64,000 nucleotides of DNA, taken from the NCBI GenBank assembly GCA_949297125.1, contig CASFRS010000023.1, forward strand, positions 1 to 64,000. The letters are read 5' to 3'. The position numbers and the translations under genes are program-made. Below the pieces are notes generated by a model, which was not told where the DNA came from, ran no database searches, and was given only the letters and a program-made list of their open reading frames with translations. Positions 1-64,000 of this stretch are shown one piece after another. The DNA is from an uncultured Bacteroidales bacterium. Lineage in GTDB: Bacteria > Bacteroidota > Bacteroidia > Bacteroidales > G3-4614. Numbering within the stretch: position 1 is the first letter of the stretch; every line of letters begins with the position of its first letter.

Positions 1-90
1 CGCCCGTGGCTTCGTGAACGGGAGGGGCCCACCGTCTGGTGGGAGGGATTCAGTTTTCCGGTGTCATCCCGACAATATGGTTCTATCAAA
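1..90. other. Unassigned left edge
   Basis: No complete gene is visible here. The stretch is GC-rich and contains a short perfect hairpin (CCCACC, loop GTCT, GGTGGG, near 29-44). It could be the end of a structured RNA or of a gene lying to the left, but I do not recognise it. The next element rightward is the leftward terminator of the DUF2795 gene. Confidence 0.2.
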
Positions 91-91
91 T

Positions 92-141
92 AAAAAAAGA
101 GAGTGACTCCAATGCCTTATGGCTTTTGGGTCACCCTCTTT
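92..141 (-). terminator. Rho-independent terminator of the DUF2795 gene
   Basis: On the minus strand a long imperfect hairpin (AAAGAGGGTGAC paired with GTCACTCTCTTT, loop around 110-124) is followed by a run of seven T. It begins about 28 bases beyond the stop codon of the leftward DUF2795 gene, so it is placed to end that transcript. Confidence 0.75.
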
Positions 142-169
142 AACTGTTAATTCCATACTTGAAGATACA

Positions 170-391
170 CTAATATTCTTCCTCGTTGAAGAAGAAGTCT
201 TCTTTGGTGGGGTAATCGGGCCATATGTCTTCTATGCACTCGTATATTTCGCCCTCGTCTTCTATCTCCTGCAAATTTTCAATTACTTCCAACGGTGCGC
301 CAGAACGCATGGCGTAATCTATCAACTCGTCTTTTGTTGCCGGCCACGGAGCATCTTCGAGTTTCGAGGCCAATTCTAATGTCCAATACAT
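170..391 (-). CDS. DUF2795 family small protein
   Basis: This 73-residue acidic protein (start MYWTLELASKLED, then PWPATKDELIDYA, ending EEEY) matches my memory of the short DUF2795 proteins that are widespread and highly conserved in Bacteroidetes. Their function is unknown to me. The first half looks like a compact helical domain and the tail is rich in Asp and Glu. There is no signal peptide or membrane segment, so it is probably cytoplasmic. It starts with ATG at 391. A possible -7 box on the minus strand (TAAATTTG, 458-465) lies upstream, and a clear terminator lies downstream, so it seems to be a single-gene transcript. Confidence 0.85.
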   Translation of the reverse strand: MYWTLELASKLEDAPWPATKDELIDYAMRSGAPLEVIENLQEIEDEGEIYECIEDIWPDYPTKEDFFFNEEEY

Positions 392-660
392 ATGTCTTAT
401 ATCTTTTTATGCCCCGCTTTCCGAGTTTTTTCTCTTCTGCGACACATGATATTATTACAAATTTATCGCGAATGTAGAATAAAATTTTTATATTCTCAAC
501 TGCTTGAGCATTAAATTTACAAAATGCAATATTATATATATTACCGGATTGATTTTCACTGTTTTATTTTTACAAATCCGCAGTTAGCCCTCACTCTGCG
601 CCACACTATGCGGGCCATGTGCAGCAGCGGGAGGCATACCGTCAGGAAGGGGGCTTCCAG

Positions 661-1200
661 CTATCCTTCCCAGAATGTCTCTTCGCATCCTGCCGAGTAG
701 TTGCACATGCGCGAAAGTACAAAGAAATAGTCGGACAACCTATTTATAAACGCTATCTCTTCTGCTCCCACCTTGCTCACTTCGTCCAGACGGCAGATGT
801 TGCGTTCTGCCCTGCGGGCTACCGTCCGGCAGATATGTGCCTTGCATGCGGCTGCTGTCCCGCCTGGCAGGATAAACTTGTTGTGCCGGGGGAGGACGGC
901 CTCTATTGCGTCTATGCGTTTTTCTATTTTCGCAATGTCCGCGGCGGTTATACCGGGCAGTTCAATATTGCAGTCTTCATTGCAGGCAAGTTTCGAGCCT
1001 GCCACAAACAGTTTGTCCTGTATGAATACCAACAGGGCCCGGTCCTCACCGTCGGATACCGCACCGAGCAAATCGCCTATAAAGGCATTCAGTTCATCTA
1101 CCGTCCCGTAGGCTTCCAGCCGCACATCGTTTTTCGGTACACGCTTGCCTCCTACCAACGACGTTGTTCCGGCATCGCCGGTTTTCGTGTATATCTTCAT
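661..1200 (-). CDS. PduO-type cob(I)yrinic acid a,c-diamide adenosyltransferase
   Basis: The 179-residue protein opens with MKIYTKTGDAGTTSLVGG, the ATP-binding signature of PduO/ATR-type adenosyltransferases, followed by YGTVDELNA. The C-terminal half carries RTVARRAER, the conserved Arg-rich helix of this trimeric family. The enzyme moves the 5'-deoxyadenosyl group of ATP to reduced cobalamin to give adenosylcobalamin. Full length and no signal peptide point to a cytosolic enzyme. The start codon is 7 bases after the stop of the upstream methyltransferase, so the two form one leftward operon driven from the repeat/promoter array at 1.9-2.4 kb. Family assignment is secure; the exact substrate (cobalamin or a precursor) cannot be seen from sequence. 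Confidence 0.93.
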   Translation of the reverse strand: MKIYTKTGDAGTTSLVGGKRVPKNDVRLEAYGTVDELNAFIGDLLGAVSDGEDRALLVFIQDKLFVAGSKLACNEDCNIELPGITAADIAKIEKRIDAIEAVLPRHNKFILPGGTAAACKAHICRTVARRAERNICRLDEVSKVGAEEIAFINRLSDYFFVLSRMCNYSAGCEETFWEG

Positions 1201-1207
1201 CTCTTTT

Positions 1208-1918
1208 CTAAAATGATTCCTTGTAACGTTCCTTGTTTAGTTTGGGCGATGCTATAAAAAGCGCAATATCGTACATATCCATAAAGACCTTTATCTTGTC
1301 GTTCCGCGCCAGCCTGCAGAACAGATTGTATATCTCCCCGGTCTTGTGCATGCCCTCTGCCATAATAAACGTATTGTCGGATACATATGGTTCTATGGCC
1401 GCAAAAATTTTCCTGTATTCTTCGGCATCGGAATGTTCCCTTACATAGATGAACCCGGGAGGGGGCGCGCTTTGGCAACTTGCCGGTATCTCTTCGGCAT
1501 AGCCACCGCAACGTATGTCTGTCCTGCCGTGCACAGGCAGGTAAGCCCTGCGCTGTGCGTCTGCCTCCACAGTCGTTATTCTGGCTTCGGGCGGGGCGGC
1601 AAGTTCAATCGCCATGGTGGAAACCCCGAACGATGTTCCGCACTCCAGTATCGAAAGGGGTTTGAATCGGTTTATTATCCTGAACAACAGTGTCGCATTC
1701 TTGAACGGTATCAACTGATGACGCCCTTTGGCATCGGCCGAGAACTTTACCGCGTCGCGTTTCCTTTTTATTTCATCATACGCGTAATACGCCGCGTCTT
1801 CTTCTATTACGCGCGTTATCAACGTATATACAAACGGCGAATGCACACCGTGGCCTTTACGGTGAGATATGCGACGGTATCCCTTTACACAATATTTTTT
1901 TACCGATATTATTGACAT
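1208..1918 (-). CDS. Class I SAM-dependent methyltransferase-like protein
   Basis: I start this gene at the ATG at 1918 (MSIISVKKYCVKGYRRIS), giving 236 residues. The open frame runs much further upstream, but only through the 81-bp repeats. The N-terminal part has HGVHSPFVYTLI, a motif I know from Bacteroidetes proteins annotated as class I methyltransferases. Around residues 85-115 the segment ILECGTSFGVSTMAIELA fits the glycine-rich SAM-binding motif I, and ITTVEAD fits motif II with its acidic residue. The substrate is unknown. It is the first gene of a two-gene operon with the adenosyltransferase. The nearest -7 box (1932-1939) lies only 13 bases before the ATG, so that transcript would be almost leaderless. 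Confidence 0.75.
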   Translation of the reverse strand: MSIISVKKYCVKGYRRISHRKGHGVHSPFVYTLITRVIEEDAAYYAYDEIKRKRDAVKFSADAKGRHQLIPFKNATLLFRIINRFKPLSILECGTSFGVSTMAIELAAPPEARITTVEADAQRRAYLPVHGRTDIRCGGYAEEIPASCQSAPPPGFIYVREHSDAEEYRKIFAAIEPYVSDNTFIMAEGMHKTGEIYNLFCRLARNDKIKVFMDMYDIALFIASPKLNKERYKESF

Positions 1919-1931
1919 GCTGTCCTCTGGA

Positions 1932-2367
1932 CAAAAATAATGCAAACGAGGGCAGAGGCAAACCTTGCAGGTTTGATTATGCCGAGTGCAGCTTATTTTC
2001 GCCGTTCTACGGCAAAGATAATGCAAACGAGGGCAGAGGCAAACCTTGCAGGTTTGATTATGCCGAGTGCAGCTTATTTTCGCCGTTCTACGGCAAAGAT
2101 AATGCAAACGAGGGCAGAAGCAAACCTTGCAGGTTCTGCTATGCCGAGTGCTGCTTATTTTCGCCGTTCTTCGGCAAAGATAATGCAAACGAGGGCAGAA
2201 GCAAACCTTGCAGGTTCTGCTATGCCGAGTGCTGCTTGTTTTCGCTGCTTTGCAGCAAAGATAATGCAAACGAGGGCAGAGGCAATCCTTGCAGGTTCGG
2301 CTATGCCGAGTGCAGCTTATTTTCGCCGTTCTTCGGCAAAGATAATGCAAACGAGGAGGGTAGCAAA
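1932..2367 (-). promoter_or_regulatory. Array of six Bacteroidales-type promoters facing left
   Basis: On the minus strand every repeat junction carries a -7 box of the form TATCTTTG (ends at 2020, 2101, 2182, 2263, 2344; TATTTTTG at 1932-1939). In each case the -33 site lies exactly 19 bases upstream: TTTG at 1959-1962, 2040-2043, 2121-2124, 2202-2205 and 2364-2367, and ATTG at 2283-2286. This is the established consensus for the primary sigma factor of Bacteroidetes. All six point at the methyltransferase/adenosyltransferase operon. Whether all are active is inference. Confidence 0.75.
1939..2343. repeat. Five 81-bp direct tandem repeats plus a partial sixth
   Basis: Copies begin at 1939, 2020, 2101, 2182 and 2263, each with AATGCAAACGAGGGCAGA, and a partial sixth copy begins at 2344. 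The spacing is exactly 81 bases every time and the copies differ by only a few bases. Because 81 is a multiple of three and the unit lacks stops in several frames, the array creates spurious open frames on both strands. I recall similar AAAGATAATGCAAACGAG-type repeats in many Bacteroidales genomes, but I cannot verify that here. Confidence 0.95.
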
Positions 2368-2416
2368 TCCGGGCATCGCAATTTTTCCAGTAAAGTCCGG
2401 TACTGTGCCAACCCAT

Positions 2417-2850
2417 GTGGGCGCATCCCCTTGTACATGACGGTTCAGGGAGAACTTAACGGATTGTCCCTTGCCTCAGGGGCAAAGGGCGCAGGGGAAA
2501 AGCGGAAGAGGCAATTTCCGTTTCTTGCCGCATACAACAAGTCTGACCGGCTCTCACGAGTCGGTCAGACCAAACTTGAAATATATCAAAAACAAGAAAG
2601 AGGATAACTTTAATATATTGTTTTTATTGCTTTTTCTCTTTTATAACACTGCCGGCAGGAGAGTTGTTCGGGGAATGCGAAAAATTTTCCGCTTCCGGAC
2701 TTTGCTTCCGTACCCGTTTTCCATTATAACACCCCTTTTCCCTTTTTGTTTATCCGAATCCGCATTTATTGCCGTTTTTTTCATCGCCTCCCATTATCCC
2801 GGCCACCATATCGGAAGCCTGCCTTACGCTGCGGCATGGGGATGTTTTAC
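2417..2850. other. Intergenic region without a recognisable gene
   Basis: Between the repeat array and the terminator of the beta-galactosidase gene I see no convincing coding region. One perfect 9-bp hairpin (GTCTGACCG at 2541-2549 with CGGTCAGAC at 2562-2570) is present. It has no T-run on either side, so it is not a standard terminator. Confidence 0.5.
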
Positions 2851-2888
2851 AAAAAACAATCCGCTCCGGAATACTTCCGAAGCGGATT
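2851..2888 (-). terminator. Terminator of the beta-galactosidase gene
   Basis: On the minus strand AATCCGCTTCGGAA pairs with TTCCGGAGCGGATT (one U-G pair) across a three-base loop and is followed by GTTTTTTG. It lies 34 bases past the stop codon of the large leftward glycosidase gene. Confidence 0.85.
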
Positions 2889-2922
2889 GCACGTGTTGAA
2901 GAAATTTTATCTCTTCTTCATT

Positions 2923-7790
<4,868 letters not shown>

Positions 7791-7898
7791 CGTTTTTCGT
7801 TCTTCACGTCAAAACGGCAGCTGTTACACGCATTCATGACTTTTTGTACCGGAAGGCAAAACGATAGGGTCTGCCTTCCCGGGAAACGAAGGATAAGA

Positions 7899-8663
7899 CT
7901 ACCCCGCATTGCGTTGCCGTACCACTTCGTACAGCAGGATTCCCGTTGCCACCGATACGTTGAGCGAAGCTATCTTCCCGAACTGCGGCAGCGAAAGGGA
8001 TAGGTCGGACAACGATGCAAGCGCGGCGGAAACCCCCTTGTCTTCCGCACCCATTATTATGGCGGTAGGAAGGGTCATGTCGGCCTCGGTATAGAGCGCA
8101 GACGCCTTTTCCGATGCGGTTATAATCTGCAACCCGCACGACTTCATGTATTTTACCGCTTCTTCGAGCGATTTCGGACGGCATACCGGCAAGGTGAGCA
8201 ACGCCCCGGCCGAAGTCTTCACGGCATCGGCCGTTACCGATACGCTTCCCCGCGACGGGATAACCACGGCGTGTACGCCCGCGCATTCGGCCGTCCTTGC
8301 AATTGCACCGAAATTACGGACATCGGTAATATGGTCGAGTACGACGATGAACGGGGTCTCCCCCCTGTCGTACACCGATGCAATTATCTCTTCTATCGGC
8401 TGGTAGTTGACCGGCGAAATAAACGCTATTACCCCCTGGTGGTTCTTGCGTGTTATGGAGTTGAGTTTTTCAACAGGCACACGCTGCGGCCTTATGCCGC
8501 GGTTTTTCAGAACCGCAAAGAGCTCGCCGGCAAGTTCGCCGGAAAAATCGCGTTTCAGCAATACGCGGTCTATCTCCTTTCCCGCCTCTACGGCTTCTAT
8601 TACTGCGCGTATCCCGAATACCATGTCCTCTCGTCCCGCCATATCCGTATCAGTGTTTTTCAT
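7899..8663 (-). CDS. rlmB: 23S rRNA (guanosine(2251)-2'-O)-methyltransferase RlmB
   Basis: The 254-residue protein has the N-terminal substrate-binding domain (MVFGIRAVIEAVEAGKEID) and the SpoU/TrmH-type knotted catalytic domain. The three family motifs are all present: NFGAIARTAE (motif 1), IMGAEDKGVS (motif 2) and SLNVSVATGILLYE (motif 3). RlmB uses SAM to methylate the 2'-hydroxyl of a guanosine in the peptidyl-transferase region of 23S rRNA. Its first 14 bases overlap the end of recN, which indicates translational coupling at the end of the dnaN-to-rlmB run. An ATG eight codons in (MAGRED) is an alternative start. Confidence 0.93.
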   Translation of the reverse strand: MKNTDTDMAGREDMVFGIRAVIEAVEAGKEIDRVLLKRDFSGELAGELFAVLKNRGIRPQRVPVEKLNSITRKNHQGVIAFISPVNYQPIEEIIASVYDRGETPFIVVLDHITDVRNFGAIARTAECAGVHAVVIPSRGSVSVTADAVKTSAGALLTLPVCRPKSLEEAVKYMKSCGLQIITASEKASALYTEADMTLPTAIIMGAEDKGVSAALASLSDLSLSLPQFGKIASLNVSVATGILLYEVVRQRNAG

Positions 8664-10308
8664 TGAGCAGCTCTTCGGCGTGCCTTATGGCAGCTTCGGT
8701 AAGGTTGGGCCCGCTCATCATGCGGGCGACCTCTTCCACCCGCCGCCCGGGCGAAAGCCGCAATACGCCTACCGTTGCCGTTTCGTCTCCTTCGTTTTTT
8801 TCTATCTTGTAATGCGTTTCTCCCTTCGACGCCACCTGCGGCAGGTGCGTTATAACTATAACCTGCCGGCCGGCTGACATCTTTTCCATTATATCCCCTA
8901 CTTTTCCGGCCGTTTCGCCCGATATTCCGGTATCTATTTCGTCGAACAGTATGGCCGGCATACCGTGTATGTTCGCTATCATAGCCTTTATGCAGAGCAT
9001 CAGGCGGGATATTTCTCCCCCCGATGCACTCTGGGCAACCGGAGAAAGGGGCATGCTCTTATTGGCGGAGAACATGAATACCGGTTTCTCCGTACCGTTT
9101 CCGTCCGGCACGGCAAGGGGCGTCCATTCAACGCTGAAACGGATATTCGGCATTGCCAGAGGCCGTACCATTTCTTCCAGCGCCGCCGAGAAGCGCACCG
9201 CACCGTCCCGCCGCCGTTCCGCCAACATTGCGGCAGCTGCGGCCAGATGCGCGGCAGCCTCCTGTCTTTGTCTTGACAGCCGGGCTATATCTTCATCGCA
9301 GTCCTCCATACGGTCAAGTTTCGCCCTGACCGCATCTTTAAGTTCCAGCAACCCGGATACGCTCTCCTTTGCGTAACGTTTTTTCAGCTGGTATATCTGC
9401 GACATGCGTTCTTCCACCTGCTCCAGCCTCACAGGGTCGCAGGTTATCCTCTCCTGGCGGCCAAATATCTCTTCCGTTATATCTTTTGCCTCTATATAGA
9501 GTTGTTCCAGACGGGATACCGTATCGGAGATTTTCATCTTGTTCTCCACCGAACGGAGTTCGGTCAATGCCGAACGGATATGCGTCAATGCACCGCTCTC
9601 CTCCTCTTCAAGCTTTACCACGGCAGCATACAGCGCAGCCTTTATCTCTTCGGCATGCGCAAGTTCTGCCTGCTCCTCTTCCAGCCGCTCTTCCTCGTCG
9701 GCCTGCAATGCCGCCTCGGAAAGCTGGCCGTATACGTATCTCAGGTATTCCTCCTCGGCTTCGCCCTGCTTCTTGAGGTTCTCCGCCTCGGAAAGCAGCC
9801 GCTCCTTCTCCCGATAGTCGGCAAATGCCGTCCTGTACCGCAGGAGTTCCTCAGCATCGTCCGAATAACTGTCTATCGTATCGAGCTGGAAACCGTTATC
9901 GGCAAGAAGCAGGTTCTGATGCTGCGAATGGATATCTATCAGCCTCTCCCCGATTTTGCGCAAAACCGAAATGTTTACCGGAGTATCGTTTATGAACGCA
10001 CGGGTTTTGCCGTTCGGCAGAATCTCCCTGCGGATTACCGCTTCATCGTCATAATCGATGTCATTTTCCTCGAAAAGGGATTCCAGCGCATACCCGGCTA
10101 TGTCGAAACACCCTTCTATTATACACTTGTCCGCGCCGGGACGGATAACTTTCGTATCGGTCCGCGCGCCGCACAATATGCCCAGCGCCCCCACCAGTAT
10201 CGATTTGCCGGCACCGGTTTCGCCGGTTATCACCGTCATGCCCGGGCGGAAATCCATGGCGAGGTCGTCTATCAGTATATATTTCTTGATGATAAGGCTC
10301 TTAATCAT
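8650..10308 (-). CDS. recN: DNA repair ATPase RecN
   Basis: The 552-residue SMC-like protein has Walker A GETGAGKS at residues 29-36. Long heptad-rich coiled-coil arms occupy about 150-370, and the C-terminal lobe carries the ABC signature SGGEISRLML and Walker B ILFDEIDTGIS. RecN acts early in double-strand break repair by tethering DNA ends in an ATP-dependent way. The length is normal for the family. It lies between porD (12 bases upstream) and rlmB (14-base overlap) on the same strand, an arrangement I regard as common in Bacteroidetes. Confidence 0.95.
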   Translation of the reverse strand: MIKSLIIKKYILIDDLAMDFRPGMTVITGETGAGKSILVGALGILCGARTDTKVIRPGADKCIIEGCFDIAGYALESLFEENDIDYDDEAVIRREILPNGKTRAFINDTPVNISVLRKIGERLIDIHSQHQNLLLADNGFQLDTIDSYSDDAEELLRYRTAFADYREKERLLSEAENLKKQGEAEEEYLRYVYGQLSEAALQADEEERLEEEQAELAHAEEIKAALYAAVVKLEEEESGALTHIRSALTELRSVENKMKISDTVSRLEQLYIEAKDITEEIFGRQERITCDPVRLEQVEERMSQIYQLKKRYAKESVSGLLELKDAVRAKLDRMEDCDEDIARLSRQRQEAAAHLAAAAAMLAERRRDGAVRFSAALEEMVRPLAMPNIRFSVEWTPLAVPDGNGTEKPVFMFSANKSMPLSPVAQSASGGEISRLMLCIKAMIANIHGMPAILFDEIDTGISGETAGKVGDIMEKMSAGRQVIVITHLPQVASKGETHYKIEKNEGDETATVGVLRLSPGRRVEEVARMMSGPNLTEAAIRHAEELLNEKH

Positions 10309-10320
10309 GAGTGTCCGTAT

Positions 10321-11229
10321 TTAATCGGTCTTTCCCTTGCGCAACTGCTGCAACCTCTGCCCTTCGGTAGGGTATATCCCGTACAGGAGCTTGTACACCT
10401 CTTCCCTCTCCTGTTGCGGGGCTTCGGAATACAGGTTTACGAGTTCGTCCAGTTTGGAGTCGCTGAATATGGGCAGCAGCACCGACATGGAGTTTGTCGA
10501 ATATACATCGTCGAGCGTCCGTAAAGCCTGCGTTATGACTTTGCGCCCCTTGTCGGGGGCCATGAACATCTGGTCGAGACCCAGTCGGTGGTATTTGTAC
10601 ATCATCTCCCTGTACGGCGCCATACGCTCCTCTATAAAGGAGGCTATTATGGCCGAACGGTTGCGCGAACTGCCGAAAGTCTGCCACCCGGCTTCCTGCG
10701 AACTTTGCCCCATAATGGCAAACGACTCGGCCTTGCGGAAAAACATGTCCCCCCCGCGCGGAGAAAACGTGTCGAAGTCTATTCCGAGTATAAGGTATGC
10801 ATAAAAGTTGAGTACGCACGTAAGGTTATTCTCGAACATGTTGTCGTTGTACACCAGCGGTTCGTATTCCTGATAAGTGAATGAAAACTCGGAATCCTTG
10901 AAATTGAACGTGGTGGTGGTATATGAAGTATTGTAGACCGGGCGGCTTGCCTGTATCTGTATGTCGCCCACGTAACGGGAGTCCTCCACGCTCTTCACCG
11001 TTATGTATATGGCGCAGTTTATCCTTTCGCCTACCGATATCTGGGCATTGCTCCATTTCCGGTCGTTCATGTATTCCGTTACGGACTGCTGGAGGGTATT
11101 GAACATCTCCTCGTCCACGATATCCTGTACCTGGTCGACATTTATCGTAACCTGGCAGTTCAGTTCCTGGGCTTCAGCCCCGAGAACGGACACGGCTACA
11201 AAAAACAGGACGGACAAGTATCGTTTCAT
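10321..11229 (-). CDS. porD: Type IX secretion-associated PorD/DUF4835 protein
   Basis: The 302-residue protein starts with a signal peptide (MKRYLSVLFFVAVSVLGAEAQ), followed directly by ELNCQVTIN, the typical opening of DUF4835 proteins. DUF4835 is annotated as PorD and linked to type IX secretion or gliding in Bacteroidetes; the molecular role is not well known. The mature protein should sit in the periplasm or at the inner face of the outer membrane. It lies 7 bases after coaBC and 12 before recN, so it belongs to the same leftward run. The presence of sprA and of a sorting-domain cargo in this window supports an active system. The name is from memory of the family, not from experiment. 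Confidence 0.82.
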   Translation of the reverse strand: MKRYLSVLFFVAVSVLGAEAQELNCQVTINVDQVQDIVDEEMFNTLQQSVTEYMNDRKWSNAQISVGERINCAIYITVKSVEDSRYVGDIQIQASRPVYNTSYTTTTFNFKDSEFSFTYQEYEPLVYNDNMFENNLTCVLNFYAYLILGIDFDTFSPRGGDMFFRKAESFAIMGQSSQEAGWQTFGSSRNRSAIIASFIEERMAPYREMMYKYHRLGLDQMFMAPDKGRKVITQALRTLDDVYSTNSMSVLLPIFSDSKLDELVNLYSEAPQQEREEVYKLLYGIYPTEGQRLQQLRKGKTD

Positions 11230-11236
11230 TTGCGTT

Positions 11237-12436
11237 TTATTTAAGGAACATCTCCGATATGTACGTTACTATATCTTCGGCAACCTCACTCTTGCTCTTC
11301 ATGGGACAGGCCTTTATGTCGCCGCTGCGGGATATTACAGTTACCTTGTTGTTGTCCCCTCCGAAACATGCGCCCTTGTCGGCCAGCGAATTCAACACGA
11401 TGAAATCGAGATTCTTCTTCTCCAGTTTATGGCGCGCATTGGCTTCCTCATTGTCGCTCTCCAGCGCGAACCCGGCCAATATCTGACCCGGCTTCTTCAT
11501 TTTCCCCAACGCGGCCGCTATGTCGGGATTGGGGACGAGCTGCAGCGTCATGCCGTCCGTACCGCGCTTTATTTTGGAAACGGCCGTCTGCGCAGGGGCA
11601 AAATCGGCCACAGCCGCACACATTACGGCAATATCGGTATCGGGGAAACAGGCCGTTGCGACATTGTACATTTCCCTTGCAGACTCTACATCAACGCGTT
11701 TCACACCCGCAGGGGCGGACAGGGTTACAGGGCCGGAAACAAGCGTTACGTCCGCCCCGCGCGCAGCAAAGGCGGCTGCTATGGCATACCCCATCTTTCC
11801 GGATGAATAGTTGCCGATAAAGCGTACCGGATCAATCTTTTCGTATGTAGGCCCGGCCGTTACCATTACACGCTTGCCTGCGAAACTTCCGCTTTCGTCA
11901 AAAAAGCGGTCGAGAATATCGGCTATTTTCTCCGGCTCTTCCATTCGTCCTTTTCCTTCAAGTCCGCTGGCCAAAGCCCCTTCTGCCGGCTCTATTATAT
12001 GGTTGCCGTACGAACGCAGCAGGTCGAGGTTGCGCCGTGTGGTGGGATGCCTGTACATGTCGAAATCCATTGCCGGGGCAACAAATACCGGAGAACGTGC
12101 CGAAAGGTATGTGGTAACGAGCATGTTGTCGGCTATGCCGTTTGCCATTTTTGCTATTGTGGATGCCGTTGCCGGAGCCACGAGCATGGCATCGGCCCAC
12201 AAGCCCAGGTCCACATGGCTGTGCCACTCGCCCGTATTGGCCGTGAAGAACTCCGATATTACCGGCTTCTGCGTAAGGGACGAAAGCGTTACAGGGGTTA
12301 TGAACTCTTTCCCCGACGGGGTTATCACAACCTGAACTTCCGCCCCCCTCTTTATAAGCGTCCGCGCAAGGTATACGGCCTTGTACGCCGCTATGCTGCC
12401 GGTTATGCCCAATATTATTTTCCTGTTCTCCAACAT
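11237..12436 (-). CDS. coaBC: Bifunctional phosphopantothenate-cysteine ligase / phosphopantothenoylcysteine decarboxylase
   Basis: The 399-residue protein carries both steps that convert 4'-phosphopantothenate to 4'-phosphopantetheine in coenzyme A synthesis. The N-terminal flavoprotein CoaC half has GITGSIAAYKAV, EWHSHVDLG with the active-site His, and PAMDFDMY, where Asp replaces the Asn of the usual PAMN motif; I believe this change is common in Bacteroidetes. The CoaB half begins near residue 185 with VTAGPTYEKIDPVRFI and SSGKMG, and includes KIKRGTDGM with its conserved Lys. The cytosolic location is inferred from the lack of a signal. The gene is 12 bases after the exonuclease gene. 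Confidence 0.95.
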   Translation of the reverse strand: MLENRKIILGITGSIAAYKAVYLARTLIKRGAEVQVVITPSGKEFITPVTLSSLTQKPVISEFFTANTGEWHSHVDLGLWADAMLVAPATASTIAKMANGIADNMLVTTYLSARSPVFVAPAMDFDMYRHPTTRRNLDLLRSYGNHIIEPAEGALASGLEGKGRMEEPEKIADILDRFFDESGSFAGKRVMVTAGPTYEKIDPVRFIGNYSSGKMGYAIAAAFAARGADVTLVSGPVTLSAPAGVKRVDVESAREMYNVATACFPDTDIAVMCAAVADFAPAQTAVSKIKRGTDGMTLQLVPNPDIAAALGKMKKPGQILAGFALESDNEEANARHKLEKKNLDFIVLNSLADKGACFGGDNNKVTVISRSGDIKACPMKSKSEVAEDIVTYISEMFLK

Positions 12437-12448
12437 CGCGACTTTCCT

Positions 12449-13219
12449 TTATCTGTTACGTTGATACGTTATCCACATTTCAGTGAGTATTTTCTTGGTA
12501 TTGAGCGTAAACACACCTTTCATCATCCAGTCGTAATACGACGGGTCTTTCCGGAACACATCGGTTACCTTCTGCCCCTTATATTTGCCGAAGTTGAAAA
12601 TCTCGCACCCGTTTTCATCATAAACCATCTTCCCCGCAAAATCGACGTTGCGGTTATAGGACGAGAATTCGGAAAGGGCTGCCACATCGTTCGGCAAATC
12701 GGGATACCTGTCGAGCTGTGCCTGCAGCACTTCGTAGGTCGCACGCGTATCGGCGCCCGCCGAATGAGCATTCTCTAACGTCTTGCCGCAATAAAACTTG
12801 TATGCGGCCGACAGCGTGCGCTGCTCCATCTTATGGAATATGGTCTGCACGTCTATCATGCTGCGCCTCGACACGTCGAATTTGGCATCGGCGCGTATCA
12901 TCTCCTCGGCCAACAGCGGAATATCGAACCTGTCGGAATTGTACCCTGCCAGGTCGCACCCTTCAAATACGCGGGATATGTGTTTTGCTATCTCCTTGAA
13001 TACCGGGGCGTCGGCAACATCGGCATCACTTATCCCGTGCAGGGCGGTCGCCTCCTTCGGTATCGGGATGCCGGGGTTCACCCGTATCGTTTCGCTCTCT
13101 TCCTTTCCATTGGGATAGACTTTTATGTAACTGATCTCCACTATCCTGTCCTCGGCCACGTTTATCCCAGTGGTTTCAAGGTCGAAGAATATTATCGGGT
13201 TCTTTATGTTCAGTTTCAT
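12449..13219 (-). CDS. DnaQ-like 3'-5' exonuclease
   Basis: I choose the ATG at 13219 (MKLNIKNPIIFFDLETTG, 256 residues) over an in-frame TTG five codons upstream. DEDDh-family motifs are clear: FDLETTG (Exo I, Asp and Glu), NSDRFDIPLL (Exo II) and HSAGADT (Exo III, His and Asp). Such enzymes remove nucleotides from 3' ends; this one could proofread or take part in repair or RNA turnover. The C-terminal ~65 residues (FGKYKGQKVTDVF, DPSYYDWMM) form the small domain often found after this exonuclease in Bacteroidetes. It lies 29 bases downstream of dnaN, which fits a replication-linked role but does not prove it. Confidence 0.88.
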   Translation of the reverse strand: MKLNIKNPIIFFDLETTGINVAEDRIVEISYIKVYPNGKEESETIRVNPGIPIPKEATALHGISDADVADAPVFKEIAKHISRVFEGCDLAGYNSDRFDIPLLAEEMIRADAKFDVSRRSMIDVQTIFHKMEQRTLSAAYKFYCGKTLENAHSAGADTRATYEVLQAQLDRYPDLPNDVAALSEFSSYNRNVDFAGKMVYDENGCEIFNFGKYKGQKVTDVFRKDPSYYDWMMKGVFTLNTKKILTEMWITYQRNR

Positions 13220-13248
13220 CTTTGTTTCATGCAATATCCCCCTTACCG

Positions 13249-14376
13249 CTAAAAATCGGTAAGCATTATGGGCATCAGCAATATCAGCAGGTCTTCGTCG
13301 GGTTCATTCACCACCGGGGTTATCACCCCTGCCCGGGACGGGTCGGAAAGTTGCAGCGACACATCCTGCGATACGATATTGTTGAGTATCTCTATCAGGA
13401 AGTTCGCACTGAACCCTATGTTCATGGTGTCGCCTACATAACTGCACGCCACACTCTCCTGGGCCGATGTGGAGAACGAAATGTTGCGGGCCGATACCAC
13501 GAGCTTGTCAGGCGACAACTGCAGTTTTACAAGGCTGCTGCGCTGGTCGGAAAACACCGATACCCTGCGCAATGCCGTAATGAAAACCGAACGGTCTATT
13601 ATCAGCTGGCTGGGATTGTTCTGCGGTATCACCGATGCATACTTCGGATACGTCCCTTCTATCAGACGGCAGTTGAGCACGAAATCGGAAAGCTTGAAGC
13701 ACGCGTTCTTTTCATCGAACGTTATCGTTACATCGCTGTCCTCCTTGGAAAGTATGTTCTTGAGCAACGTTGCCGGCTTGCGGGGGAGTATGAACGATGT
13801 CTGCAACCCGGTCTGCACCGACATGTTCTTGAAACATGCGAGTTTCTGGCTGTCGGATGCCACGAATACCACATGGTCGGGTTTTATATCGAAGTATATA
13901 CCGTTCATTATCGGCCTCAAGTCGCTGTCGCCCAGTGCGAACGATGTACGGTTTATACCGTTGAGAAGGGCTTCGGACGACATGGATATAGTCTTGGCCG
14001 TATCGCTCATAGGCGCACGCTGCGGATAATCGTTGCCGTTTATTCCCACAAACCCGAACTGCCCGTTCTGGAAATAGAGGAATATTTCAAGGTTCGCGTC
14101 GTTTATTTCAAATGTCAGCGGCTGGTCGGGCAACTCCTTCAACGAATCGAGCAGCATTTTGGCCGATACCGCAAAAACGCCGTTTCCTTCCGACTCCTGG
14201 ACTTCAAACGTCGTGGTCATGGTCGTCTCCTGGTCGGAAGCCGTTACGGTCATCTCGCCGTCGGAAAGAGTGAAAAGGAAATTATCCAGTATGGATATGG
14301 TATTTTTTGAATTTATTACCCGTCCTACCGCCTGCAAATGGAACAGTAACGTAGAACTTGAAACGATGAACTTCAT
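13249..14376 (-). CDS. dnaN: DNA polymerase III sliding clamp, beta subunit
   Basis: The 375-residue protein has the three-fold clamp architecture: an N-terminal domain (MKFIVSSSTLLFHLQ through TFEV), a middle domain and a C-terminal domain ending LLILLMPIML. This is close to the usual PMRL-type end of DnaN. The homodimer encircles DNA and holds the replicative polymerase on its template. The length is normal. It is the first gene of a leftward six-gene run ending at rlmB. A -7 box (TATATTTG, 14454-14461) lies upstream on the minus strand, with no good -33 at the usual distance. Confidence 0.96.
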   Translation of the reverse strand: MKFIVSSSTLLFHLQAVGRVINSKNTISILDNFLFTLSDGEMTVTASDQETTMTTTFEVQESEGNGVFAVSAKMLLDSLKELPDQPLTFEINDANLEIFLYFQNGQFGFVGINGNDYPQRAPMSDTAKTISMSSEALLNGINRTSFALGDSDLRPIMNGIYFDIKPDHVVFVASDSQKLACFKNMSVQTGLQTSFILPRKPATLLKNILSKEDSDVTITFDEKNACFKLSDFVLNCRLIEGTYPKYASVIPQNNPSQLIIDRSVFITALRRVSVFSDQRSSLVKLQLSPDKLVVSARNISFSTSAQESVACSYVGDTMNIGFSANFLIEILNNIVSQDVSLQLSDPSRAGVITPVVNEPDEDLLILLMPIMLTDF

Positions 14377-14529
14377 ATGCTTATGATTATTATGTTATTA
14401 TATTCTCTTCCCGGATACTGTCCGGCTCTTTCCTCCATGGGGATAGACGAGAGCAAATATAATACTTTTTTAGCAAAGGGAGTGTTTTTGCCCGAATAAT
14501 AAACAGGGCCGGGATTTTATTTTTCCAGT

Positions 14530-16041
14530 TTATTTCCCGAGGCGTTTTTTTATGGTAACAGCCGAATAGGCCAATGCAAGCAAGACAAGTGCCGAAGCCG
14601 ACGGGACAGAGTACGGAGCGCCGGCCCGCAACAGCATGAACACGGCCGCCACAAGCGTTACGGTTATCGCCATAACAGGGTACGCCCTTTTTTCCGGACG
14701 GAAACTGAAACGGACGGCACAAATGGCCCATACAAGGAGCGTATAGAGGAAAAAGTTCAGCAGGAATGCCGCGCCGAGCCCTTCCAGTCCCCACATCATA
14801 TAGAAGAGGACATTCAGGACAAACGATGTAACGTCGGATACAAGTTCGGTAACGAGAAAGAGGCGTCCCCGGCTTTTGGCCAGCAACACGAACCCCAAAG
14901 GCCACGATATGCCCTTGAAGAGCACCCCGGTTATGGCCCAACCGGTATACAGCGATATGGCATTGAACGTATCGTCGTACAGAATCGTTATTATTTCCGC
15001 CTGGAACATCAGGAACACGGCTGCCAGGGGCGCAAGCAGAAGGAGCGTGGTTTCGATCTGCCGGGAGACCTGCCTGGAAACCTCGGCATCATTGTCGCTG
15101 ACAGCCGACAGGCGCGGATAATACTCGGACGACATGGCTATGAATATCAGCCCCACGTAACGCGACACAAGCGTATAACCCGACTGGTAAAGCCCCACGT
15201 CGGAAGTGGAGGCGTAACGGTTCAGCCATGCTATAAGCAGATAATTGAGAAGCGTTGTTATAAAGCCGCTTACTGTCATGAAAATCCCGAGACGCATCAT
15301 GGGCGACCCTTCGCGCAATGCGATACGTGCGGTAACCTTCACTGAACGGGGATAAGCCTTGCGGGAATATATGGCGGCGAATATATACGTGGAGAACGAT
15401 GCCGCTATCAGCGACGGGACTATTCCCGCAATGCCGAGGAAGTAGTACAGGGGGACGGATATCGCCAGCGAAAGCAGGCTGCCTGCCACCGACGAGCGGG
15501 CGAGAAGCCGCAGTTTGTCCCCTCCCTGCAACACAGCCTGTTCTCCTCCGGCAAGAGCATTCAGCAACAATGCGGCCGACAGGAACACAAACCCCCATAT
15601 GTAGCGGTCGCTGCCGAAAGTGAACCGGCTCAACAACGGCGCCGCCCCTATAAAGACCATAGCCCCGAGCAGACCGGCAAACAGGGAGAGGCGGCGCAGG
15701 ACGGCTATTACGCGATCCGTCCCGCCCCCGCATGCGCGCGACGCCGCCACATCGCGTACTCCGCTCTGCCGAAGCCCCATTCCGGTAACGGACGAAACCA
15801 CATCGGACGTACTGTTGAACAGGGATATTATCCCTACTCCTTCGGGCCCGAGCAGTACTGCCACTATCTTGTTCCTGACAAGCGAACAGAGGACGTTTAT
15901 GCCCTGAACCCCGCCAAACAGGCCTGTAGCCCTGATTATGCGCCTATATATCCCGCTATCGTTTTCCATACGGTACATTGCCCTTCCTCTCTCCTCCGGT
16001 ACAGGACTTTTCCTGTCAGGGTGCGGAGAAAGAGCATTCAT
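14530..16041 (-). CDS. Wzx/MOP-type polysaccharide flippase
   Basis: This 503-residue protein has about 12-14 hydrophobic segments and belongs to the oligosaccharide flippase branch of the MOP superfamily (GLFGGVQGINVLCSLVRNK, LLGPEGVGIISLF, GLYQSGYTLVSRY). It should move lipid-linked sugar units across the inner membrane, perhaps for O-antigen or capsule. The first ATG (16041) abuts the stop of the upstream GNAT gene, so I keep it. ATGs at 15978 and 15969 (MENDSGIYRRI) would remove a polar leader and are good alternatives. It is last in a run with dut, TPR, DUF4292, EnvC-like and GNAT genes. Confidence 0.85.
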   Translation of the reverse strand: MNALSPHPDRKSPVPEERGRAMYRMENDSGIYRRIIRATGLFGGVQGINVLCSLVRNKIVAVLLGPEGVGIISLFNSTSDVVSSVTGMGLRQSGVRDVAASRACGGGTDRVIAVLRRLSLFAGLLGAMVFIGAAPLLSRFTFGSDRYIWGFVFLSAALLLNALAGGEQAVLQGGDKLRLLARSSVAGSLLSLAISVPLYYFLGIAGIVPSLIAASFSTYIFAAIYSRKAYPRSVKVTARIALREGSPMMRLGIFMTVSGFITTLLNYLLIAWLNRYASTSDVGLYQSGYTLVSRYVGLIFIAMSSEYYPRLSAVSDNDAEVSRQVSRQIETTLLLLAPLAAVFLMFQAEIITILYDDTFNAISLYTGWAITGVLFKGISWPLGFVLLAKSRGRLFLVTELVSDVTSFVLNVLFYMMWGLEGLGAAFLLNFFLYTLLVWAICAVRFSFRPEKRAYPVMAITVTLVAAVFMLLRAGAPYSVPSASALVLLALAYSAVTIKKRLGK

Positions 16042-16989
16042 CTATTTTATCTCTATCTCGTAAGTGTCATACACTGTCCCTGTCGCGCCGAACCCCTCCT
16101 TCTGGCTCAACAGGCCTTCGTTGAGTACAGTCCCTCCCTGCTCGGTGGAGATTCCGAAATCGAAATACGGCACACGCCCGTAAACTTCCGTTATCAGGGT
16201 GAAGAATATTACATCCAGCGCGCCGGTTTCCCTTCCGTGCGGCGTAGACGCTATATATTGCGCATGGGCGCAACGGGGGGTTTCGTACATTACAACTCCC
16301 GCCAGCAGCTCGCCTTCTTTTTCGGATATGTAGAGGCGGATGTTTTCGGGGAAACGGCTCTTCAGCAACATTATTTCATCCGCGGTATGGACGGGTCGCG
16401 TTGCATGCCGTCCGGCAAGGTTCTCCGTCAATATCCGCCAGAACGGCTCGAAACGGGTTGTCTCCCGCACCGTAAGGCCGTTCTTTATCCCCCTTTTAAT
16501 ACATCGCTCCCGCAACTTTGCAAAATGCGGTGTTCCGGATGCGGGGGAGATTGTGGACGACAAGGCTCTCGCCGCCAGCCGGGCGCCGTTCCTGTAAAGG
16601 GCGTAGAGTTCTTCCTCTGCCGGCGCACGGTGATAGATATGCGGGACCGGCTTGTATACCAGCCGGCGTATTCCCCTCCTGGAAAAATGCTCTATCATTG
16701 CATCGAACATCCGCATGACTTCGGCTCCGCCGCACCGCTCGGGAAGCAGCAGCCCGCCGTAGGTAAGCCCTCCGTGCGAAACGACGGTCGTCCCGTCTTC
16801 ATTTGCGGGGAAAAGGGCCACCGGTTCGCCCGCAGCGCGGAACACCAGCGAATAGTCCCTGTAACGGGAAGAGTGGTAATCCATGTAGTCGCGCATGAAC
16901 AGGAATGTGGCGTTGCGCGATGTCCGGACAAGGGCATCCCACAGTCCCTTGTCGGACGGGTCGTATATGCCGGCTTCTATTTTCTTCAT
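16042..16989 (-). CDS. GNAT/FemAB-like acyltransferase
   Basis: The 315-residue protein has no signal peptide or membrane segment. Its features (FLFMRDYMDYHSSRYRD, GEPVALFPAN, and a C-terminal half with AGVVMYET, AHAQYIAS and YFDFGIS) resemble the FemAB-like GNAT proteins found beside surface-polysaccharide genes. Such enzymes transfer an acyl or aminoacyl group to a sugar nucleotide or glycan; the substrate is unknown. The stop codon (TAG) is followed at once by the ATG of the flippase gene, and it starts at the base after the stop of the EnvC-like gene. This tight packing suggests coupled expression and a shared envelope role (inference). Confidence 0.72.
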   Translation of the reverse strand: MKKIEAGIYDPSDKGLWDALVRTSRNATFLFMRDYMDYHSSRYRDYSLVFRAAGEPVALFPANEDGTTVVSHGGLTYGGLLLPERCGGAEVMRMFDAMIEHFSRRGIRRLVYKPVPHIYHRAPAEEELYALYRNGARLAARALSSTISPASGTPHFAKLRERCIKRGIKNGLTVRETTRFEPFWRILTENLAGRHATRPVHTADEIMLLKSRFPENIRLYISEKEGELLAGVVMYETPRCAHAQYIASTPHGRETGALDVIFFTLITEVYGRVPYFDFGISTEQGGTVLNEGLLSQKEGFGATGTVYDTYEIEIK

Positions 16990-18216
16990 CTACATGTCGA
17001 GCCAAAGTTCGGGATTCTGTTTTGTCGTCTCTTTCCAAAGCTGGAAATGCAACAGCGTGGAGTTGCCGTCTTCGGGATCGGAGTATATCTTTCCCAATGC
17101 CTGGCGCGTCTTGACCTTGCTGCCTACCTTTACATATACTTCACTCAGGTTTGAATATATCGTAAGGTAATTTCCGTGCCGCACTATAACGGAACTGTTG
17201 TAACCGGGAACGACGAAAATCTTCGTTACAACCCCGTCAAAGACGCTCCTTGCCTCGGTGCCCGGAAGCGTCTTTATTATAACGCCGCTGTTGTTGACCT
17301 GCACGTATTTCAGTTCGGAGTGCTGATGGCGCCCGAAGTGCCCCACTATCATATAACGTCCCGACAGGGGCATGGGAAGTTTTCCCTTGTTCTGCTCGAA
17401 ACTCTTGGCCAATACCTGCTCGTCTTTTGTCATAGAATAGCCGCCGTAGGTTTGGGGTTTCCTTTCCTGCGACGGAGTCTGGTTCGACTTGCGGGCCTCC
17501 TCGGCTATCAGCTGCTCTATCTTGCGGTCCAGCGCCGCCGCCTGCTTTTTCTGCCGTTGCAGTTCGCTGCGGAGCGCCTTTTCATTTTTCTTCATGTTGG
17601 AGACCACTACCTTCTGGTCGGCCTCCTTCGCCTTAAGTTTGTCGGCTTCCTCCTGCCTCTTGTCGAGAGCCGCCTTGCGTTCTTTGCGAAGCTGCGCCAG
17701 CTCCGAACGTTTTTTCACAAGTTCTTCCTGTTGCGCCTTTATCTCTTCGGCCTGCGTCCTTCTCCACGCGGAGAACTCCTTCAGATAGCGCAACCGCCTT
17801 ACGGTCTGGCTGAACGTGTTGGCCGAGAACAGGAATATCATCGTTTCATATCCGGAATTTTGCCGCGAGATGCTCTGTACGGCCAAAGCATATTCGCGCT
17901 TCTTCTCTTTCAGGGAGGCTTCAAGGGCGTTTATCTTGCCGGTAAGCGACCTCTCCTGCTTCTGCAACTTGTTTATCTCGGACGTTATCTTGTTTATCTC
18001 TTTTTTCCTCAGCGATATTTCGGCCGTTATCTGGTTGAGCAGGCTCAGAGATTTTTTTGCCGAGAGTTGTGCCGCCTTCAGCTTGCGGCTGGTATTGGAG
18101 ACTCTCTGCTGCGCCTCCTTCTGCTGCTTCTTCAAATCGGACATGCGCGAAGACTGCGGATAGGCCGACAGTACGGATATTGCAACCGAGAGTAGTATTA
18201 TAATCTGCCTTATCAT
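16990..18216 (-). CDS. EnvC-like murein hydrolase activator (degenerate M23)
   Basis: The 408-residue protein has a signal peptide (to about residue 20), a long charged coiled coil (about 22-245) and a LytM-like beta domain (about 290-405). In that domain the metal-binding residues of true M23 peptidases appear lost. The first HxxxD-type site reads YVQVNNSGV and the final HxH reads LLHFQLW, keeping one His only. This is the pattern of EnvC/NlpD-type activators, which switch on amidases during septum splitting rather than cut peptidoglycan. It overlaps the DUF4292 gene by one base (TAATG) and abuts the GNAT gene. The activator role is inference from residue loss. Confidence 0.85.
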   Translation of the reverse strand: MIRQIIILLSVAISVLSAYPQSSRMSDLKKQQKEAQQRVSNTSRKLKAAQLSAKKSLSLLNQITAEISLRKKEINKITSEINKLQKQERSLTGKINALEASLKEKKREYALAVQSISRQNSGYETMIFLFSANTFSQTVRRLRYLKEFSAWRRTQAEEIKAQQEELVKKRSELAQLRKERKAALDKRQEEADKLKAKEADQKVVVSNMKKNEKALRSELQRQKKQAAALDRKIEQLIAEEARKSNQTPSQERKPQTYGGYSMTKDEQVLAKSFEQNKGKLPMPLSGRYMIVGHFGRHQHSELKYVQVNNSGVIIKTLPGTEARSVFDGVVTKIFVVPGYNSSVIVRHGNYLTIYSNLSEVYVKVGSKVKTRQALGKIYSDPEDGNSTLLHFQLWKETTKQNPELWLDM

Positions 18217-19043
18217 TATTTTAAATATGTATTTACAATATCGCCGAAAGAAATGCGGGTATATCTTCCGGGTATTCGGGTATCGGGGCGGAATGTTTTG
18301 TCCCAGTCGTACGACATATCCTTCATCCCGGCCTCTATTGCGAAGAACTTGGCGGGGACGGATACGGCAATGGATACTTCACCCGGTACGCTGCCGCCGG
18401 GTTTAGCGCTTATGCGGGACGAATAGGTGCAGGCAAGCGTATTGCCATTACCGTCGGAAAAGCGCGTCTGCTCCACCGCCCCCTCCTTGCCTACCGTAAA
18501 TTCCAATCCCGGGCCGCCTCCTGTTGCGGTTTGCAGGACCGCCTTGCCGCCGGCCATCCCCCAGCGGAACTTTCCGTAATCGCCTTCTGTAATATTTCCC
18601 GAAAGCAAGAACGGCTCTCCGAGCAGCAGGCTCTGCAACTGCGGCATCCCCACCCCTTCGGGAAGACTGCCGGTTATGGCGGACACCGATTCGGCTGCAG
18701 CTATACCGTTGATGCGGTCAAGCACGTAGAGGGAATCGGGGGTGAGCATAATGCGGAAGACCTCCACTCCCAATACAGGCTGAAGGGATATTTGCACGAA
18801 ACGCTCCTTTATCATCCGTATCTGCGCCCGCGAAGACAACGACCCGAGCGACAGCCGGCATTTTACCGACACCTTGTCGTAACGGGGCATCTCCCCGAGC
18901 ATGGCCTCATACAGCCCGCGCCCGGCAGCAACCCCGGCAGCCGGTTTCTGTCCGCCGGTATTTCCGGAGGTCCTGCACGCCTCGGTCAGCGACACCGCAA
19001 CGAGAAGTACTCCGCACGCTATTGCAGTAATTGCCTTTTTCAT
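18216..19043 (-). CDS. DUF4292 family lipoprotein (LolA/LolB-like)
   Basis: The 275-residue protein has a hydrophobic leader and a Cys at residue 23 (SLTEAC), so it is a likely lipoprotein. The rest has the LolA/LolB-like beta pattern of DUF4292 (KVSVKCRLSLGSLSSRAQI, ISLQPVLGVEVFRIMLTPD, YVLDRINGI). Members are widespread in Bacteroidetes and are thought to bind lipids or lipoproteins at the outer membrane, but the function is unproven. It sits between the TPR gene (6 bases away) and the EnvC-like gene (one-base overlap). This order, dut-TPR-DUF4292-EnvC, is one I know from other Bacteroidetes. Confidence 0.85.
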   Translation of the reverse strand: MKKAITAIACGVLLVAVSLTEACRTSGNTGGQKPAAGVAAGRGLYEAMLGEMPRYDKVSVKCRLSLGSLSSRAQIRMIKERFVQISLQPVLGVEVFRIMLTPDSLYVLDRINGIAAAESVSAITGSLPEGVGMPQLQSLLLGEPFLLSGNITEGDYGKFRWGMAGGKAVLQTATGGGPGLEFTVGKEGAVEQTRFSDGNGNTLACTYSSRISAKPGGSVPGEVSIAVSVPAKFFAIEAGMKDMSYDWDKTFRPDTRIPGRYTRISFGDIVNTYLK

Positions 19044-19049
19044 ATCCGT

Positions 19050-20771
19050 TTACCGTTCTATATACTGCCGGGTCTCTATCTTCTTCTGCAGCACTTCCGA
19101 GTCAACTCCGGCCTCGCGGGCCTGATTCCAATACTTGAGGGCTTCTACCGTTTTCCCCTGCATGTACAGCACATCGCCGTAATGTTCCAGTATCTCGGGG
19201 ACAACTTCTTCGGTATTGTCCAATGCCATTTTTATATAAAGTTCGGCCAGCGTATAATTACCCTGCTTGAAGAATATCCATCCGTAAGTATCGAGGTACG
19301 TAGCGTTGGACGGTTCCTCCGCTATGGTTACGGCACTCATCTTTTCGGCTTTTTTAAGGTCGCCTCCGGCTATTGCCATGTAATAGCTGTAATTGTTCAA
19401 CGCGCCGAGATTTTCAGGGTTGAACTCTATTGCCTTTTCGTAATAGCAGAATGCCGAATCCACATTGCTCTGGCTGTAATAGATATCCCCTATCTGCGCG
19501 CATATCCCCGACATCAGTTCGGAGTTGTGCGCCACTTTCCCGGCGGCGGCATGCAGTGTTTTCAGGGCTTTTGCATCCTGTCCGGCAAAGAAATAGTACG
19601 AGCCCGCCAGAGAGAGATAGATAGAATCGCCTGCAAAATAGCGGAGCGACTCGTCTATCGCCCTGTCCATCCTGTCCGTTGCATTCTGATTGAAGAGCAC
19701 CCCTATCAATTTTTTCCATGCCTCCTGGTTGTCGGGCCGCAAATCGAGCGAAACGCGTATCTGTTCCTCCGCCTCGGGGTATTTGTCCTGCATAAGCAAA
19801 ATCTCGGCATAAAAATCCCTTATCTCGCTGCTGCGCGGGTAGGATTCTATCAACGGGGCAAACAGGTTGTCGGCCTTTTGGAACGACCTCACATCCTTGT
19901 CCTTCTGCAACAGCATGTATATGAAATTCTTGAGCATCGCAAGTTTGGTGTCGAGTTCCAAATCGGGACACGAAAAGGCATCGAACAGAGCCACCTGCAA
20001 GCTGTCTTCCTGGTTTACAACCCTGAAATATTCGGCCTTGGCCATCGGCAGCAGGCAATTCTCCGGGTTCATGGCCTCTATCTCCCGTATTACCGCGCGG
20101 CTCTGCTCCACACTGTCGGCCTCGAGATAACCGGAAGAGAGCATCGTCTTGTATTCGATGTTTTCGGGATTGGAAAGGGACAACCTTTTAAGGGCCGCCA
20201 GAATATCGTCTTTTCTGCCGAGGGTATTCAGGATGTTTATCTTCATCATCGTGGCATAGTACATGTCGCCGGTCAGACGTTCTATATTGTCGTAACACAC
20301 CAATGCCGAATCATAATCCCCGGCAGACATATACGCCTCGGCCAGATACCGGTAAACCGACTCGTCATAGGGGTCGTTATACAGCATCCTGTTATACAGG
20401 CGGACCGCATTTTCCGTATCGCCTGCATTGAGCGACATGTTCGCCGCACCTATATTGTACCAGTAATTTCCGGGGCTTGCGTCGGACGCAGCCGTAGCAC
20501 ACCGCACAGCTTCATCTTCTTTCCCCATGTGATAATAATACATGGAGAGCCAGTAGTTAATCTCGGCATTGGCTGTATCAGCCGCCCGCGCCCGCTGCAA
20601 TATGTCGAACGCCGCACCCAGTTCGCCCTTATTGTCGAGTTTGAGAGCCTCCATCAGAAGGTATTCGGCTTTCTCCCTTTGCCGGGAGTCCGTCTTTTTC
20701 GCTGCCGCCGATATGACGGAAACTGTTGCCGTCAACAAAAATGCTATTGCAAGATGTGTTATCCTGTCCAT
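19050..20771 (-). CDS. Secreted tetratricopeptide-repeat protein
   Basis: The 573-residue protein has a signal peptide (to about residue 24, ending ISAAA) followed by about a dozen TPR units across its full length. Examples are NYWYNIGAANMSLNAGD, PYDESVYRYLAEAYMSAGD and ATYLDTYGWIFFKQGN. TPR solenoids bind other proteins, so a periplasmic or outer-membrane scaffold role is likely. The partner is unknown, but the tight linkage to the DUF4292 and EnvC-like genes suggests envelope assembly. It starts 12 bases after the dut stop codon. I see no enzyme domain. Confidence 0.85.
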   Translation of the reverse strand: MDRITHLAIAFLLTATVSVISAAAKKTDSRQREKAEYLLMEALKLDNKGELGAAFDILQRARAADTANAEINYWLSMYYYHMGKEDEAVRCATAASDASPGNYWYNIGAANMSLNAGDTENAVRLYNRMLYNDPYDESVYRYLAEAYMSAGDYDSALVCYDNIERLTGDMYYATMMKINILNTLGRKDDILAALKRLSLSNPENIEYKTMLSSGYLEADSVEQSRAVIREIEAMNPENCLLPMAKAEYFRVVNQEDSLQVALFDAFSCPDLELDTKLAMLKNFIYMLLQKDKDVRSFQKADNLFAPLIESYPRSSEIRDFYAEILLMQDKYPEAEEQIRVSLDLRPDNQEAWKKLIGVLFNQNATDRMDRAIDESLRYFAGDSIYLSLAGSYYFFAGQDAKALKTLHAAAGKVAHNSELMSGICAQIGDIYYSQSNVDSAFCYYEKAIEFNPENLGALNNYSYYMAIAGGDLKKAEKMSAVTIAEEPSNATYLDTYGWIFFKQGNYTLAELYIKMALDNTEEVVPEILEHYGDVLYMQGKTVEALKYWNQAREAGVDSEVLQKKIETRQYIER

Positions 20772-20783
20772 ACAACACGGCTT

Positions 20784-21227
20784 TTATTTCACCCCAGTAT
20801 GTCCGAACCCGCCCGCTCCGCGGACCGTATCGGACAGCTCTCCGGTCTCTTCCCACTCCACTTTCACATACTCCTTGACGACCATCTGGCATATCCTCTC
20901 GCCATCCTCCACCGTAAAATCGGCATCGGAAAGGTTTACGAGAATTACGCATATCTCGCCGCGGTAATCGGCGTCAATCGTACCGGGGGAATTCAGTACG
21001 CTTATCCCCTTTTTTAATGCCAGCCCGCTACGTGGACGTATCTGCGCCTCATAACCTTCGGGAAGTTCCATATATATGCCGGTAGGAATCAGCGCGCGCT
21101 GAAGGGGTTTCAACAATACCGGCTCCTGCAGGTTGGCCCTGAGGTCCATTCCCGCCGAAAATAGCGTACCGTATGCGGGCAGAGGGTGTTTGCCCGTGTT
21201 TTTTATCTTTACCTTTACTGTTTTCAT
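20784..21227 (-). CDS. dut: dUTP diphosphatase
   Basis: I start at the ATG at 21227 ([12 protein letters not shown], 147 residues) rather than ten codons upstream, because family members begin here. All five dUTPase motifs are seen: AGMDLRA (1), [11 protein letters not shown] (2), [11 protein letters not shown] (3), GERICQMV (4) and [10 protein letters not shown] (5). The trimeric enzyme hydrolyses dUTP to dUMP and pyrophosphate, keeping uracil out of DNA and supplying dUMP for dTMP synthesis. It heads the leftward run that continues into TPR, DUF4292 and EnvC-like genes. The 358-base gap upstream separates it from divergent gdhA. Confidence 0.95.
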
Positions 21228-21488
21228 GCTGAAGCAATTTTTTCGGGTTACCTGCAAATACCAGTCCCTGCGCCATTGCAGGGGGGACGAGGGTGTTTAT
21301 CGAGGCGAAGTTAATTAAAACCACACAATTATACTAATAATAGCGTTTCTTTAATTTCCTTTGGCATATAATAGCACGGCCGGGACCCTGCACATGTTTC
21401 AAAAAGTTTTCAAAAGCGTTTATTGTGCGGCTTTTTGCTACGTTTAGGAAAATAATATCACTTTTTTATTGTTTTTTCTGCAAAAACA
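21228..21488. other. Divergent dut-gdhA intergenic region
   Basis: The dut-gdhA gap (21228-21585) has no gene. The gdhA promoter fills its right end. A -7-like TAACTTCG on the minus strand (21306-21313) could serve dut but differs from consensus in one core base and lacks a clear -33. I see nothing else in it. Confidence 0.4.
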
Positions 21489-21519
21489 GTTGCAAAGTTA
21501 CATAAATAATGTATCTTTG
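21489..21519 (+). promoter_or_regulatory. Promoter of gdhA
   Basis: GTTG (21489-21492), 19 bases and TATCTTTG (21512-21519) fit the Bacteroidales -33/-7 pattern. The ATG is at 21586, leaving a leader of about 60 bases. Confidence 0.7.
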
Positions 21520-21585
21520 TCGCGGTTTTACCGGAAGGTATCTCCGAAAGTTACACGAAATACCAACTGTTAAATTATAAGTAAA

Positions 21586-22920
21586 ATGGAAGTAAAGAAA
21601 GTTTTGAGCGACCTGAAAAGGCGTTTTCCCAATGAGCCCGAGTACCATCAGGCTGTAGAAGAAGTTTTGACGACCATTGAGGAGGAATACAACAAACACC
21701 CCGAATTTGACCGTTACAACCTGATTGAACGTCTCTGCATACCCGACAGGATATTCTCTTTCCGCGTAACCTGGGTAGACGACAAGGGACAGGTACAGAC
21801 AAACACCGGCTACCGCATACAGCACAATAACGCTATCGGCCCGTACAAGGGAGGTATCCGTTTCCACTCGTCGGTGAACCAGTCGATACTTAAATTCCTT
21901 GCTTTTGAACAGACTTTCAAAAATTCGCTTACCACTCTCCCGATGGGTGGAGGTAAAGGCGGCGCCGATTTCTCGCCCCGCGGCAAATCGGATATGGAAG
22001 TTATGCGTTTCTGCCAGGCCTTCGTTACCGAACTGTGGCGTCATATAGGCCCTGAAACCGACGTTCCCGCCGGCGATATAGGTGTAGGCGGCCGCGAAGT
22101 AGGCTACATGTTCGGCATGTACAAGAAACTGGCTCGCGAACACACCGGAACGTTCACGGGCAAAGGTCTCGAATTCGGCGGTTCGCTTATCCGTCCCGAA
22201 GCTACCGGTTACGGTAACGTATACTTCCTGCTTGAAATGCTGAAGACCAGGAACATCGACATAAAAGGCAAGGTGGTTGCAATATCCGGTTCGGGTAACG
22301 TTGCCCAGTACACGGCAGAGAAACTTATCAGCCTCGGGGCGAAAGTCATCACCATGTCCGACAGCAACGGTTACATATACGACCCGGACGGTATCGATGC
22401 AGAAAAACTCGCCTACATATTTGAGTTGAAGAATGTTCAGCGCGGACGTATCAGGGAATATGCCGAAAAATACGGATGCAAATACGTTGAAGGCGCACGT
22501 CCCTGGAATGAAAAATGCGATATCGCCATGCCGAGCGCAACTCAGAACGAAATTGACGGAGACGACGCACGCGCGCTTCTCAAGAACGGCTGCTTCGCAG
22601 TTTCGGAAGGAGCGAACATGCCCTCTACTCCCGAAGCTATTGCAGAGTTCCTCAACGCGAAGATACTCTACGCTCCAGGTAAGGCAGCCAATGCAGGCGG
22701 CGTATCGGTAAGCGGACTTGAGATGACCCAGAACTCCATCAAACTCGGCTGGAGCAAGGACGAGGTTGACGAGAAACTGAAGAACATCATGAAGGATATC
22801 CACAACCAGTGCATCCGCTACGGCAAACAGGAAGACGGGTACGTAAACTACGTCAAGGGTGCAAACGTGGCAGGATTCATGAAAGTTGCCAAAGCCATGA
22901 TGGCTCAGGGTATACTCTAA
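21586..22920 (+). CDS. gdhA: NADP-dependent glutamate dehydrogenase
   Basis: The 444-residue protein is full length for the hexameric bacterial GDH. It has GPYKGGIRFHSSVN in the substrate domain, the active-site Lys in PMGGGKGGADF (K124) and the catalytic Asp in VPAGDIGVGGREVG (D164). The Rossmann region has GKVVAISGSGNVAQY. The residues just after the second beta strand (TMSDSNG) fit the NADP-preferring type found in Bacteroides, but cofactor choice is inference. The enzyme joins ammonium and 2-oxoglutarate to give glutamate. It is monocistronic with a consensus promoter and a downstream terminator. With the amt gene at 51.5-52.9 kb it points to ammonium as a nitrogen source. Confidence 0.96.
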   Translation: MEVKKVLSDLKRRFPNEPEYHQAVEEVLTTIEEEYNKHPEFDRYNLIERLCIPDRIFSFRVTWVDDKGQVQTNTGYRIQHNNAIGPYKGGIRFHSSVNQSILKFLAFEQTFKNSLTTLPMGGGKGGADFSPRGKSDMEVMRFCQAFVTELWRHIGPETDVPAGDIGVGGREVGYMFGMYKKLAREHTGTFTGKGLEFGGSLIRPEATGYGNVYFLLEMLKTRNIDIKGKVVAISGSGNVAQYTAEKLISLGAKVITMSDSNGYIYDPDGIDAEKLAYIFELKNVQRGRIREYAEKYGCKYVEGARPWNEKCDIAMPSATQNEIDGDDARALLKNGCFAVSEGANMPSTPEAIAEFLNAKILYAPGKAANAGGVSVSGLEMTQNSIKLGWSKDEVDEKLKNIMKDIHNQCIRYGKQEDGYVNYVKGANVAGFMKVAKAMMAQGIL

Positions 22921-22940
22921 AAACGAATGCCTTGCAACTG

Positions 22941-22978
22941 AAAAAAAGAGAGCGGCCGCATGGTCGCCCTCTTTTTTT
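22941..22978. terminator. Terminator after gdhA (likely bidirectional)
   Basis: A hairpin with an A7 run on its left and a T7 run on its right (stem GAGAGCGGCC with GGTCGCCCTC, one mismatch and one wobble pair) lies 20 bases after the gdhA stop. The mirror layout could also end leftward transcripts from the CsgG-like operon. Confidence 0.8.
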
Positions 22979-23119
22979 GTCTGCATATATCCTGCCAACC
23001 GCAAAACTTTGCCGGGCGGCACGCAAAACCGGGAAACAGCCTTATGCATCCGCCGACGGCCCATGGGAGGGCGGTCCGGGCTATTTGTATTTCCGCAGCT
23101 ATTCCATACCGGCGCTTTT

Positions 23120-23968
23120 TCAATGCATCCTGACAGGTATCACCGAGTAAAATTGTACTCCCATATACCTCCAGCGCCTTATCCCGTACTCGAAATATGA
23201 ATACTTCTTGGTATTGATTTTCACACTTGTCATTTCCCCGAGCCTTTTTGCGCCGAACCTTACCTTATGTACTCCCGGCTCGATACCCTTCAATACAATC
23301 TTAAAACCGTCCCCGACAGTGCCGCTACCCACCAAATCCTTATCGAAAAAGACGGTTATCGGGTTATCGGCATGCTCCTCTTTTTTCACGTCGGTACCGG
23401 GCGGCATGTAGAGGACTATCTCCCCGGGGGCGGCATGAATCTCCTCCCCGCCGGCTTTCTCCTCGGTATGCGATGGGGAGGGGACGTTATGCTGAACCGC
23501 TTCCGCTTCCGTTCCGGTAATCAAACTTGCGGTAAGCGGTTCTACGGTAAATAGCAAATCCTCGGGGGCGACCACCTTTACCCGCTGCTTCTCCACCGTA
23601 GCCGTTTCTACATCTATCATTTTTATACTCAGCATGTTGTGCCCAGCCGCTGCCGTAATGACAGATACAACAACCTTATTCGCCCCGGCCAGCTTTCCTA
23701 TCTCGGTTGCCTGCGTATCATCCACAATACCGGAATTGGTAAATGCCTGCTCTTCCATTACGCTCTCGAGCATCGACCGTTCAACCAGGCTGTATTCACC
23801 CGTATTTACAATTGTCGAACCGATTATTTCACGGATTGCAATAACCGTACCGGCATCTATACCGTTACCCCCCGATACCGGGTCGAAAACCGCAACCCTG
23901 ATTTTATCCTGCGCCGCCATACCGAACACGGCAAATATTGACATCAATAGAACAAGACACTTTTTCAT
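23120..23968 (-). CDS. CsgG-like secreted protein with C-terminal PEGA/DUF2846-like domain
   Basis: The 282-residue protein has a signal peptide ending MAAQ. It then has a CsgG-like domain (about 20-150; KIRVAVFDP, LVERSMLESVMEEQ, GIVDDTQATEIGKLAGA), which in the family forms curli-type pores or lipoprotein activators. After a Pro/Glu-rich linker the last ~100 residues (ITVFFDKDLVGSGTVGDG, GIEPGVHKVRFG) resemble a PEGA or DUF2846-type beta domain; this second call is weak. There is no lipobox Cys, so it may not be lipidated, unlike classical CsgG. The N-terminal half is nearly a copy of the gene 69 bases upstream, so the two arose by duplication followed by change of the C-terminal module. 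Confidence 0.7.
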   Translation of the reverse strand: MKKCLVLLMSIFAVFGMAAQDKIRVAVFDPVSGGNGIDAGTVIAIREIIGSTIVNTGEYSLVERSMLESVMEEQAFTNSGIVDDTQATEIGKLAGANKVVVSVITAAAGHNMLSIKMIDVETATVEKQRVKVVAPEDLLFTVEPLTASLITGTEAEAVQHNVPSPSHTEEKAGGEEIHAAPGEIVLYMPPGTDVKKEEHADNPITVFFDKDLVGSGTVGDGFKIVLKGIEPGVHKVRFGAKRLGEMTSVKINTKKYSYFEYGIRRWRYMGVQFYSVIPVRMH

Positions 23969-24037
23969 AAACCTTATTTACAACATTTTAAGACAAACCT
24001 ACTACAAAAGCCATGTCAGGCATCCAATGGCATACAA

Positions 24038-24901
24038 TCACCTCAATATAAAAGAAACAGGCACAGCATATGAAACATTTACGGCAATGCCATTCTGTTC
24101 GCCTGGTATAAAACGCGGCAACGACCTTACAACCCTGATTGCCTCGGCGTTCAACGACGGGTAAATACCGGTCAGGACCTTCACGTTTCGGACCCAACCG
24201 TCTTTCGACACCACGAAACCTATCACCACGCGTCCTTGTATGCCATTTTCCATAGCATCCTTAGGATACTGGATATTTTCCGCGAGGTATTTCATAAGCG
24301 CAGCATCTCCTCCCGGAAATTGAGGCTTCCTTTCAACGAACGACCAAACCTTCTCTCCGTCCAGCACCTCTCCCGTTTTAGGGTCATCTCCTTTACCCGG
24401 CGGGGCTTTCGCAAAAGGCACGGCTGTCGGCGGACTTTTCCGGGAATCAGAGAACATTCCGTACGCTACCGGTTCGACAGTGCCTATCAACGCGCCGGGC
24501 AGAACGAACCTTACCTGCTGCTTCTCTACGGCAGCAGTTCTTACGTCAAGCAATTTTACAGAGAACATCAATTCGCTGCCGACTTTAGTTACGATAGAGA
24601 CTACAACCTTGTCCGCCCCGGCCAGCTCGCCTATTTCCGTTGCCTGCGTATCGTCCACAATACCGGAATTGGCAAATGCCTGTTCCCGCATTACATACTC
24701 CAGCATCGAGCGTTCCACCAATGCGTATCCGCCGGTATTGATTATTACAGAACCTATTATTTCGCGGATTGCGATTTTAGTTCCTGCATCTATCTCGCCG
24801 TTGCCTGCCGCCGGCTCGAAAACAGCGACCCTGATTTTATCCTGCGCCGCCATGTCGAGCACGGCAAATATTGCCGCCAGAAGGAGAAGATTCTTTTTCA
24901 T
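24038..24901 (-). CDS. CsgG-like protein fused to a TonB C-terminal domain
   Basis: I start at the ATG at 24901 (MKKNLLLLAAIFAVLD, 287 residues); the frame is open further upstream, but the signal peptide begins here. Residues about 20-150 form a CsgG-like domain very close to the neighbouring paralogue. The C-terminal ~100 residues (FPGGDAALMKYLAENIQYP, GRVVIGFVVSKDGWV, LNAEAIRVVRSLPRF) are a TonB C-terminal domain. TonB domains normally touch outer-membrane transporters, but here there is no membrane anchor or Pro-rich periplasm-spanning region of normal length, only a signal peptide. A periplasmic adaptor is one reading (inference). I do not know an established function for this fusion. 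Confidence 0.75.
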   Translation of the reverse strand: MKKNLLLLAAIFAVLDMAAQDKIRVAVFEPAAGNGEIDAGTKIAIREIIGSVIINTGGYALVERSMLEYVMREQAFANSGIVDDTQATEIGELAGADKVVVSIVTKVGSELMFSVKLLDVRTAAVEKQQVRFVLPGALIGTVEPVAYGMFSDSRKSPPTAVPFAKAPPGKGDDPKTGEVLDGEKVWSFVERKPQFPGGDAALMKYLAENIQYPKDAMENGIQGRVVIGFVVSKDGWVRNVKVLTGIYPSLNAEAIRVVRSLPRFIPGEQNGIAVNVSYAVPVSFILR

Positions 24902-25109
24902 TTTTAAATATAATTGTCCGACACAACTTGTTACTCCATAAATTCTCATACATGTTTTTACCGCCATACAGGCCTGACTCCTGAAGACAAAAGGAATTTC
25001 CCCAAAACGTTTACCAACAGCCGTATACCGGAAACAGGCAACAGGCGTCCGGCATCTTTACCTTACCGATAAACATACGCTGCAGCAGGCAATATGCCGT
25101 AAAAGTTTT
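24902..25109. other. Gap inside the CsgG/LPP20 cluster
   Basis: This 208-base gap separates two genes of the same strand. I find no consensus promoter or terminator in it, so I cannot say whether the cluster is one transcript or two. Confidence 0.35.
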
Positions 25110-26147
25110 TCATCTCTCCATGTTCTTCAATATTTCCTCCCCGAGCAGCCGTGCAATCTTATCGTATGCGACCCTGGCCGCTTCTGCATAACCTGCCATA
25201 TGGACTCCTTTAGCCGATACGGCATTCTCATATATGCGCCGCGATGCTATTGTATTTTCTATAGATATGCTTGCATCGGCATACGAGACATAAGAATACC
25301 CCTTTCCGAACGGAACGGCATTATATTTTCTGGAACTGCACCTTAGCGTTACGACGTAATCGGCCGAATCGGGAGAGGCGGCAAAACTGCATCCGCTCTC
25401 CGACAAAACACCTTTAACCTTATCTTGCAGGGCGGTGTAACTGCTGCCGAAAATATCCGAAGTACATGCAAGGTATACCGTTATGCCATGCGTCAGACCG
25501 GTAATGGCGTTCTTCAATGCCTGTTTTTTATCCGTTACGTAATTTTGCAACGATATAAGGGCATTCCGCTGCATTCCGAGGATATTCAGCCACAAGAGAC
25601 AATCGTCGGCTGCCGCCATATCGGGGGCTACGCTCTCCAACTCGCTGCGCGCTTCGGGTTTATGGCCTTCGGAAACATAGCTGTCGGCCAACTGCATTGC
25701 GCTTTCAAATCTCCTACACAACAGAAGTATTTCATTTTCGTAATAATTCCGCGCCTCCTCCTTGTCTATATATGCTATTGCGGCTCCCTGCCCGGTATGC
25801 GCGTCGTAAAAGGTCTGCATCCTGACAAGCTTCAATTCCACATCGGTAGAAAATCTCGTACTTGCTGCGTATTGTATGGATGTACGTCCGTCGGAAGAGA
25901 ACTTGTCCGTTTTTGCCACGTCTTCCACCCTTACCTCTATCTGCCTTGCAAGGTTAGTCCTGGCGACTCCTGCCAGATACTCTTTAAAACGGGCCTCGGA
26001 CTTGCCTTCGGCATTATAGCCGGCCTGCACGTCATACAGATACCCTTCCGTTACGTATTTGCCCCACTCGGCAGGGTATTGCTGCTGTGCCGGAGCCGCA
26101 AGCAGGTTTATGCATGCATACAGGAATATCTGTCCCAGTCTCCTCAT
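25110..26147 (-). CDS. Secreted LPP20-like protein
   Basis: The 345-residue protein has a likely signal peptide (to about residue 21, LLAAPAQ). The N-terminal part (YLAGVARTNLARQIEVRVED, then STRFSTDVELKLVRMQTFYD) resembles the LPP20 family, whose members are small secreted or lipid-anchored proteins of unknown role, often next to CsgG-like genes. The middle is helical (LLCRRFESAMQLADSYVSEG). The C-terminal 150 residues include YVVTLRCSSRKYN and YSYVSYADASISIEN, a beta-rich domain I cannot name. It follows the LPP20-like lipoprotein gene by 12 bases and so is co-transcribed with it. The overall function is unknown. Confidence 0.6.
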   Translation of the reverse strand: MRRLGQIFLYACINLLAAPAQQQYPAEWGKYVTEGYLYDVQAGYNAEGKSEARFKEYLAGVARTNLARQIEVRVEDVAKTDKFSSDGRTSIQYAASTRFSTDVELKLVRMQTFYDAHTGQGAAIAYIDKEEARNYYENEILLLCRRFESAMQLADSYVSEGHKPEARSELESVAPDMAAADDCLLWLNILGMQRNALISLQNYVTDKKQALKNAITGLTHGITVYLACTSDIFGSSYTALQDKVKGVLSESGCSFAASPDSADYVVTLRCSSRKYNAVPFGKGYSYVSYADASISIENTIASRRIYENAVSAKGVHMAGYAEAARVAYDKIARLLGEEILKNMER

Positions 26148-26159
26148 AACGCGCCGGCA

Positions 26160-26792
26160 TTAATTGCCCTTTGCCGCCTCCATTATGGATTTGTTGATTT
26201 CTATAAACTGCTCCAGGTCTTCGCCGGCCAAATTATCGGGCTTATAGTTCCCGGCACTGTTAATCATTTCATTGAACCTGTCGCCCCTTATCCCGACCTT
26301 TGCGGTAACGTTATACATACCGGTCGCCTTGCTGTATTCTACCGTAACATTTCCGAAAGGCTCGCATCCTTTCTGCAACGAGGTGCTGACCTGTTCCCAG
26401 TACGTGTTCAAGGCCTGCTGGACTTTCCCGTTCGGCACCACGTTCCCCCTATTCGCCTTGTCCAGTACCGCATTGCTGAGCATCCGGGATATTGTCGCAT
26501 ACGCCTCGCGCTGCGCCAGTTCTATCGCAACCTGCTTGTTGTCGGCCTTACCTATTCCGGCATACCACTTGTAAGGGATTTCTACCATTCCGGTACCGTC
26601 TTCATTCAGTGTCTGCGTCATTTCTATCCCAGACATTTTCAATGTTTCCACCTGTACTTTTTCTCCTTCAAGGTTTCTTTCCGTCGAAACGCCCTGCTTT
26701 ACGTCGGAGGCTGTTTTTTTGGATGTTGAACACGATGTTGCCGCAAGAACAGAGACGGTAAACGCAATAGATAAAAAACATCTTGCTTTCAT
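26160..26792 (-). CDS. LPP20-like lipoprotein
   Basis: I prefer the ATG at 26792 (MKARCFLSIAF, 210 residues) to the GTG two codons upstream. The leader ends in LAATSC, a lipobox, so the mature protein should be anchored by Cys. The central part (YKWYAGIGKADNKQVAIELAQ, REAYATISRML, KVGIRGDRFN) has the LPP20-like pattern of helices and short strands also seen in the next gene. It is the first gene of the leftward secreted-protein cluster. Its leader region holds one of two mirrored hairpin elements (26824-26857), which may attenuate transcription. Function is unknown. Confidence 0.65.
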   Translation of the reverse strand: MKARCFLSIAFTVSVLAATSCSTSKKTASDVKQGVSTERNLEGEKVQVETLKMSGIEMTQTLNEDGTGMVEIPYKWYAGIGKADNKQVAIELAQREAYATISRMLSNAVLDKANRGNVVPNGKVQQALNTYWEQVSTSLQKGCEPFGNVTVEYSKATGMYNVTAKVGIRGDRFNEMINSAGNYKPDNLAGEDLEQFIEINKSIMEAAKGN

Positions 26793-26823
26793 CTTCACAG
26801 AATATAGTATTAAATTAGACTTA

Positions 26824-26857
26824 TAAAAAACATGTATCTCTTAGCAAGAGAAACACA
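26824..26857 (-). promoter_or_regulatory. Hairpin plus T-run in the leader of the LPP20/CsgG cluster
   Basis: On the minus strand TGTGTTTCTCTTGCTAAGAGA (26857-26837; stem TCTCTT/AAGAGA) is followed by TACATG and six T. It looks like a weak terminator placed 32 bases before the first gene. A 21-base identical copy lies in opposite direction at 27007-27027. Confidence 0.5.
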
Positions 26858-26966
26858 AGATGCATTTACTGTTGAGAAACAACATAATATATAGGAGCGA
26901 CAAGAGAAAGGCTTAACGGTATGCCCCACGTTTGCAGGATTATCAGGAGTTCCGCTTTTTTAATAA

Positions 26967-26997
26967 TTTGTCATTATTAATATATTATGTATCTTTG
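26967..26997 (+). promoter_or_regulatory. Consensus promoter with no gene behind it
   Basis: TTTG (26967-26970), 19 bases and TATCTTTG (26990-26997) make a textbook Bacteroidales promoter. A palindrome (TAATAAT at 26961-26967, ATTATTA at 26973-26979) covers the -33 site and could be an operator. It faces right, into the 3' end of leftward sprA, where I find no convincing gene. Confidence 0.65.
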
Positions 26998-27006
26998 CGG
27001 CACATA

Positions 27007-27038
27007 TGTGTTTCTCTTGCTAAGAGAACAACTTTTTT
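27007..27038 (+). terminator. Hairpin plus T-run just after the orphan promoter
   Basis: TTCTCTT (27012-27018), loop GCT, AAGAGAA (27022-27028) and six T (27033-27038) look like a small intrinsic terminator about ten bases after the predicted start of transcription. The first 21 bases repeat, inverted, at 26837-26857. Confidence 0.5.
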
Positions 27039-27185
27039 CCTGCAGTTTCCCATTTTCACGATACTCCTTCACGCATATATTCCACCAGGTGCAACCACGT
27101 CCGTATACGCCGGTATTTACACAACCGGTCTGTAATGCGCACGTATCCATAAGGCATGGGAACGGGCATCATTAACAGCAGGATG

Positions 27186-30100
27186 CTATTGCTGGCGACG
27201 CGTAAGGTTCAGTTGTACGGCTATGCCGTAGCTTATATCGGTAACGGGATAAGATGTGGAGGAGATCAGCGGGGTGTTTACCTGATGCTCGTAAAACGCC
27301 TTAAGCGTTATCATCTGGCTTACCGCGTAGTTTGCGGAGACTTTCAGGGACCACAATTTTGTTCCCGACGTAGCCTGAGTGAAGTTGGCTTCTATTTTAC
27401 GGATAAGAGCGGTAGATGTCCTGTATGAAAAATCGGCCTGCAACCTTAAATCGCTGCTGAACCCTCCGGGAGCGGACGAGCCGCCGCGGCCAATACTCAG
27501 ATTCACGAACGTATACCCCGCCCCTACCGTAAGTTCGCGGGAATACGATTCCACTATCTGCCCTGCCGACGGGCTGAGGGTTACCGTACGGCTGTCCTTG
27601 TACGATGTACGCAGCGTAACGCCGCTTTTCAGCGTCATGTCTACCCCTATTAGCGGCGCAAAGCTTTCGGTTATGACTACCGAGCCTATATCGTAGGGCG
27701 ACGACGGCACGGGATTGCCGGTCTGCTCGTCCTTTACGAACCCGTACCCGTTGCCGGCATCAGTCCAGTTCAGATACGACGAGTATGCCCCTACGCTGTA
27801 CACGCAGGTATAGGCATGCGACAGGGTAAAACTCTTGAATACTTTTTTCATGCGTGTCAGTTTTCCTAACCCGTCGTACGTTACGCGCCAGTTGGGCAAC
27901 ATGCTCTTAAGGCTGGGGAAAGCCGAAAGTTCCACCTTGTCGGCACTTTTGCCGGTATATGCCGCAATAAAGGCGGGTATCATGACATCGCCGGAACTTT
28001 TGTTTACGCCTCCGATGCTGGGGTCATAGAGGTGTCCGGCCAGACTGAGCTGGTTTATATACTGCGCCGAAGGGTAGCGCACGCCGCGGTAGGCCGATTC
28101 CATACGCGCGGCAATCTTGTCGCGGTACTGGAGGAACTTGTCGAAAGCATCGGACTGGTAACCGCTGCCCGCATTTATCTTGCGCAATGCCGTAGAGAGC
28201 CCTACGGTAGTCATGGAGAACGAGCCTCCACGTGTTGTGGGACGCCCGTCGAACATGAACTGCACCTGACTGTTGTCCGATTTTGAATAGGTTGCCGTGA
28301 GCGTTATCTTAAACCCTTTTATCGGTTCTACGAGCGCATCTATCATCAGGTTGCGCGATGTAGCCATTACCGCCGGCGATACCAGAGAAGAGTCGTTCGT
28401 TATGACCCACCCGTTGTTTATGGCCTTGTCGAGGTAACGGTTCCCGGGCATGCCGAATGCGAAATCAAGCCCCGGCGACAGGGAACTGGTTGCGGTATTC
28501 TGCCCGAGGATGTCGGCCACATCGGATGTAAACGACGGCAGCGTCATGGACGATGTATACTTGTACTGTACGTTAAGGTTGCGGAGCATCATTGCAAAGC
28601 GTGCCAGGTATTCGCCGGTCTTGTACAGTTTGCTGTCTTCCTTGTTGGCCTGAACGGGATTGGTACGGACAATATTGAGCGTTATCTCTACCGAATCGAG
28701 GTTGCTTATGCGTATGGCATTCTTGTTTATCGCCTTGTACTTTATCTGGTAAAGCCTCCCGTCGGCCGTACGCCCGGCAACACGGAGCTTGCGCGTATCG
28801 AGATTGTGCTCTACTACCGTTGCGGAATCTTTGCTGAGCGTTATTTTCTTTTCTATCTTGTTGTTGTCCTGCAGCTTCCGGGTACTTGAAGATGTACGCG
28901 CCGGCGTCCGCCTGCGGCTGCTGCGGGCTGAACCTGAAAATTTGCGGTTTACGGCTTTCAGGTATTTCGACTTGTTATAGAGGGTCTCGAAATTGAACTT
29001 ACCGTTTATGCCGAGCTGCGCCTGGTTGTTGATGGTATTTCCCACCCGGGTCTCCTCGTCGATATACGCACCTCTGTCCCACTGGTAATTCGACGAGTAG
29101 GTTCCCTGTATATTCACCCAGTCCATTATCGGGGAACGGGAAAGGGGTACATCGAGCGTTGCGTTGAAGCTTTGCGTGTACTTCCACGGTGTTCCCAACT
29201 CCCATATGCTTTTCATTACGGTCTCTTTCCAGTCGCGGAATTCATCGGGGTAGAGGCGCTTGTTCACCACTCCGGTGGGTTCCTCCACCTGTGCGTTCGT
29301 CATGGTGGAGAGGGAAAGGGTCGTGCATCGGATAGGGTTCCACTGTATGGAGAACTGCCTGTCCCAGTAGAAATTCTTATTTACCGAAACCGGAATGCGC
29401 GAATATGCGTCGTTTTCAAGATTCCGCTCCTGCTGTTCGTGATAGTACCGCGATATGTTGGTGCTGAAGGAGATTGAACTCGGGGCGTAATTTACGCTCA
29501 TCTCCTTGAACGGGGCCAGGTGTTTGGACGTGCTTTTCATCTTTCCGAACGGCCGCCACGGCTTTATATACGGGGTATACATGTAGGCAAGGTTGAAACG
29601 GCGGTCGCGCGAGTTTTCGTACTCGGTTGTCGGCGACTGGTTGTCCTGCTTGTTGGACGAATAGCTTGCCGTAAAGTTTGCAGGGTCCCACGGCATGGGG
29701 TTCTTGCTCTTGATATCGAACTTGAATCCCGACAGGCTGAAACTTCGCGTACGCGAACGGTCCAACGCCAGGTTTTTTATGGAATCGCGCTCATGCGCCG
29801 TCGCCGCCGTCTCCAGCGCATCGCGCATGAGGATATCTTCGTCGAGCGGGTTGTATTTCGGCATGTTGCGCTCTTCGTAATAGGAGTAATACAGCGGCGA
29901 GGTAAGTTTCCACTTTTCGGGGAGGAAGCGGCCGGCATCTATCAGGAACGAGAAATTGTACTGGTAGTAGTCTTCCATGCGCCTGTTGTTGAGCGTCTGG
30001 TCGACCGCACCGAATCCGGCGGTTTCAATATGGGTTCCCCCGGCTATCGTCCCTATGTCGGAAATGTTCAGATTGATATCGGCCTTCACGCCCCAACCTC

Positions 30101-33100
30101 CGTCCTGATTGAACCCCGAAAGGCGCAACTCGTTTACCCATACCACTATGTCCTTTTCGGTTGCGGAATTGTTTCTGACACCTATCATTACGGTCGCCAT
30201 ATTGGACAACGACGGGTTGCCCACCACCGTAACCTTATTGCGGGGATTGTCGGGGTCATACATATAATATGGCTCGGTATACGAGACCCCGTTCTCGCCG
30301 CGCGACCTTGCCGCATTGCGGGCTTTCTTGACATCGGTAAGGAGCGACAGCGGGAAGTCCAGCATGTTTTCCGTAGGCCACACCGCCTCCTGGTCGTTTT
30401 CATTGTATGTATTGTAGCGGCCGGCCGGCGTCAGGTTCAGCGGCACCTCATATTCGTAGTAGTTCGACCGCGCGTCGGACCCTATGCGGACAAATGCGGC
30501 CACCTCGCCGTTCCGCAGGTTCGTATCGTCGTTTATCAGCTTTTCTGCATGGACGAACATCTGCAGACGTTCATAATTGCGTACATCGAGCCCGGAGTTC
30601 TTATATATGGCCCGGGCGTTTTTCGACGGGAGGCCCGTTACCTTCATCGATATCGCCTGCTCGTTGAGCTGGGTTATCTGCGACTGGTCGGACGATACCA
30701 GCCGGGTAACGCCGGGCGGCAACACATAGTTTACCGGCTCTTGCCCGGCATTCTCCTCGATGTTCACCACCGAAACGTCCAGATCGCCTTCGGCCGGGAG
30801 TGTCGTCCCCCCGCCCTTGTCGTCGTTGTGCAGCCTGAGGGTATAGCTGCGCCAGTCGCCGCGGACCAGTTCCATGGAGGCAAAACGCAGGTGTATCTCT
30901 TTCTTGAACCCCGTCATGAAGACTCGGGCAAAACGGATTGTCTTGAAATCCTGTATGGAACCGAACGTCTCGCGCGGCATATGGCTGCCGTCGCCGATAT
31001 CCTCTTTCAAAGGTATCTTGAACTGATACCATTTTACCGTGGCCGTCTGACCGTTGCGGAGGGTTACGGTACTCTCCTGCTCGGCTGTTATATAGTTGCG
31101 CCCAACCTGCAAGTCTTCGGGCGTTATCTTCACCCCGTACTGGTAATAACGTTCGTACTCGTCGAGGGTATTGTCCTGGTTTATGTCCTCTACGTCGGGG
31201 ACGCTTTTAGAGGCTTGATAATACGGGTCGGAGACCTCCTCTGAGGGCATCGAGTTCCCTTCGGTCCCGTTGTACCTTTTGTATCGCTCCAGTATGGAGG
31301 CCTGATTGTCGTCGTACTCTATGCTTCTGAAATAGCCGTACTTGTCGCCGCCCGGGTTGTTCAGGGGGGAGAACTGGTCCAACTGGTACCGGTTCAGCGT
31401 TTCGGGCGACAGCACCGCTCTCAACTGCTCGAGATATGCGGCATATGCGCCGAACGTCTTTTCCTCTTCGGACGAGAGGCCGTTGAGCCCCACGTCCTGC
31501 AGCGCGCGTGAACCGGAAGCATTGTCGAAGGCATAGGTAAGGGACTGCTGCCGCGACACCTTTCCCCAAACCGTGGTGGAGACCTGCGACTGGTCGCCGT
31601 CTATCGGAAGCCCGTTCTCAAACGATTTCTTGCCGTCCTTGAGTATGTCTTCCGATATTTCCCCGAAATTGAAATAGAGATACCCGCCGTTGTCCTTGTC
31701 GTAGATGAACGGGTCGAGCATCCAGAACTGGAGATACTCTATGTTGGCCGTTTCAAAATCGGTATTGTCCATCTTACGCATCATGCCGCCCCAGCGTTGC
31801 TCGGGGTTCTGCAACGTTCCGTCGGGATTGACGTTTGTCCCGTCAAGGGCATACGGCCCGCGCTCGGTAGGGTAAAACGACAGGTTGAGTACCTGCAACA
31901 GCGATGTCTCGCCGTAACTCAGTTCCCTGTTGGGGAAAACCTCTGTAGACTGGACTTCGCGGACGTAGTGGTTGGAGAGCTGCTCAAGGTCGTTCTTCAA
32001 ATGCGCCGGGGTAAGGGAAGAGTTGCGGTCGGTAAAGATGCGGTCGATATAGTACCAGTTGAACAGCGCCCTGTTTTTGCCGTAATTTATATCGTTGGTC
32101 AGCGATGATTCGGGGAACATCGCCGGGGTTGAACAGATTGTCCATGAATACGGCAGACGGATATCTATCTGCGACTGCGAATATTCAAAGTCATCGATAT
32201 ACGACATTGCTTCCGACTTTTTGGTGCTCGGTATCAGTTGGGCGAATTCGGCATTGAAAGTGAGTTTTGACGGCGCGGTGGCGTTTACCGTGGGGATTCG
32301 GTTAAGGAGATTGGTCAGCCATTGGAATTCGGTCGTATACGACGTATTTATACCCCATATAGTATTGTTTATCACCTCATTGCCCACTGTAAGCTTGTCG
32401 GTAAGGGGCTTCTCGCCCATATGCATTATGGTTGCACCTATCCTGAAATCCTTGGTTATGGCGTAGTTAAGGTCGAGCCCCACCAGTGTTTTCCTCTGCA
32501 TATTGAAGAGCTCCTGGCTTTCGAGCGACACTTGTATTGCGGTTCCCGAATCGACGTAACTCTGGTTTATTATGGTTACGGTCCCCATTGTGTAATCGAC
32601 TGTATAATCGACGTTCTCGACAAGAGTTACGCCGCCGGCGGTTACCTTTACCGAACCTCTCGCCACGTTCTGGGCGTTGAGCTGGATTGTGGAACCGGAC
32701 GAGGCCTTGTACTCGCCTTGCAGCGAGAACTTGTTCTTGTCGGTGTACTGCGCCGCTACGGTTTTAGTGGAGTCGTAGAGTTCCTGGTATATGTATTTGT
32801 CCACATCCGGGACATTCTCCCCTATCGCCTTTTTCAAAAACGAACCGAACGGCTCCAGCACCGGGAATATTATCTTGCCGCGCGCCGTACTTACGGTATA
32901 CCCTTCTACAAAGTCGAACACGCCGTCGGGGTTGGCTTCGTTGTTGCTGTCCAGACGGTCGAGGTTCATTACGGACAACAGCTGCTTGCCCACGATATTC
33001 CCTATCGACATGTAGGTTACGGACGTCCCGGCCGTATCGTTGCGGAAATATACCTGCATCTTGAACTTCTCTTTCTGCACCTGATAGGCGTCGAGCGAGT

Positions 33101-34703
33101 AGACGTTCTTCATCATCAGGTCCCATATAGGCCTGTTGGTGGTTATGGTGGTGGACTTAAGCATCTTTACGTAAAGGGAAGAGGCTGCATCGGTAACATC
33201 GGTGGAAAACTCTCCAACCTGATAGACGTTTCCGTTCTTGGTATACTCGTATGCGACGGCAAGGACCTCGTCGGAATTGAGGCGCTGGTTGAGCGATATG
33301 TACCCGAGCTGCCGGTTTATTGTATATTCGCTTTCGGTAAGCTTGCGCGCACTCTCCAGTTTTACATAATCCTGCCCGCCGGTGATGCCGTAGGCCTCAA
33401 GCGGTGCGAGAGCCTGCGAAACGAGGCTTATGTCGCGTGCATCCGGATAATTGTTGAGTATCTCGCGATACAGGGTGTTGGCATCGTTTGCCGGTACGGT
33501 ATAGGCAGCGTTGGCCTGCCAGTGGGGGTTGGAGATATGCTCCTGTTTCTCTTCGCCGAGGTCGGCGAATGCCACTATGTTGCGGGCATTGTCGTATGTG
33601 CCGCGCTTGTTGGTAACCCAGACTTCTATCCTGTTTATGGTTATACCGGAGGATATGTACGGGAGCTTGGCTATACTGGTTTCGTAGTTGTCGCGGAAAT
33701 TGTGCCCCACGAAGAAGTGGCGGTTGTCATCGTAGTTGTCGGCCGTAATGGCGTATTCGGTCAGCTGCACCCCGTTTTTAGAGTTTACGGTGGACGACTG
33801 CGACTCCTGCTGCGATACAAGGGCCGTTACGGTAAGTTTGCCGAACTGCAACTCCGTTTTTATACCGAACAGGGACGTCCCCCCCTGTATAAGGGAAGAG
33901 TTAGTGGTCATGCTGACGTTTCCGGCCTCTATGCTTTTTATTATCTGGTCTTCTTCGCCTTCGTACTTTAGGTTTAGCTTCTGGGAATCAAAGTCGAACG
34001 TGGCATCGGTATTGTAATTCATCGCGAAGTTCAATTTGTCGCCTACCGATGCTGTTATGTTGGCCTGTATCTTTTCATCGAAGTCGAAGTACGTCTTTTT
34101 GCGTGCTTCGGCCGACAGCGCGGGGTTGTCGGTCTTGTTGGTCTTTATGGAGAGCACCAGTTCGGCCGTTCCCTGCGTTGTTATCCTCACTCCGCCAGGG
34201 CCGAACACCTTGTCGAGAGGCCCGAGGTTGAACTGCATGTCGAATATGTCGAACTTCTTTTTCCCCTCCCCTACGTTCTCATTGTTCTTTTCGTGATAAT
34301 ACGCCTGCATCGACTTGCGCAGCGAATAATCGCTGTACTCCTTTGGCGTAAGCATGAACGGTGTGGTTATCTCCATGCCGGAAACCTGGGTGCGGATTAC
34401 GTAACACCCTGTCTTGGTGTCGTATTCCACTACCGACTTTACATTTTCGGGGGTCTCGAGGTCTGCGGGGGTTACAGGGTCGAGGTCGTCGTAACTTTCA
34501 ATCGTCGTCTTCTTTACCGAGTATCTCGGTTTTTCGTGCCTGGGCTGGCGCGCGGAGGATGTGTTGCGTACGGATATGGTATCGGTGGATATTACCCTTT
34601 CGGCATCCTGGGGGGCGATATATGCGGCAAAAGCGGAATATGGTAATATTCCGCCGACCGTTATGACAATTATATATATGAGTAATATCCTGGCTCTTTC
34701 CAT
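27186..34703 (-). CDS. sprA: Type IX secretion outer-membrane translocon SprA/Sov
   Basis: At 2505 residues this is by far the largest gene here and matches the unusual size of SprA/Sov (about 2,400-2,500). A leader (MERARILLIYIIVITVGG to about residue 27) is followed by a SprA N-terminal region (FNLGPLDKVFGPGGVRI, QGTAELVLSIKTNK). A very long beta-strand-rich body ends NLTRRQQ, as expected for a 36-strand barrel. SprA is the outer-membrane channel for proteins with C-terminal sorting domains, such as the beta-galactosidase at 2.9-7.7 kb. The frame is intact. It starts 64 bases after the ruvA stop on the same strand, a neighbour pair I recall as conserved in Bacteroidetes. Confidence 0.95.
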   Translation of the reverse strand: MERARILLIYIIVITVGGILPYSAFAAYIAPQDAERVISTDTISVRNTSSARQPRHEKPRYSVKKTTIESYDDLDPVTPADLETPENVKSVVEYDTKTGCYVIRTQVSGMEITTPFMLTPKEYSDYSLRKSMQAYYHEKNNENVGEGKKKFDIFDMQFNLGPLDKVFGPGGVRITTQGTAELVLSIKTNKTDNPALSAEARKKTYFDFDEKIQANITASVGDKLNFAMNYNTDATFDFDSQKLNLKYEGEEDQIIKSIEAGNVSMTTNSSLIQGGTSLFGIKTELQFGKLTVTALVSQQESQSSTVNSKNGVQLTEYAITADNYDDNRHFFVGHNFRDNYETSIAKLPYISSGITINRIEVWVTNKRGTYDNARNIVAFADLGEEKQEHISNPHWQANAAYTVPANDANTLYREILNNYPDARDISLVSQALAPLEAYGITGGQDYVKLESARKLTESEYTINRQLGYISLNQRLNSDEVLAVAYEYTKNGNVYQVGEFSTDVTDAASSLYVKMLKSTTITTNRPIWDLMMKNVYSLDAYQVQKEKFKMQVYFRNDTAGTSVTYMSIGNIVGKQLLSVMNLDRLDSNNEANPDGVFDFVEGYTVSTARGKIIFPVLEPFGSFLKKAIGENVPDVDKYIYQELYDSTKTVAAQYTDKNKFSLQGEYKASSGSTIQLNAQNVARGSVKVTAGGVTLVENVDYTVDYTMGTVTIINQSYVDSGTAIQVSLESQELFNMQRKTLVGLDLNYAITKDFRIGATIMHMGEKPLTDKLTVGNEVINNTIWGINTSYTTEFQWLTNLLNRIPTVNATAPSKLTFNAEFAQLIPSTKKSEAMSYIDDFEYSQSQIDIRLPYSWTICSTPAMFPESSLTNDINYGKNRALFNWYYIDRIFTDRNSSLTPAHLKNDLEQLSNHYVREVQSTEVFPNRELSYGETSLLQVLNLSFYPTERGPYALDGTNVNPDGTLQNPEQRWGGMMRKMDNTDFETANIEYLQFWMLDPFIYDKDNGGYLYFNFGEISEDILKDGKKSFENGLPIDGDQSQVSTTVWGKVSRQQSLTYAFDNASGSRALQDVGLNGLSSEEEKTFGAYAAYLEQLRAVLSPETLNRYQLDQFSPLNNPGGDKYGYFRSIEYDDNQASILERYKRYNGTEGNSMPSEEVSDPYYQASKSVPDVEDINQDNTLDEYERYYQYGVKITPEDLQVGRNYITAEQESTVTLRNGQTATVKWYQFKIPLKEDIGDGSHMPRETFGSIQDFKTIRFARVFMTGFKKEIHLRFASMELVRGDWRSYTLRLHNDDKGGGTTLPAEGDLDVSVVNIEENAGQEPVNYVLPPGVTRLVSSDQSQITQLNEQAISMKVTGLPSKNARAIYKNSGLDVRNYERLQMFVHAEKLINDDTNLRNGEVAAFVRIGSDARSNYYEYEVPLNLTPAGRYNTYNENDQEAVWPTENMLDFPLSLLTDVKKARNAARSRGENGVSYTEPYYMYDPDNPRNKVTVVGNPSLSNMATVMIGVRNNSATEKDIVVWVNELRLSGFNQDGGWGVKADINLNISDIGTIAGGTHIETAGFGAVDQTLNNRRMEDYYQYNFSFLIDAGRFLPEKWKLTSPLYYSYYEERNMPKYNPLDEDILMRDALETAATAHERDSIKNLALDRSRTRSFSLSGFKFDIKSKNPMPWDPANFTASYSSNKQDNQSPTTEYENSRDRRFNLAYMYTPYIKPWRPFGKMKSTSKHLAPFKEMSVNYAPSSISFSTNISRYYHEQQERNLENDAYSRIPVSVNKNFYWDRQFSIQWNPIRCTTLSLSTMTNAQVEEPTGVVNKRLYPDEFRDWKETVMKSIWELGTPWKYTQSFNATLDVPLSRSPIMDWVNIQGTYSSNYQWDRGAYIDEETRVGNTINNQAQLGINGKFNFETLYNKSKYLKAVNRKFSGSARSSRRRTPARTSSSTRKLQDNNKIEKKITLSKDSATVVEHNLDTRKLRVAGRTADGRLYQIKYKAINKNAIRISNLDSVEITLNIVRTNPVQANKEDSKLYKTGEYLARFAMMLRNLNVQYKYTSSMTLPSFTSDVADILGQNTATSSLSPGLDFAFGMPGNRYLDKAINNGWVITNDSSLVSPAVMATSRNLMIDALVEPIKGFKITLTATYSKSDNSQVQFMFDGRPTTRGGSFSMTTVGLSTALRKINAGSGYQSDAFDKFLQYRDKIAARMESAYRGVRYPSAQYINQLSLAGHLYDPSIGGVNKSSGDVMIPAFIAAYTGKSADKVELSAFPSLKSMLPNWRVTYDGLGKLTRMKKVFKSFTLSHAYTCVYSVGAYSSYLNWTDAGNGYGFVKDEQTGNPVPSSPYDIGSVVITESFAPLIGVDMTLKSGVTLRTSYKDSRTVTLSPSAGQIVESYSRELTVGAGYTFVNLSIGRGGSSAPGGFSSDLRLQADFSYRTSTALIRKIEANFTQATSGTKLWSLKVSANYAVSQMITLKAFYEHQVNTPLISSTSYPVTDISYGIAVQLNLTRRQQ

Positions 34704-34767
34704 TTGAAAACCGCAACTCTCCGGCTTTGGCAGGCAGCAGGGAGAGGGGTTTTCCTGCTTCGCTCTT

Positions 34768-35349
34768 TCAGAGCATCTTGAGCGCGGCCTTTATTATCTC
34801 TTCCACCTTTGCCGCCGGCCTCTCTTTCTGTATGGCCTGAACCACTTTTCGTGCTGCAGGCTGCGGGTAACCCAACATGGCGAGCGCCGCCACTGCCTCT
34901 TCTTGTTCCTCCCGCCCGGATTGCATTCCTACTATAAACGGAGAAGTGTCCTGTTTTATTTTATCCTTGAGGTCAACAATTATGCGTTCGGCCGTTTTCG
35001 CGCCTATCCCCTTCACCGATTTGAGCACCGAAACGTTGGCCGATGCGATTACCTGCTCCATTTCAGCCGCCGTGAAGGACGAGAGTATTACCCTTGCCGT
35101 ATTGGGGCCGACGCCCGAAACGGATATCAGCAACAGGAATATTTCGCGCTCGCGCGTATCCTTGAAACCGTACAGCAGGTGGGCATCCTCGCGTATGGCC
35201 TCGTATATGTAGAGCCTCGCCTCTTTCCCTACGGCAAGAGAGCTGTATGTGGTCAGCGATATGTTCACCTGATACCCTATGCCGTTGCATTCTGTTACGG
35301 CCATTGCAGGGGTCAGTTCGGTAATTTTCCCGTTAATGTATTCTATCAT
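34768..35349 (-). CDS. ruvA: Holliday junction branch migration protein RuvA
   Basis: The 193-residue protein has the OB-fold N-terminal domain (MIEYINGKITELTPAMAV), the tandem helix-hairpin-helix region (ISVSGVGPNTARVILSS, VKGIGAKTAERIIVDL) and the C-terminal RuvB-contacting three-helix domain (ALAMLGYPQPAARKVVQAI). RuvA binds four-way DNA junctions and loads the RuvB motor. The length is normal. It lies just upstream of sprA on the minus strand and is divergent from ruvC at 35.8 kb, with tRNA-Ala between them. Confidence 0.95.
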   Translation of the reverse strand: MIEYINGKITELTPAMAVTECNGIGYQVNISLTTYSSLAVGKEARLYIYEAIREDAHLLYGFKDTREREIFLLLISVSGVGPNTARVILSSFTAAEMEQVIASANVSVLKSVKGIGAKTAERIIVDLKDKIKQDTSPFIVGMQSGREEQEEAVAALAMLGYPQPAARKVVQAIQKERPAAKVEEIIKAALKML

Positions 35350-35538
35350 CTGCGTTTTTCTCTATTTGACGGCATAAATGTAGTTATTTTATACGATACG
35401 GCAAGAACCGGACGGTTGCGCCGGACGCCACGGCCACCCTTACCCACGCCTTTTCCGCCGGCGGCAGACGCCGCTATACGACAAGAGCCGGAATCTCACG
35501 AACCCGACTCTCTTTTGAAGTCATGAAAAACACATTAC

Positions 35539-35585
35539 AAATTCCATTACTCCACAGTATATTAAAATGCGGAATAATGGAATTT
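35539..35585 (-). terminator. Hairpin downstream of tRNA-Ala
   Basis: On the minus strand AAATTCCATTATTCCGCA pairs with TGTGGAGTAATGGAATTT (18 pairs, two of them G-U) across an 11-base loop, followed by GTAATGTG and five T. It lies 39 bases past the tRNA and is a likely terminator, although the T-run is delayed. Confidence 0.5.
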
Positions 35586-35624
35586 ATACTTTATGCCACG
35601 ACTTTATGTCTGTGCTGTTACGGG

Positions 35625-35698
35625 TGGAGTATAGCGGACTCGAACCGCTCACCTCGACACTGCCAGTGTCGCGCTCTAGCCAGATGAGCTAATACCCC
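35625..35698 (-). tRNA. tRNA-Ala (anticodon GGC)
   Basis: The 74-base minus-strand sequence folds as a full cloverleaf. The acceptor stem GGGGTAT pairs with ATACTCC, the D-arm starts GCTC, and the anticodon stem CGACA/TGTCG holds the loop CTGGCAG with anticodon GGC. The T-arm contains GGTTCGAGTCC. The discriminator is A and the 3' CCA is not encoded. A -7 box (TATCTTTG) lies 28 bases upstream. Confidence 0.95.
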
Positions 35699-35725
35699 TT
35701 TTCCTGCTTTCGCCTTTCCGGGGGA

Positions 35726-35733
35726 CAAAGATA
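35726..35733 (-). promoter_or_regulatory. -7 box of tRNA-Ala
   Basis: TATCTTTG on the minus strand matches the -7 consensus and is spaced so that transcription would begin about 20 bases before the tRNA. The -33 site at 19 bases is poor (CATG on the plus strand). Confidence 0.45.
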
Positions 35734-35776
35734 ACAGTATTTTTTACAATAGCATGAATAGGAGACTATTTTTTTT

Positions 35777-35784
35777 TACTTTTG
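35777..35784 (+). promoter_or_regulatory. Likely -7 box of ruvC-metH
   Basis: TACTTTTG matches TAnnTTTG and lies 45 bases before the ruvC ATG at 35830. No clear -33 site is seen. Confidence 0.4.
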
Positions 35785-35829
35785 TGCATCTGTTGCAGAC
35801 TTATCGGAAATTTTCGCCTGGTGCAACAT

Positions 35830-36393
35830 ATGGAAAAAAAGAGAGACAGGATTATTGGCATAGACCCCGGAACCAACGTTATGGGATACGGTCTGCTTGA
35901 GACAGACGGCAAGAAGGTGTCGCTTGTGGCCATGGGGACGATGAAACTGAACCGGTTCGAGAACCACTACGTCCGTCTGAACCGCATTTACGAAAGGGTC
36001 TCGGGCCTTATAGCGCAGTACTCCCCTTCGTGCATGGCTATCGAATCGCCGTTTTTCGGAAAAAACGTACAGTCGATGCTCAAACTCGGCCGGGCCCAGG
36101 GTGTCGCAATGGCGGCAGCCATCCATTTCGGGATACCCATAACGGAATACGCCCCTCTGAAAATAAAACTGGCCGTTACGGGTAACGGCGGAGCATCGAA
36201 AGAACAGGTGGCGGAGATGATTAAGCGTATCCTTAAGATTCCTGATGAAGATATGGCGCCGCAACTGGACGCTACCGATGCGGTAGGAGCGGCTCTTTGC
36301 CACTTTTACCAGTTGACGTCCCCGATAACGGCGTCGAAATGCGGAAGCTGGAAAGACTACATAGCCAAAAATCCTGATAAAGTTGTCAAATAA
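35830..36393 (+). CDS. ruvC: Crossover junction endodeoxyribonuclease RuvC
   Basis: I start at the ATG at 35830 ([19 protein letters not shown], 187 residues); the 16 codons before it are not typical of the family. Catalytic acidic residues are visible in GIDPGT (D12), [10 protein letters not shown], and [12 protein letters not shown] near the C-terminus. RuvC cuts Holliday junctions symmetrically as a dimer at the end of homologous recombination, working with RuvAB; ruvA lies 0.5 kb away in the opposite direction. metH begins 11 bases after its stop codon, so the two are probably on one transcript despite unrelated roles. Confidence 0.95.
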
Positions 36394-36404
36394 AATATAT
36401 AGGG

Positions 36405-39400
36405 ATGTCTAAAAGTAAACCGGATATAAGAGAACTTCTAAAAAACAGGGTTCTGGTACTTGACGGCGCCATGGGAACTATGATTCAGCAGCGGCGTCTG
36501 AACGAGGCGGATTTCAGAGGTTCGCTGTTTGCCAGCCACGGACTTGAGATGAAAGGGAACAACGATATTCTCGTTCTTACCAACCCCGACATAATATATG
36601 ACATCCACACGGCATACCTCGAAGCCGGCGCCGATATAATAGAGACCGACACGTTCAATGCCACATCGGTATGCATGGCCGATTACGGCGTCGAGAACCA
36701 TGTTACGGAAATAAACAGGAGAGCCGCGGAAATTGCGGCGGAGGCTGCCGACCGGTTCTCCTCTGCTGACAAGCCCCGATACGTGGCTGGCAGCATCGGC
36801 CCCACCAATAAAAGCTGTTCTATATCGCCCGATGTGGAAAACCCTGCAGCAAGAAGCATATCGTACGACGGGCTGTTCGAGGCATACCGCCAACAGATTG
36901 CGGCATTGACGGAGGGGGGCGTGGACCTGCTGCTTATGGAAACGGTATTCGACACTCTTAACGCAAAATGCGCCCTGGATGCTGCAGAAGAGGTTTTCGC
37001 CTCATGCGGGAAACGGTTGCCGATAATGCTGTCGCTTACGGTTGCCGACCGCGGCGGGAGGACTTTGTCGGGACAGACGATAGATGCATTCCTTGCCTCT
37101 GTGGCGCATGCCGAACTCCTTTCGATAGGGATAAACTGCTCTTTCGGGGCAAGGGAGATCCTGCCGTTCCTAAGGGAAGTGTCGGAAAAATCCGGATGTT
37201 TCGTGTCGGTTCATCCCAACGCCGGGCTTCCGAACCGCTTCGGCGAATATGATGAAACGCCCGAAACCATGCTGGCAGACATACGCCCGTATCTGGAGGA
37301 GCGGTTGGTCAATATCATAGGGGGGTGCTGCGGGACTACGCCCGGACATATAGCCCTGATTGCCCGTGCGGCAGCCGGTGCAAAACCGCACGTCCCGGCG
37401 GCAGGACACAAAGGGCTTGTCCTTTCGGGCCTGGAACCGCTCGCCGTAAACCGCTCCAGCAATTTCATAAATGTAGGCGAACGGTGCAATGTGGCCGGTT
37501 CGAGAAAATTCCTGAGACTCATAAACGAAAAGAACTACGACGAAGCCTTGCGGATTGCCCGCAAACAGGTGGAGGATGGAGCGCAGGTCATAGACGTGAA
37601 CATGGACGACGGGATGCTGGACGCCCGCGCCGAAATGGTGAATTTCCTGAACCTCATATCGTCCGACCCGGATATATGCCGCGTACCCGTAATGGTCGAT
37701 TCGTCGAAATGGGACGTCATAGAAGCCGGCCTTAAGTGTCTGCAGGGGAAATCCATAGTAAATTCTATAAGCCTGAAAGAGGGAGAGACCGCCTTCCTTG
37801 AACATGCCGCCCGCATAAAGAGGCTCGGGGCAGCCATGGTGGTTATGGCTTTCGACGAAGAGGGCCAGGCCGATACTTTTGAAAGGAAAACCGCGGTATG
37901 CAAAAGGGCATACGCACTGCTGACGGAAAAAGCCGGAGTCCCGCCCGAAGACATAATATTCGACCCCAATGTGCTGGCCGTCGCCACGGGTATCGACAGC
38001 CACCGCAAATACGCTGCGGATTTTATCCGTGCAGTGAAATGGATTAAGGAGAACCTGAAAGGGGCTAAGGTGAGCGGAGGCATAAGCAACCTCTCTTTTT
38101 CTTTCAGGGGGAACAACTATATCCGCGAAGCGATGCATGCCGTATTCCTTTTCCATGCCATAAAGGAGGGGATGGACATGGGAATAGTGAATCCCGCCTC
38201 GACTCTGACGTACAACGACATTCCGGATGATGTACGGGAAGCCGTCGAAGACGTCATCTTCGACAGAAGGGATGATGCCACTGAGCGGCTTATAGCCGTT
38301 GCATCCCGTATAAACGGGTCTATGGCAGGCGGAAAAGAGAACCTGCACAACGATGCGCCGGCAGACAGGAGTGTGGAGGAACGACTTGTGCACGCCCTTG
38401 TAAAAGGGGTGGCCGACAACCTTAACGACGACATAATGGAGGGGGTAAGGAAATACGGCAGTGCGGTGGCCGTTATAGAAAAACCTCTTATGGCGGGAAT
38501 GGGGACCGTAGGACGGCTTTTCGGCGAAGGGAAGATGTTCCTGCCGCAGGTTGTAAAGAGCGCGCGCGTAATGAAACAGGCCGTAGAGATCCTGCAGCCG
38601 CTTATAGAAAAGGAAAAAGGAGATGCCGCCACGGGGGCATCGGCCGGGAAAATCGTTGTAGCCACCGTAAAGGGAGACGTGCATGATATAGGGAAAAATA
38701 TCGTCTCGGTAATTCTCGCCTGCAACAACTACGAAGTCATAGACCTCGGGGTCATGGTCCCGGCAGACAGGATTATAGACACGGCCGTAGAGACGGGGGC
38801 GGATATAATCGGCCTGAGCGGATTGATCACCCCGTCGCTGGAGGAGATGTGCCGGATAGCCTCGGAAATGGAACGGCGGGGGTTGAAAATCCCCCTGATC
38901 ATAGGCGGTGCAACTACATCGGAGCTGCATACTGCTGTAAAGATAGCCCCGCTGTACAGCGGGGCAGTGATATATGCAAAGGATGCCTCGCAAGACCCTC
39001 TAATAGCAGCTAAACTGCTGAACCCGACCTTGAGGGATGAGTTCGTCAAGGAAACGAAGGAGCGTCAGAAGCGGTTGCGCGAAGGGAGGCCGGAGAGGGT
39101 TACTGTCCCTCTGGAGGAGGCCGAGAAGAAGAAGTTTGTAATGGACTGGAGCAGTTACCGTCCGACAAAGCCTGCACGGACAGGTGTCCCGTCGTATATT
39201 TCGTTCGGCGTAGGCGAGCTCGTGGATTACATAAACTGGATTCCGTTCTTTTCGTTATGGAAATTGGGCGGCAAGTATGCTTCGGTTGCACATGCCGGAG
39301 GATGCGGAAGATGCCGTACCGCATGGCTTGCCCGATTCCCGCAGGAAGAGAGGGAAAGGGCGGAAGAGGCAATGCGGCTTTACACCGATGCGGCGGATAT

Positions 39401-40103
39401 GCTGAAAGAGATTTCAACCGATGCCGAATGCCGCATAAGCGCCTGTGTGGTCATAAACCGGGCCTGTTCGGCCGGCAACCGCATAGATATTTTTACGGGC
39501 AACGGAAAAACAAGAATACCCACGCTGAGGCAACAGGAATTGAAACAGGATGCTGATGCGGTATATTTTTCGCTGGCCGATTTCATTGCCCCAGAGACTT
39601 CTGGCATAGAGGACTATATAGGAGTTTTTGCCGTTACTTCGGGAGACGGAATAGCCTCGCGCATAGAACGGCTGAAACACGACGGCGACGATTACCGCTC
39701 GTTGCTGCTGCAGTCGTTGTCGGACCGCCTGGCCGAAGCGGGAGCGGCCCTGCTGCATTACAGGGTAAGGCACGACATATGGGGATTCGCCCCCGACGAG
39801 CAGCCCGACCCGGCCGCCATGCTGCATGACGATATTACAGGGATAAGGCCTGCCGTAGGGTATCCGTCGCTGCCAGACCAGTCGCTGATATTCGAGTTGG
39901 CCCGGATTGTCGATTTCGAGAAGACGGGGATAAGCATTACCGAGAACGGCGCGATGTCGCCGTCATCATCGGTTGCAGGGCTTATAATAGCAAACCCGGA
40001 GGCGCGCTATTTTGTTGTAAAAGCAGGAGAAGAGCAACTGAAGGCATACCTTGCCGAGCGTGGCCTGTCGCCCGAGGAAGGGAGGAAATGGGTATCGGCT
40101 TAA
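36405..40103 (+). CDS. metH: Cobalamin-dependent methionine synthase
   Basis: The 1232-residue protein has all four modules of MetH. The homocysteine domain (1-~320) has zinc ligands in GINCSFG and GGCCGTT (C308, C309). The methyltetrahydrofolate domain begins FINVGERCNV (from residue ~353). The cobalamin cap and B12 domain carry KGDVHDIGKN, with the cobalt-binding H760. The C-terminal reactivation domain (~895-1232) has HAGGCGRCRTAW and YRVRHDIWGFAPDE. The enzyme moves the methyl group of 5-methyltetrahydrofolate to homocysteine through methylcobalamin. I see no cobalamin riboswitch upstream; it follows ruvC by 11 bases. It adds to the evidence for cobalamin use in this organism. Confidence 0.97.
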   Translation: MSKSKPDIRELLKNRVLVLDGAMGTMIQQRRLNEADFRGSLFASHGLEMKGNNDILVLTNPDIIYDIHTAYLEAGADIIETDTFNATSVCMADYGVENHVTEINRRAAEIAAEAADRFSSADKPRYVAGSIGPTNKSCSISPDVENPAARSISYDGLFEAYRQQIAALTEGGVDLLLMETVFDTLNAKCALDAAEEVFASCGKRLPIMLSLTVADRGGRTLSGQTIDAFLASVAHAELLSIGINCSFGAREILPFLREVSEKSGCFVSVHPNAGLPNRFGEYDETPETMLADIRPYLEERLVNIIGGCCGTTPGHIALIARAAAGAKPHVPAAGHKGLVLSGLEPLAVNRSSNFINVGERCNVAGSRKFLRLINEKNYDEALRIARKQVEDGAQVIDVNMDDGMLDARAEMVNFLNLISSDPDICRVPVMVDSSKWDVIEAGLKCLQGKSIVNSISLKEGETAFLEHAARIKRLGAAMVVMAFDEEGQADTFERKTAVCKRAYALLTEKAGVPPEDIIFDPNVLAVATGIDSHRKYAADFIRAVKWIKENLKGAKVSGGISNLSFSFRGNNYIREAMHAVFLFHAIKEGMDMGIVNPASTLTYNDIPDDVREAVEDVIFDRRDDATERLIAVASRINGSMAGGKENLHNDAPADRSVEERLVHALVKGVADNLNDDIMEGVRKYGSAVAVIEKPLMAGMGTVGRLFGEGKMFLPQVVKSARVMKQAVEILQPLIEKEKGDAATGASAGKIVVATVKGDVHDIGKNIVSVILACNNYEVIDLGVMVPADRIIDTAVETGADIIGLSGLITPSLEEMCRIASEMERRGLKIPLIIGGATTSELHTAVKIAPLYSGAVIYAKDASQDPLIAAKLLNPTLRDEFVKETKERQKRLREGRPERVTVPLEEAEKKKFVMDWSSYRPTKPARTGVPSYISFGVGELVDYINWIPFFSLWKLGGKYASVAHAGGCGRCRTAWLARFPQEERERAEEAMRLYTDAADMLKEISTDAECRISACVVINRACSAGNRIDIFTGNGKTRIPTLRQQELKQDADAVYFSLADFIAPETSGIEDYIGVFAVTSGDGIASRIERLKHDGDDYRSLLLQSLSDRLAEAGAALLHYRVRHDIWGFAPDEQPDPAAMLHDDITGIRPAVGYPSLPDQSLIFELARIVDFEKTGISITENGAMSPSSSVAGLIIANPEARYFVVKAGEEQLKAYLAERGLSPEEGRKWVSA

Positions 40104-40122
40104 CAAAAAGTAAATACCGGGG

Positions 40123-40154
40123 TTTCGCCTTTTTACATTAATGTATTATTTTTG
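40123..40154 (+). promoter_or_regulatory. Promoter of ddh-lgt
   Basis: TTTC (40123-40126), 20 bases and TATTTTTG (40147-40154) fit the -33/-7 pattern with one mismatch in the -33. The ATG of ddh is at 40191. Confidence 0.55.
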
Positions 40155-40190
40155 CAAGCCATCAATTTTAAACTTATTATTTTTAAGCAT

Positions 40191-41087
40191 ATGGACAAGA
40201 AAAGAGTTGCCGTAGTCGGATACGGAAATATAGGGAGATATGTTGTGGAAGCCCTCGAGGCCGCTCCCGATTTTGAAATTGCCGGCATTGTTCGCCGCAA
40301 TGCAAGTGTCGTTCCCGCAGAAATAAGCAAATACCCGGTAGTGGGGGACATAGACGAACTTGAAAGGGTAGATGTTGCCGTACTTGCCACCCCTACCCGC
40401 AAAGTGGAAGAGTATGCCGAAAAGATTCTGGCCAAAGGCATCAACACAGTGGACAGTTTTGACATACATACCGAGATTGCCGGTTTGCGCAAACGCCTGG
40501 GCGCCATTGCCGAAAAAAACGGCACTGTCGCCATAATCTCGGCAGGCTGGGATCCGGGAAGCGACTCGGTTGTACGTACCCTTATGGAGGCTGCCGCGCC
40601 CAAAGGAATCACATACACCAACTTCGGCCCGGGCATGAGCATGGGGCATACCGTTGCCGTTAAAAGCATAGAAGGGGTCAAGGCCGCCCTTTCGATGACC
40701 ATACCCCTCGGTACGGGAATCCATCGCCGCATGGTTTACATAGAGGTTGCCGAAGGTTACGACTTCGACACCGTTGCAAAGAACATCAAGAGCGACCCGT
40801 ACTTCGCAAACGACGAGACTCACGTAACCAGGGTCGATTCGGTAGAGAACCTGCTGGATATGGGCCACGGAGTACAGATGATACGCAAAGGGGTTTCGGG
40901 CAAGACCCAGAACCAGCTTTTTGAATTCAACATGAAGATAAACAACCCTGCCCTGACAGCCCAGATTCTCGTAGGCACGGCAAGGGCCTCGTTCAGACAG
41001 AAACCCGGCTGCTATACCATGCCGGAAGTTCCGGTTATAGACCTGCTGCCGGGAGACAGGGACGAGTGGATTTCACACCTTGTATAA
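40191..41087 (+). CDS. ddh: meso-Diaminopimelate dehydrogenase
   Basis: I start at the ATG at 40191 (MDKKRVAVVGYGNIGRYVV, 298 residues) because the Rossmann fold begins there. The N-terminal domain binds NADP (GYGNIG); VDSFDIH and SAGWDPGSDS are family signatures near the substrate pocket, and NFGPGMSMGHTVAVK follows. The enzyme makes meso-diaminopimelate in one step from tetrahydrodipicolinate, ammonia and NADPH (the direct dehydrogenase route), feeding lysine and peptidoglycan synthesis. The gene has its own promoter, and lgt starts one base after its stop. The reaction consumes ammonia, which fits with gdhA and amt elsewhere in the window. Confidence 0.93.
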   Translation: MDKKRVAVVGYGNIGRYVVEALEAAPDFEIAGIVRRNASVVPAEISKYPVVGDIDELERVDVAVLATPTRKVEEYAEKILAKGINTVDSFDIHTEIAGLRKRLGAIAEKNGTVAIISAGWDPGSDSVVRTLMEAAAPKGITYTNFGPGMSMGHTVAVKSIEGVKAALSMTIPLGTGIHRRMVYIEVAEGYDFDTVAKNIKSDPYFANDETHVTRVDSVENLLDMGHGVQMIRKGVSGKTQNQLFEFNMKINNPALTAQILVGTARASFRQKPGCYTMPEVPVIDLLPGDRDEWISHLV

Positions 41088-41088
41088 G

Positions 41089-41988
41089 ATGCTGAATACG
41101 GTTATATGGACTGCTGACCCTACGGCCTTTACCGTCGGACCTTTTGAAGTCAGGTGGTACGGGCTGCTGTTCGCTTTGGGATTTCTGATAGGGTACTATA
41201 TAGAGGCCAGGATTTTCAAGCACGACAAGGCTCCGGATGACTGGTGCGACAAGCTTTTTGTCTACACAATCATAGCCACGGTCATAGGGGCGAGGCTCGG
41301 GCACTGCCTGTTTTACGAATGGGACTATTTCTCGGCCCACCCGGCAGATATCCTGAAAGTATGGGAAGGCGGCCTTGCCAGCCACGGCGGGGCGATAGGT
41401 ATCATCATTGCCATATACATCTACACGAAAAGGGTTACGCACCGCGGCATGCTATGGGTGCTTGACCGCCTTGTCATTCCTACCGCGCTTGTGGCCGCCA
41501 TGATAAGGACGGGCAATCTGATGAACCACGAAATTTACGGTGTAAGCACCAATCTGCCGTGGGGATTCATTTTCATAGAGAACATACATGCATGGCAGGC
41601 GGGATTCCCGCCCAAATTCTCGATGATATCGCACCCTACCCAGATATACGAGGCTTCCGCCTACCTGGTTCTCTTTTTCGTGCTTATGTTCATGTACTGG
41701 AGAAAGGATGCCGGCGATAAAAGGGGACTGCTTTTCGGGACTTTCCTGTTATGGGTTTTCGGCGCACGTTTCCTGATAGAGTTCCTGAAACTGCCGCAAG
41801 AGGCTTTCGAGGTTGGAATGCAGGAGATGATCGGGCTCAACATGGGGCAGTTACTGAGCATCCCGTTTATAATATTGGGGATTTACTTTATTCACAAAGG
41901 GAGGAACGGAAGGAAGAAGAGCGGGGTGATAAGGACACGCAATTCGCATATCCACCGCCATTACGACTATAAGAAGGGAGATATATAA
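41089..41988 (+). CDS. lgt: Prolipoprotein diacylglyceryl transferase
   Basis: I use the ATG at 41089 (MLNTVIWTADPTAFTVG, 299 residues), one base after the ddh stop, rather than the upstream TTG inside ddh. About seven membrane segments are predicted. Lgt signatures include RWYGLLFALGFLIGY, GGLASHGGAIG, RTGNLMNHEIYG and HPTQIYEA. The enzyme adds diacylglycerol to the lipobox Cys of prelipoproteins at the inner membrane, the first step needed for lipoproteins such as the LPP20-like and DUF4292 proteins here. The C-terminus has a basic, His-rich tail (SHIHRHYDYKKGD). A strong terminator follows. Confidence 0.95.
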   Translation: MLNTVIWTADPTAFTVGPFEVRWYGLLFALGFLIGYYIEARIFKHDKAPDDWCDKLFVYTIIATVIGARLGHCLFYEWDYFSAHPADILKVWEGGLASHGGAIGIIIAIYIYTKRVTHRGMLWVLDRLVIPTALVAAMIRTGNLMNHEIYGVSTNLPWGFIFIENIHAWQAGFPPKFSMISHPTQIYEASAYLVLFFVLMFMYWRKDAGDKRGLLFGTFLLWVFGARFLIEFLKLPQEAFEVGMQEMIGLNMGQLLSIPFIILGIYFIHKGRNGRKKSGVIRTRNSHIHRHYDYKKGDI

Positions 41989-42025
41989 TCCCTTTCCATA
42001 TTTATGGAATCCCGGCATATACATC

Positions 42026-42066
42026 CGGCATGGCAATCTGTTCGTCAGGTTGCCATGCCGTTTTTT
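42026..42066 (+). terminator. Terminator of ddh-lgt
   Basis: CGGCATGGCAA (42026-42036) pairs perfectly with TTGCCATGCCG (42050-42060) and is followed by six T. It lies 38 bases after the lgt stop codon. Confidence 0.9.
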
Positions 42067-42087
42067 GCAACGTCCAAAAAAATGCGC

Positions 42088-42648
42088 CTACCACATGCTT
42101 CTCAATCTTTCTACCAGCATGTGCGCGTGGCGAACGGCTTTCTCTCGCATACGCGCCGGTTCCGCCTCATCATGGCGAACGGCATACGACAATCCTCCGC
42201 TGTATATATAGCCGCACCACTGCAAGCCGCAGAGGCTGGACATCTGCTTGTAGGGTGGCAGGAAATCATCGACAGGATAATGTTGCGGGCCGCCATATCG
42301 GTACGACACCTCTGGCGCCCCGGAGGTAAAGGAGAGCAAAAGCAGCTTTCCCTTTAGCCTGTTCCCGGTTCTGCCGTGCGAAAACCCGTGCGTGAAAGTC
42401 TGCTCTATCCAGCGGTGCAACAGCGACGGTGCGCTGTACCAGAACAGCGGATATTGCAGCACAATGGCGTCGGCACGGAGCAGGCGTTCCTGTTAGGACT
42501 TCACGTCAATCCGGAAATCGGGATAGAGTTTGTCCAGGCGGACAAACCCGGCTTCGGACAACAACTTCCCCGTTTCTTCCAGTATGGTCCTGTTGGCAAA
42601 CGAGCCGTCCAGGTCGGGGTGTCCCGACACTATCAATACCTTCTTCAT
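42088..42648 (-). pseudogene. Flavodoxin-fold NAD(P)H oxidoreductase gene with an in-frame stop
   Basis: From the ATG at 42648 (MKKVLIVSGHPDLDGSFANR) the frame runs to a TAA at 42493-42495 (after YPDFRIDVKS). It then continues in the same frame with QERLLRADAIVLQYPLFWYS, THGFSHGRTGNRLKGK and LLSFTSGAPE to the true end at 42088. Both halves together (186 residues plus the stop) make a complete KefF/YwrO-type flavoprotein, a family of FMN-dependent NAD(P)H:quinone reductases. No other lesion is visible, so the mutation is recent or is a sequencing error; readthrough cannot be excluded. It lies 75 bases downstream of the SDR gene on the same strand. Confidence 0.85.
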
Positions 42649-42723
42649 TATTCCTTGTCGCTTTATGTCATACAAATACAGACAGGGGGACTTTAGCTCC
42701 GGTTCGGGTATCCGGGCAAGCAT

Positions 42724-43461
42724 TCACTTCGCCTTTTTCCGGCCTACCGGAATCTTTTCCCATATAAACTCGGGAATCATGCGCCACATCGCTACAAGCA
42801 GGGCATACCTCCATTCAACTATCACCCTGCGTTTACCGGTTTTTATCGCCCCGTATATACGGTTCGCGACATATCGGGCATCCAGCAGCATGGGGTATGC
42901 CCCGTTTCTGAGCAACGGAGTATCGACAAACCCGGGACGTATATCGGTAAAGCGTATTTTCGTTTTCTGCATCGAGGAGAGTTGCGACAAAGCATCGATA
43001 TAGATATTCTGATAACGTTTGGTGGCCGAATACGAAGGCGCGGCGCCCAACCCCCTGGTCCCGGCTATGGAGCTGACGGCCGCTATATGTCCGCCCCCGA
43101 CGGAAGCGAAATAGTTGTACGCCGCCGTTACCATACGCGTAAACCCTACGCAGTTCGTTTCTGCCGTATCGAGTTCGACAGCGGGATTCAACGCCTGATT
43201 CTGCGCCCCTATCCCCGATACGTGAAGATATACGTCCATGCCGCCCATGGCCTTTATCAGTTTTGCAAGCCGCGCTGGGGCTTCGGGGTCCGTTACGTCT
43301 ATTACCGCATCGAAACACTTTCCGGAATACTCGCCTGCCAGCTGGAGCAGTCTCTCTCCTCGCCGGCCGGCTATCCCTACGACATCCCCTTTTTCAAGGA
43401 ATACCCGGGCTGTCTCGTACCCTATCCCGGAGGTTGCCCCCATTATCACTATCCGTTTCAT
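42724..43461 (-). CDS. Short-chain dehydrogenase/reductase
   Basis: The 245-residue protein is a classical SDR. It has the cofactor motif GATSGIGYETA at residues 8-18, SSIAGTRG with the catalytic Ser, and YSATK with the catalytic Tyr and Lys. The Asn usually seen in NNAG is changed: the segment reads HVSGIG. Arg residues after the second strand (AGRRGER) suggest NADP preference (inference). The substrate is unknown. The C-terminal stretch (YALLVAMWRMIPEFIWEKI) is hydrophobic and could bind a membrane. A possible -7 box (TACATTTG, 43599-43606, minus strand) lies far upstream. The broken oxidoreductase gene follows it. Confidence 0.88.
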   Translation of the reverse strand: MKRIVIMGATSGIGYETARVFLEKGDVVGIAGRRGERLLQLAGEYSGKCFDAVIDVTDPEAPARLAKLIKAMGGMDVYLHVSGIGAQNQALNPAVELDTAETNCVGFTRMVTAAYNYFASVGGGHIAAVSSIAGTRGLGAAPSYSATKRYQNIYIDALSQLSSMQKTKIRFTDIRPGFVDTPLLRNGAYPMLLDARYVANRIYGAIKTGKRRVIVEWRYALLVAMWRMIPEFIWEKIPVGRKKAK

Positions 43462-43830
43462 ATTCGTCGTCTTTTTACATTACGCGGCATTCCGAACAGG
43501 CCTCCCACACGCCGCACACCCGCCCTTTCGGCATACTGTCGGGAGCGCGGGACGTCGAAAAGCCGCCCTGGTTTATCCGTCGGGCCTCCGCATAACTGCA
43601 AATGTAAACAATTTACTCCGTTACCGCACCTGCCGCAGACGACGTATTTCCGGTATAAAATATTAACATATATTGCCTTATCGCAGGTTTACATATATAC
43701 TATTTGCTTAATATACAGTTTTTTTTGCCTTGAAAATGATGCCATACCGCATATATTGGCTATCTTCGCAGATGTTAAAGGTTCAAGAATTTCACCTTAT
43801 TTTTCAATATATTCTTCAAGCTGTTTCTTT
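43462..43830. other. Divergent intergenic region between SDR and M60 genes
   Basis: This 369-base stretch holds no gene I can support. The right half is AT-rich. TATCTTCG (43761-43768) is a possible -7 box for the M60 gene with one mismatch, but a -33 site at the right distance is missing. A candidate minus-strand -7 box for the SDR gene is at 43599-43606. Confidence 0.4.
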
Positions 43831-46800
43831 ATGAAATACCCAAGACTGCTTCTTGTCGCAGGAATAGGGATGCTGGGATACGCCACTTCCATTTGCGCCC
43901 AAAATTCCTTGCCGTCCAAAGGGAACCCGCTGGTTGTGGTTTCCGGAAAAAACATCGTTCTGACGTCGGATGACGACGGACCTGTCCGCATACCGGTTTA
44001 CGGCGAACAGTTTTCCGCTGTCAGCAGCAACCCGTGGCTACAGGTTCAGACCGGCAAAAACTACATAGAACTGGACTTCCAGGCAAACAGGGATGCCGGG
44101 CAACGCTCGGCTTCCGTTACCCTTACCGGCAAGACGAACGTCAGCAACGATATAACCGTAGTGCAAGCCGGCAACAACGCCCTGGACGAGGCTGTCCCTA
44201 ACTGGATAAGGATTTTCCCCACTTCCTATAACGCCAACCAGGCACAACCCGGAGCGGGAATAGAAAACACGCAGGACTCGGATTATTCTTCAATTTACCA
44301 CAGCAGGTGGGATACTAGCATATCCGAGACCTCGCCCGCCGTACTCACATACAACTTCGAGACGCCGCAACATATAGACCTTGTGAATTATGTCCCGAAC
44401 AGCGGAAACGGGAAATTCGGCGAAGTAGATATTTATTACAAGCTTGACGGCGACACGGAATATCGCCTGCTCGGCAATTACGACTTCAACATGTCGGGCA
44501 CACCCACATCGGTATATTTCGGCGAGAACGGACTCGACAACGTGGTTTCGGTAGAGTTCCGCGTCAAGACAGGCTACAGTTTCATCGAGGGAATCGAATA
44601 TTACGCTTCCTGCGCCGAAATGGAGTTTAAACAGAAACTGTCGCCCGGAATGTCCTATTCAAAAAAAATAACCGGTATTACCGCCGTGAACGAGGGTGTG
44701 CCCGCCCAAGGAGGGGAGGATATCTCAAGGACACTGGACAACAACTATTCAACACTGTTCCATACGGCGTACAACAACAATCCTGTTTCGTCCGACTCGC
44801 CTGCCATACTTGCATATACCCTTGCCGAACCCAAAGTCCTGGAGAAAGTGGTTTACGTCCCGCGAAAGGATTTCAGGAGCAACGGCACGTTTGAGACGAA
44901 CGGGAACTTCGGGCATGTTGCGGTCTATTATCAGACTGCAGGGAGTCAGGAATATACCGAACTGCTGACAAAGGACTTCGGTATGGTATCGACAAACACG
45001 GAGATAGATTTTTCGGGAGTTACCGACCCCGTTGCCAAAGTGAAGTTCGTAGTATCGTCGGGCGCGGGCAATTTTGCATCGTGCGCCGAGATGGAATTTT
45101 ATGAAAGCGCAAGTTTCCCGGACGATTTCTCAATATTCGGGAACGAAGTCTATTCCGAACTGGCCGAAGGGGTTACAGAAGAAGATATCGAGGCATTGAC
45201 CGACCCCCTCGCCAAAGAACTTGCACGGGACCTGTTCAACGGCACATACAGTACCGAATACAGGGTGGCGGATTACCCGTGCATTCTCTCCCCGCAGACC
45301 TTGTCGGCGGAGTGGAACACCCCGGGCAAACTCTACGACCAGCTTCAAGGGGTTACGGGTATAAATATTTCAAAGGGCAAGAATGTTGTTGTGGTTTCCG
45401 GGGCGAACCCCGATGTCCCGCTTGCTCTGAAAGTGGTTTCCTGGTACAACGGCGACAACAACGGCCCTGCCGAAAGGGCATACGGACTTACCAACGGGAT
45501 AAACGTAATAGAGTATGACGGCGATTACGATGCCCTTGCATACATATCGTATTATGCCGACAGGAATCCCGAACTGTATTCGCCGGTAAAGGTGCATTTC
45601 GTCTACGGCAGGGTGAACGGGTACTTGTCGAAAGACAAAACGAACGAAGAGATGCACGAACTGTGTGCAAACGCATCGAATACCTGCATGGACCTGGTGG
45701 GCGAACACGTTCATTCGATATGGACGGCCAAAGGGCTCCACAGCTACTGCAAGGCTTCGGACGGTACAAGCATCGGATACCGCCAGTACATGAACCTGCT
45801 GGATACGCTGATAAGCTGGGAACACAGGCTGCTCGGGTTCAAGAAGTACAACCGCGTACCGCAGAACAAGACCATGGCTTACGTAAACTATACTTATTAC
45901 ATGTTCCAGGGGAATTACGGCGTCTCCTTTGAATATACGCAGGAGGAGAGGGTACTGAACTGCCAGACGCTGATGTACCATGACTCGGATGCGATTTGGG
46001 GATTGAGCCATGAATGGGGGCATCAGCACCAGATGCAGCCGTACTTCTGCTGGGCCGGGCTCGGCGAGAGTTCAAACAACATGAACTCCTGCTACAACGT
46101 GCTGCATATGGGGTACACCGGCAGTCAGGCAAGCAGGATACAGAACAACTGGGACGCGGCCTATAATCACCTGTTCAACGGCAATACCACTTCGGACGGC
46201 GGCATGTCATACCAGTATGTCGGGGAGAACAGGGGGAACTTCATAAAGAACGGCGAAGATTACGAATCGGTTGCCGACGGTAGCGGAGACTACGTATATG
46301 AAGAAAAGAAATACGGCCCGGGAGCTGTTGCCGCAGAGAGAAACCTCGCGTATAAAAACATCGATGCGTTTTCATGGTGTCCGGCCATTCAGGATGCCGT
46401 AAGGGAACAGTTTGCCGCAGGGTCGAGAATTCCAGATTTTTCCGACACGGAAAAGACTGTTTCTACAAACGAGCTTTACGTAGAAGAGAACACCGCGGCA
46501 TTCTTTATGCTGTACTGCTATTTTTCAAACAGCAGCAGCCAGGATTACGTCAGGGACTTCCAGGAAGACCTGTATGAGGCCCTGCGCCAGAACGACAATG
46601 CCGGGGGCTCTACCGTTGAAAAGCAGGACGGAGCGGACAAATACGAGCTGCTGGCCAGCGCACATAACGGCAACAAGAACGGGAAATATGCGGAATTCAA
46701 GAACCGCTACCCCTCTTCGTGCTGGATTACCCGGGGATACCTGACGGACAACCTGCAATGGACCCAGAACAGCGTGCCTTTCATTTTCAACTACATAAGG

Positions 46801-47043
46801 AAAGCCTCGCGCCTTTGCGGCTACAACCTGTTCGACTATTTCGACAAAATGGGATTCCTGCGTACCGTAATAATGGCCATAGATGATTACGGTACGAAAT
46901 ATTATGCCTTGACAGACGATATGAAGGAGGAATTCAGGAACGATATGGACGCGCTCGGTTTGAAGCCTCTGACACCTGAAATAATAGAGAACATTACTAA
47001 TGCCGGGATTCCCGAATTTGAAATTCCCGTTATTCCGAACTAA
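43831..47043 (+). CDS. M60-family (mucinase-type) metallopeptidase with BACON and discoidin-like domains
   Basis: I start at the ATG at 43831 (MKYPRLLLVAGIGMLGY, 1070 residues), where a signal peptide begins; the open frame upstream is not coding. After a BACON-like domain (about 30-115, NPWLQVQTGKNYIELDFQAN) there are two F5/8C discoidin-like domains (about 120-265 and 270-430; both contain YASCAEMEF- or FASCAEMEF-type ends). The M60 catalytic part carries HEWGHQH (H727, E728, H731) and a likely third ligand in GLGESSNN (E746). M60 enzymes such as BT4244 of Bacteroides cut O-glycosylated proteins, including mucins. There is no type IX sorting domain and no lipobox. It is co-transcribed with the next gene (12-base gap). 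Confidence 0.9.
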   Translation: MKYPRLLLVAGIGMLGYATSICAQNSLPSKGNPLVVVSGKNIVLTSDDDGPVRIPVYGEQFSAVSSNPWLQVQTGKNYIELDFQANRDAGQRSASVTLTGKTNVSNDITVVQAGNNALDEAVPNWIRIFPTSYNANQAQPGAGIENTQDSDYSSIYHSRWDTSISETSPAVLTYNFETPQHIDLVNYVPNSGNGKFGEVDIYYKLDGDTEYRLLGNYDFNMSGTPTSVYFGENGLDNVVSVEFRVKTGYSFIEGIEYYASCAEMEFKQKLSPGMSYSKKITGITAVNEGVPAQGGEDISRTLDNNYSTLFHTAYNNNPVSSDSPAILAYTLAEPKVLEKVVYVPRKDFRSNGTFETNGNFGHVAVYYQTAGSQEYTELLTKDFGMVSTNTEIDFSGVTDPVAKVKFVVSSGAGNFASCAEMEFYESASFPDDFSIFGNEVYSELAEGVTEEDIEALTDPLAKELARDLFNGTYSTEYRVADYPCILSPQTLSAEWNTPGKLYDQLQGVTGINISKGKNVVVVSGANPDVPLALKVVSWYNGDNNGPAERAYGLTNGINVIEYDGDYDALAYISYYADRNPELYSPVKVHFVYGRVNGYLSKDKTNEEMHELCANASNTCMDLVGEHVHSIWTAKGLHSYCKASDGTSIGYRQYMNLLDTLISWEHRLLGFKKYNRVPQNKTMAYVNYTYYMFQGNYGVSFEYTQEERVLNCQTLMYHDSDAIWGLSHEWGHQHQMQPYFCWAGLGESSNNMNSCYNVLHMGYTGSQASRIQNNWDAAYNHLFNGNTTSDGGMSYQYVGENRGNFIKNGEDYESVADGSGDYVYEEKKYGPGAVAAERNLAYKNIDAFSWCPAIQDAVREQFAAGSRIPDFSDTEKTVSTNELYVEENTAAFFMLYCYFSNSSSQDYVRDFQEDLYEALRQNDNAGGSTVEKQDGADKYELLASAHNGNKNGKYAEFKNRYPSSCWITRGYLTDNLQWTQNSVPFIFNYIRKASRLCGYNLFDYFDKMGFLRTVIMAIDDYGTKYYALTDDMKEEFRNDMDALGLKPLTPEIIENITNAGIPEFEIPVIPN

Positions 47044-47055
47044 ACATTGAGCGAT

Positions 47056-48834
47056 ATGAGAACATACAGATATATTGGGCTATTTATTTTTATTGCCGCA
47101 TACTGCCTGACAGCACGTGCCCAGATAACATCATTGGAAAGCCTCGACAACGGCAAAGGGTATTTGCTTGCCCGGCTGCCGGAAACATCTGCCGGAAACG
47201 GGCGGGTCGTTGCCACGGAAGGACTTGCCGTCGAGGTATCGGGGCAGGACAATGATACCGATTTCGGAAAATGGGCCGTATACACGTCGGCCGCAACCGG
47301 AGAGAGGTACATATACAACCTCGGGACAGGGTCTTTCCTCGTAAATACGTCCGACGGTTGTACCCTGAGCGAATCGGCATCGCCGTTCTACATAATAGAG
47401 AGTTCCGCCCCGGGCGAGTGGCTGCTTATGAACAATTTCATGTTGACGGGACTTGCCGAAGAAAACAACGGTGCGCTCTTTTCAAAAGACGAAGAGTTCA
47501 ATCCCGACGGCATAACCTTTTCCATTACGGAAACCGCGAGGGCGCTCACCGAAGAGGAGACCGGCAGGATTGAAAGGCTGGTAGGCCTTGCTGAAGACGA
47601 AGCCCGTACCGCAGTTATTGAAGAAGCCGAAGAGCTTCTGGCCGAAGCGAAACGGCTTGAACAGGCCGGGAAGGACGATTTTGCCGGAAATTACGATTAC
47701 GCCGAACTGGAAGACGCCGTCAACAACGAGACCTTATATCCGATAGAGGAAATAGAGGCGCTTATTGAACGGACAAAAGCCTCGGTTTACCCGGCAGAGG
47801 GGAGGTACTACAGAATACTGAACAAGGCGCGCCCAACCAACGGAGCTATGGACAACGTCCTCTCGATTACCGACTATATAGGCTCAATGAATCTTGCGGC
47901 GAGCAACCTCGGCAATCAGATTCCGGGAGCAAGGCAGGAGCACATACTGGAAAACACCGGGCTCTTCCAGTTCTTCAAGACCGGGGACGGCGATAATTCG
48001 TTCATACTTTATAATCCGGGTGCAAAAGTCTATGCCGGCGAAAGCGACAGCGGAGCAAGCATTCCTCTTACACAATACGAATCGGGGGCGGCATCCTACA
48101 ACCTTGTTTACGAAAGCGACCACCTGTTCCGTTTCCAGAACAGCAGGGACAATACACTGTACATAACGGCCAACGGGGAAAGCAACTGCGTAAGCTACAA
48201 CCAGCTTGAAGAAGCCGAAAAATGGTACTTCCGCGAAATCACGGAAATAGAAATAAGCATGGACGGCAACGGGTATGCCACCCTGTGCCTTCCGTGCCCG
48301 GTTGAACTCCCGGCGGAAATAGAAGCATATATTGCCGTAAGCCTGTACGACAGTTATGTGCGGGTGGAAAAACTGGAAGATTATATAAGCGGCAACATCC
48401 TGCCCGCTTATACCCCCGTAATTCTAAAACTCAGGGACGGCATAGAGGCTTCCTCATTCCCGTGCCCCATTGTTTACGACGCGCCTCCGGCAGAAGACCT
48501 GCACAACCTGTTGCAGGGGGTTACCGTCAGCGGAGAACTGGAAGAGAACAGTTATATTCTCAAAGATGGAGAGAGCGGCATGGGATTCTACCGTATAAAC
48601 CCCAATGAGACTGAAATAAACTGCAACAGGGTTTATCTGCCGGAATCACCATCACACCAGAGCAATCTGTTCCTGCTCGACTTCTACGGCGAGACATCAT
48701 CGGTTTCGCCCGAACGGGAGGCAGACGGCGGAGAGAAGGACAAGATATATTACGACTTGAACGGAAGGCGTGTCATGAACCCACAAAAAGGGATATTCAT
48801 AACGCAGGAGGGAGAGAAAGTGATAATGAAATAG
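47056..48834 (+). CDS. Secreted lectin-like protein paired with the M60 peptidase
   Basis: I use the ATG at 47056 (MRTYRYIGLFIFIAAYC, 592 residues), not the TTG three codons earlier. After a signal peptide ending ARAQ there are two segments of trefoil or ricin-like character (about 25-140 with GKWAVYTSA and FLVNTSDG; about 235-380 with RYYRILNKARP and LFRFQNSRDNTLYIT). They are joined by an acidic helical stretch (EEETGRIERLVGLAEDEAR). The C-terminus (YYDLNGRRVMNPQKGIFI) is a short sorting-like tail common on secreted Bacteroidales proteins. No catalytic motif is seen. Position 12 bases after the M60 gene suggests a partner that binds glycans for the peptidase (inference). Confidence 0.6.
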   Translation: MRTYRYIGLFIFIAAYCLTARAQITSLESLDNGKGYLLARLPETSAGNGRVVATEGLAVEVSGQDNDTDFGKWAVYTSAATGERYIYNLGTGSFLVNTSDGCTLSESASPFYIIESSAPGEWLLMNNFMLTGLAEENNGALFSKDEEFNPDGITFSITETARALTEEETGRIERLVGLAEDEARTAVIEEAEELLAEAKRLEQAGKDDFAGNYDYAELEDAVNNETLYPIEEIEALIERTKASVYPAEGRYYRILNKARPTNGAMDNVLSITDYIGSMNLAASNLGNQIPGARQEHILENTGLFQFFKTGDGDNSFILYNPGAKVYAGESDSGASIPLTQYESGAASYNLVYESDHLFRFQNSRDNTLYITANGESNCVSYNQLEEAEKWYFREITEIEISMDGNGYATLCLPCPVELPAEIEAYIAVSLYDSYVRVEKLEDYISGNILPAYTPVILKLRDGIEASSFPCPIVYDAPPAEDLHNLLQGVTVSGELEENSYILKDGESGMGFYRINPNETEINCNRVYLPESPSHQSNLFLLDFYGETSSVSPEREADGGEKDKIYYDLNGRRVMNPQKGIFITQEGEKVIMK

Positions 48835-48875
48835 AAAAAACGTACCGGCCGGCATTCTGTCGATGCCGGCCGGTA
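48835..48875 (-). terminator. Terminator between the M60 operon and the hydrolase gene
   Basis: TACCGGCCGGCAT (48843-48855) pairs perfectly with ATGCCGGCCGGTA (48863-48875). On the minus strand it is followed by CG and six T, so it ends the leftward hydrolase transcript. The very stable stem may also stop the rightward M60 operon. Confidence 0.85.
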
Positions 48876-48892
48876 TGGTTCTCCGCACCTTG

Positions 48893-49972
48893 TCATTTCA
48901 GATATTCGCGATAAAACGCTTCAATCCCGGCAAACGGTATCTTGTCGAAATTATCGTACAGGTCGGTATGGACGGCATCAGGGACTATTAGCAGTTTTTT
49001 GTTGTCGCCTTTCAGTTTCCTGTATGTATCCTCGCTGAAATAACGCGAATGCGCCTTCTCGCCGTGGACAAGCAGTACCGCATTGCGAATCTCGCCGGCA
49101 TATGCAAGTATCGGCATGTTCAGCAACGACAGCGAAGATGTTATGTTCCACCCTCCGTTCGAGCCGAGCGAACGGCTATGGTAGCCTCGCGGCGTCTTGT
49201 AATACGCGTGGTAATCCTTCATGAACTGCGGGGCATCGTCCGGCAACGTATCAGGGACACCTCCGGCAAGTGCGTACGAACCGCTGCGGTAATCTTCCGT
49301 ACGCTGTGCATTGAGCTGCCTGCGCATTTCATAGCGTGCATCGGCGTTATCGGCCTGGTCGAAATATCCGTTTGCCGTTACCCTGCACATGTCATACATG
49401 GTGGATGCAACCGCAGCCTTGATGCGCGTATCCATCGCTGCGGCATTGACCGCCAGACCTCCCCAGCCGCAGATGCCGAGTATGCCTATTTGTTCGGGAT
49501 TCACATCGTCCCGGGTAGAGAGGTAATCGACCGCAGCGCAAAAGTCCTCGGTGTTGATATCGGGCGAAGCCACATAACGGGGTTGTCCGCCGCTCTCGCC
49601 TGTGAATGAAGGGTCGAAGGCAACAGTCAGGAAACCTCTCTCGGCAAGTTCCTGGGCATATAAGCCCGACACCTGCTCCTTGACGGCCCCGAAAGGTCCG
49701 CATACTGCTATTGCCGGCAATTTCCCCTCTGCATGCACGGGGATATAAAGGTCGGCCGCAAGCGTAATCCCGTAACGGTTGTGGAAAGTAATTTTTGAAT
49801 GATTCACTTTGTCGCTCTTAGGGAATACCTTGTCCCATTCCTGTGTCAAGTTCAATTCTTCTTCCATGATTCCAGAATTTAAATATTGGATGTTTTCCTG
49901 TGCCGCAAGAGTGCCTGATGTACATGTACAGGCAAATAGCACTGCTGTTATTGTCTTGAATATTGATTTCAT
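48893..49972 (-). CDS. Secreted alpha/beta hydrolase with Cys nucleophile
   Basis: The 359-residue protein has a signal peptide (to about residue 24, GTLAAQ) and an alpha/beta hydrolase fold of the dienelactone hydrolase-like branch. The nucleophile elbow reads GICGWGG, so Cys (C168) takes the place of the usual Ser. The catalytic His is probably in PDAVHTDLYD near the C-terminus, and the oxyanion region is AVCGPFGAVKEQ. The gene is monocistronic with a strong terminator; a -7 box (TATCTTTG, 50083-50090, minus) lies about 110 bases upstream. The substrate is unknown; an ester or lactone is the natural guess. It is convergent with the M60 operon. Confidence 0.82.
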   Translation of the reverse strand: MKSIFKTITAVLFACTCTSGTLAAQENIQYLNSGIMEEELNLTQEWDKVFPKSDKVNHSKITFHNRYGITLAADLYIPVHAEGKLPAIAVCGPFGAVKEQVSGLYAQELAERGFLTVAFDPSFTGESGGQPRYVASPDINTEDFCAAVDYLSTRDDVNPEQIGILGICGWGGLAVNAAAMDTRIKAAVASTMYDMCRVTANGYFDQADNADARYEMRRQLNAQRTEDYRSGSYALAGGVPDTLPDDAPQFMKDYHAYYKTPRGYHSRSLGSNGGWNITSSLSLLNMPILAYAGEIRNAVLLVHGEKAHSRYFSEDTYRKLKGDNKKLLIVPDAVHTDLYDNFDKIPFAGIEAFYREYLK

Positions 49973-50340
49973 TCGTTCCGTTAATTTTATGTGTTGTCAA
50001 CCGGCATCCTGATGTCGGCATAATTCCAGTGAGTTCCCGTGCATTTTTGCATCCGTTCCACCCACTCCCTGCAGTTACGGTACAAAGATACCGCCACATC
50101 CCCGTTCCGTGTTTGCTGTAAGGTCCATTATATGTTGCTTAGAAGGCCTGTTTGCCACGACACTACGGAGGCAGGCAATAAGAAAGTTGCATAGAGAGAG
50201 GGTCCGGAAGTAAACCTGACCGGGAATTACGGAATAGGCGGCTCCGTTCAGAGAAACCTGCCGGCAAGCTGTTCCCGCCAATGCAATACTATGCCCGCCG
50301 CACATATGGCAACCGGTGCTGCCGAATCCGTTTTTTTTAA
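49973..50340. other. Intergenic region between the hydrolase and acyltransferase genes
   Basis: The two genes diverge across 401 bases. A minus-strand -7 box (50083-50090) and a plus-strand -7 box (TACTTTTG, 50341-50348) are the only signals I can support. No gene or repeat is visible. Confidence 0.4.
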
Positions 50341-50348
50341 TACTTTTG
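50341..50348 (+). promoter_or_regulatory. -7 box of the acyltransferase gene
   Basis: TACTTTTG matches TAnnTTTG and lies 25 bases before the ATG at 50374. The -33 site is not clear. Confidence 0.4.
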
Positions 50349-50373
50349 CACCTTAAGAACTGACTGTTGCATA

Positions 50374-51366
50374 ATGAAAGAGAGACTGGTTACATGGGAC
50401 ATAGCCAAAGGCTTGTGTATAATTCTGGTGGTTATAGGGCATTATTACCCCGAGAATGCTCCGGAGTGGTATTCCGCAATCCACAATTTCATCTATTCCT
50501 TCCATATGCCGGTATTCCTCTTTATCAGCGGATTTATTTACATGGCCACACAAAAGGACGTTCCATACGGGACGTTCGTCATGAAAAAGGTCAAAAGGCT
50601 TATTATCCCGTATATTTCAACATCGGTGATAATAATTGCCTTGAAACTCGTCTCGCAAAGCTTCCTGTATGTGGAGAACCCTGTTACATGCATGTCGTTT
50701 ACGGAAATACTGTACAGACCTGCGGCCGGGTATTTCCTGTGGTTTATATGGGTTTTATGGCTGGCATTCCTGATTGTCCCGTTTTTCGGTACAGTCAAGA
50801 GGAGGCTGCTGCTTTTCGCTTTCAGCGCTGCCATTTACATCGTACCGTTCGATTTGGGGAGTTTGGGCGAATATTTCTGCCTGCGGGAATTCAAGGAGAT
50901 GTTCGTATTCTTCACAACAGGAATGTTGTCATACGATTTCAAAGAAGAGATTTCAAGACTCGCCCCGCTGCGGATACTATTCATTGCTGCATTTCTTGTC
51001 AGCGAATTTCTTTATCTGTTCCACCCCGGTATCATAGATGCCGGAGTGCTCAAGTTCGCAACTTCGGTATTGGGCATATACACAGTATATGCTGTATCCA
51101 AAGCTGCTGAAAATCGCCGCACCTGCGGCATACTGGTACGGATGGGGGCAATGTCGTATATGATCTATCTGTTCCATACGACCTTTGAAGGTTTTGCCAA
51201 GGGGATAATAGACAAAACGGGATGGCTCAGCCTGTCCTGCAGCGATATCGGCTTTACCGTAAATGCCGCCATTGTCGTTGCCGCCGGCATTATTGCCCCT
51301 CTCCTGTTGCAACGGTACGTTTTCCAAAGATTCCGTACAACGCGTTTCCTGTTCGGGTTGAAATAA
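50374..51366 (+). CDS. Membrane acyltransferase (acyltransferase 3 family)
   Basis: The 330-residue protein has about ten membrane segments. The N-terminus (WDIAKGLCIILVVIGHYYP) carries the conserved His of the acyltransferase 3 family and is followed by FHMPVFLFISGF, another family feature. Such enzymes transfer acetyl or other acyl groups to sugars of lipopolysaccharide, capsule or other glycans from the inner membrane. The acceptor is unknown. The gene stands alone, with its own -7 box, and converges on amt. No polysaccharide cluster lies next to it. Confidence 0.85.
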   Translation: MKERLVTWDIAKGLCIILVVIGHYYPENAPEWYSAIHNFIYSFHMPVFLFISGFIYMATQKDVPYGTFVMKKVKRLIIPYISTSVIIIALKLVSQSFLYVENPVTCMSFTEILYRPAAGYFLWFIWVLWLAFLIVPFFGTVKRRLLLFAFSAAIYIVPFDLGSLGEYFCLREFKEMFVFFTTGMLSYDFKEEISRLAPLRILFIAAFLVSEFLYLFHPGIIDAGVLKFATSVLGIYTVYAVSKAAENRRTCGILVRMGAMSYMIYLFHTTFEGFAKGIIDKTGWLSLSCSDIGFTVNAAIVVAAGIIAPLLLQRYVFQRFRTTRFLFGLK

Positions 51367-51525
51367 CAAAATGCCCGAAGGGTGCAAAACTGGGAGAATC
51401 ACGCCAGAAGAAAACAGGGAGAGACGCTTTCCCAAGCTTCTCCCCCTTCCACAAAAGCGAATGTATTAATAAATGGCGTACCGCTTTTCTTGTAGGACAA
51501 ATTTTCCCGTTACATGGATATGCCG

Positions 51526-52869
51526 TCATTTTTTCTCTGGATGCGAGGCATACTCGGCCAACTCCCGGTCTATTTCCACTCCGTACTCCTCGTCATGCTC
51601 GCTTCTGTCGAGCCCTATCCTCTCGCTGCTGGCCGACACCCGCATGGGAATCATCTTGTTGGTTATCCAATAGAGCATGAAGGTTACGGCAAAAGTATAG
51701 GCGCAGACTACACATACAGCAAACAGATGATTCAGGAAATTCTGAAAACATGAAATATTCTCCGTTGTGTTGCAGACGAATATTCCCGTCATTATCGAAC
51801 CGACTATCCCGCCTACCCCGTGTGTGGGGAATACATCGAGGGCGTCATCGAACGAGTTGCTTTTGTTCTTCCACGTTACAGCCATATTGCAGACAAGCGT
51901 GGTTACAAACGATATGAATATGCTTTCCCCCACTGAAACATACCCTGCCGACGGGGTTATGGCCACCAACCCTACCACTGCCCCTACGGCTGCCCCCATG
52001 GCAGAAGGTTTCCGCCCTCTTATACAGTCGAATACCACCCATGTTATCATTGCCGTTGCAGACGCGGTATTGGTATTGAGAAAAGCTTTTACCGCCGTTG
52101 AATCCGCTGCGAGCGACGAACCGGCATTGAACCCGAACCACCCCAACCACAACATGGCGGCCCCGAGCATTACAAACGGCACGTTAGCCGGACGCCCCGA
52201 GCCTCTCCTACGGCCAAGGAATATGGCCCCGGCCAGTGCGGCCACCCCTGACGAAGCGTGTACGACGATTCCGCCGGCAAAATCGAGAACCCCCATTTGC
52301 CGCAAAAAACCGTCGGGATGCCACGTCCAGTGCGCCAACGGACAATAGACGAACATGCAGAAGAGTATCATGAATACGAGATATGCTGAGAAACGCACCC
52401 TTTCGGCGAATGAGCCGGTTATCAGGGATGGGGTTATTATGGCGAATTTCATCTGGAAAAGCGCATACAGCGCAAGCGGTATGGTAGGTGCAAGCAACGG
52501 ATATGCAGCCCCGCCCACATCCTTGAACATAAAGAATGTTGCCGGATTGCCGATGAAATGCCCCATATCCTCGCCGAAGGCAAGGCTGAAACCGAAAAAC
52601 ACCCAAATGATGCTGATGACTCCCATGGCGATAAAACTCTGCAATATTGTAGATATCACATTCTTCGCCCTTACCATTCCTCCATAAAAGAACGAAAGCC
52701 CCGGAGTCATCATCAGCACGAAGATAGTAGCCGTAATCATCCATGCCACATCGGCAAAATTCAGATTCGGGTCAAGGTCGTCGAACGTCCCCTCGACACC
52801 GGAAAAGACCAATCCCAACAGACTTAGTACCGCAAGGGCGGCAAACAGTATAATCCATCTCTTTTGCAT
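51526..52869 (-). CDS. amt: Ammonium transporter
   Basis: The 447-residue protein has a short leader-like segment, then eleven membrane helices of the Amt/Mep/Rh family. The family signature ADVAWMITATIFVLMMTPG and the twin pore histidines (GGIVVHASSG, FPTHGVGGIVG) are present. It conducts ammonium into the cell. No glnK gene lies beside it, which is unlike the common glnK-amt pair. A -7 box (TAGTTTTG, 52919-52926, minus) lies 50 bases before the ATG. The C-terminal tail (SERIGLDRSEHDEEYGVEID) is the cytoplasmic extension that controls gating in other Amt proteins. Confidence 0.95.
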   Translation of the reverse strand: MQKRWIILFAALAVLSLLGLVFSGVEGTFDDLDPNLNFADVAWMITATIFVLMMTPGLSFFYGGMVRAKNVISTILQSFIAMGVISIIWVFFGFSLAFGEDMGHFIGNPATFFMFKDVGGAAYPLLAPTIPLALYALFQMKFAIITPSLITGSFAERVRFSAYLVFMILFCMFVYCPLAHWTWHPDGFLRQMGVLDFAGGIVVHASSGVAALAGAIFLGRRRGSGRPANVPFVMLGAAMLWLGWFGFNAGSSLAADSTAVKAFLNTNTASATAMITWVVFDCIRGRKPSAMGAAVGAVVGLVAITPSAGYVSVGESIFISFVTTLVCNMAVTWKNKSNSFDDALDVFPTHGVGGIVGSIMTGIFVCNTTENISCFQNFLNHLFAVCVVCAYTFAVTFMLYWITNKMIPMRVSASSERIGLDRSEHDEEYGVEIDRELAEYASHPEKK

Positions 52870-53167
52870 AACTGCAACCCTCCATTAATATTGTTGACAC
52901 TTTGCTTTGTTTTGCCAACAAAACTACACATACAGCAACCAAATCAGCAATATTGTGTATCAATTTTCTTTTTTACGCTCCGGTAAAATATCAATTTGCA
53001 AAATAACAGGGCAAATAAACGACAATCAGGCATATTGAAGAGCATCCGCATTAAAAAGTTGAAGAAAGGGGAGAAGCCGCATGACGCCTTGCCATAATGT
53101 ACGAACAGTACCGGTTTCCGGTCGGCATCGGCAGAACGGAACAAATGAAGCAAAAAAGTACGGACAC
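52870..53167. other. Intergenic region between amt and tRNA-Lys
   Basis: Apart from the amt -7 box at 52919-52926 I see no gene, repeat or structured element here. The sequence is AT-rich near amt. Confidence 0.4.
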
Positions 53168-53197
53168 AAAAAAACTGCTGTCTGAAACAGACAGCAG
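53168..53197 (-). terminator. Terminator of tRNA-Lys
   Basis: On the minus strand CTGCTGTCTG pairs with CAGACAGCAG (10 perfect pairs, three-base loop) and is followed by seven T. It begins 10 bases past the end of the tRNA. Confidence 0.9.
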
Positions 53198-53206
53198 CCT
53201 TACACG

Positions 53207-53279
53207 TGATCCGCCTGGGGCTCGAACCCAGGACCCCAACATTAAAAGTGTTGTGCTCTACCAGCTGAGCTAGCGAATC
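53207..53279 (-). tRNA. tRNA-Lys (anticodon TTT)
   Basis: The 73-base minus-strand sequence folds as a cloverleaf. The acceptor stem GATTCGC pairs with GCGGATC (one T-G pair), the D-arm is GCTCAGCTGGTAGAGC, and the anticodon stem CAACA/TGTTG has the loop CTTTTAA with anticodon TTT. The T-arm contains GGTTCGAGCCC. The discriminator is A and CCA is not encoded. Confidence 0.96.
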
Positions 53280-53317
53280 TCCCTATGTTCCGCATTCGTT
53301 TTTTCCGAAATGCGCTG

Positions 53318-53348
53318 CAAAGATATCTCTAATTTTTAAAACTGCAAG
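53318..53348 (-). promoter_or_regulatory. Promoter of tRNA-Lys
   Basis: CTTG (53348-53345), 19 bases and TATCTTTG (53325-53318) on the minus strand match the -33/-7 pattern with one change in the -33. The tRNA begins about 39 bases after the -7 box. Confidence 0.65.
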
Positions 53349-53526
53349 CATGTCCGCTTTATTTTTTATCCCTTTATTGAACTTTTATTGTATGCGCAGC
53401 AGTAAACGCTTGCTTGACAATATATTATGTACCACAGCATTTTTACCCGCACCACGCCGCCCGCATAACCGCACTATACGTACAGTTTCCTGACAGGGGA
53501 TTATCTTCAAACGTCTTTAAACGTTG
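53349..53526. other. Intergenic region, nothing recognised
   Basis: This stretch lies between the tRNA-Lys promoter and the promoter of the transglutaminase-like gene. I see no gene, repeat or RNA element in it. Confidence 0.4.
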
Positions 53527-53558
53527 TTTGCATTTTATATAATATGTTATTATCTTTA
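53527..53558 (+). promoter_or_regulatory. Promoter of the transglutaminase-like gene
   Basis: TTTG (53527-53530), 20 bases and TATCTTTA (53551-53558) match the promoter pattern with one change at the last -7 base. The ATG at 53683 leaves a leader of about 120 bases. Confidence 0.55.
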
Positions 53559-53682
53559 CCTTTGATTAATTACAGGATGCGGGGAAAGGTCTCCTGTGCT
53601 TTCTCCAGTGTAAAAGAATTGCGACATTTGCACAAGATGCCAGTTACACCAAACCTGCACGCTTTAAAACATATCTTTAACT

Positions 53683-55173
53683 ATGAAAAATCTGTTCTGC
53701 CTGATAGCATTTGCTTTTTGCTTCTCAGACGCCGTCTATCCGCAAACCGGCTTCGATGATTTCGTGAACGACATGGAAAAGGAGTTCAACACTTTTAAGG
53801 ACGAAAGCCTCAGGGAATTCGAGGAGTTCAGAAACCGGATAAATGAGGAGTATGCAAATTTCATCAGGGAATCGTGGAGGGGATTCAAATCGTCCGAAGG
53901 CATTGCCGCACCGGTAGAGAAAGAGATACCGCCCGTAGTCTATCCCGGTGAGGATGAAGGGGCGGGAGAAGAAACCGCTCCGACACCGATAGGCTACGAT
54001 AAGGTCATCCCGGCTGTCAGGCCAGAACCGCAGCCGCAACCCCCCGTTGAAATAGAAGAGACCCCTGCGCCCGCCGACACGCGCCTGAGTGTAGAATTTT
54101 TCGGCAGGACACTAAAGCTGCGCCTGTCGGAAAGAAACCGTTTTACCCTTGCCGGCTGCGATGAAAACAGCATTGCCGATGCATGGGAGATACTGTCGGG
54201 CAGGGATTTCAACAATGTCATAAGGGACTGTCTTACCGTCCGCGACCACTTCAAGTTGTGCGACTGGGCATACCTGCTGATGCTGGATGAAATTTCAAGA
54301 TCGTTTTTCGGCGGCAAATGCAACGAAGCCACACTGCTGACAGCATTCATATATTGCCAGTCGGGGTATAAAATGCGGCTTGCGAACGACAACGTCTCAC
54401 TGTTCATGCTATATGCGAGCGAACACGAAATATACGGCAAGAGTTTCTGGCGGCTGGACGGTGAGAGGTACTACTGTTTCGGCTCCTGTCCCGACAACAT
54501 CTATATCTGCAATGCCGCCTATCCGGAGGAAAAACCCCTCTCACTCCTTATAGGAAGCGAACAGGCGCTGGCCTTGCAACCGACAGAGCCACGCATGCTC
54601 AAATCGGAGCAATACCCCGATGCTGCCGCTTCGGTAAGCACAAACAGATACCTGATAGATTTTTACAACACATACCCGTCATCGATGCTCGACGGGGACT
54701 TCGGGACAAGGTGGGCCATGTATGCCAACGCCCCGCTGAGCGAGCAGGCAAAGGGGGAATTATACCCCGTTCTGGAGGACGCCATAAAGGGGATGAATGA
54801 GATAGACGCGGCAAATTGCCTGCTCAATTTCGTACAGACAGCCTTCAAATATGAAACGGACGACAAGGTTTGGGGTGAGGACAGGGCGTTTTTTCCCGAT
54901 GAAACACTCTACTATCCGTATTGCGATTGCGAGGACCGCTCTATTCTTTTCTCACGCCTTGTCAGGGACCTGCTCGGAAAGGAAGTGATTCTTGTCTATT
55001 ATCCGGGACATATCGCTTCGGCCGTAAATTTCTCCGAACCCGTTGCCGGAGACCGCATATCGCTCGGCGGAAAAGATTTTACAATATGCGACCCCACCTA
55101 CATCGGCGCGCCGGCAGGCAAGCCCATGCCGGGGATGAACAATTCGGCAGCCAAGGTCATTATGCTGGAATAA
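53683..55173 (+). CDS. Secreted transglutaminase-like protein
   Basis: The 496-residue protein has a signal peptide (to about residue 20). A charged helical segment (NDMEKEFNTFKDESLREFEE) follows, then a Pro/Glu-rich linker and a long domain I do not recognise. The C-terminal part has a Cys-His-Asp layout of transglutaminase-like or cysteine protease folds: YPYCDCEDRSILFSRLV (Cys), VYYPGHIASAVNF (His) and FTICDPTYIGAP (Asp). Such a domain could crosslink, cleave or deamidate proteins or peptidoglycan peptides. It is monocistronic with its own promoter. The function is unknown and the triad is read by eye only. Confidence 0.65.
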   Translation: MKNLFCLIAFAFCFSDAVYPQTGFDDFVNDMEKEFNTFKDESLREFEEFRNRINEEYANFIRESWRGFKSSEGIAAPVEKEIPPVVYPGEDEGAGEETAPTPIGYDKVIPAVRPEPQPQPPVEIEETPAPADTRLSVEFFGRTLKLRLSERNRFTLAGCDENSIADAWEILSGRDFNNVIRDCLTVRDHFKLCDWAYLLMLDEISRSFFGGKCNEATLLTAFIYCQSGYKMRLANDNVSLFMLYASEHEIYGKSFWRLDGERYYCFGSCPDNIYICNAAYPEEKPLSLLIGSEQALALQPTEPRMLKSEQYPDAAASVSTNRYLIDFYNTYPSSMLDGDFGTRWAMYANAPLSEQAKGELYPVLEDAIKGMNEIDAANCLLNFVQTAFKYETDDKVWGEDRAFFPDETLYYPYCDCEDRSILFSRLVRDLLGKEVILVYYPGHIASAVNFSEPVAGDRISLGGKDFTICDPTYIGAPAGKPMPGMNNSAAKVIMLE

Positions 55174-55296
55174 TGCTTCGGGACGCTCTCTTTAAGGCGG
55201 GACAGCACACAAGTACCGCCACCGCCGGCATGGGAGTTCTCCCTATGCGCGACACCCCAGGCCTGCACGGATATGTTTTGTTCCGCTATTTTTTTG

Positions 55297-55304
55297 TAAC
55301 TTTG
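55297..55304 (+). promoter_or_regulatory. -7 box of the K+/H+ antiporter gene
   Basis: TAACTTTG matches TAnnTTTG and lies 31 bases before the ATG at 55336. The nearest TTTG (55277-55280) is only 16 bases away, shorter than usual. Confidence 0.45.
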
Positions 55305-55335
55305 CGCGCTCAATAACCACACTTTTTATTTGACG

Positions 55336-56859
55336 ATGTTGGAGCACGGTTTAGATTTCTTTCACAGCGTAGAGAGCATAATTCTTACAGTTTCCATTAT
55401 ACTGTTTTTCAGTATCCTTGCAGGCAAGGCCGGGTACCGGTTCGGGATTCCGGTACTGCTGCTGTTCCTCGGCGTGGGGATGCTGTTCGGCACGGACGGG
55501 CTGGGGATAGAGTTCAACAGCCATGAAACGGTACAGTTCATAGGGATGTTCTCCCTCAGCATCATCCTCTTCTCGGGGGGAATGGATACCCGCATCAATG
55601 AAATCCGTCCTATTCTTGCCGAGGGGACCGTTCTTGCAACCCTCGGGGTCTTGCTTACCACCGCTATAACCGGAGGGTTTATTTACCTGCTTTTCTCGCT
55701 TATCCCCGACTTTGAAACGCTCTCATTTACAGAGGCGCTGCTGCTGGCAGCCGTCATGTCCTCGACCGATTCCGCTTCGGTCTTTTCTATCCTGCGGAGC
55801 AAAAACGTTTTCCTGAAAGAGCGGCTGCGCCCGACACTCGAAATGGAGAGCGGAAGCAACGACCCCATGGCTTATATGCTTACCATACTGCTGATTTCGT
55901 ACGTAACCGCCCACGGGGAGGCCGTATGGTACGATGCCGCCATCTCGTTTGTAATCCAGATGGTACTCGGGGCGGCAGGAGGCTATCTGATAGGGGTACT
56001 GGCCGTAAAAATCATCAACCGCATAAACATCGGCAACGACTCGCTCTACCCTATCCTGCTGATGACGATTGTATTCTTTACTTTCGCCGCAGTATCGCTT
56101 TGCAAAGGCAACGGATACCTTGCCGTATATATTGCAGGCCTTACGTTCGGAAACCGCAAGCATATCCACCGCAGAAGCATATCCACTTTCTTCGACGGTT
56201 TTACATGGCTCTGCCAGATTATAATATTCCTTATGCTGGGACTGCTCGTGAACCCTCACGAACTGCTGCCCGTTGCCGTGGCCGGATTGTCGGTGGGAGT
56301 ATTCCTGATGCTTATAGCACGCCCTTTAAGCGTCTTTATCTGCCTTGCCCCGTTCAAGAGCTTCTCGACAAGGGCAAAGACTTACATATCGTGGGTAGGG
56401 CTGAGGGGTGCAGTCCCCATTATCTTCGCCACCTATCCCATGATCGAGGGGCTTGAACATGCAAATATATTTTTCAACATAGTATTTTTCATAACGATAC
56501 TCTCCCTGCTTGTCCAGGGGACAACCGTAACATATGCGGCAAAGCTGCTCAAACTTAACGATCTGCCGGAGAAGAAAGCCTACTTCGACATTGAACTTCC
56601 GGAAGATATAAAAAGCGCAATGAGCGAGATTACCGTTACCTCCGGAATGCTGCGCAACGGAAACAGGCTCATGGATATAAAACTGCCCGACAATACGCTG
56701 GTGGTTATGGTGAAACGCGGGGCCAACTACTTTATACCCAGGGGCAACACGGTTTTCACCGAAAACGACAAACTGCTGCTCATTTCGGACAATGACGAAG
56801 AACTGGTTAGGGCCTACTCATCTTTGGGGGTAAAAGATTACACGCTGAAAAAGAATTAA
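55336..56859 (+). CDS. CPA1-type K+/H+ (or Na+/H+) antiporter with RCK_C domain
   Basis: I use the ATG at 55336 (MLEHGLDFFHSVESII, 507 residues). Residues about 10-400 form 12-13 membrane helices of the monovalent cation:proton antiporter-1 family; the ion site is in MESGSNDPMAY (Asn-Asp pair). The last ~90 residues (GNRLMDIKLPDNTLVVMV, FTENDKLLLISD) are an RCK_C/TrkA_C domain, as in NhaP2/CvrA-type potassium/proton antiporters. It exchanges cations for protons at the inner membrane and helps in pH and potassium balance. Ion preference is inferred from the domain layout. It converges on the AI-2E family gene. Confidence 0.9.
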   Translation: MLEHGLDFFHSVESIILTVSIILFFSILAGKAGYRFGIPVLLLFLGVGMLFGTDGLGIEFNSHETVQFIGMFSLSIILFSGGMDTRINEIRPILAEGTVLATLGVLLTTAITGGFIYLLFSLIPDFETLSFTEALLLAAVMSSTDSASVFSILRSKNVFLKERLRPTLEMESGSNDPMAYMLTILLISYVTAHGEAVWYDAAISFVIQMVLGAAGGYLIGVLAVKIINRINIGNDSLYPILLMTIVFFTFAAVSLCKGNGYLAVYIAGLTFGNRKHIHRRSISTFFDGFTWLCQIIIFLMLGLLVNPHELLPVAVAGLSVGVFLMLIARPLSVFICLAPFKSFSTRAKTYISWVGLRGAVPIIFATYPMIEGLEHANIFFNIVFFITILSLLVQGTTVTYAAKLLKLNDLPEKKAYFDIELPEDIKSAMSEITVTSGMLRNGNRLMDIKLPDNTLVVMVKRGANYFIPRGNTVFTENDKLLLISDNDEELVRAYSSLGVKDYTLKKN

Positions 56860-56980
56860 GGGGCCCGCTGCTGAACACACCTTCCCGGCCACGGGGAAAG
56901 GCTTACCAACCGCTCCGGCCGGTATCCCGCACCCGATTCCGCCGTGTCGGTCCCCACACGGGCGGGACGGCATCTTTCCG

Positions 56981-58078
56981 TCATGTTTCGGGCGGGGTAT
57001 CGCCCAAATCTTTCAGAACGTATTTATGGTAATAGGAGATACAGAGCGATGTCAGGGGCAAGGCGATTATTATGCCTATAAATCCGAGCAGGACTCCCCA
57101 TACCGATAACGACAACAGTATAAGCGCAGGATTCAGACCTACCGCCTTCCCCATTATTTTGGGAACGAGAAAGAGGTCTTCTATTACCTGAACCGCACAG
57201 AAAACCACCAGCACCCACATGAACAGCCACCAGAAACTTTCACCCGTTTCGGCTGACTGGAGCATCGTAAGCAGTATTGCCGGGATAAACCCCACTATCT
57301 GGAGATAGGGTACGAGGTTCAGCACACCTATAAACAGGCCCAACAATATTGCAAGCGGCAAACCGACTATCGAGAACCCTATGCTGAAAAGGATTCCTAC
57401 GCAAAGCGCAACCAGCGCCTGCCCGCGGAAATACGTGTTCATAATCCGCTCCACGTCGTCCCATATCCCGAACACCGTCCCTTTATGCCTGCCGGGGATA
57501 AGCCTTTTCACCCCGTTGTTTATCTTGTCATAATCTATCAATATGAAAACGAGGTAAAGGAGGGCTATCAGCCAGCCGAACAGCGTAAACAGGAACGTTA
57601 TGGTCCCGGACAGGATAGACATCCCTTTCTCGAATATCTCGGAAGCCAGATTCTTTACGTCGGCTACCGATATATAGTCGAAAACATACTCGAAACGCAG
57701 GTGGTACAGCAGGTAATCTTTCCATGCCTGCGGAATGAAATCGAGGTTTCTGGCATTTGAGAAATACCCTTCTATCATGCTGCGCGTCCGTATAACTTCA
57801 TCGGATATCAAAGGTATTATCAAGGCAAACACTCCCGAGAGCAAAAGGAACAATATCAGCAGCGTAACGATAACGGCGGCGATGCGGTTACGTATCCGGC
57901 ATCTGTTCTGGAAGAAACAGACCAGAGGGTGGAGCATGTATGCAAACAACCATGCAACCAGAAACGGGAGAAGAACCCCCTTCAAGAGTTTAATCATGAA
58001 AAAGGCTCCTGTCAGGACGGCTACGAAAATCATAAGCCTGACAAAACGGTCGAAAGTATACGGACGCGGCGAGTACAT
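56981..58078 (-). CDS. AI-2E/PerM family membrane permease
   Basis: The 365-residue protein has about seven to eight membrane segments. It starts with paired helices (LMIFVAVLTGAFFMIKLL, VLLPFLVAWLFAYMLHPLV), and the later part has IGVLNLVPYLQIVGFIPAI and NPALILLSLSVWGVLLGFIG, all typical of the AI-2E transporter (PerM/TqsA/YdiK) family. Members export small molecules or ions; the substrate here is unknown, and the family name should not be read as proof of autoinducer transport. The gene is monocistronic and diverges from dacB. I see no good promoter match upstream. Confidence 0.9.
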   Translation of the reverse strand: MYSPRPYTFDRFVRLMIFVAVLTGAFFMIKLLKGVLLPFLVAWLFAYMLHPLVCFFQNRCRIRNRIAAVIVTLLILFLLLSGVFALIIPLISDEVIRTRSMIEGYFSNARNLDFIPQAWKDYLLYHLRFEYVFDYISVADVKNLASEIFEKGMSILSGTITFLFTLFGWLIALLYLVFILIDYDKINNGVKRLIPGRHKGTVFGIWDDVERIMNTYFRGQALVALCVGILFSIGFSIVGLPLAILLGLFIGVLNLVPYLQIVGFIPAILLTMLQSAETGESFWWLFMWVLVVFCAVQVIEDLFLVPKIMGKAVGLNPALILLSLSVWGVLLGFIGIIIALPLTSLCISYYHKYVLKDLGDTPPET

Positions 58079-58256
58079 GTTTTTATTTTATTTTTCTTCC
58101 GCTAATATAAGAATTTATACGATATTTACATATACTTGCATATACAAAGACAAGCACCCCGGGATGAGAGTGCGAATCCGCCGTAACGGCACATGCCGGA
58201 TGAAACGGGAAATGATGCCGGGACTGCTGTAATTGCCGTAACTTTACATTTATGTT

Positions 58257-59744
58257 ATGAAATATACCGTAAAAATGAAATGCCGGGCTTTAGTTTCAAT
58301 CTTCTTTTGCCTGCCGTTCCTGTCGCATGCCTATAACGGCATGGTGGAGAGTTTCGTAAATTCCGTACCGCTCGAAGGGAGTGTCGCCGGCGTAGCCGTC
58401 ATAGATATCGATGCAGGAGAGGTCGTTGCCTCGCACAACTTCAGCCTGCCCCTCGTCCCGGCATCGCTCCAGAAGCTTGTAGTTACATCTTCCGTGCTCA
58501 AATGCTACCCTCCGGAAAAGAGGTTTGTTACCGGGATAGAATATACAGGAACGGTAAGCGGAGGGGTTTTGAACGGAGACCTTATTGTAAGGGGGTGCGG
58601 GGACCCGTCGCTCGGTTCGGCCTACGGAAGCCGTAAAACCGATGCCGTCATGACGGAAATACTGGCAGCCCTGCGCACAAAAGCGGTTGTCAGGATAAAC
58701 GGGGATATAATTGCCGACGATTCGCACTTCTCCTTTCAGGGTGTACAACCCTCCTGGCTCATGGAGGATATAGGGAACTACTTCGCAGCCGGGTGTTACG
58801 GCATAAATTTCTCCGACAACCTGTACCGGCTGTACGTCAAATCGGGAGAGACGGGCAGCGAGGCCGAGATAACGGATTGCCGCCCCTATATCCCCGGTCT
58901 GAAACTGAACGGACACTTTACGGCACAGGGCAACGGCAAAGACAGCGCGTACATAACGGGGTTGCCTTTCGTCAACGAAAGGTTTCTGAGCGGGAGGGTG
59001 CCTGTAAACCGCAGCAAATATATTGTAAAGGGAGACATCCCCGACCCTCCGCTGTTTTTTGCATACACGCTCAAGGAATTCCTGTCATCGAACGGAATCG
59101 GGTGCAACGGCAATATTACCACAGCCCGCATTATCAAGGCCGGCGGAGGGAAACTTCCCGAAGCGGAGAAAACTACATTGCTGTGCAACCATTATTCCGA
59201 CCGGCTGGCCGATATGGTGAGGGTTACCAATTTCAGGAGCAACAACCTTTATGCCGAAGCGTTGATGAGGTGGGTAGGCGAAGCAATGGACATGACCCGT
59301 TCCGTTGAGGGCGGGGCAAATGCGGTGGTAGAGATTTGGGGAAAGGAGGGAGTCAGGATGGACGGCATGAAAGCATACGACGGATGCGGCCTTTCCTTAC
59401 GGAACAGGATATCGGCCGGTACGCTTGCATCCATACTGGCGGCAGCAGGACGGGACGGGAAATTGTTCGATACCTTTATCTCCACCTTGCCCGAAGCAGG
59501 CAGGGAGGGAACCGTAAAGATGCTCCTTGCCGGCACACCGTTGGCAGGCAAGGTTTGGGCAAAGAGCGGCAGCATGAACGGGGTACAGTGTTATGCAGGA
59601 TATTGCTGTACGGACAGGAGGCTGGCTTTTGCCGTAATCGTGAACGGATTCTCGTCAAAACGGTGGGAGGTGCAACGGGAGATTGGCAGGTTCCTGTATT
59701 CGGTATTTACGGACGGCAGCGACATTAAGACAGCAGGCCTTTGA
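58257..59744 (+). CDS. dacB: PBP4-type D-alanyl-D-alanine carboxypeptidase/endopeptidase
   Basis: The 495-residue protein has a signal peptide (to about residue 25, FLSHA) and the penicillin-binding motifs of the S13 family: PASLQKL (S70, K73), SNNLYAEAL (S328, N330) and AKSGSMNG (K436, S437, G438). A large insert between the first two motifs (about 95-300) matches the extra domains of PBP4. The enzyme trims the terminal D-Ala of peptidoglycan peptides and can cut crosslinks in the periplasm. A second ATG six codons in is possible. A weak -7-like box (TAACTTTA, 58239-58246) lies just before the gene. Confidence 0.93.
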   Translation: MKYTVKMKCRALVSIFFCLPFLSHAYNGMVESFVNSVPLEGSVAGVAVIDIDAGEVVASHNFSLPLVPASLQKLVVTSSVLKCYPPEKRFVTGIEYTGTVSGGVLNGDLIVRGCGDPSLGSAYGSRKTDAVMTEILAALRTKAVVRINGDIIADDSHFSFQGVQPSWLMEDIGNYFAAGCYGINFSDNLYRLYVKSGETGSEAEITDCRPYIPGLKLNGHFTAQGNGKDSAYITGLPFVNERFLSGRVPVNRSKYIVKGDIPDPPLFFAYTLKEFLSSNGIGCNGNITTARIIKAGGGKLPEAEKTTLLCNHYSDRLADMVRVTNFRSNNLYAEALMRWVGEAMDMTRSVEGGANAVVEIWGKEGVRMDGMKAYDGCGLSLRNRISAGTLASILAAAGRDGKLFDTFISTLPEAGREGTVKMLLAGTPLAGKVWAKSGSMNGVQCYAGYCCTDRRLAFAVIVNGFSSKRWEVQREIGRFLYSVFTDGSDIKTAGL

Positions 59745-59819
59745 CGGATATGCGCGCCTTGCCTGACGGCTGCCAATACCAGGGGATTGCCCTGCCGCCG
59801 GCATCAGTACGCCGGGAAA

Positions 59820-60374
59820 TCAGAATATTGCCCTGTACCGGCGTCCGTACGCATATTGCACGGTATGCTGGTCGGTCTTGAAATACTCCATATACTCCTT
59901 TCCTGGTACGGAAGGCGGGGAGAGTTCCAGTTTTCCCGAAAAACTTATCCGTACGGCGAAGAAAGGTTTATTGGCCGGGCCGGATTCTGCCTCTTCCCTT
60001 ATACGCCTCAACACCTCGGCCGTATCGGAAAGAAGTTTCCTGCAGTTATTCCTGCCGGGGATGAACAGAACTGGCTCCATAACTCCCGAAGGGTATCGCG
60101 ACTCCACATTCAACGGCTCGAGAAACCCTATGAACTCAATCTGCCTTTTGCTGAACTTACGATACAATCCGGTTTGATACATCAGTTTCCATAACGAATG
60201 GATTTTCAAGGGCTTTCTTTCCTTTATCTCCGTCTGATACGCCTTTATTGCCTTTTCTATTGCCTGGTGGCACATAAATACAACATACCGGTAGCGTTCC
60301 GACTCGTAAAGCGCATGCGCCGTGGCAAAATCGTAGTCAGACAAGTCGAACCAATATTGCGCTTCGTTCTTCAT
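59820..60374 (-). CDS. HEPN-domain protein without an antitoxin partner
   Basis: The 184-residue protein has an N-terminal HEPN domain (about 1-125). It includes YWFDLSDYDFATAHALYES and RYVVFMCHQAIEKAIKAY, with the R-x(6)-H spacing of HEPN nucleases, and KIHSLWKL. HEPN proteins are usually about 130 residues and encoded beside a nucleotidyltransferase (MNT) that silences them. Here no MNT gene is adjacent and about 50 extra residues (FFAVRISFSGKLELSP, YGRRYRAIF) follow, which I do not recognise. It has its own promoter. An RNase, a toxin or a housekeeping HEPN protein are all possible. Confidence 0.8.
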   Translation of the reverse strand: MKNEAQYWFDLSDYDFATAHALYESERYRYVVFMCHQAIEKAIKAYQTEIKERKPLKIHSLWKLMYQTGLYRKFSKRQIEFIGFLEPLNVESRYPSGVMEPVLFIPGRNNCRKLLSDTAEVLRRIREEAESGPANKPFFAVRISFSGKLELSPPSVPGKEYMEYFKTDQHTVQYAYGRRYRAIF

Positions 60375-60390
60375 ACCAATATAATAAGTT

Positions 60391-60422
60391 CAAATATACT
60401 ATTATTTTGGCATACATGCAAA
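60391..60422 (-). promoter_or_regulatory. Promoter of the HEPN gene
   Basis: TTTG (60422-60419), 20 bases and TATATTTG (60398-60391) on the minus strand fit the promoter pattern. It lies between the fucP stop and the HEPN ATG at 60374, so the HEPN gene can be expressed apart from the fucose operon. Confidence 0.65.
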
Positions 60423-60456
60423 GCACCGTCTTTTTTTCCGCTCCGCCTTCGGGATA

Positions 60457-61785
60457 CTACTCGGTTACCCGCGACTGCTTGCAGCGAGCATACGTACGTT
60501 GCCCGTATATCACTACTACCACAAAACATACCAGGGGGAGTATGAACGACAGGTTTACAGCCGGAAAACCGAAAAGGCTCCCCATGTCGATAATGGCCGC
60601 CTGTACCGGGGGAAGGACAGACCCGCCCAGTATCGCCATTATCAGTCCGGCCGCACCGAACTTGGCATCATCGCCGAGACCTTCAAGGGCTATCCCGTAT
60701 ATGGTGGGGAACATCAGCGACATACATGCCGACACTCCTACAAGGCAATACATGCCCCAAATGTTTTGCAGCAATATCACGCCTGCCGTAAAGAAAATGG
60801 CTGCAACGGCCAAGATTTTAAGCAGATTGCCGGGGTTGAGATAACGCAGCAGGAAAGTACAGATAAAGCGGCTTACACAGAAAAGAGCCATGGCCGCAAT
60901 ATTGTATTTCTGAGAAAGGACCTCGGCTTCCTGCTCGCCCATTCCCATATTCATGAATATATGTGTTCCGTACTGTATTATAAAGGTCCAGCACATTATC
61001 TGCGCCCCAACGTAAAAGAACTGCGCCACAACCCCTTCGCGGTAATGCTTGCGCCGGAATATGCGCCTGAGTGTGGGGATGAAGTCTATGTTATGGGACA
61101 TATCCTTGTTCTTGGGCATCTTCGACACCCTTATTATTATGAACATAAGCAGGGTAACGAGACCTATAAGCAGATATGGGGCTATCAGCGTCTGAAGGTC
61201 GGCATCGCGTATGACTTCAAACTCGGCCTGCGTCAGTTCCGCCCTCTCTGCCGTATCCATGGGATGAAGCCTGTTCTGTATGAAATTCATGGCTACATAC
61301 ATTCCCAACAGGGACCCCATGGGGTTGAACGACTGGGCAAGGTTGAGGCGACGCGTTGCGGTCTCTTCGCTCCCCATCGACAGGATATAGGGATTGCTGC
61401 TCGTTTCAAGGAAAGAGAGGCCGCACGTCAGGATGAAATATGCTATGAGGAACGGAAAATACGTTCCTGTCATCATAGCCGGATAGAACAGGAACGCCCC
61501 CAACGCATACAGTCCCAACCCGAGCAGCACACCCGCCTTGTACGAATACTTGCGGATAAACATGGCCGCAGGAAATGCCATTGCAAAATACCCCCCGTAA
61601 AATGCCACCTGCACGAGCGCGCCTTCTGTTACGCTCATGCGGAATATCTTGGAAAAGGCCTTCACCATGGGGTTTGTAATATCGTTTGCAAACCCCCACA
61701 ATGCAAAACACGTGGTTATAAGGATGAAGGGGGCTACGTAACTTATGTTTCCGTCTTTCAATATGGACTTGCTCTTGCTTTTCAT
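60457..61785 (-). CDS. fucP: L-fucose:H+ symporter
   Basis: The 442-residue protein has twelve membrane segments of the major facilitator superfamily, FucP branch. Near the N-terminus it has FILITTCFALWGFANDITNPM, with the acidic residue of helix 1 that couples proton and sugar transport. LSFLETSSNPYILSMGSEETA, the FucP/GluP signature, follows, and a long cytoplasmic loop (SKMPKNKDMSHNIDF) joins the two halves. It imports L-fucose with a proton. The gene lies 19 bases after the kinase gene in the fucose operon. Fucose rather than another hexose is inferred from the neighbours. Confidence 0.92.
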   Translation of the reverse strand: MKSKSKSILKDGNISYVAPFILITTCFALWGFANDITNPMVKAFSKIFRMSVTEGALVQVAFYGGYFAMAFPAAMFIRKYSYKAGVLLGLGLYALGAFLFYPAMMTGTYFPFLIAYFILTCGLSFLETSSNPYILSMGSEETATRRLNLAQSFNPMGSLLGMYVAMNFIQNRLHPMDTAERAELTQAEFEVIRDADLQTLIAPYLLIGLVTLLMFIIIRVSKMPKNKDMSHNIDFIPTLRRIFRRKHYREGVVAQFFYVGAQIMCWTFIIQYGTHIFMNMGMGEQEAEVLSQKYNIAAMALFCVSRFICTFLLRYLNPGNLLKILAVAAIFFTAGVILLQNIWGMYCLVGVSACMSLMFPTIYGIALEGLGDDAKFGAAGLIMAILGGSVLPPVQAAIIDMGSLFGFPAVNLSFILPLVCFVVVVIYGQRTYARCKQSRVTE

Positions 61786-61804
61786 TGCGGCTGCTTTTTC
61801 TGTT

Positions 61805-63196
61805 TCAGAGTATGTTTATTTCGTTCTTGTCGCGCACTTCGCCCGAGGCGATTGCCTGAAGCAATATGTTTCCGGTTGCTGTCGCTTCTGCCGGGCCGGC
61901 TACCACCGGCACACCGGCGGCCTCTTCTGTCAATCGGTTCAGGAGCTTGTTCCTGCTTCCGCCTCCTATGATATGCAACTGCTCCACCGGTTGCGGCAAC
62001 AATGCGTTCAACTGCCCGATTGCCCGCTTGTAGCGGAGGGCGAGCGACTTCAATACGCATATCGCATAATCGCCTTTGGTTTCGGGCTTGTCCTGACCGG
62101 TCGCAAGGCAGTATTCATCTATGGCCTTCTCCATATCGGGAGGATTTGCAAAACCGGTGTCGTCTACATCTATTATAGCCGCAGCCTTGCTTTGCCCGGC
62201 AGCGGACAACAGCGTATCGTAACCGGTCTTTTCCCCTCGCTCTTCCCATTGCTGCATAAGCCGCTGGAGTATCCACAGGCCTGTTATGTTCTGCAGGAAC
62301 TTTATTTTCCCGCCTACGCCTCCTTCGTTGGTAAAGCCGGCCTGCCGTGCCTCTTCCGTCAATACGGGAGCATCAAGCTCTGCGCCCAGAAGCGACCATG
62401 TTCCTGAACTGAGGAATGCACAACGGGACTCGCGTCCCGGCGGAAACGGAACGGCGAACAATGCACTTGCCGTATCGTGCGACCCGACGGCTATTACCTC
62501 CGTATCGGGCGAAAGCCCTGTCTCGGCGGCAACGGCAGCTGTTATCCTGCCTCTTGACCTCCCTGGCATTATAACAGGTTTTGTAAAAAGATGCAACGGC
62601 AGCCCGAGCTGCGCCATAAGCCCCGTATTCCAACTGCGGGTTGTGGCATTGAGCAGTTCGGAGGTAGATGCTATGCTGTATTCATTGTCGCAGTTACCCG
62701 TAAGGAAATAGCTGAACAGATCGGGCATGAAAAGTAGATGCTCTGCACATTCAAACAACCGGGGATTTTCCTTCTGCAACGCGTACAGCTGGAAAAGGGT
62801 GTTTATGGGCATCACCTGTATCCCGCTCTCCCGGTAATGGTCCGTACGCGATATTCTGGAGAAAACCTCCTCTACGACCCCGGCTGTGCACGGATCGCGG
62901 TAACACATGGGATTGGCAAGAAGGTTGCCGGCCTTGTCTATCAGTCCAAAATCGACCCCCCACGTGTCTATCCCGATGCTCTTCACATTGTATCCTGCCT
63001 GTACGGCTTTTCTGATTCCCGTCTTCATCTCTTCATACAGCGACAGGAAATCCCAGTAGATATGCTTGCCGAGTTTTATCTGTCGGTTGGGGAAACGGTG
63101 CAGTTCATCGAGCAGAAGTTTCTTGTTTTCGATATGCCCGGCTATTACCCGGCCGCTGCCCGCCCCGAAATCGACGGCAAGATAGGTGTTGTTCAT
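61805..63196 (-). CDS. L-fuculokinase of the rhamnulokinase type
   Basis: I use the ATG at 63196 (MNNTYLAVDFGAGSGRVI, 463 residues) rather than the upstream TTG. The FGGY fold has GIDTWGVDFGLID in the first half, SSGTWSLLGAEL, and a late IIGGGSRNKLLNRLTEEAAG for ATP binding. By sequence it resembles rhamnulokinase RhaB, but in Bacteroides a RhaB-like enzyme serves as fuculose kinase. With fucA, fucP and the fucO end next to it, phosphorylation of L-fuculose to L-fuculose-1-phosphate is the likely role. I leave the gene symbol open because rhamnulose activity is also possible. Confidence 0.85.
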   Translation of the reverse strand: MNNTYLAVDFGAGSGRVIAGHIENKKLLLDELHRFPNRQIKLGKHIYWDFLSLYEEMKTGIRKAVQAGYNVKSIGIDTWGVDFGLIDKAGNLLANPMCYRDPCTAGVVEEVFSRISRTDHYRESGIQVMPINTLFQLYALQKENPRLFECAEHLLFMPDLFSYFLTGNCDNEYSIASTSELLNATTRSWNTGLMAQLGLPLHLFTKPVIMPGRSRGRITAAVAAETGLSPDTEVIAVGSHDTASALFAVPFPPGRESRCAFLSSGTWSLLGAELDAPVLTEEARQAGFTNEGGVGGKIKFLQNITGLWILQRLMQQWEERGEKTGYDTLLSAAGQSKAAAIIDVDDTGFANPPDMEKAIDEYCLATGQDKPETKGDYAICVLKSLALRYKRAIGQLNALLPQPVEQLHIIGGGSRNKLLNRLTEEAAGVPVVAGPAEATATGNILLQAIASGEVRDKNEINIL

Positions 63197-63278
63197 AATA
63201 GAGGGGTATTTGCTGTTAAATGGGGTATCGGACGGCTGCCGCAGTTTCCGGCGCAAGCTGTCCGCCCCCTGCGTTGCT

Positions 63279-63917
63279 TTAATCCGTTTTCTTACCCAGC
63301 ACGTATATGTCGAGGTCCTTTATCTCCTGCGGCGTAAGTACGGAATATTCGCCGTGCGTCTGCACTATTATGCGGCACGCCATTTCAAAGAACATCGCGC
63401 GCTCGAACACTTCGTCGAACCCCGCCCCGCAGACCACCTGTCCGTGATTGGTAAGGAGAATGGAATTATGGTCCTTCATCGCCTCTACAACCGCTTTTGC
63501 CAGTTCGGGCGACCCGGGCCTGTAATACGGGATGACGGGTATTTCCTTCCCGACATGGCAAGGCACTTCGGCCGTTACGTTGTAATCGGACGGTTTGTCT
63601 TTCATGCACGATACCGCCGTAGCATACTCCGACTGGAAATGCAACACCACGTTTACATCGGGCCTTTCGCGCAGGATACCCAAATGGAAACCGCTCTCCA
63701 TCGAAGGTTTTACCCCGTTCCTGACATTACCGGTGGCTATATCGCATATCGACACTTTTTCAGGTGTAAGCGAAGGGACCCACGAGCCTGTCCCCGAAAC
63801 AAGGGCTTCACTCCCTATGCGCCACGACAGGTTGCCGCTGCTGCATACCGTCAACCGGGCATCGCCTACGCGATGCGCCTGTGCTACAAATTCCTGTATG
63901 TTCTCCTTTGTTATCAT
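63279..63917 (-). CDS. fucA: L-fuculose-1-phosphate aldolase (class II aldolase)
   Basis: The 212-residue protein belongs to the class II aldolase/adducin family. Zinc ligands expected from E. coli FucA are partly visible: PSMESGFHL (E74, also the catalytic acid), VLHFQSEYAT (H93) and LTNHGQVVCG (H158). The second His of the HxH pair is Gln here (Q95). The enzyme splits L-fuculose-1-phosphate into dihydroxyacetone phosphate and L-lactaldehyde. Its ATG overlaps the stop of the upstream fucO end by four bases (ATGA). The kinase gene lies 82 bases downstream on the same strand. The related ribulose-phosphate epimerases are the main alternative. Confidence 0.9.
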   Translation of the reverse strand: MITKENIQEFVAQAHRVGDARLTVCSSGNLSWRIGSEALVSGTGSWVPSLTPEKVSICDIATGNVRNGVKPSMESGFHLGILRERPDVNVVLHFQSEYATAVSCMKDKPSDYNVTAEVPCHVGKEIPVIPYYRPGSPELAKAVVEAMKDHNSILLTNHGQVVCGAGFDEVFERAMFFEMACRIIVQTHGEYSVLTPQEIKDLDIYVLGKKTD

Positions 63918-64000
63918 AATACCTTTTTATACAGTCCTATAATTATATCCTTATTTACCTCGCGGGGATTACCCGGGGTGCAGACATCGGCTGCAGCAGC
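63914..64000 (-). CDS. fucO: 3' end of lactaldehyde reductase (iron-dependent alcohol dehydrogenase), partial
   Basis: The last 28 codons of a leftward gene enter from the right edge and read AAAADVCTPGNPREVNKDII and onward to KKVL, then TGA. The CTPGNPRE segment is the usual C-terminal signature of FucO-type iron-containing alcohol dehydrogenases. In the fucose pathway this enzyme reduces L-lactaldehyde to 1,2-propanediol. The four-base overlap with fucA shows tight coupling. Only about 7 percent of a usual FucO protein is visible, so the name rests on the short motif and the context. Confidence 0.7.
   Translation of the reverse strand, partial: AAAADVCTPGNPREVNKDIIIGLYKKVL

Follow-up and report, generated by a model that had tools for sequence, protein, structure and literature searches.

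A tandem promoter array in a gut Bacteroidales genome belongs to a dispersed hairpin repeat that probably inserts at -7 boxes and rebuilds the promoter

The stretch of DNA considered here (the window, 64,000 nucleotides of contig C23 of an uncultured Bacteroidales genome, G000) carries on its minus strand, at 1932-2367, five units at exactly 81-bp spacing together with six promoter-like sites, upstream of two genes (Table 1). Of the methyltransferase-cobalamin adenosyltransferase operon named in the initial annotation, the second gene is borne out by its Pfam domain; the first, whose ATG (1916-1918) lies 13-14 nt from the -7 box of unit 1, finds no such match and reads, from its sequence, like a class I methyltransferase. 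The corresponding locus of the congener G003 (L089) has no array and a single TATCTTTG box before the orthologue of the methyltransferase-like ORF. The neighborhood also includes a small DUF2795 protein (170-391, minus strand) downstream of the adenosyltransferase gene, and a large beta-galactosidase (GH2) with GEVED and secretion-tail domains (2923-7716, minus strand), which is probably exported via the type IX system.

Table 1. Array features and downstream genes in the window
Feature	Coordinates	Strand	Details
Cobalamin adenosyltransferase, second downstream gene	661..1200	-	PF01923, E 1.3e-54
Methyltransferase-like ORF, first downstream gene	1208..1918	-	no Pfam match
Unit 1 (gene-proximal)	1932..2012	-	-7 box TATTTTTG at 1932-1939, ends unit
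Unit 2	2013..2093	-	-7 box TATCTTTG at 2013-2020
Unit 3	2094..2174	-	-7 box TATCTTTG at 2094-2101
Unit 4	2175..2255	-	-7 box TATCTTTG at 2175-2182
Unit 5	2256..2336	-	-7 box TATCTTTG at 2256-2263; -33 reads ATTG, not TTTG
Distal promoter-like site, TTTG-N19-TATCTTTG	2337..2367	-	far array end, directly upstream of first unit

The units had been described as five exact 81-bp copies; number and spacing stand, but pairwise identity ranges from 68 to 80 of 81 bases. Unit 2 matches unit 1 at 80 of 81 bases and shares 99% identity with a copy on contig C7, and the first hairpin of unit 4 shows a compensated stem (GCTGCAAAGCAGC). TRF calls the array at 1932-2356 with a period of 81, 5.2 copies and 93% matches. 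The pattern TTG-N19-TAnnTTTG recurs on the minus strand at 1932, 2013, 2094, 2175, 2256 and 2337, in keeping with the six consensus promoters of the initial annotation, except that the last box reads TATTTTTG and that the -33 element at 2256 departs from TTTG. Across the whole window, this pattern occurs 10 times against 0.57 expected from shuffles, and its stricter form, TTTG-N19-TAnnTTTG, 7 times against 0.20. The sites outside the array lie at 7760, 21490, 26967 and 53318; a claim that other promoters share the spacing agrees with those upstream of a lacZ-like gene (7760) and of tRNA-Lys (53318). The distal promoter looks like a partial unit or remnant. A coding repeat was considered and rejected: a period divisible by three, such as 81, leaves several frames of the array open, and other arrays, with spacings of 75-86 and decayed copies, argue against coding. 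The suggestion that the period fixes helical phase likewise fails, because, at 10.5 bp per turn, a period of 81 bp makes 7.71 turns, and the spacing in other arrays of this genome runs from 75 to 86 bp.

In the direction of the promoter, each unit opens with a -7 box, followed by a variable short hairpin (CTTTG..CGAAG) and then by a longer, imperfect one (GATAA..TGCA..CGGCA...TGC..CG..TGCATTATC); the inner 3' arm of the latter closes with the -33 TTTG, and CAYTATCTTTG terminates the unit. The gene-side end thereby combines the -33 TTTG that closes the main hairpin with TATCTTTG at -7, that is, TAnnTTTG at -7 and TTG or TTTG about 19-20 nt upstream, as in the sigma-ABfr consensus of Bacteroides (TAnnTTTG / TTTG; PMC7366714). 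Judged by this consensus, the gene-side end would act as a promoter. Units of the family measure about 70-100 bp and fall into subtypes that differ in loop and junction. Base-pair covariation shows that both hairpins are conserved: alignment A1 contains 66 two-sided compensatory cells against 25 in shuffles. Alignment A2 brings together 112 distinct units of numerous genera; here 26 of 29 pairs show changes in both partners, a count that leans towards structure because A2 was fitted to the model, and the covariation score is 0.246 compared with 0.090 for shuffled and at most 0.065 for slid alignments. Rfam holds no match for the unit, and only two tRNAs reach threshold in the window. Elsewhere in the genome (L048, G000:C8, ~3480-3520), a solo short hairpin, TATCTTTGCCGTAGAACGGCAAAGATA, stands before a gene without the long hairpin and is maybe a deletion remnant. 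Upstream of pepP in G301 and G300 (L292 and L293), a degenerate unit has its first hairpin, TACCTTTACACAAAGGTA, rematched to the local TACC box, which suggests that palindromes may be corrected between the element and its target box.

As judged from sequence matches, the window array is one representative of an extensive family of hairpin-forming repeats of ~80 bases in gut Bacteroidales. Within its own genome, 70 DNA matches to the unit are spread over about 40 places, and 80-bp units can be identical between unlinked loci. A covariance model built from 38 diverse units finds at least 104 matches there (unit 1 among them, at G000:C23:1932-2020 with 99.4 bits). Three congeners yield 44, 15 and 4 matches, and a Barnesiella yields 79. 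When 295 Bacteroidales genomes were surveyed under a strict filter, matches appeared in 30 genomes from 19 genera. Pattern scans of named genomes recovered it in Parabacteroides gordonii, Bacteroides cellulosilyticus, Paraprevotella clara, Mediterranea and Prevotella, as well as in Xylanibacter, Alistipes, Barnesiella and bins of Muribaculaceae and Dysgonomonadaceae, and a similar unit is present in one plasmid record and eight short faecal phage records. Several contigs of G000 end within unit arrays (C18:1-230, L033; C4:128250-128381, L039; C27:1-218, L025; C11:15041-15265, L030), and array lengths are therefore underestimated; one unit type is common to the start of C18 and the end of C4 and another to the start of C27 and the end of C11, and these contigs may be neighbors. 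We found no earlier description of the family in the open literature, which is what our search covered; one may exist in subscription journals or preprints.

The initial annotation had considered the array as a possible mobile promoter cassette, and copies lying at random with respect to gene starts would have spoken against this. No such randomness was seen. In the own genome, a gene start lies ahead of the promoter at 38 of 40 loci (at 9-450 nt), and the other two loci reach contig ends. Named genomes agree: 56 of 60 units have their next gene on the promoter strand, where 54% would be expected (p 4e-11), and a simple ORF caller puts the median distance from box to ATG at 26 nt. The genes concerned have no common function; by sequence resemblance, the invaded promoters of the own genome include those of the housekeeping genes dnaX, guaA, panB, thrA and ftsB. 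One unit (L161, G114:C18) is located directly upstream of a tRNA-like gene, and the unit promoter may also serve RNA genes. Of 38 gene-side ends, 12 no longer read TAnnTTTG.

Where do the units insert? Orthologous upstream regions were taken from congeners, and the left edge of the unit was located by alignment of the flanks (L010 was excluded). At seven of the eight informative sites of the own genome, the insertion falls exactly at a pre-existing -7 box. The left edge coincides with the box of the empty G003 site at L012, L013, L022, L036 and L038 (TATCTTTG) and at L016 (TATCTTCG), and at L028 the empty G003 site reads, by eye, TATATTTG at the junction; L037, L042 and L044 present a similar picture with weaker flanks. 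The exception is L026, where the unit is found ~44 nt downstream of a conserved native -7 box, so that not every insertion lands on such a box. The G003 site of L013 retains a hairpin-1-like remnant and thus may not be cleanly empty. The same arrangement is seen at argS in a second genus, where four congeners have one TACCTTTG and G210 reads TACCTTTG-element-TATCTTTG before the same downstream sequence. In these comparisons, the unit lies exactly between the native box, which is retained, and the native sequence formerly next to it. The native box therefore ends up distal to the unit, whose own box is turned towards the gene, and a new putative promoter takes the place of the old one. Consistently, far-side boxes vary (12 of 34 single units do not have TATCTTTG, a count that leaves out boxes outside TAnnTTTG and in which the search pattern itself partly determined the right box), and upstream flanks are unrelated. 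A box is thus present on both sides of the unit, and at argS the native TACCTTTG differs from the element's TATCTTTG; the shared CTTTG(C) may represent either a duplication or a common core. Filled and empty orthologous sites, as expected of a MITE or transposon, are both on record here, and with them the dispersed copies facing genes uphold the idea of a mobile cassette. In principle, the pairs could reflect precise deletions instead, and several empty outgroups count against this.

At L010, L021 and L035, a B-type array ends in TATCTTTG and is continued by an A-type unit, the arrangement expected from nested insertion. Among 30 internal boxes in arrays of the own genome, 15 are intact, mostly in A-type arrays including that of the window, and 15 are broken, all of them in B- and C-type arrays; C-type arrays have TATCTTTG as both outer boxes and TACTTTG at the internal junctions. 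Arrays of other genera likewise contain broken internal boxes. At least one -7 box is intact at 39 of the 40 own loci, often the far one only or the near one only, a pattern that fits selection for a working promoter and not for promoter number.

We read the unit as a REP/MITE-like mobile repeat that targets and restores core promoters: probably, it is a short, non-autonomous dispersed repeat found across Bacteroidales, which inserts at the -7 box and rebuilds the promoter. We envision that units move as DNA, probably via a folded single-strand or circular form, and that they recognize the -7 box. With a replacement promoter at the gene-side end, the invaded gene probably keeps being read; rebuilding would thus make insertion nearly harmless, and this would be why units survive. 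Tandem arrays might arise from nested insertion into the terminal -7 box combined with local duplication, and in the window such events could have led to six consecutive promoters for the methyltransferase and cobalamin adenosyltransferase genes. From a broader perspective, we lean, by a small degree, towards the view that the family represents an order-wide class of parasitic DNA that targets the core promoter: it would recognize the -7 box, conceivably through base pairing between CGAAGATA of the element and TATCTTTG, insert there and supply a new promoter to the gene, with housekeeping promoters being repeatedly overwritten by element-borne ones.

How might the box be recognized, and could the array be explained without mobility? 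A tyrosine recombinase might recombine small circles site-specifically at a TTTGC core, which would be one mechanism within our preferred explanation and which we regard as rather improbable, if conceivable. CTnDOT-type elements undergo site-specific recombination at the core GTANNTTTGC, and a crossover within the common (C)TTTGC would be compatible with the junctions at argS, with the native TACC on the left and the element's TATC on the right. However, no recombinase was linked to the unit, a simple reciprocal crossover does not give the outer TATCTTTG and inner TACTTTG of C-type arrays, and we found no paper with the core string in the open literature. A single-strand mechanism with the box as target or a TTTGC crossover would each fit argS, and neither fully fits the C-type arrays. 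Mobilization as a REP sequence by a RAYT (TnpA-REP, HUH Y1) transposase would account for a high-copy, intergenic and palindromic repeat with species-specific amplification, and enzymes of the IS200/605 type recognize hairpins and a short target beside a guide sequence (PMC6006769). Yet a profile check finds Y1 transposase (PF01797) neither in the own genome nor in 15 of 17 element-bearing genomes, and the missing enzyme largely refutes this most improbable of the alternatives. The Y1 transposase gene of G007 (L314, G007:C1, at ~1.2-2.5 kb in the locus) is flanked by copies of a different, unrelated repeat (GTCTGAAAGACAATGTTGAGCAAAGCGAAACTACG) and possibly forms a REPtron of its own. Moreover, the hairpin feet, as read by eye in alignment A1 only, are CTTTG/CGAAG and GATAA/TTATC, with no GT[AG]G tetranucleotide noted.

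Alternatively, an ordinary promoter may have been amplified by unequal crossing-over, so that promoter number sets the expression of the methyltransferase-cobalamin operon. That all six window promoters match the consensus and that units 1 and 2 are nearly identical, as expected from local duplication, would suit such a dose device, which had been proposed from the outset. It is nevertheless unlikely, and as a general role it is not supported: the unit is a genome-wide family rather than a local duplication, most loci have a single unit, the arrays of the own genome have half of their internal boxes broken, the damage being confined to subtypes other than that of the window, and arrays of other genera contain similar broken internal boxes. 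For the all-intact array of the window itself, a dosage function is possible. Finally, the hairpins could work in transcripts from the distal box, as a structured RNA leader or regulatory RNA. The strong covariation and the potential of the distal box to start transcripts through the unit speak for this, but the unit's own start site comes only after the hairpins, the -7 box forms part of hairpin 1 and would not be transcribed from that box, orthologues in congeners lack the unit, and neither Rfam nor the varied functions of the downstream genes offer support; we consider such an RNA quite unlikely.

If insertion at and restoration of -7 boxes is indeed what the family does, then many Bacteroidales promoters, including housekeeping promoters such as that of argS in the second genus, would not merely be inherited but would from time to time give way to those of a selfish element aimed at the -7 box, and it would be explained how insertion into a core promoter can be harmless. 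Promoter turnover in gut bacteria could then be studied on this family, which might also help to place defined promoters. Copies of the repeat will also turn up when Bacteroidales are surveyed for promoters or searched for RNA motifs.

Mobile promoters, as described for promoter propagation, are promoter sequences copied to many upstream regions and are generally defined by sequence sharing alone, whereas here the landing site itself is a promoter box, as shown by the empty sites. The gene-side end of the unit fits the -7 and -33 consensus of sigma-ABfr promoters (PMC7366714), and ordinary promoters of this kind are not described within a repeated two-hairpin element in the accessible part of that paper. 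REP, BIME and REPIN sequences with their RAYTs (PMC3733652, PMC6006769) resemble the family as short, high-copy, intergenic palindromic DNA that forms tandem clusters and is amplified differently between related species. The unit described here is much larger, has two hairpins and, by eye, no GT[AG]G tag; 15 of 17 genomes that bear it have no Y1 transposase, and it inserts at -7 boxes and carries a putative promoter. The BrickBuilt MITE of Porphyromonas gingivalis is also a dispersed Bacteroidales repeat with tandem units and promoter activity, the latter predicted from the consensus in our case; it comprises 23-bp repeats with IS5-like terminal inverted repeats in 19 copies and has bidirectional promoters (PMC4596501), and its matches are confined to P. 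gingivalis and P. gulae. In contrast, our family consists of hairpin units of 75-86 bp, extends across the order and has one orientation and a fixed insertion site at promoters; the period in the window is 81 rather than 23, and the unit sequence differs from the published BrickBuilt ends. Thus, neither REP/RAYT nor BrickBuilt has the architecture or the target of the unit.
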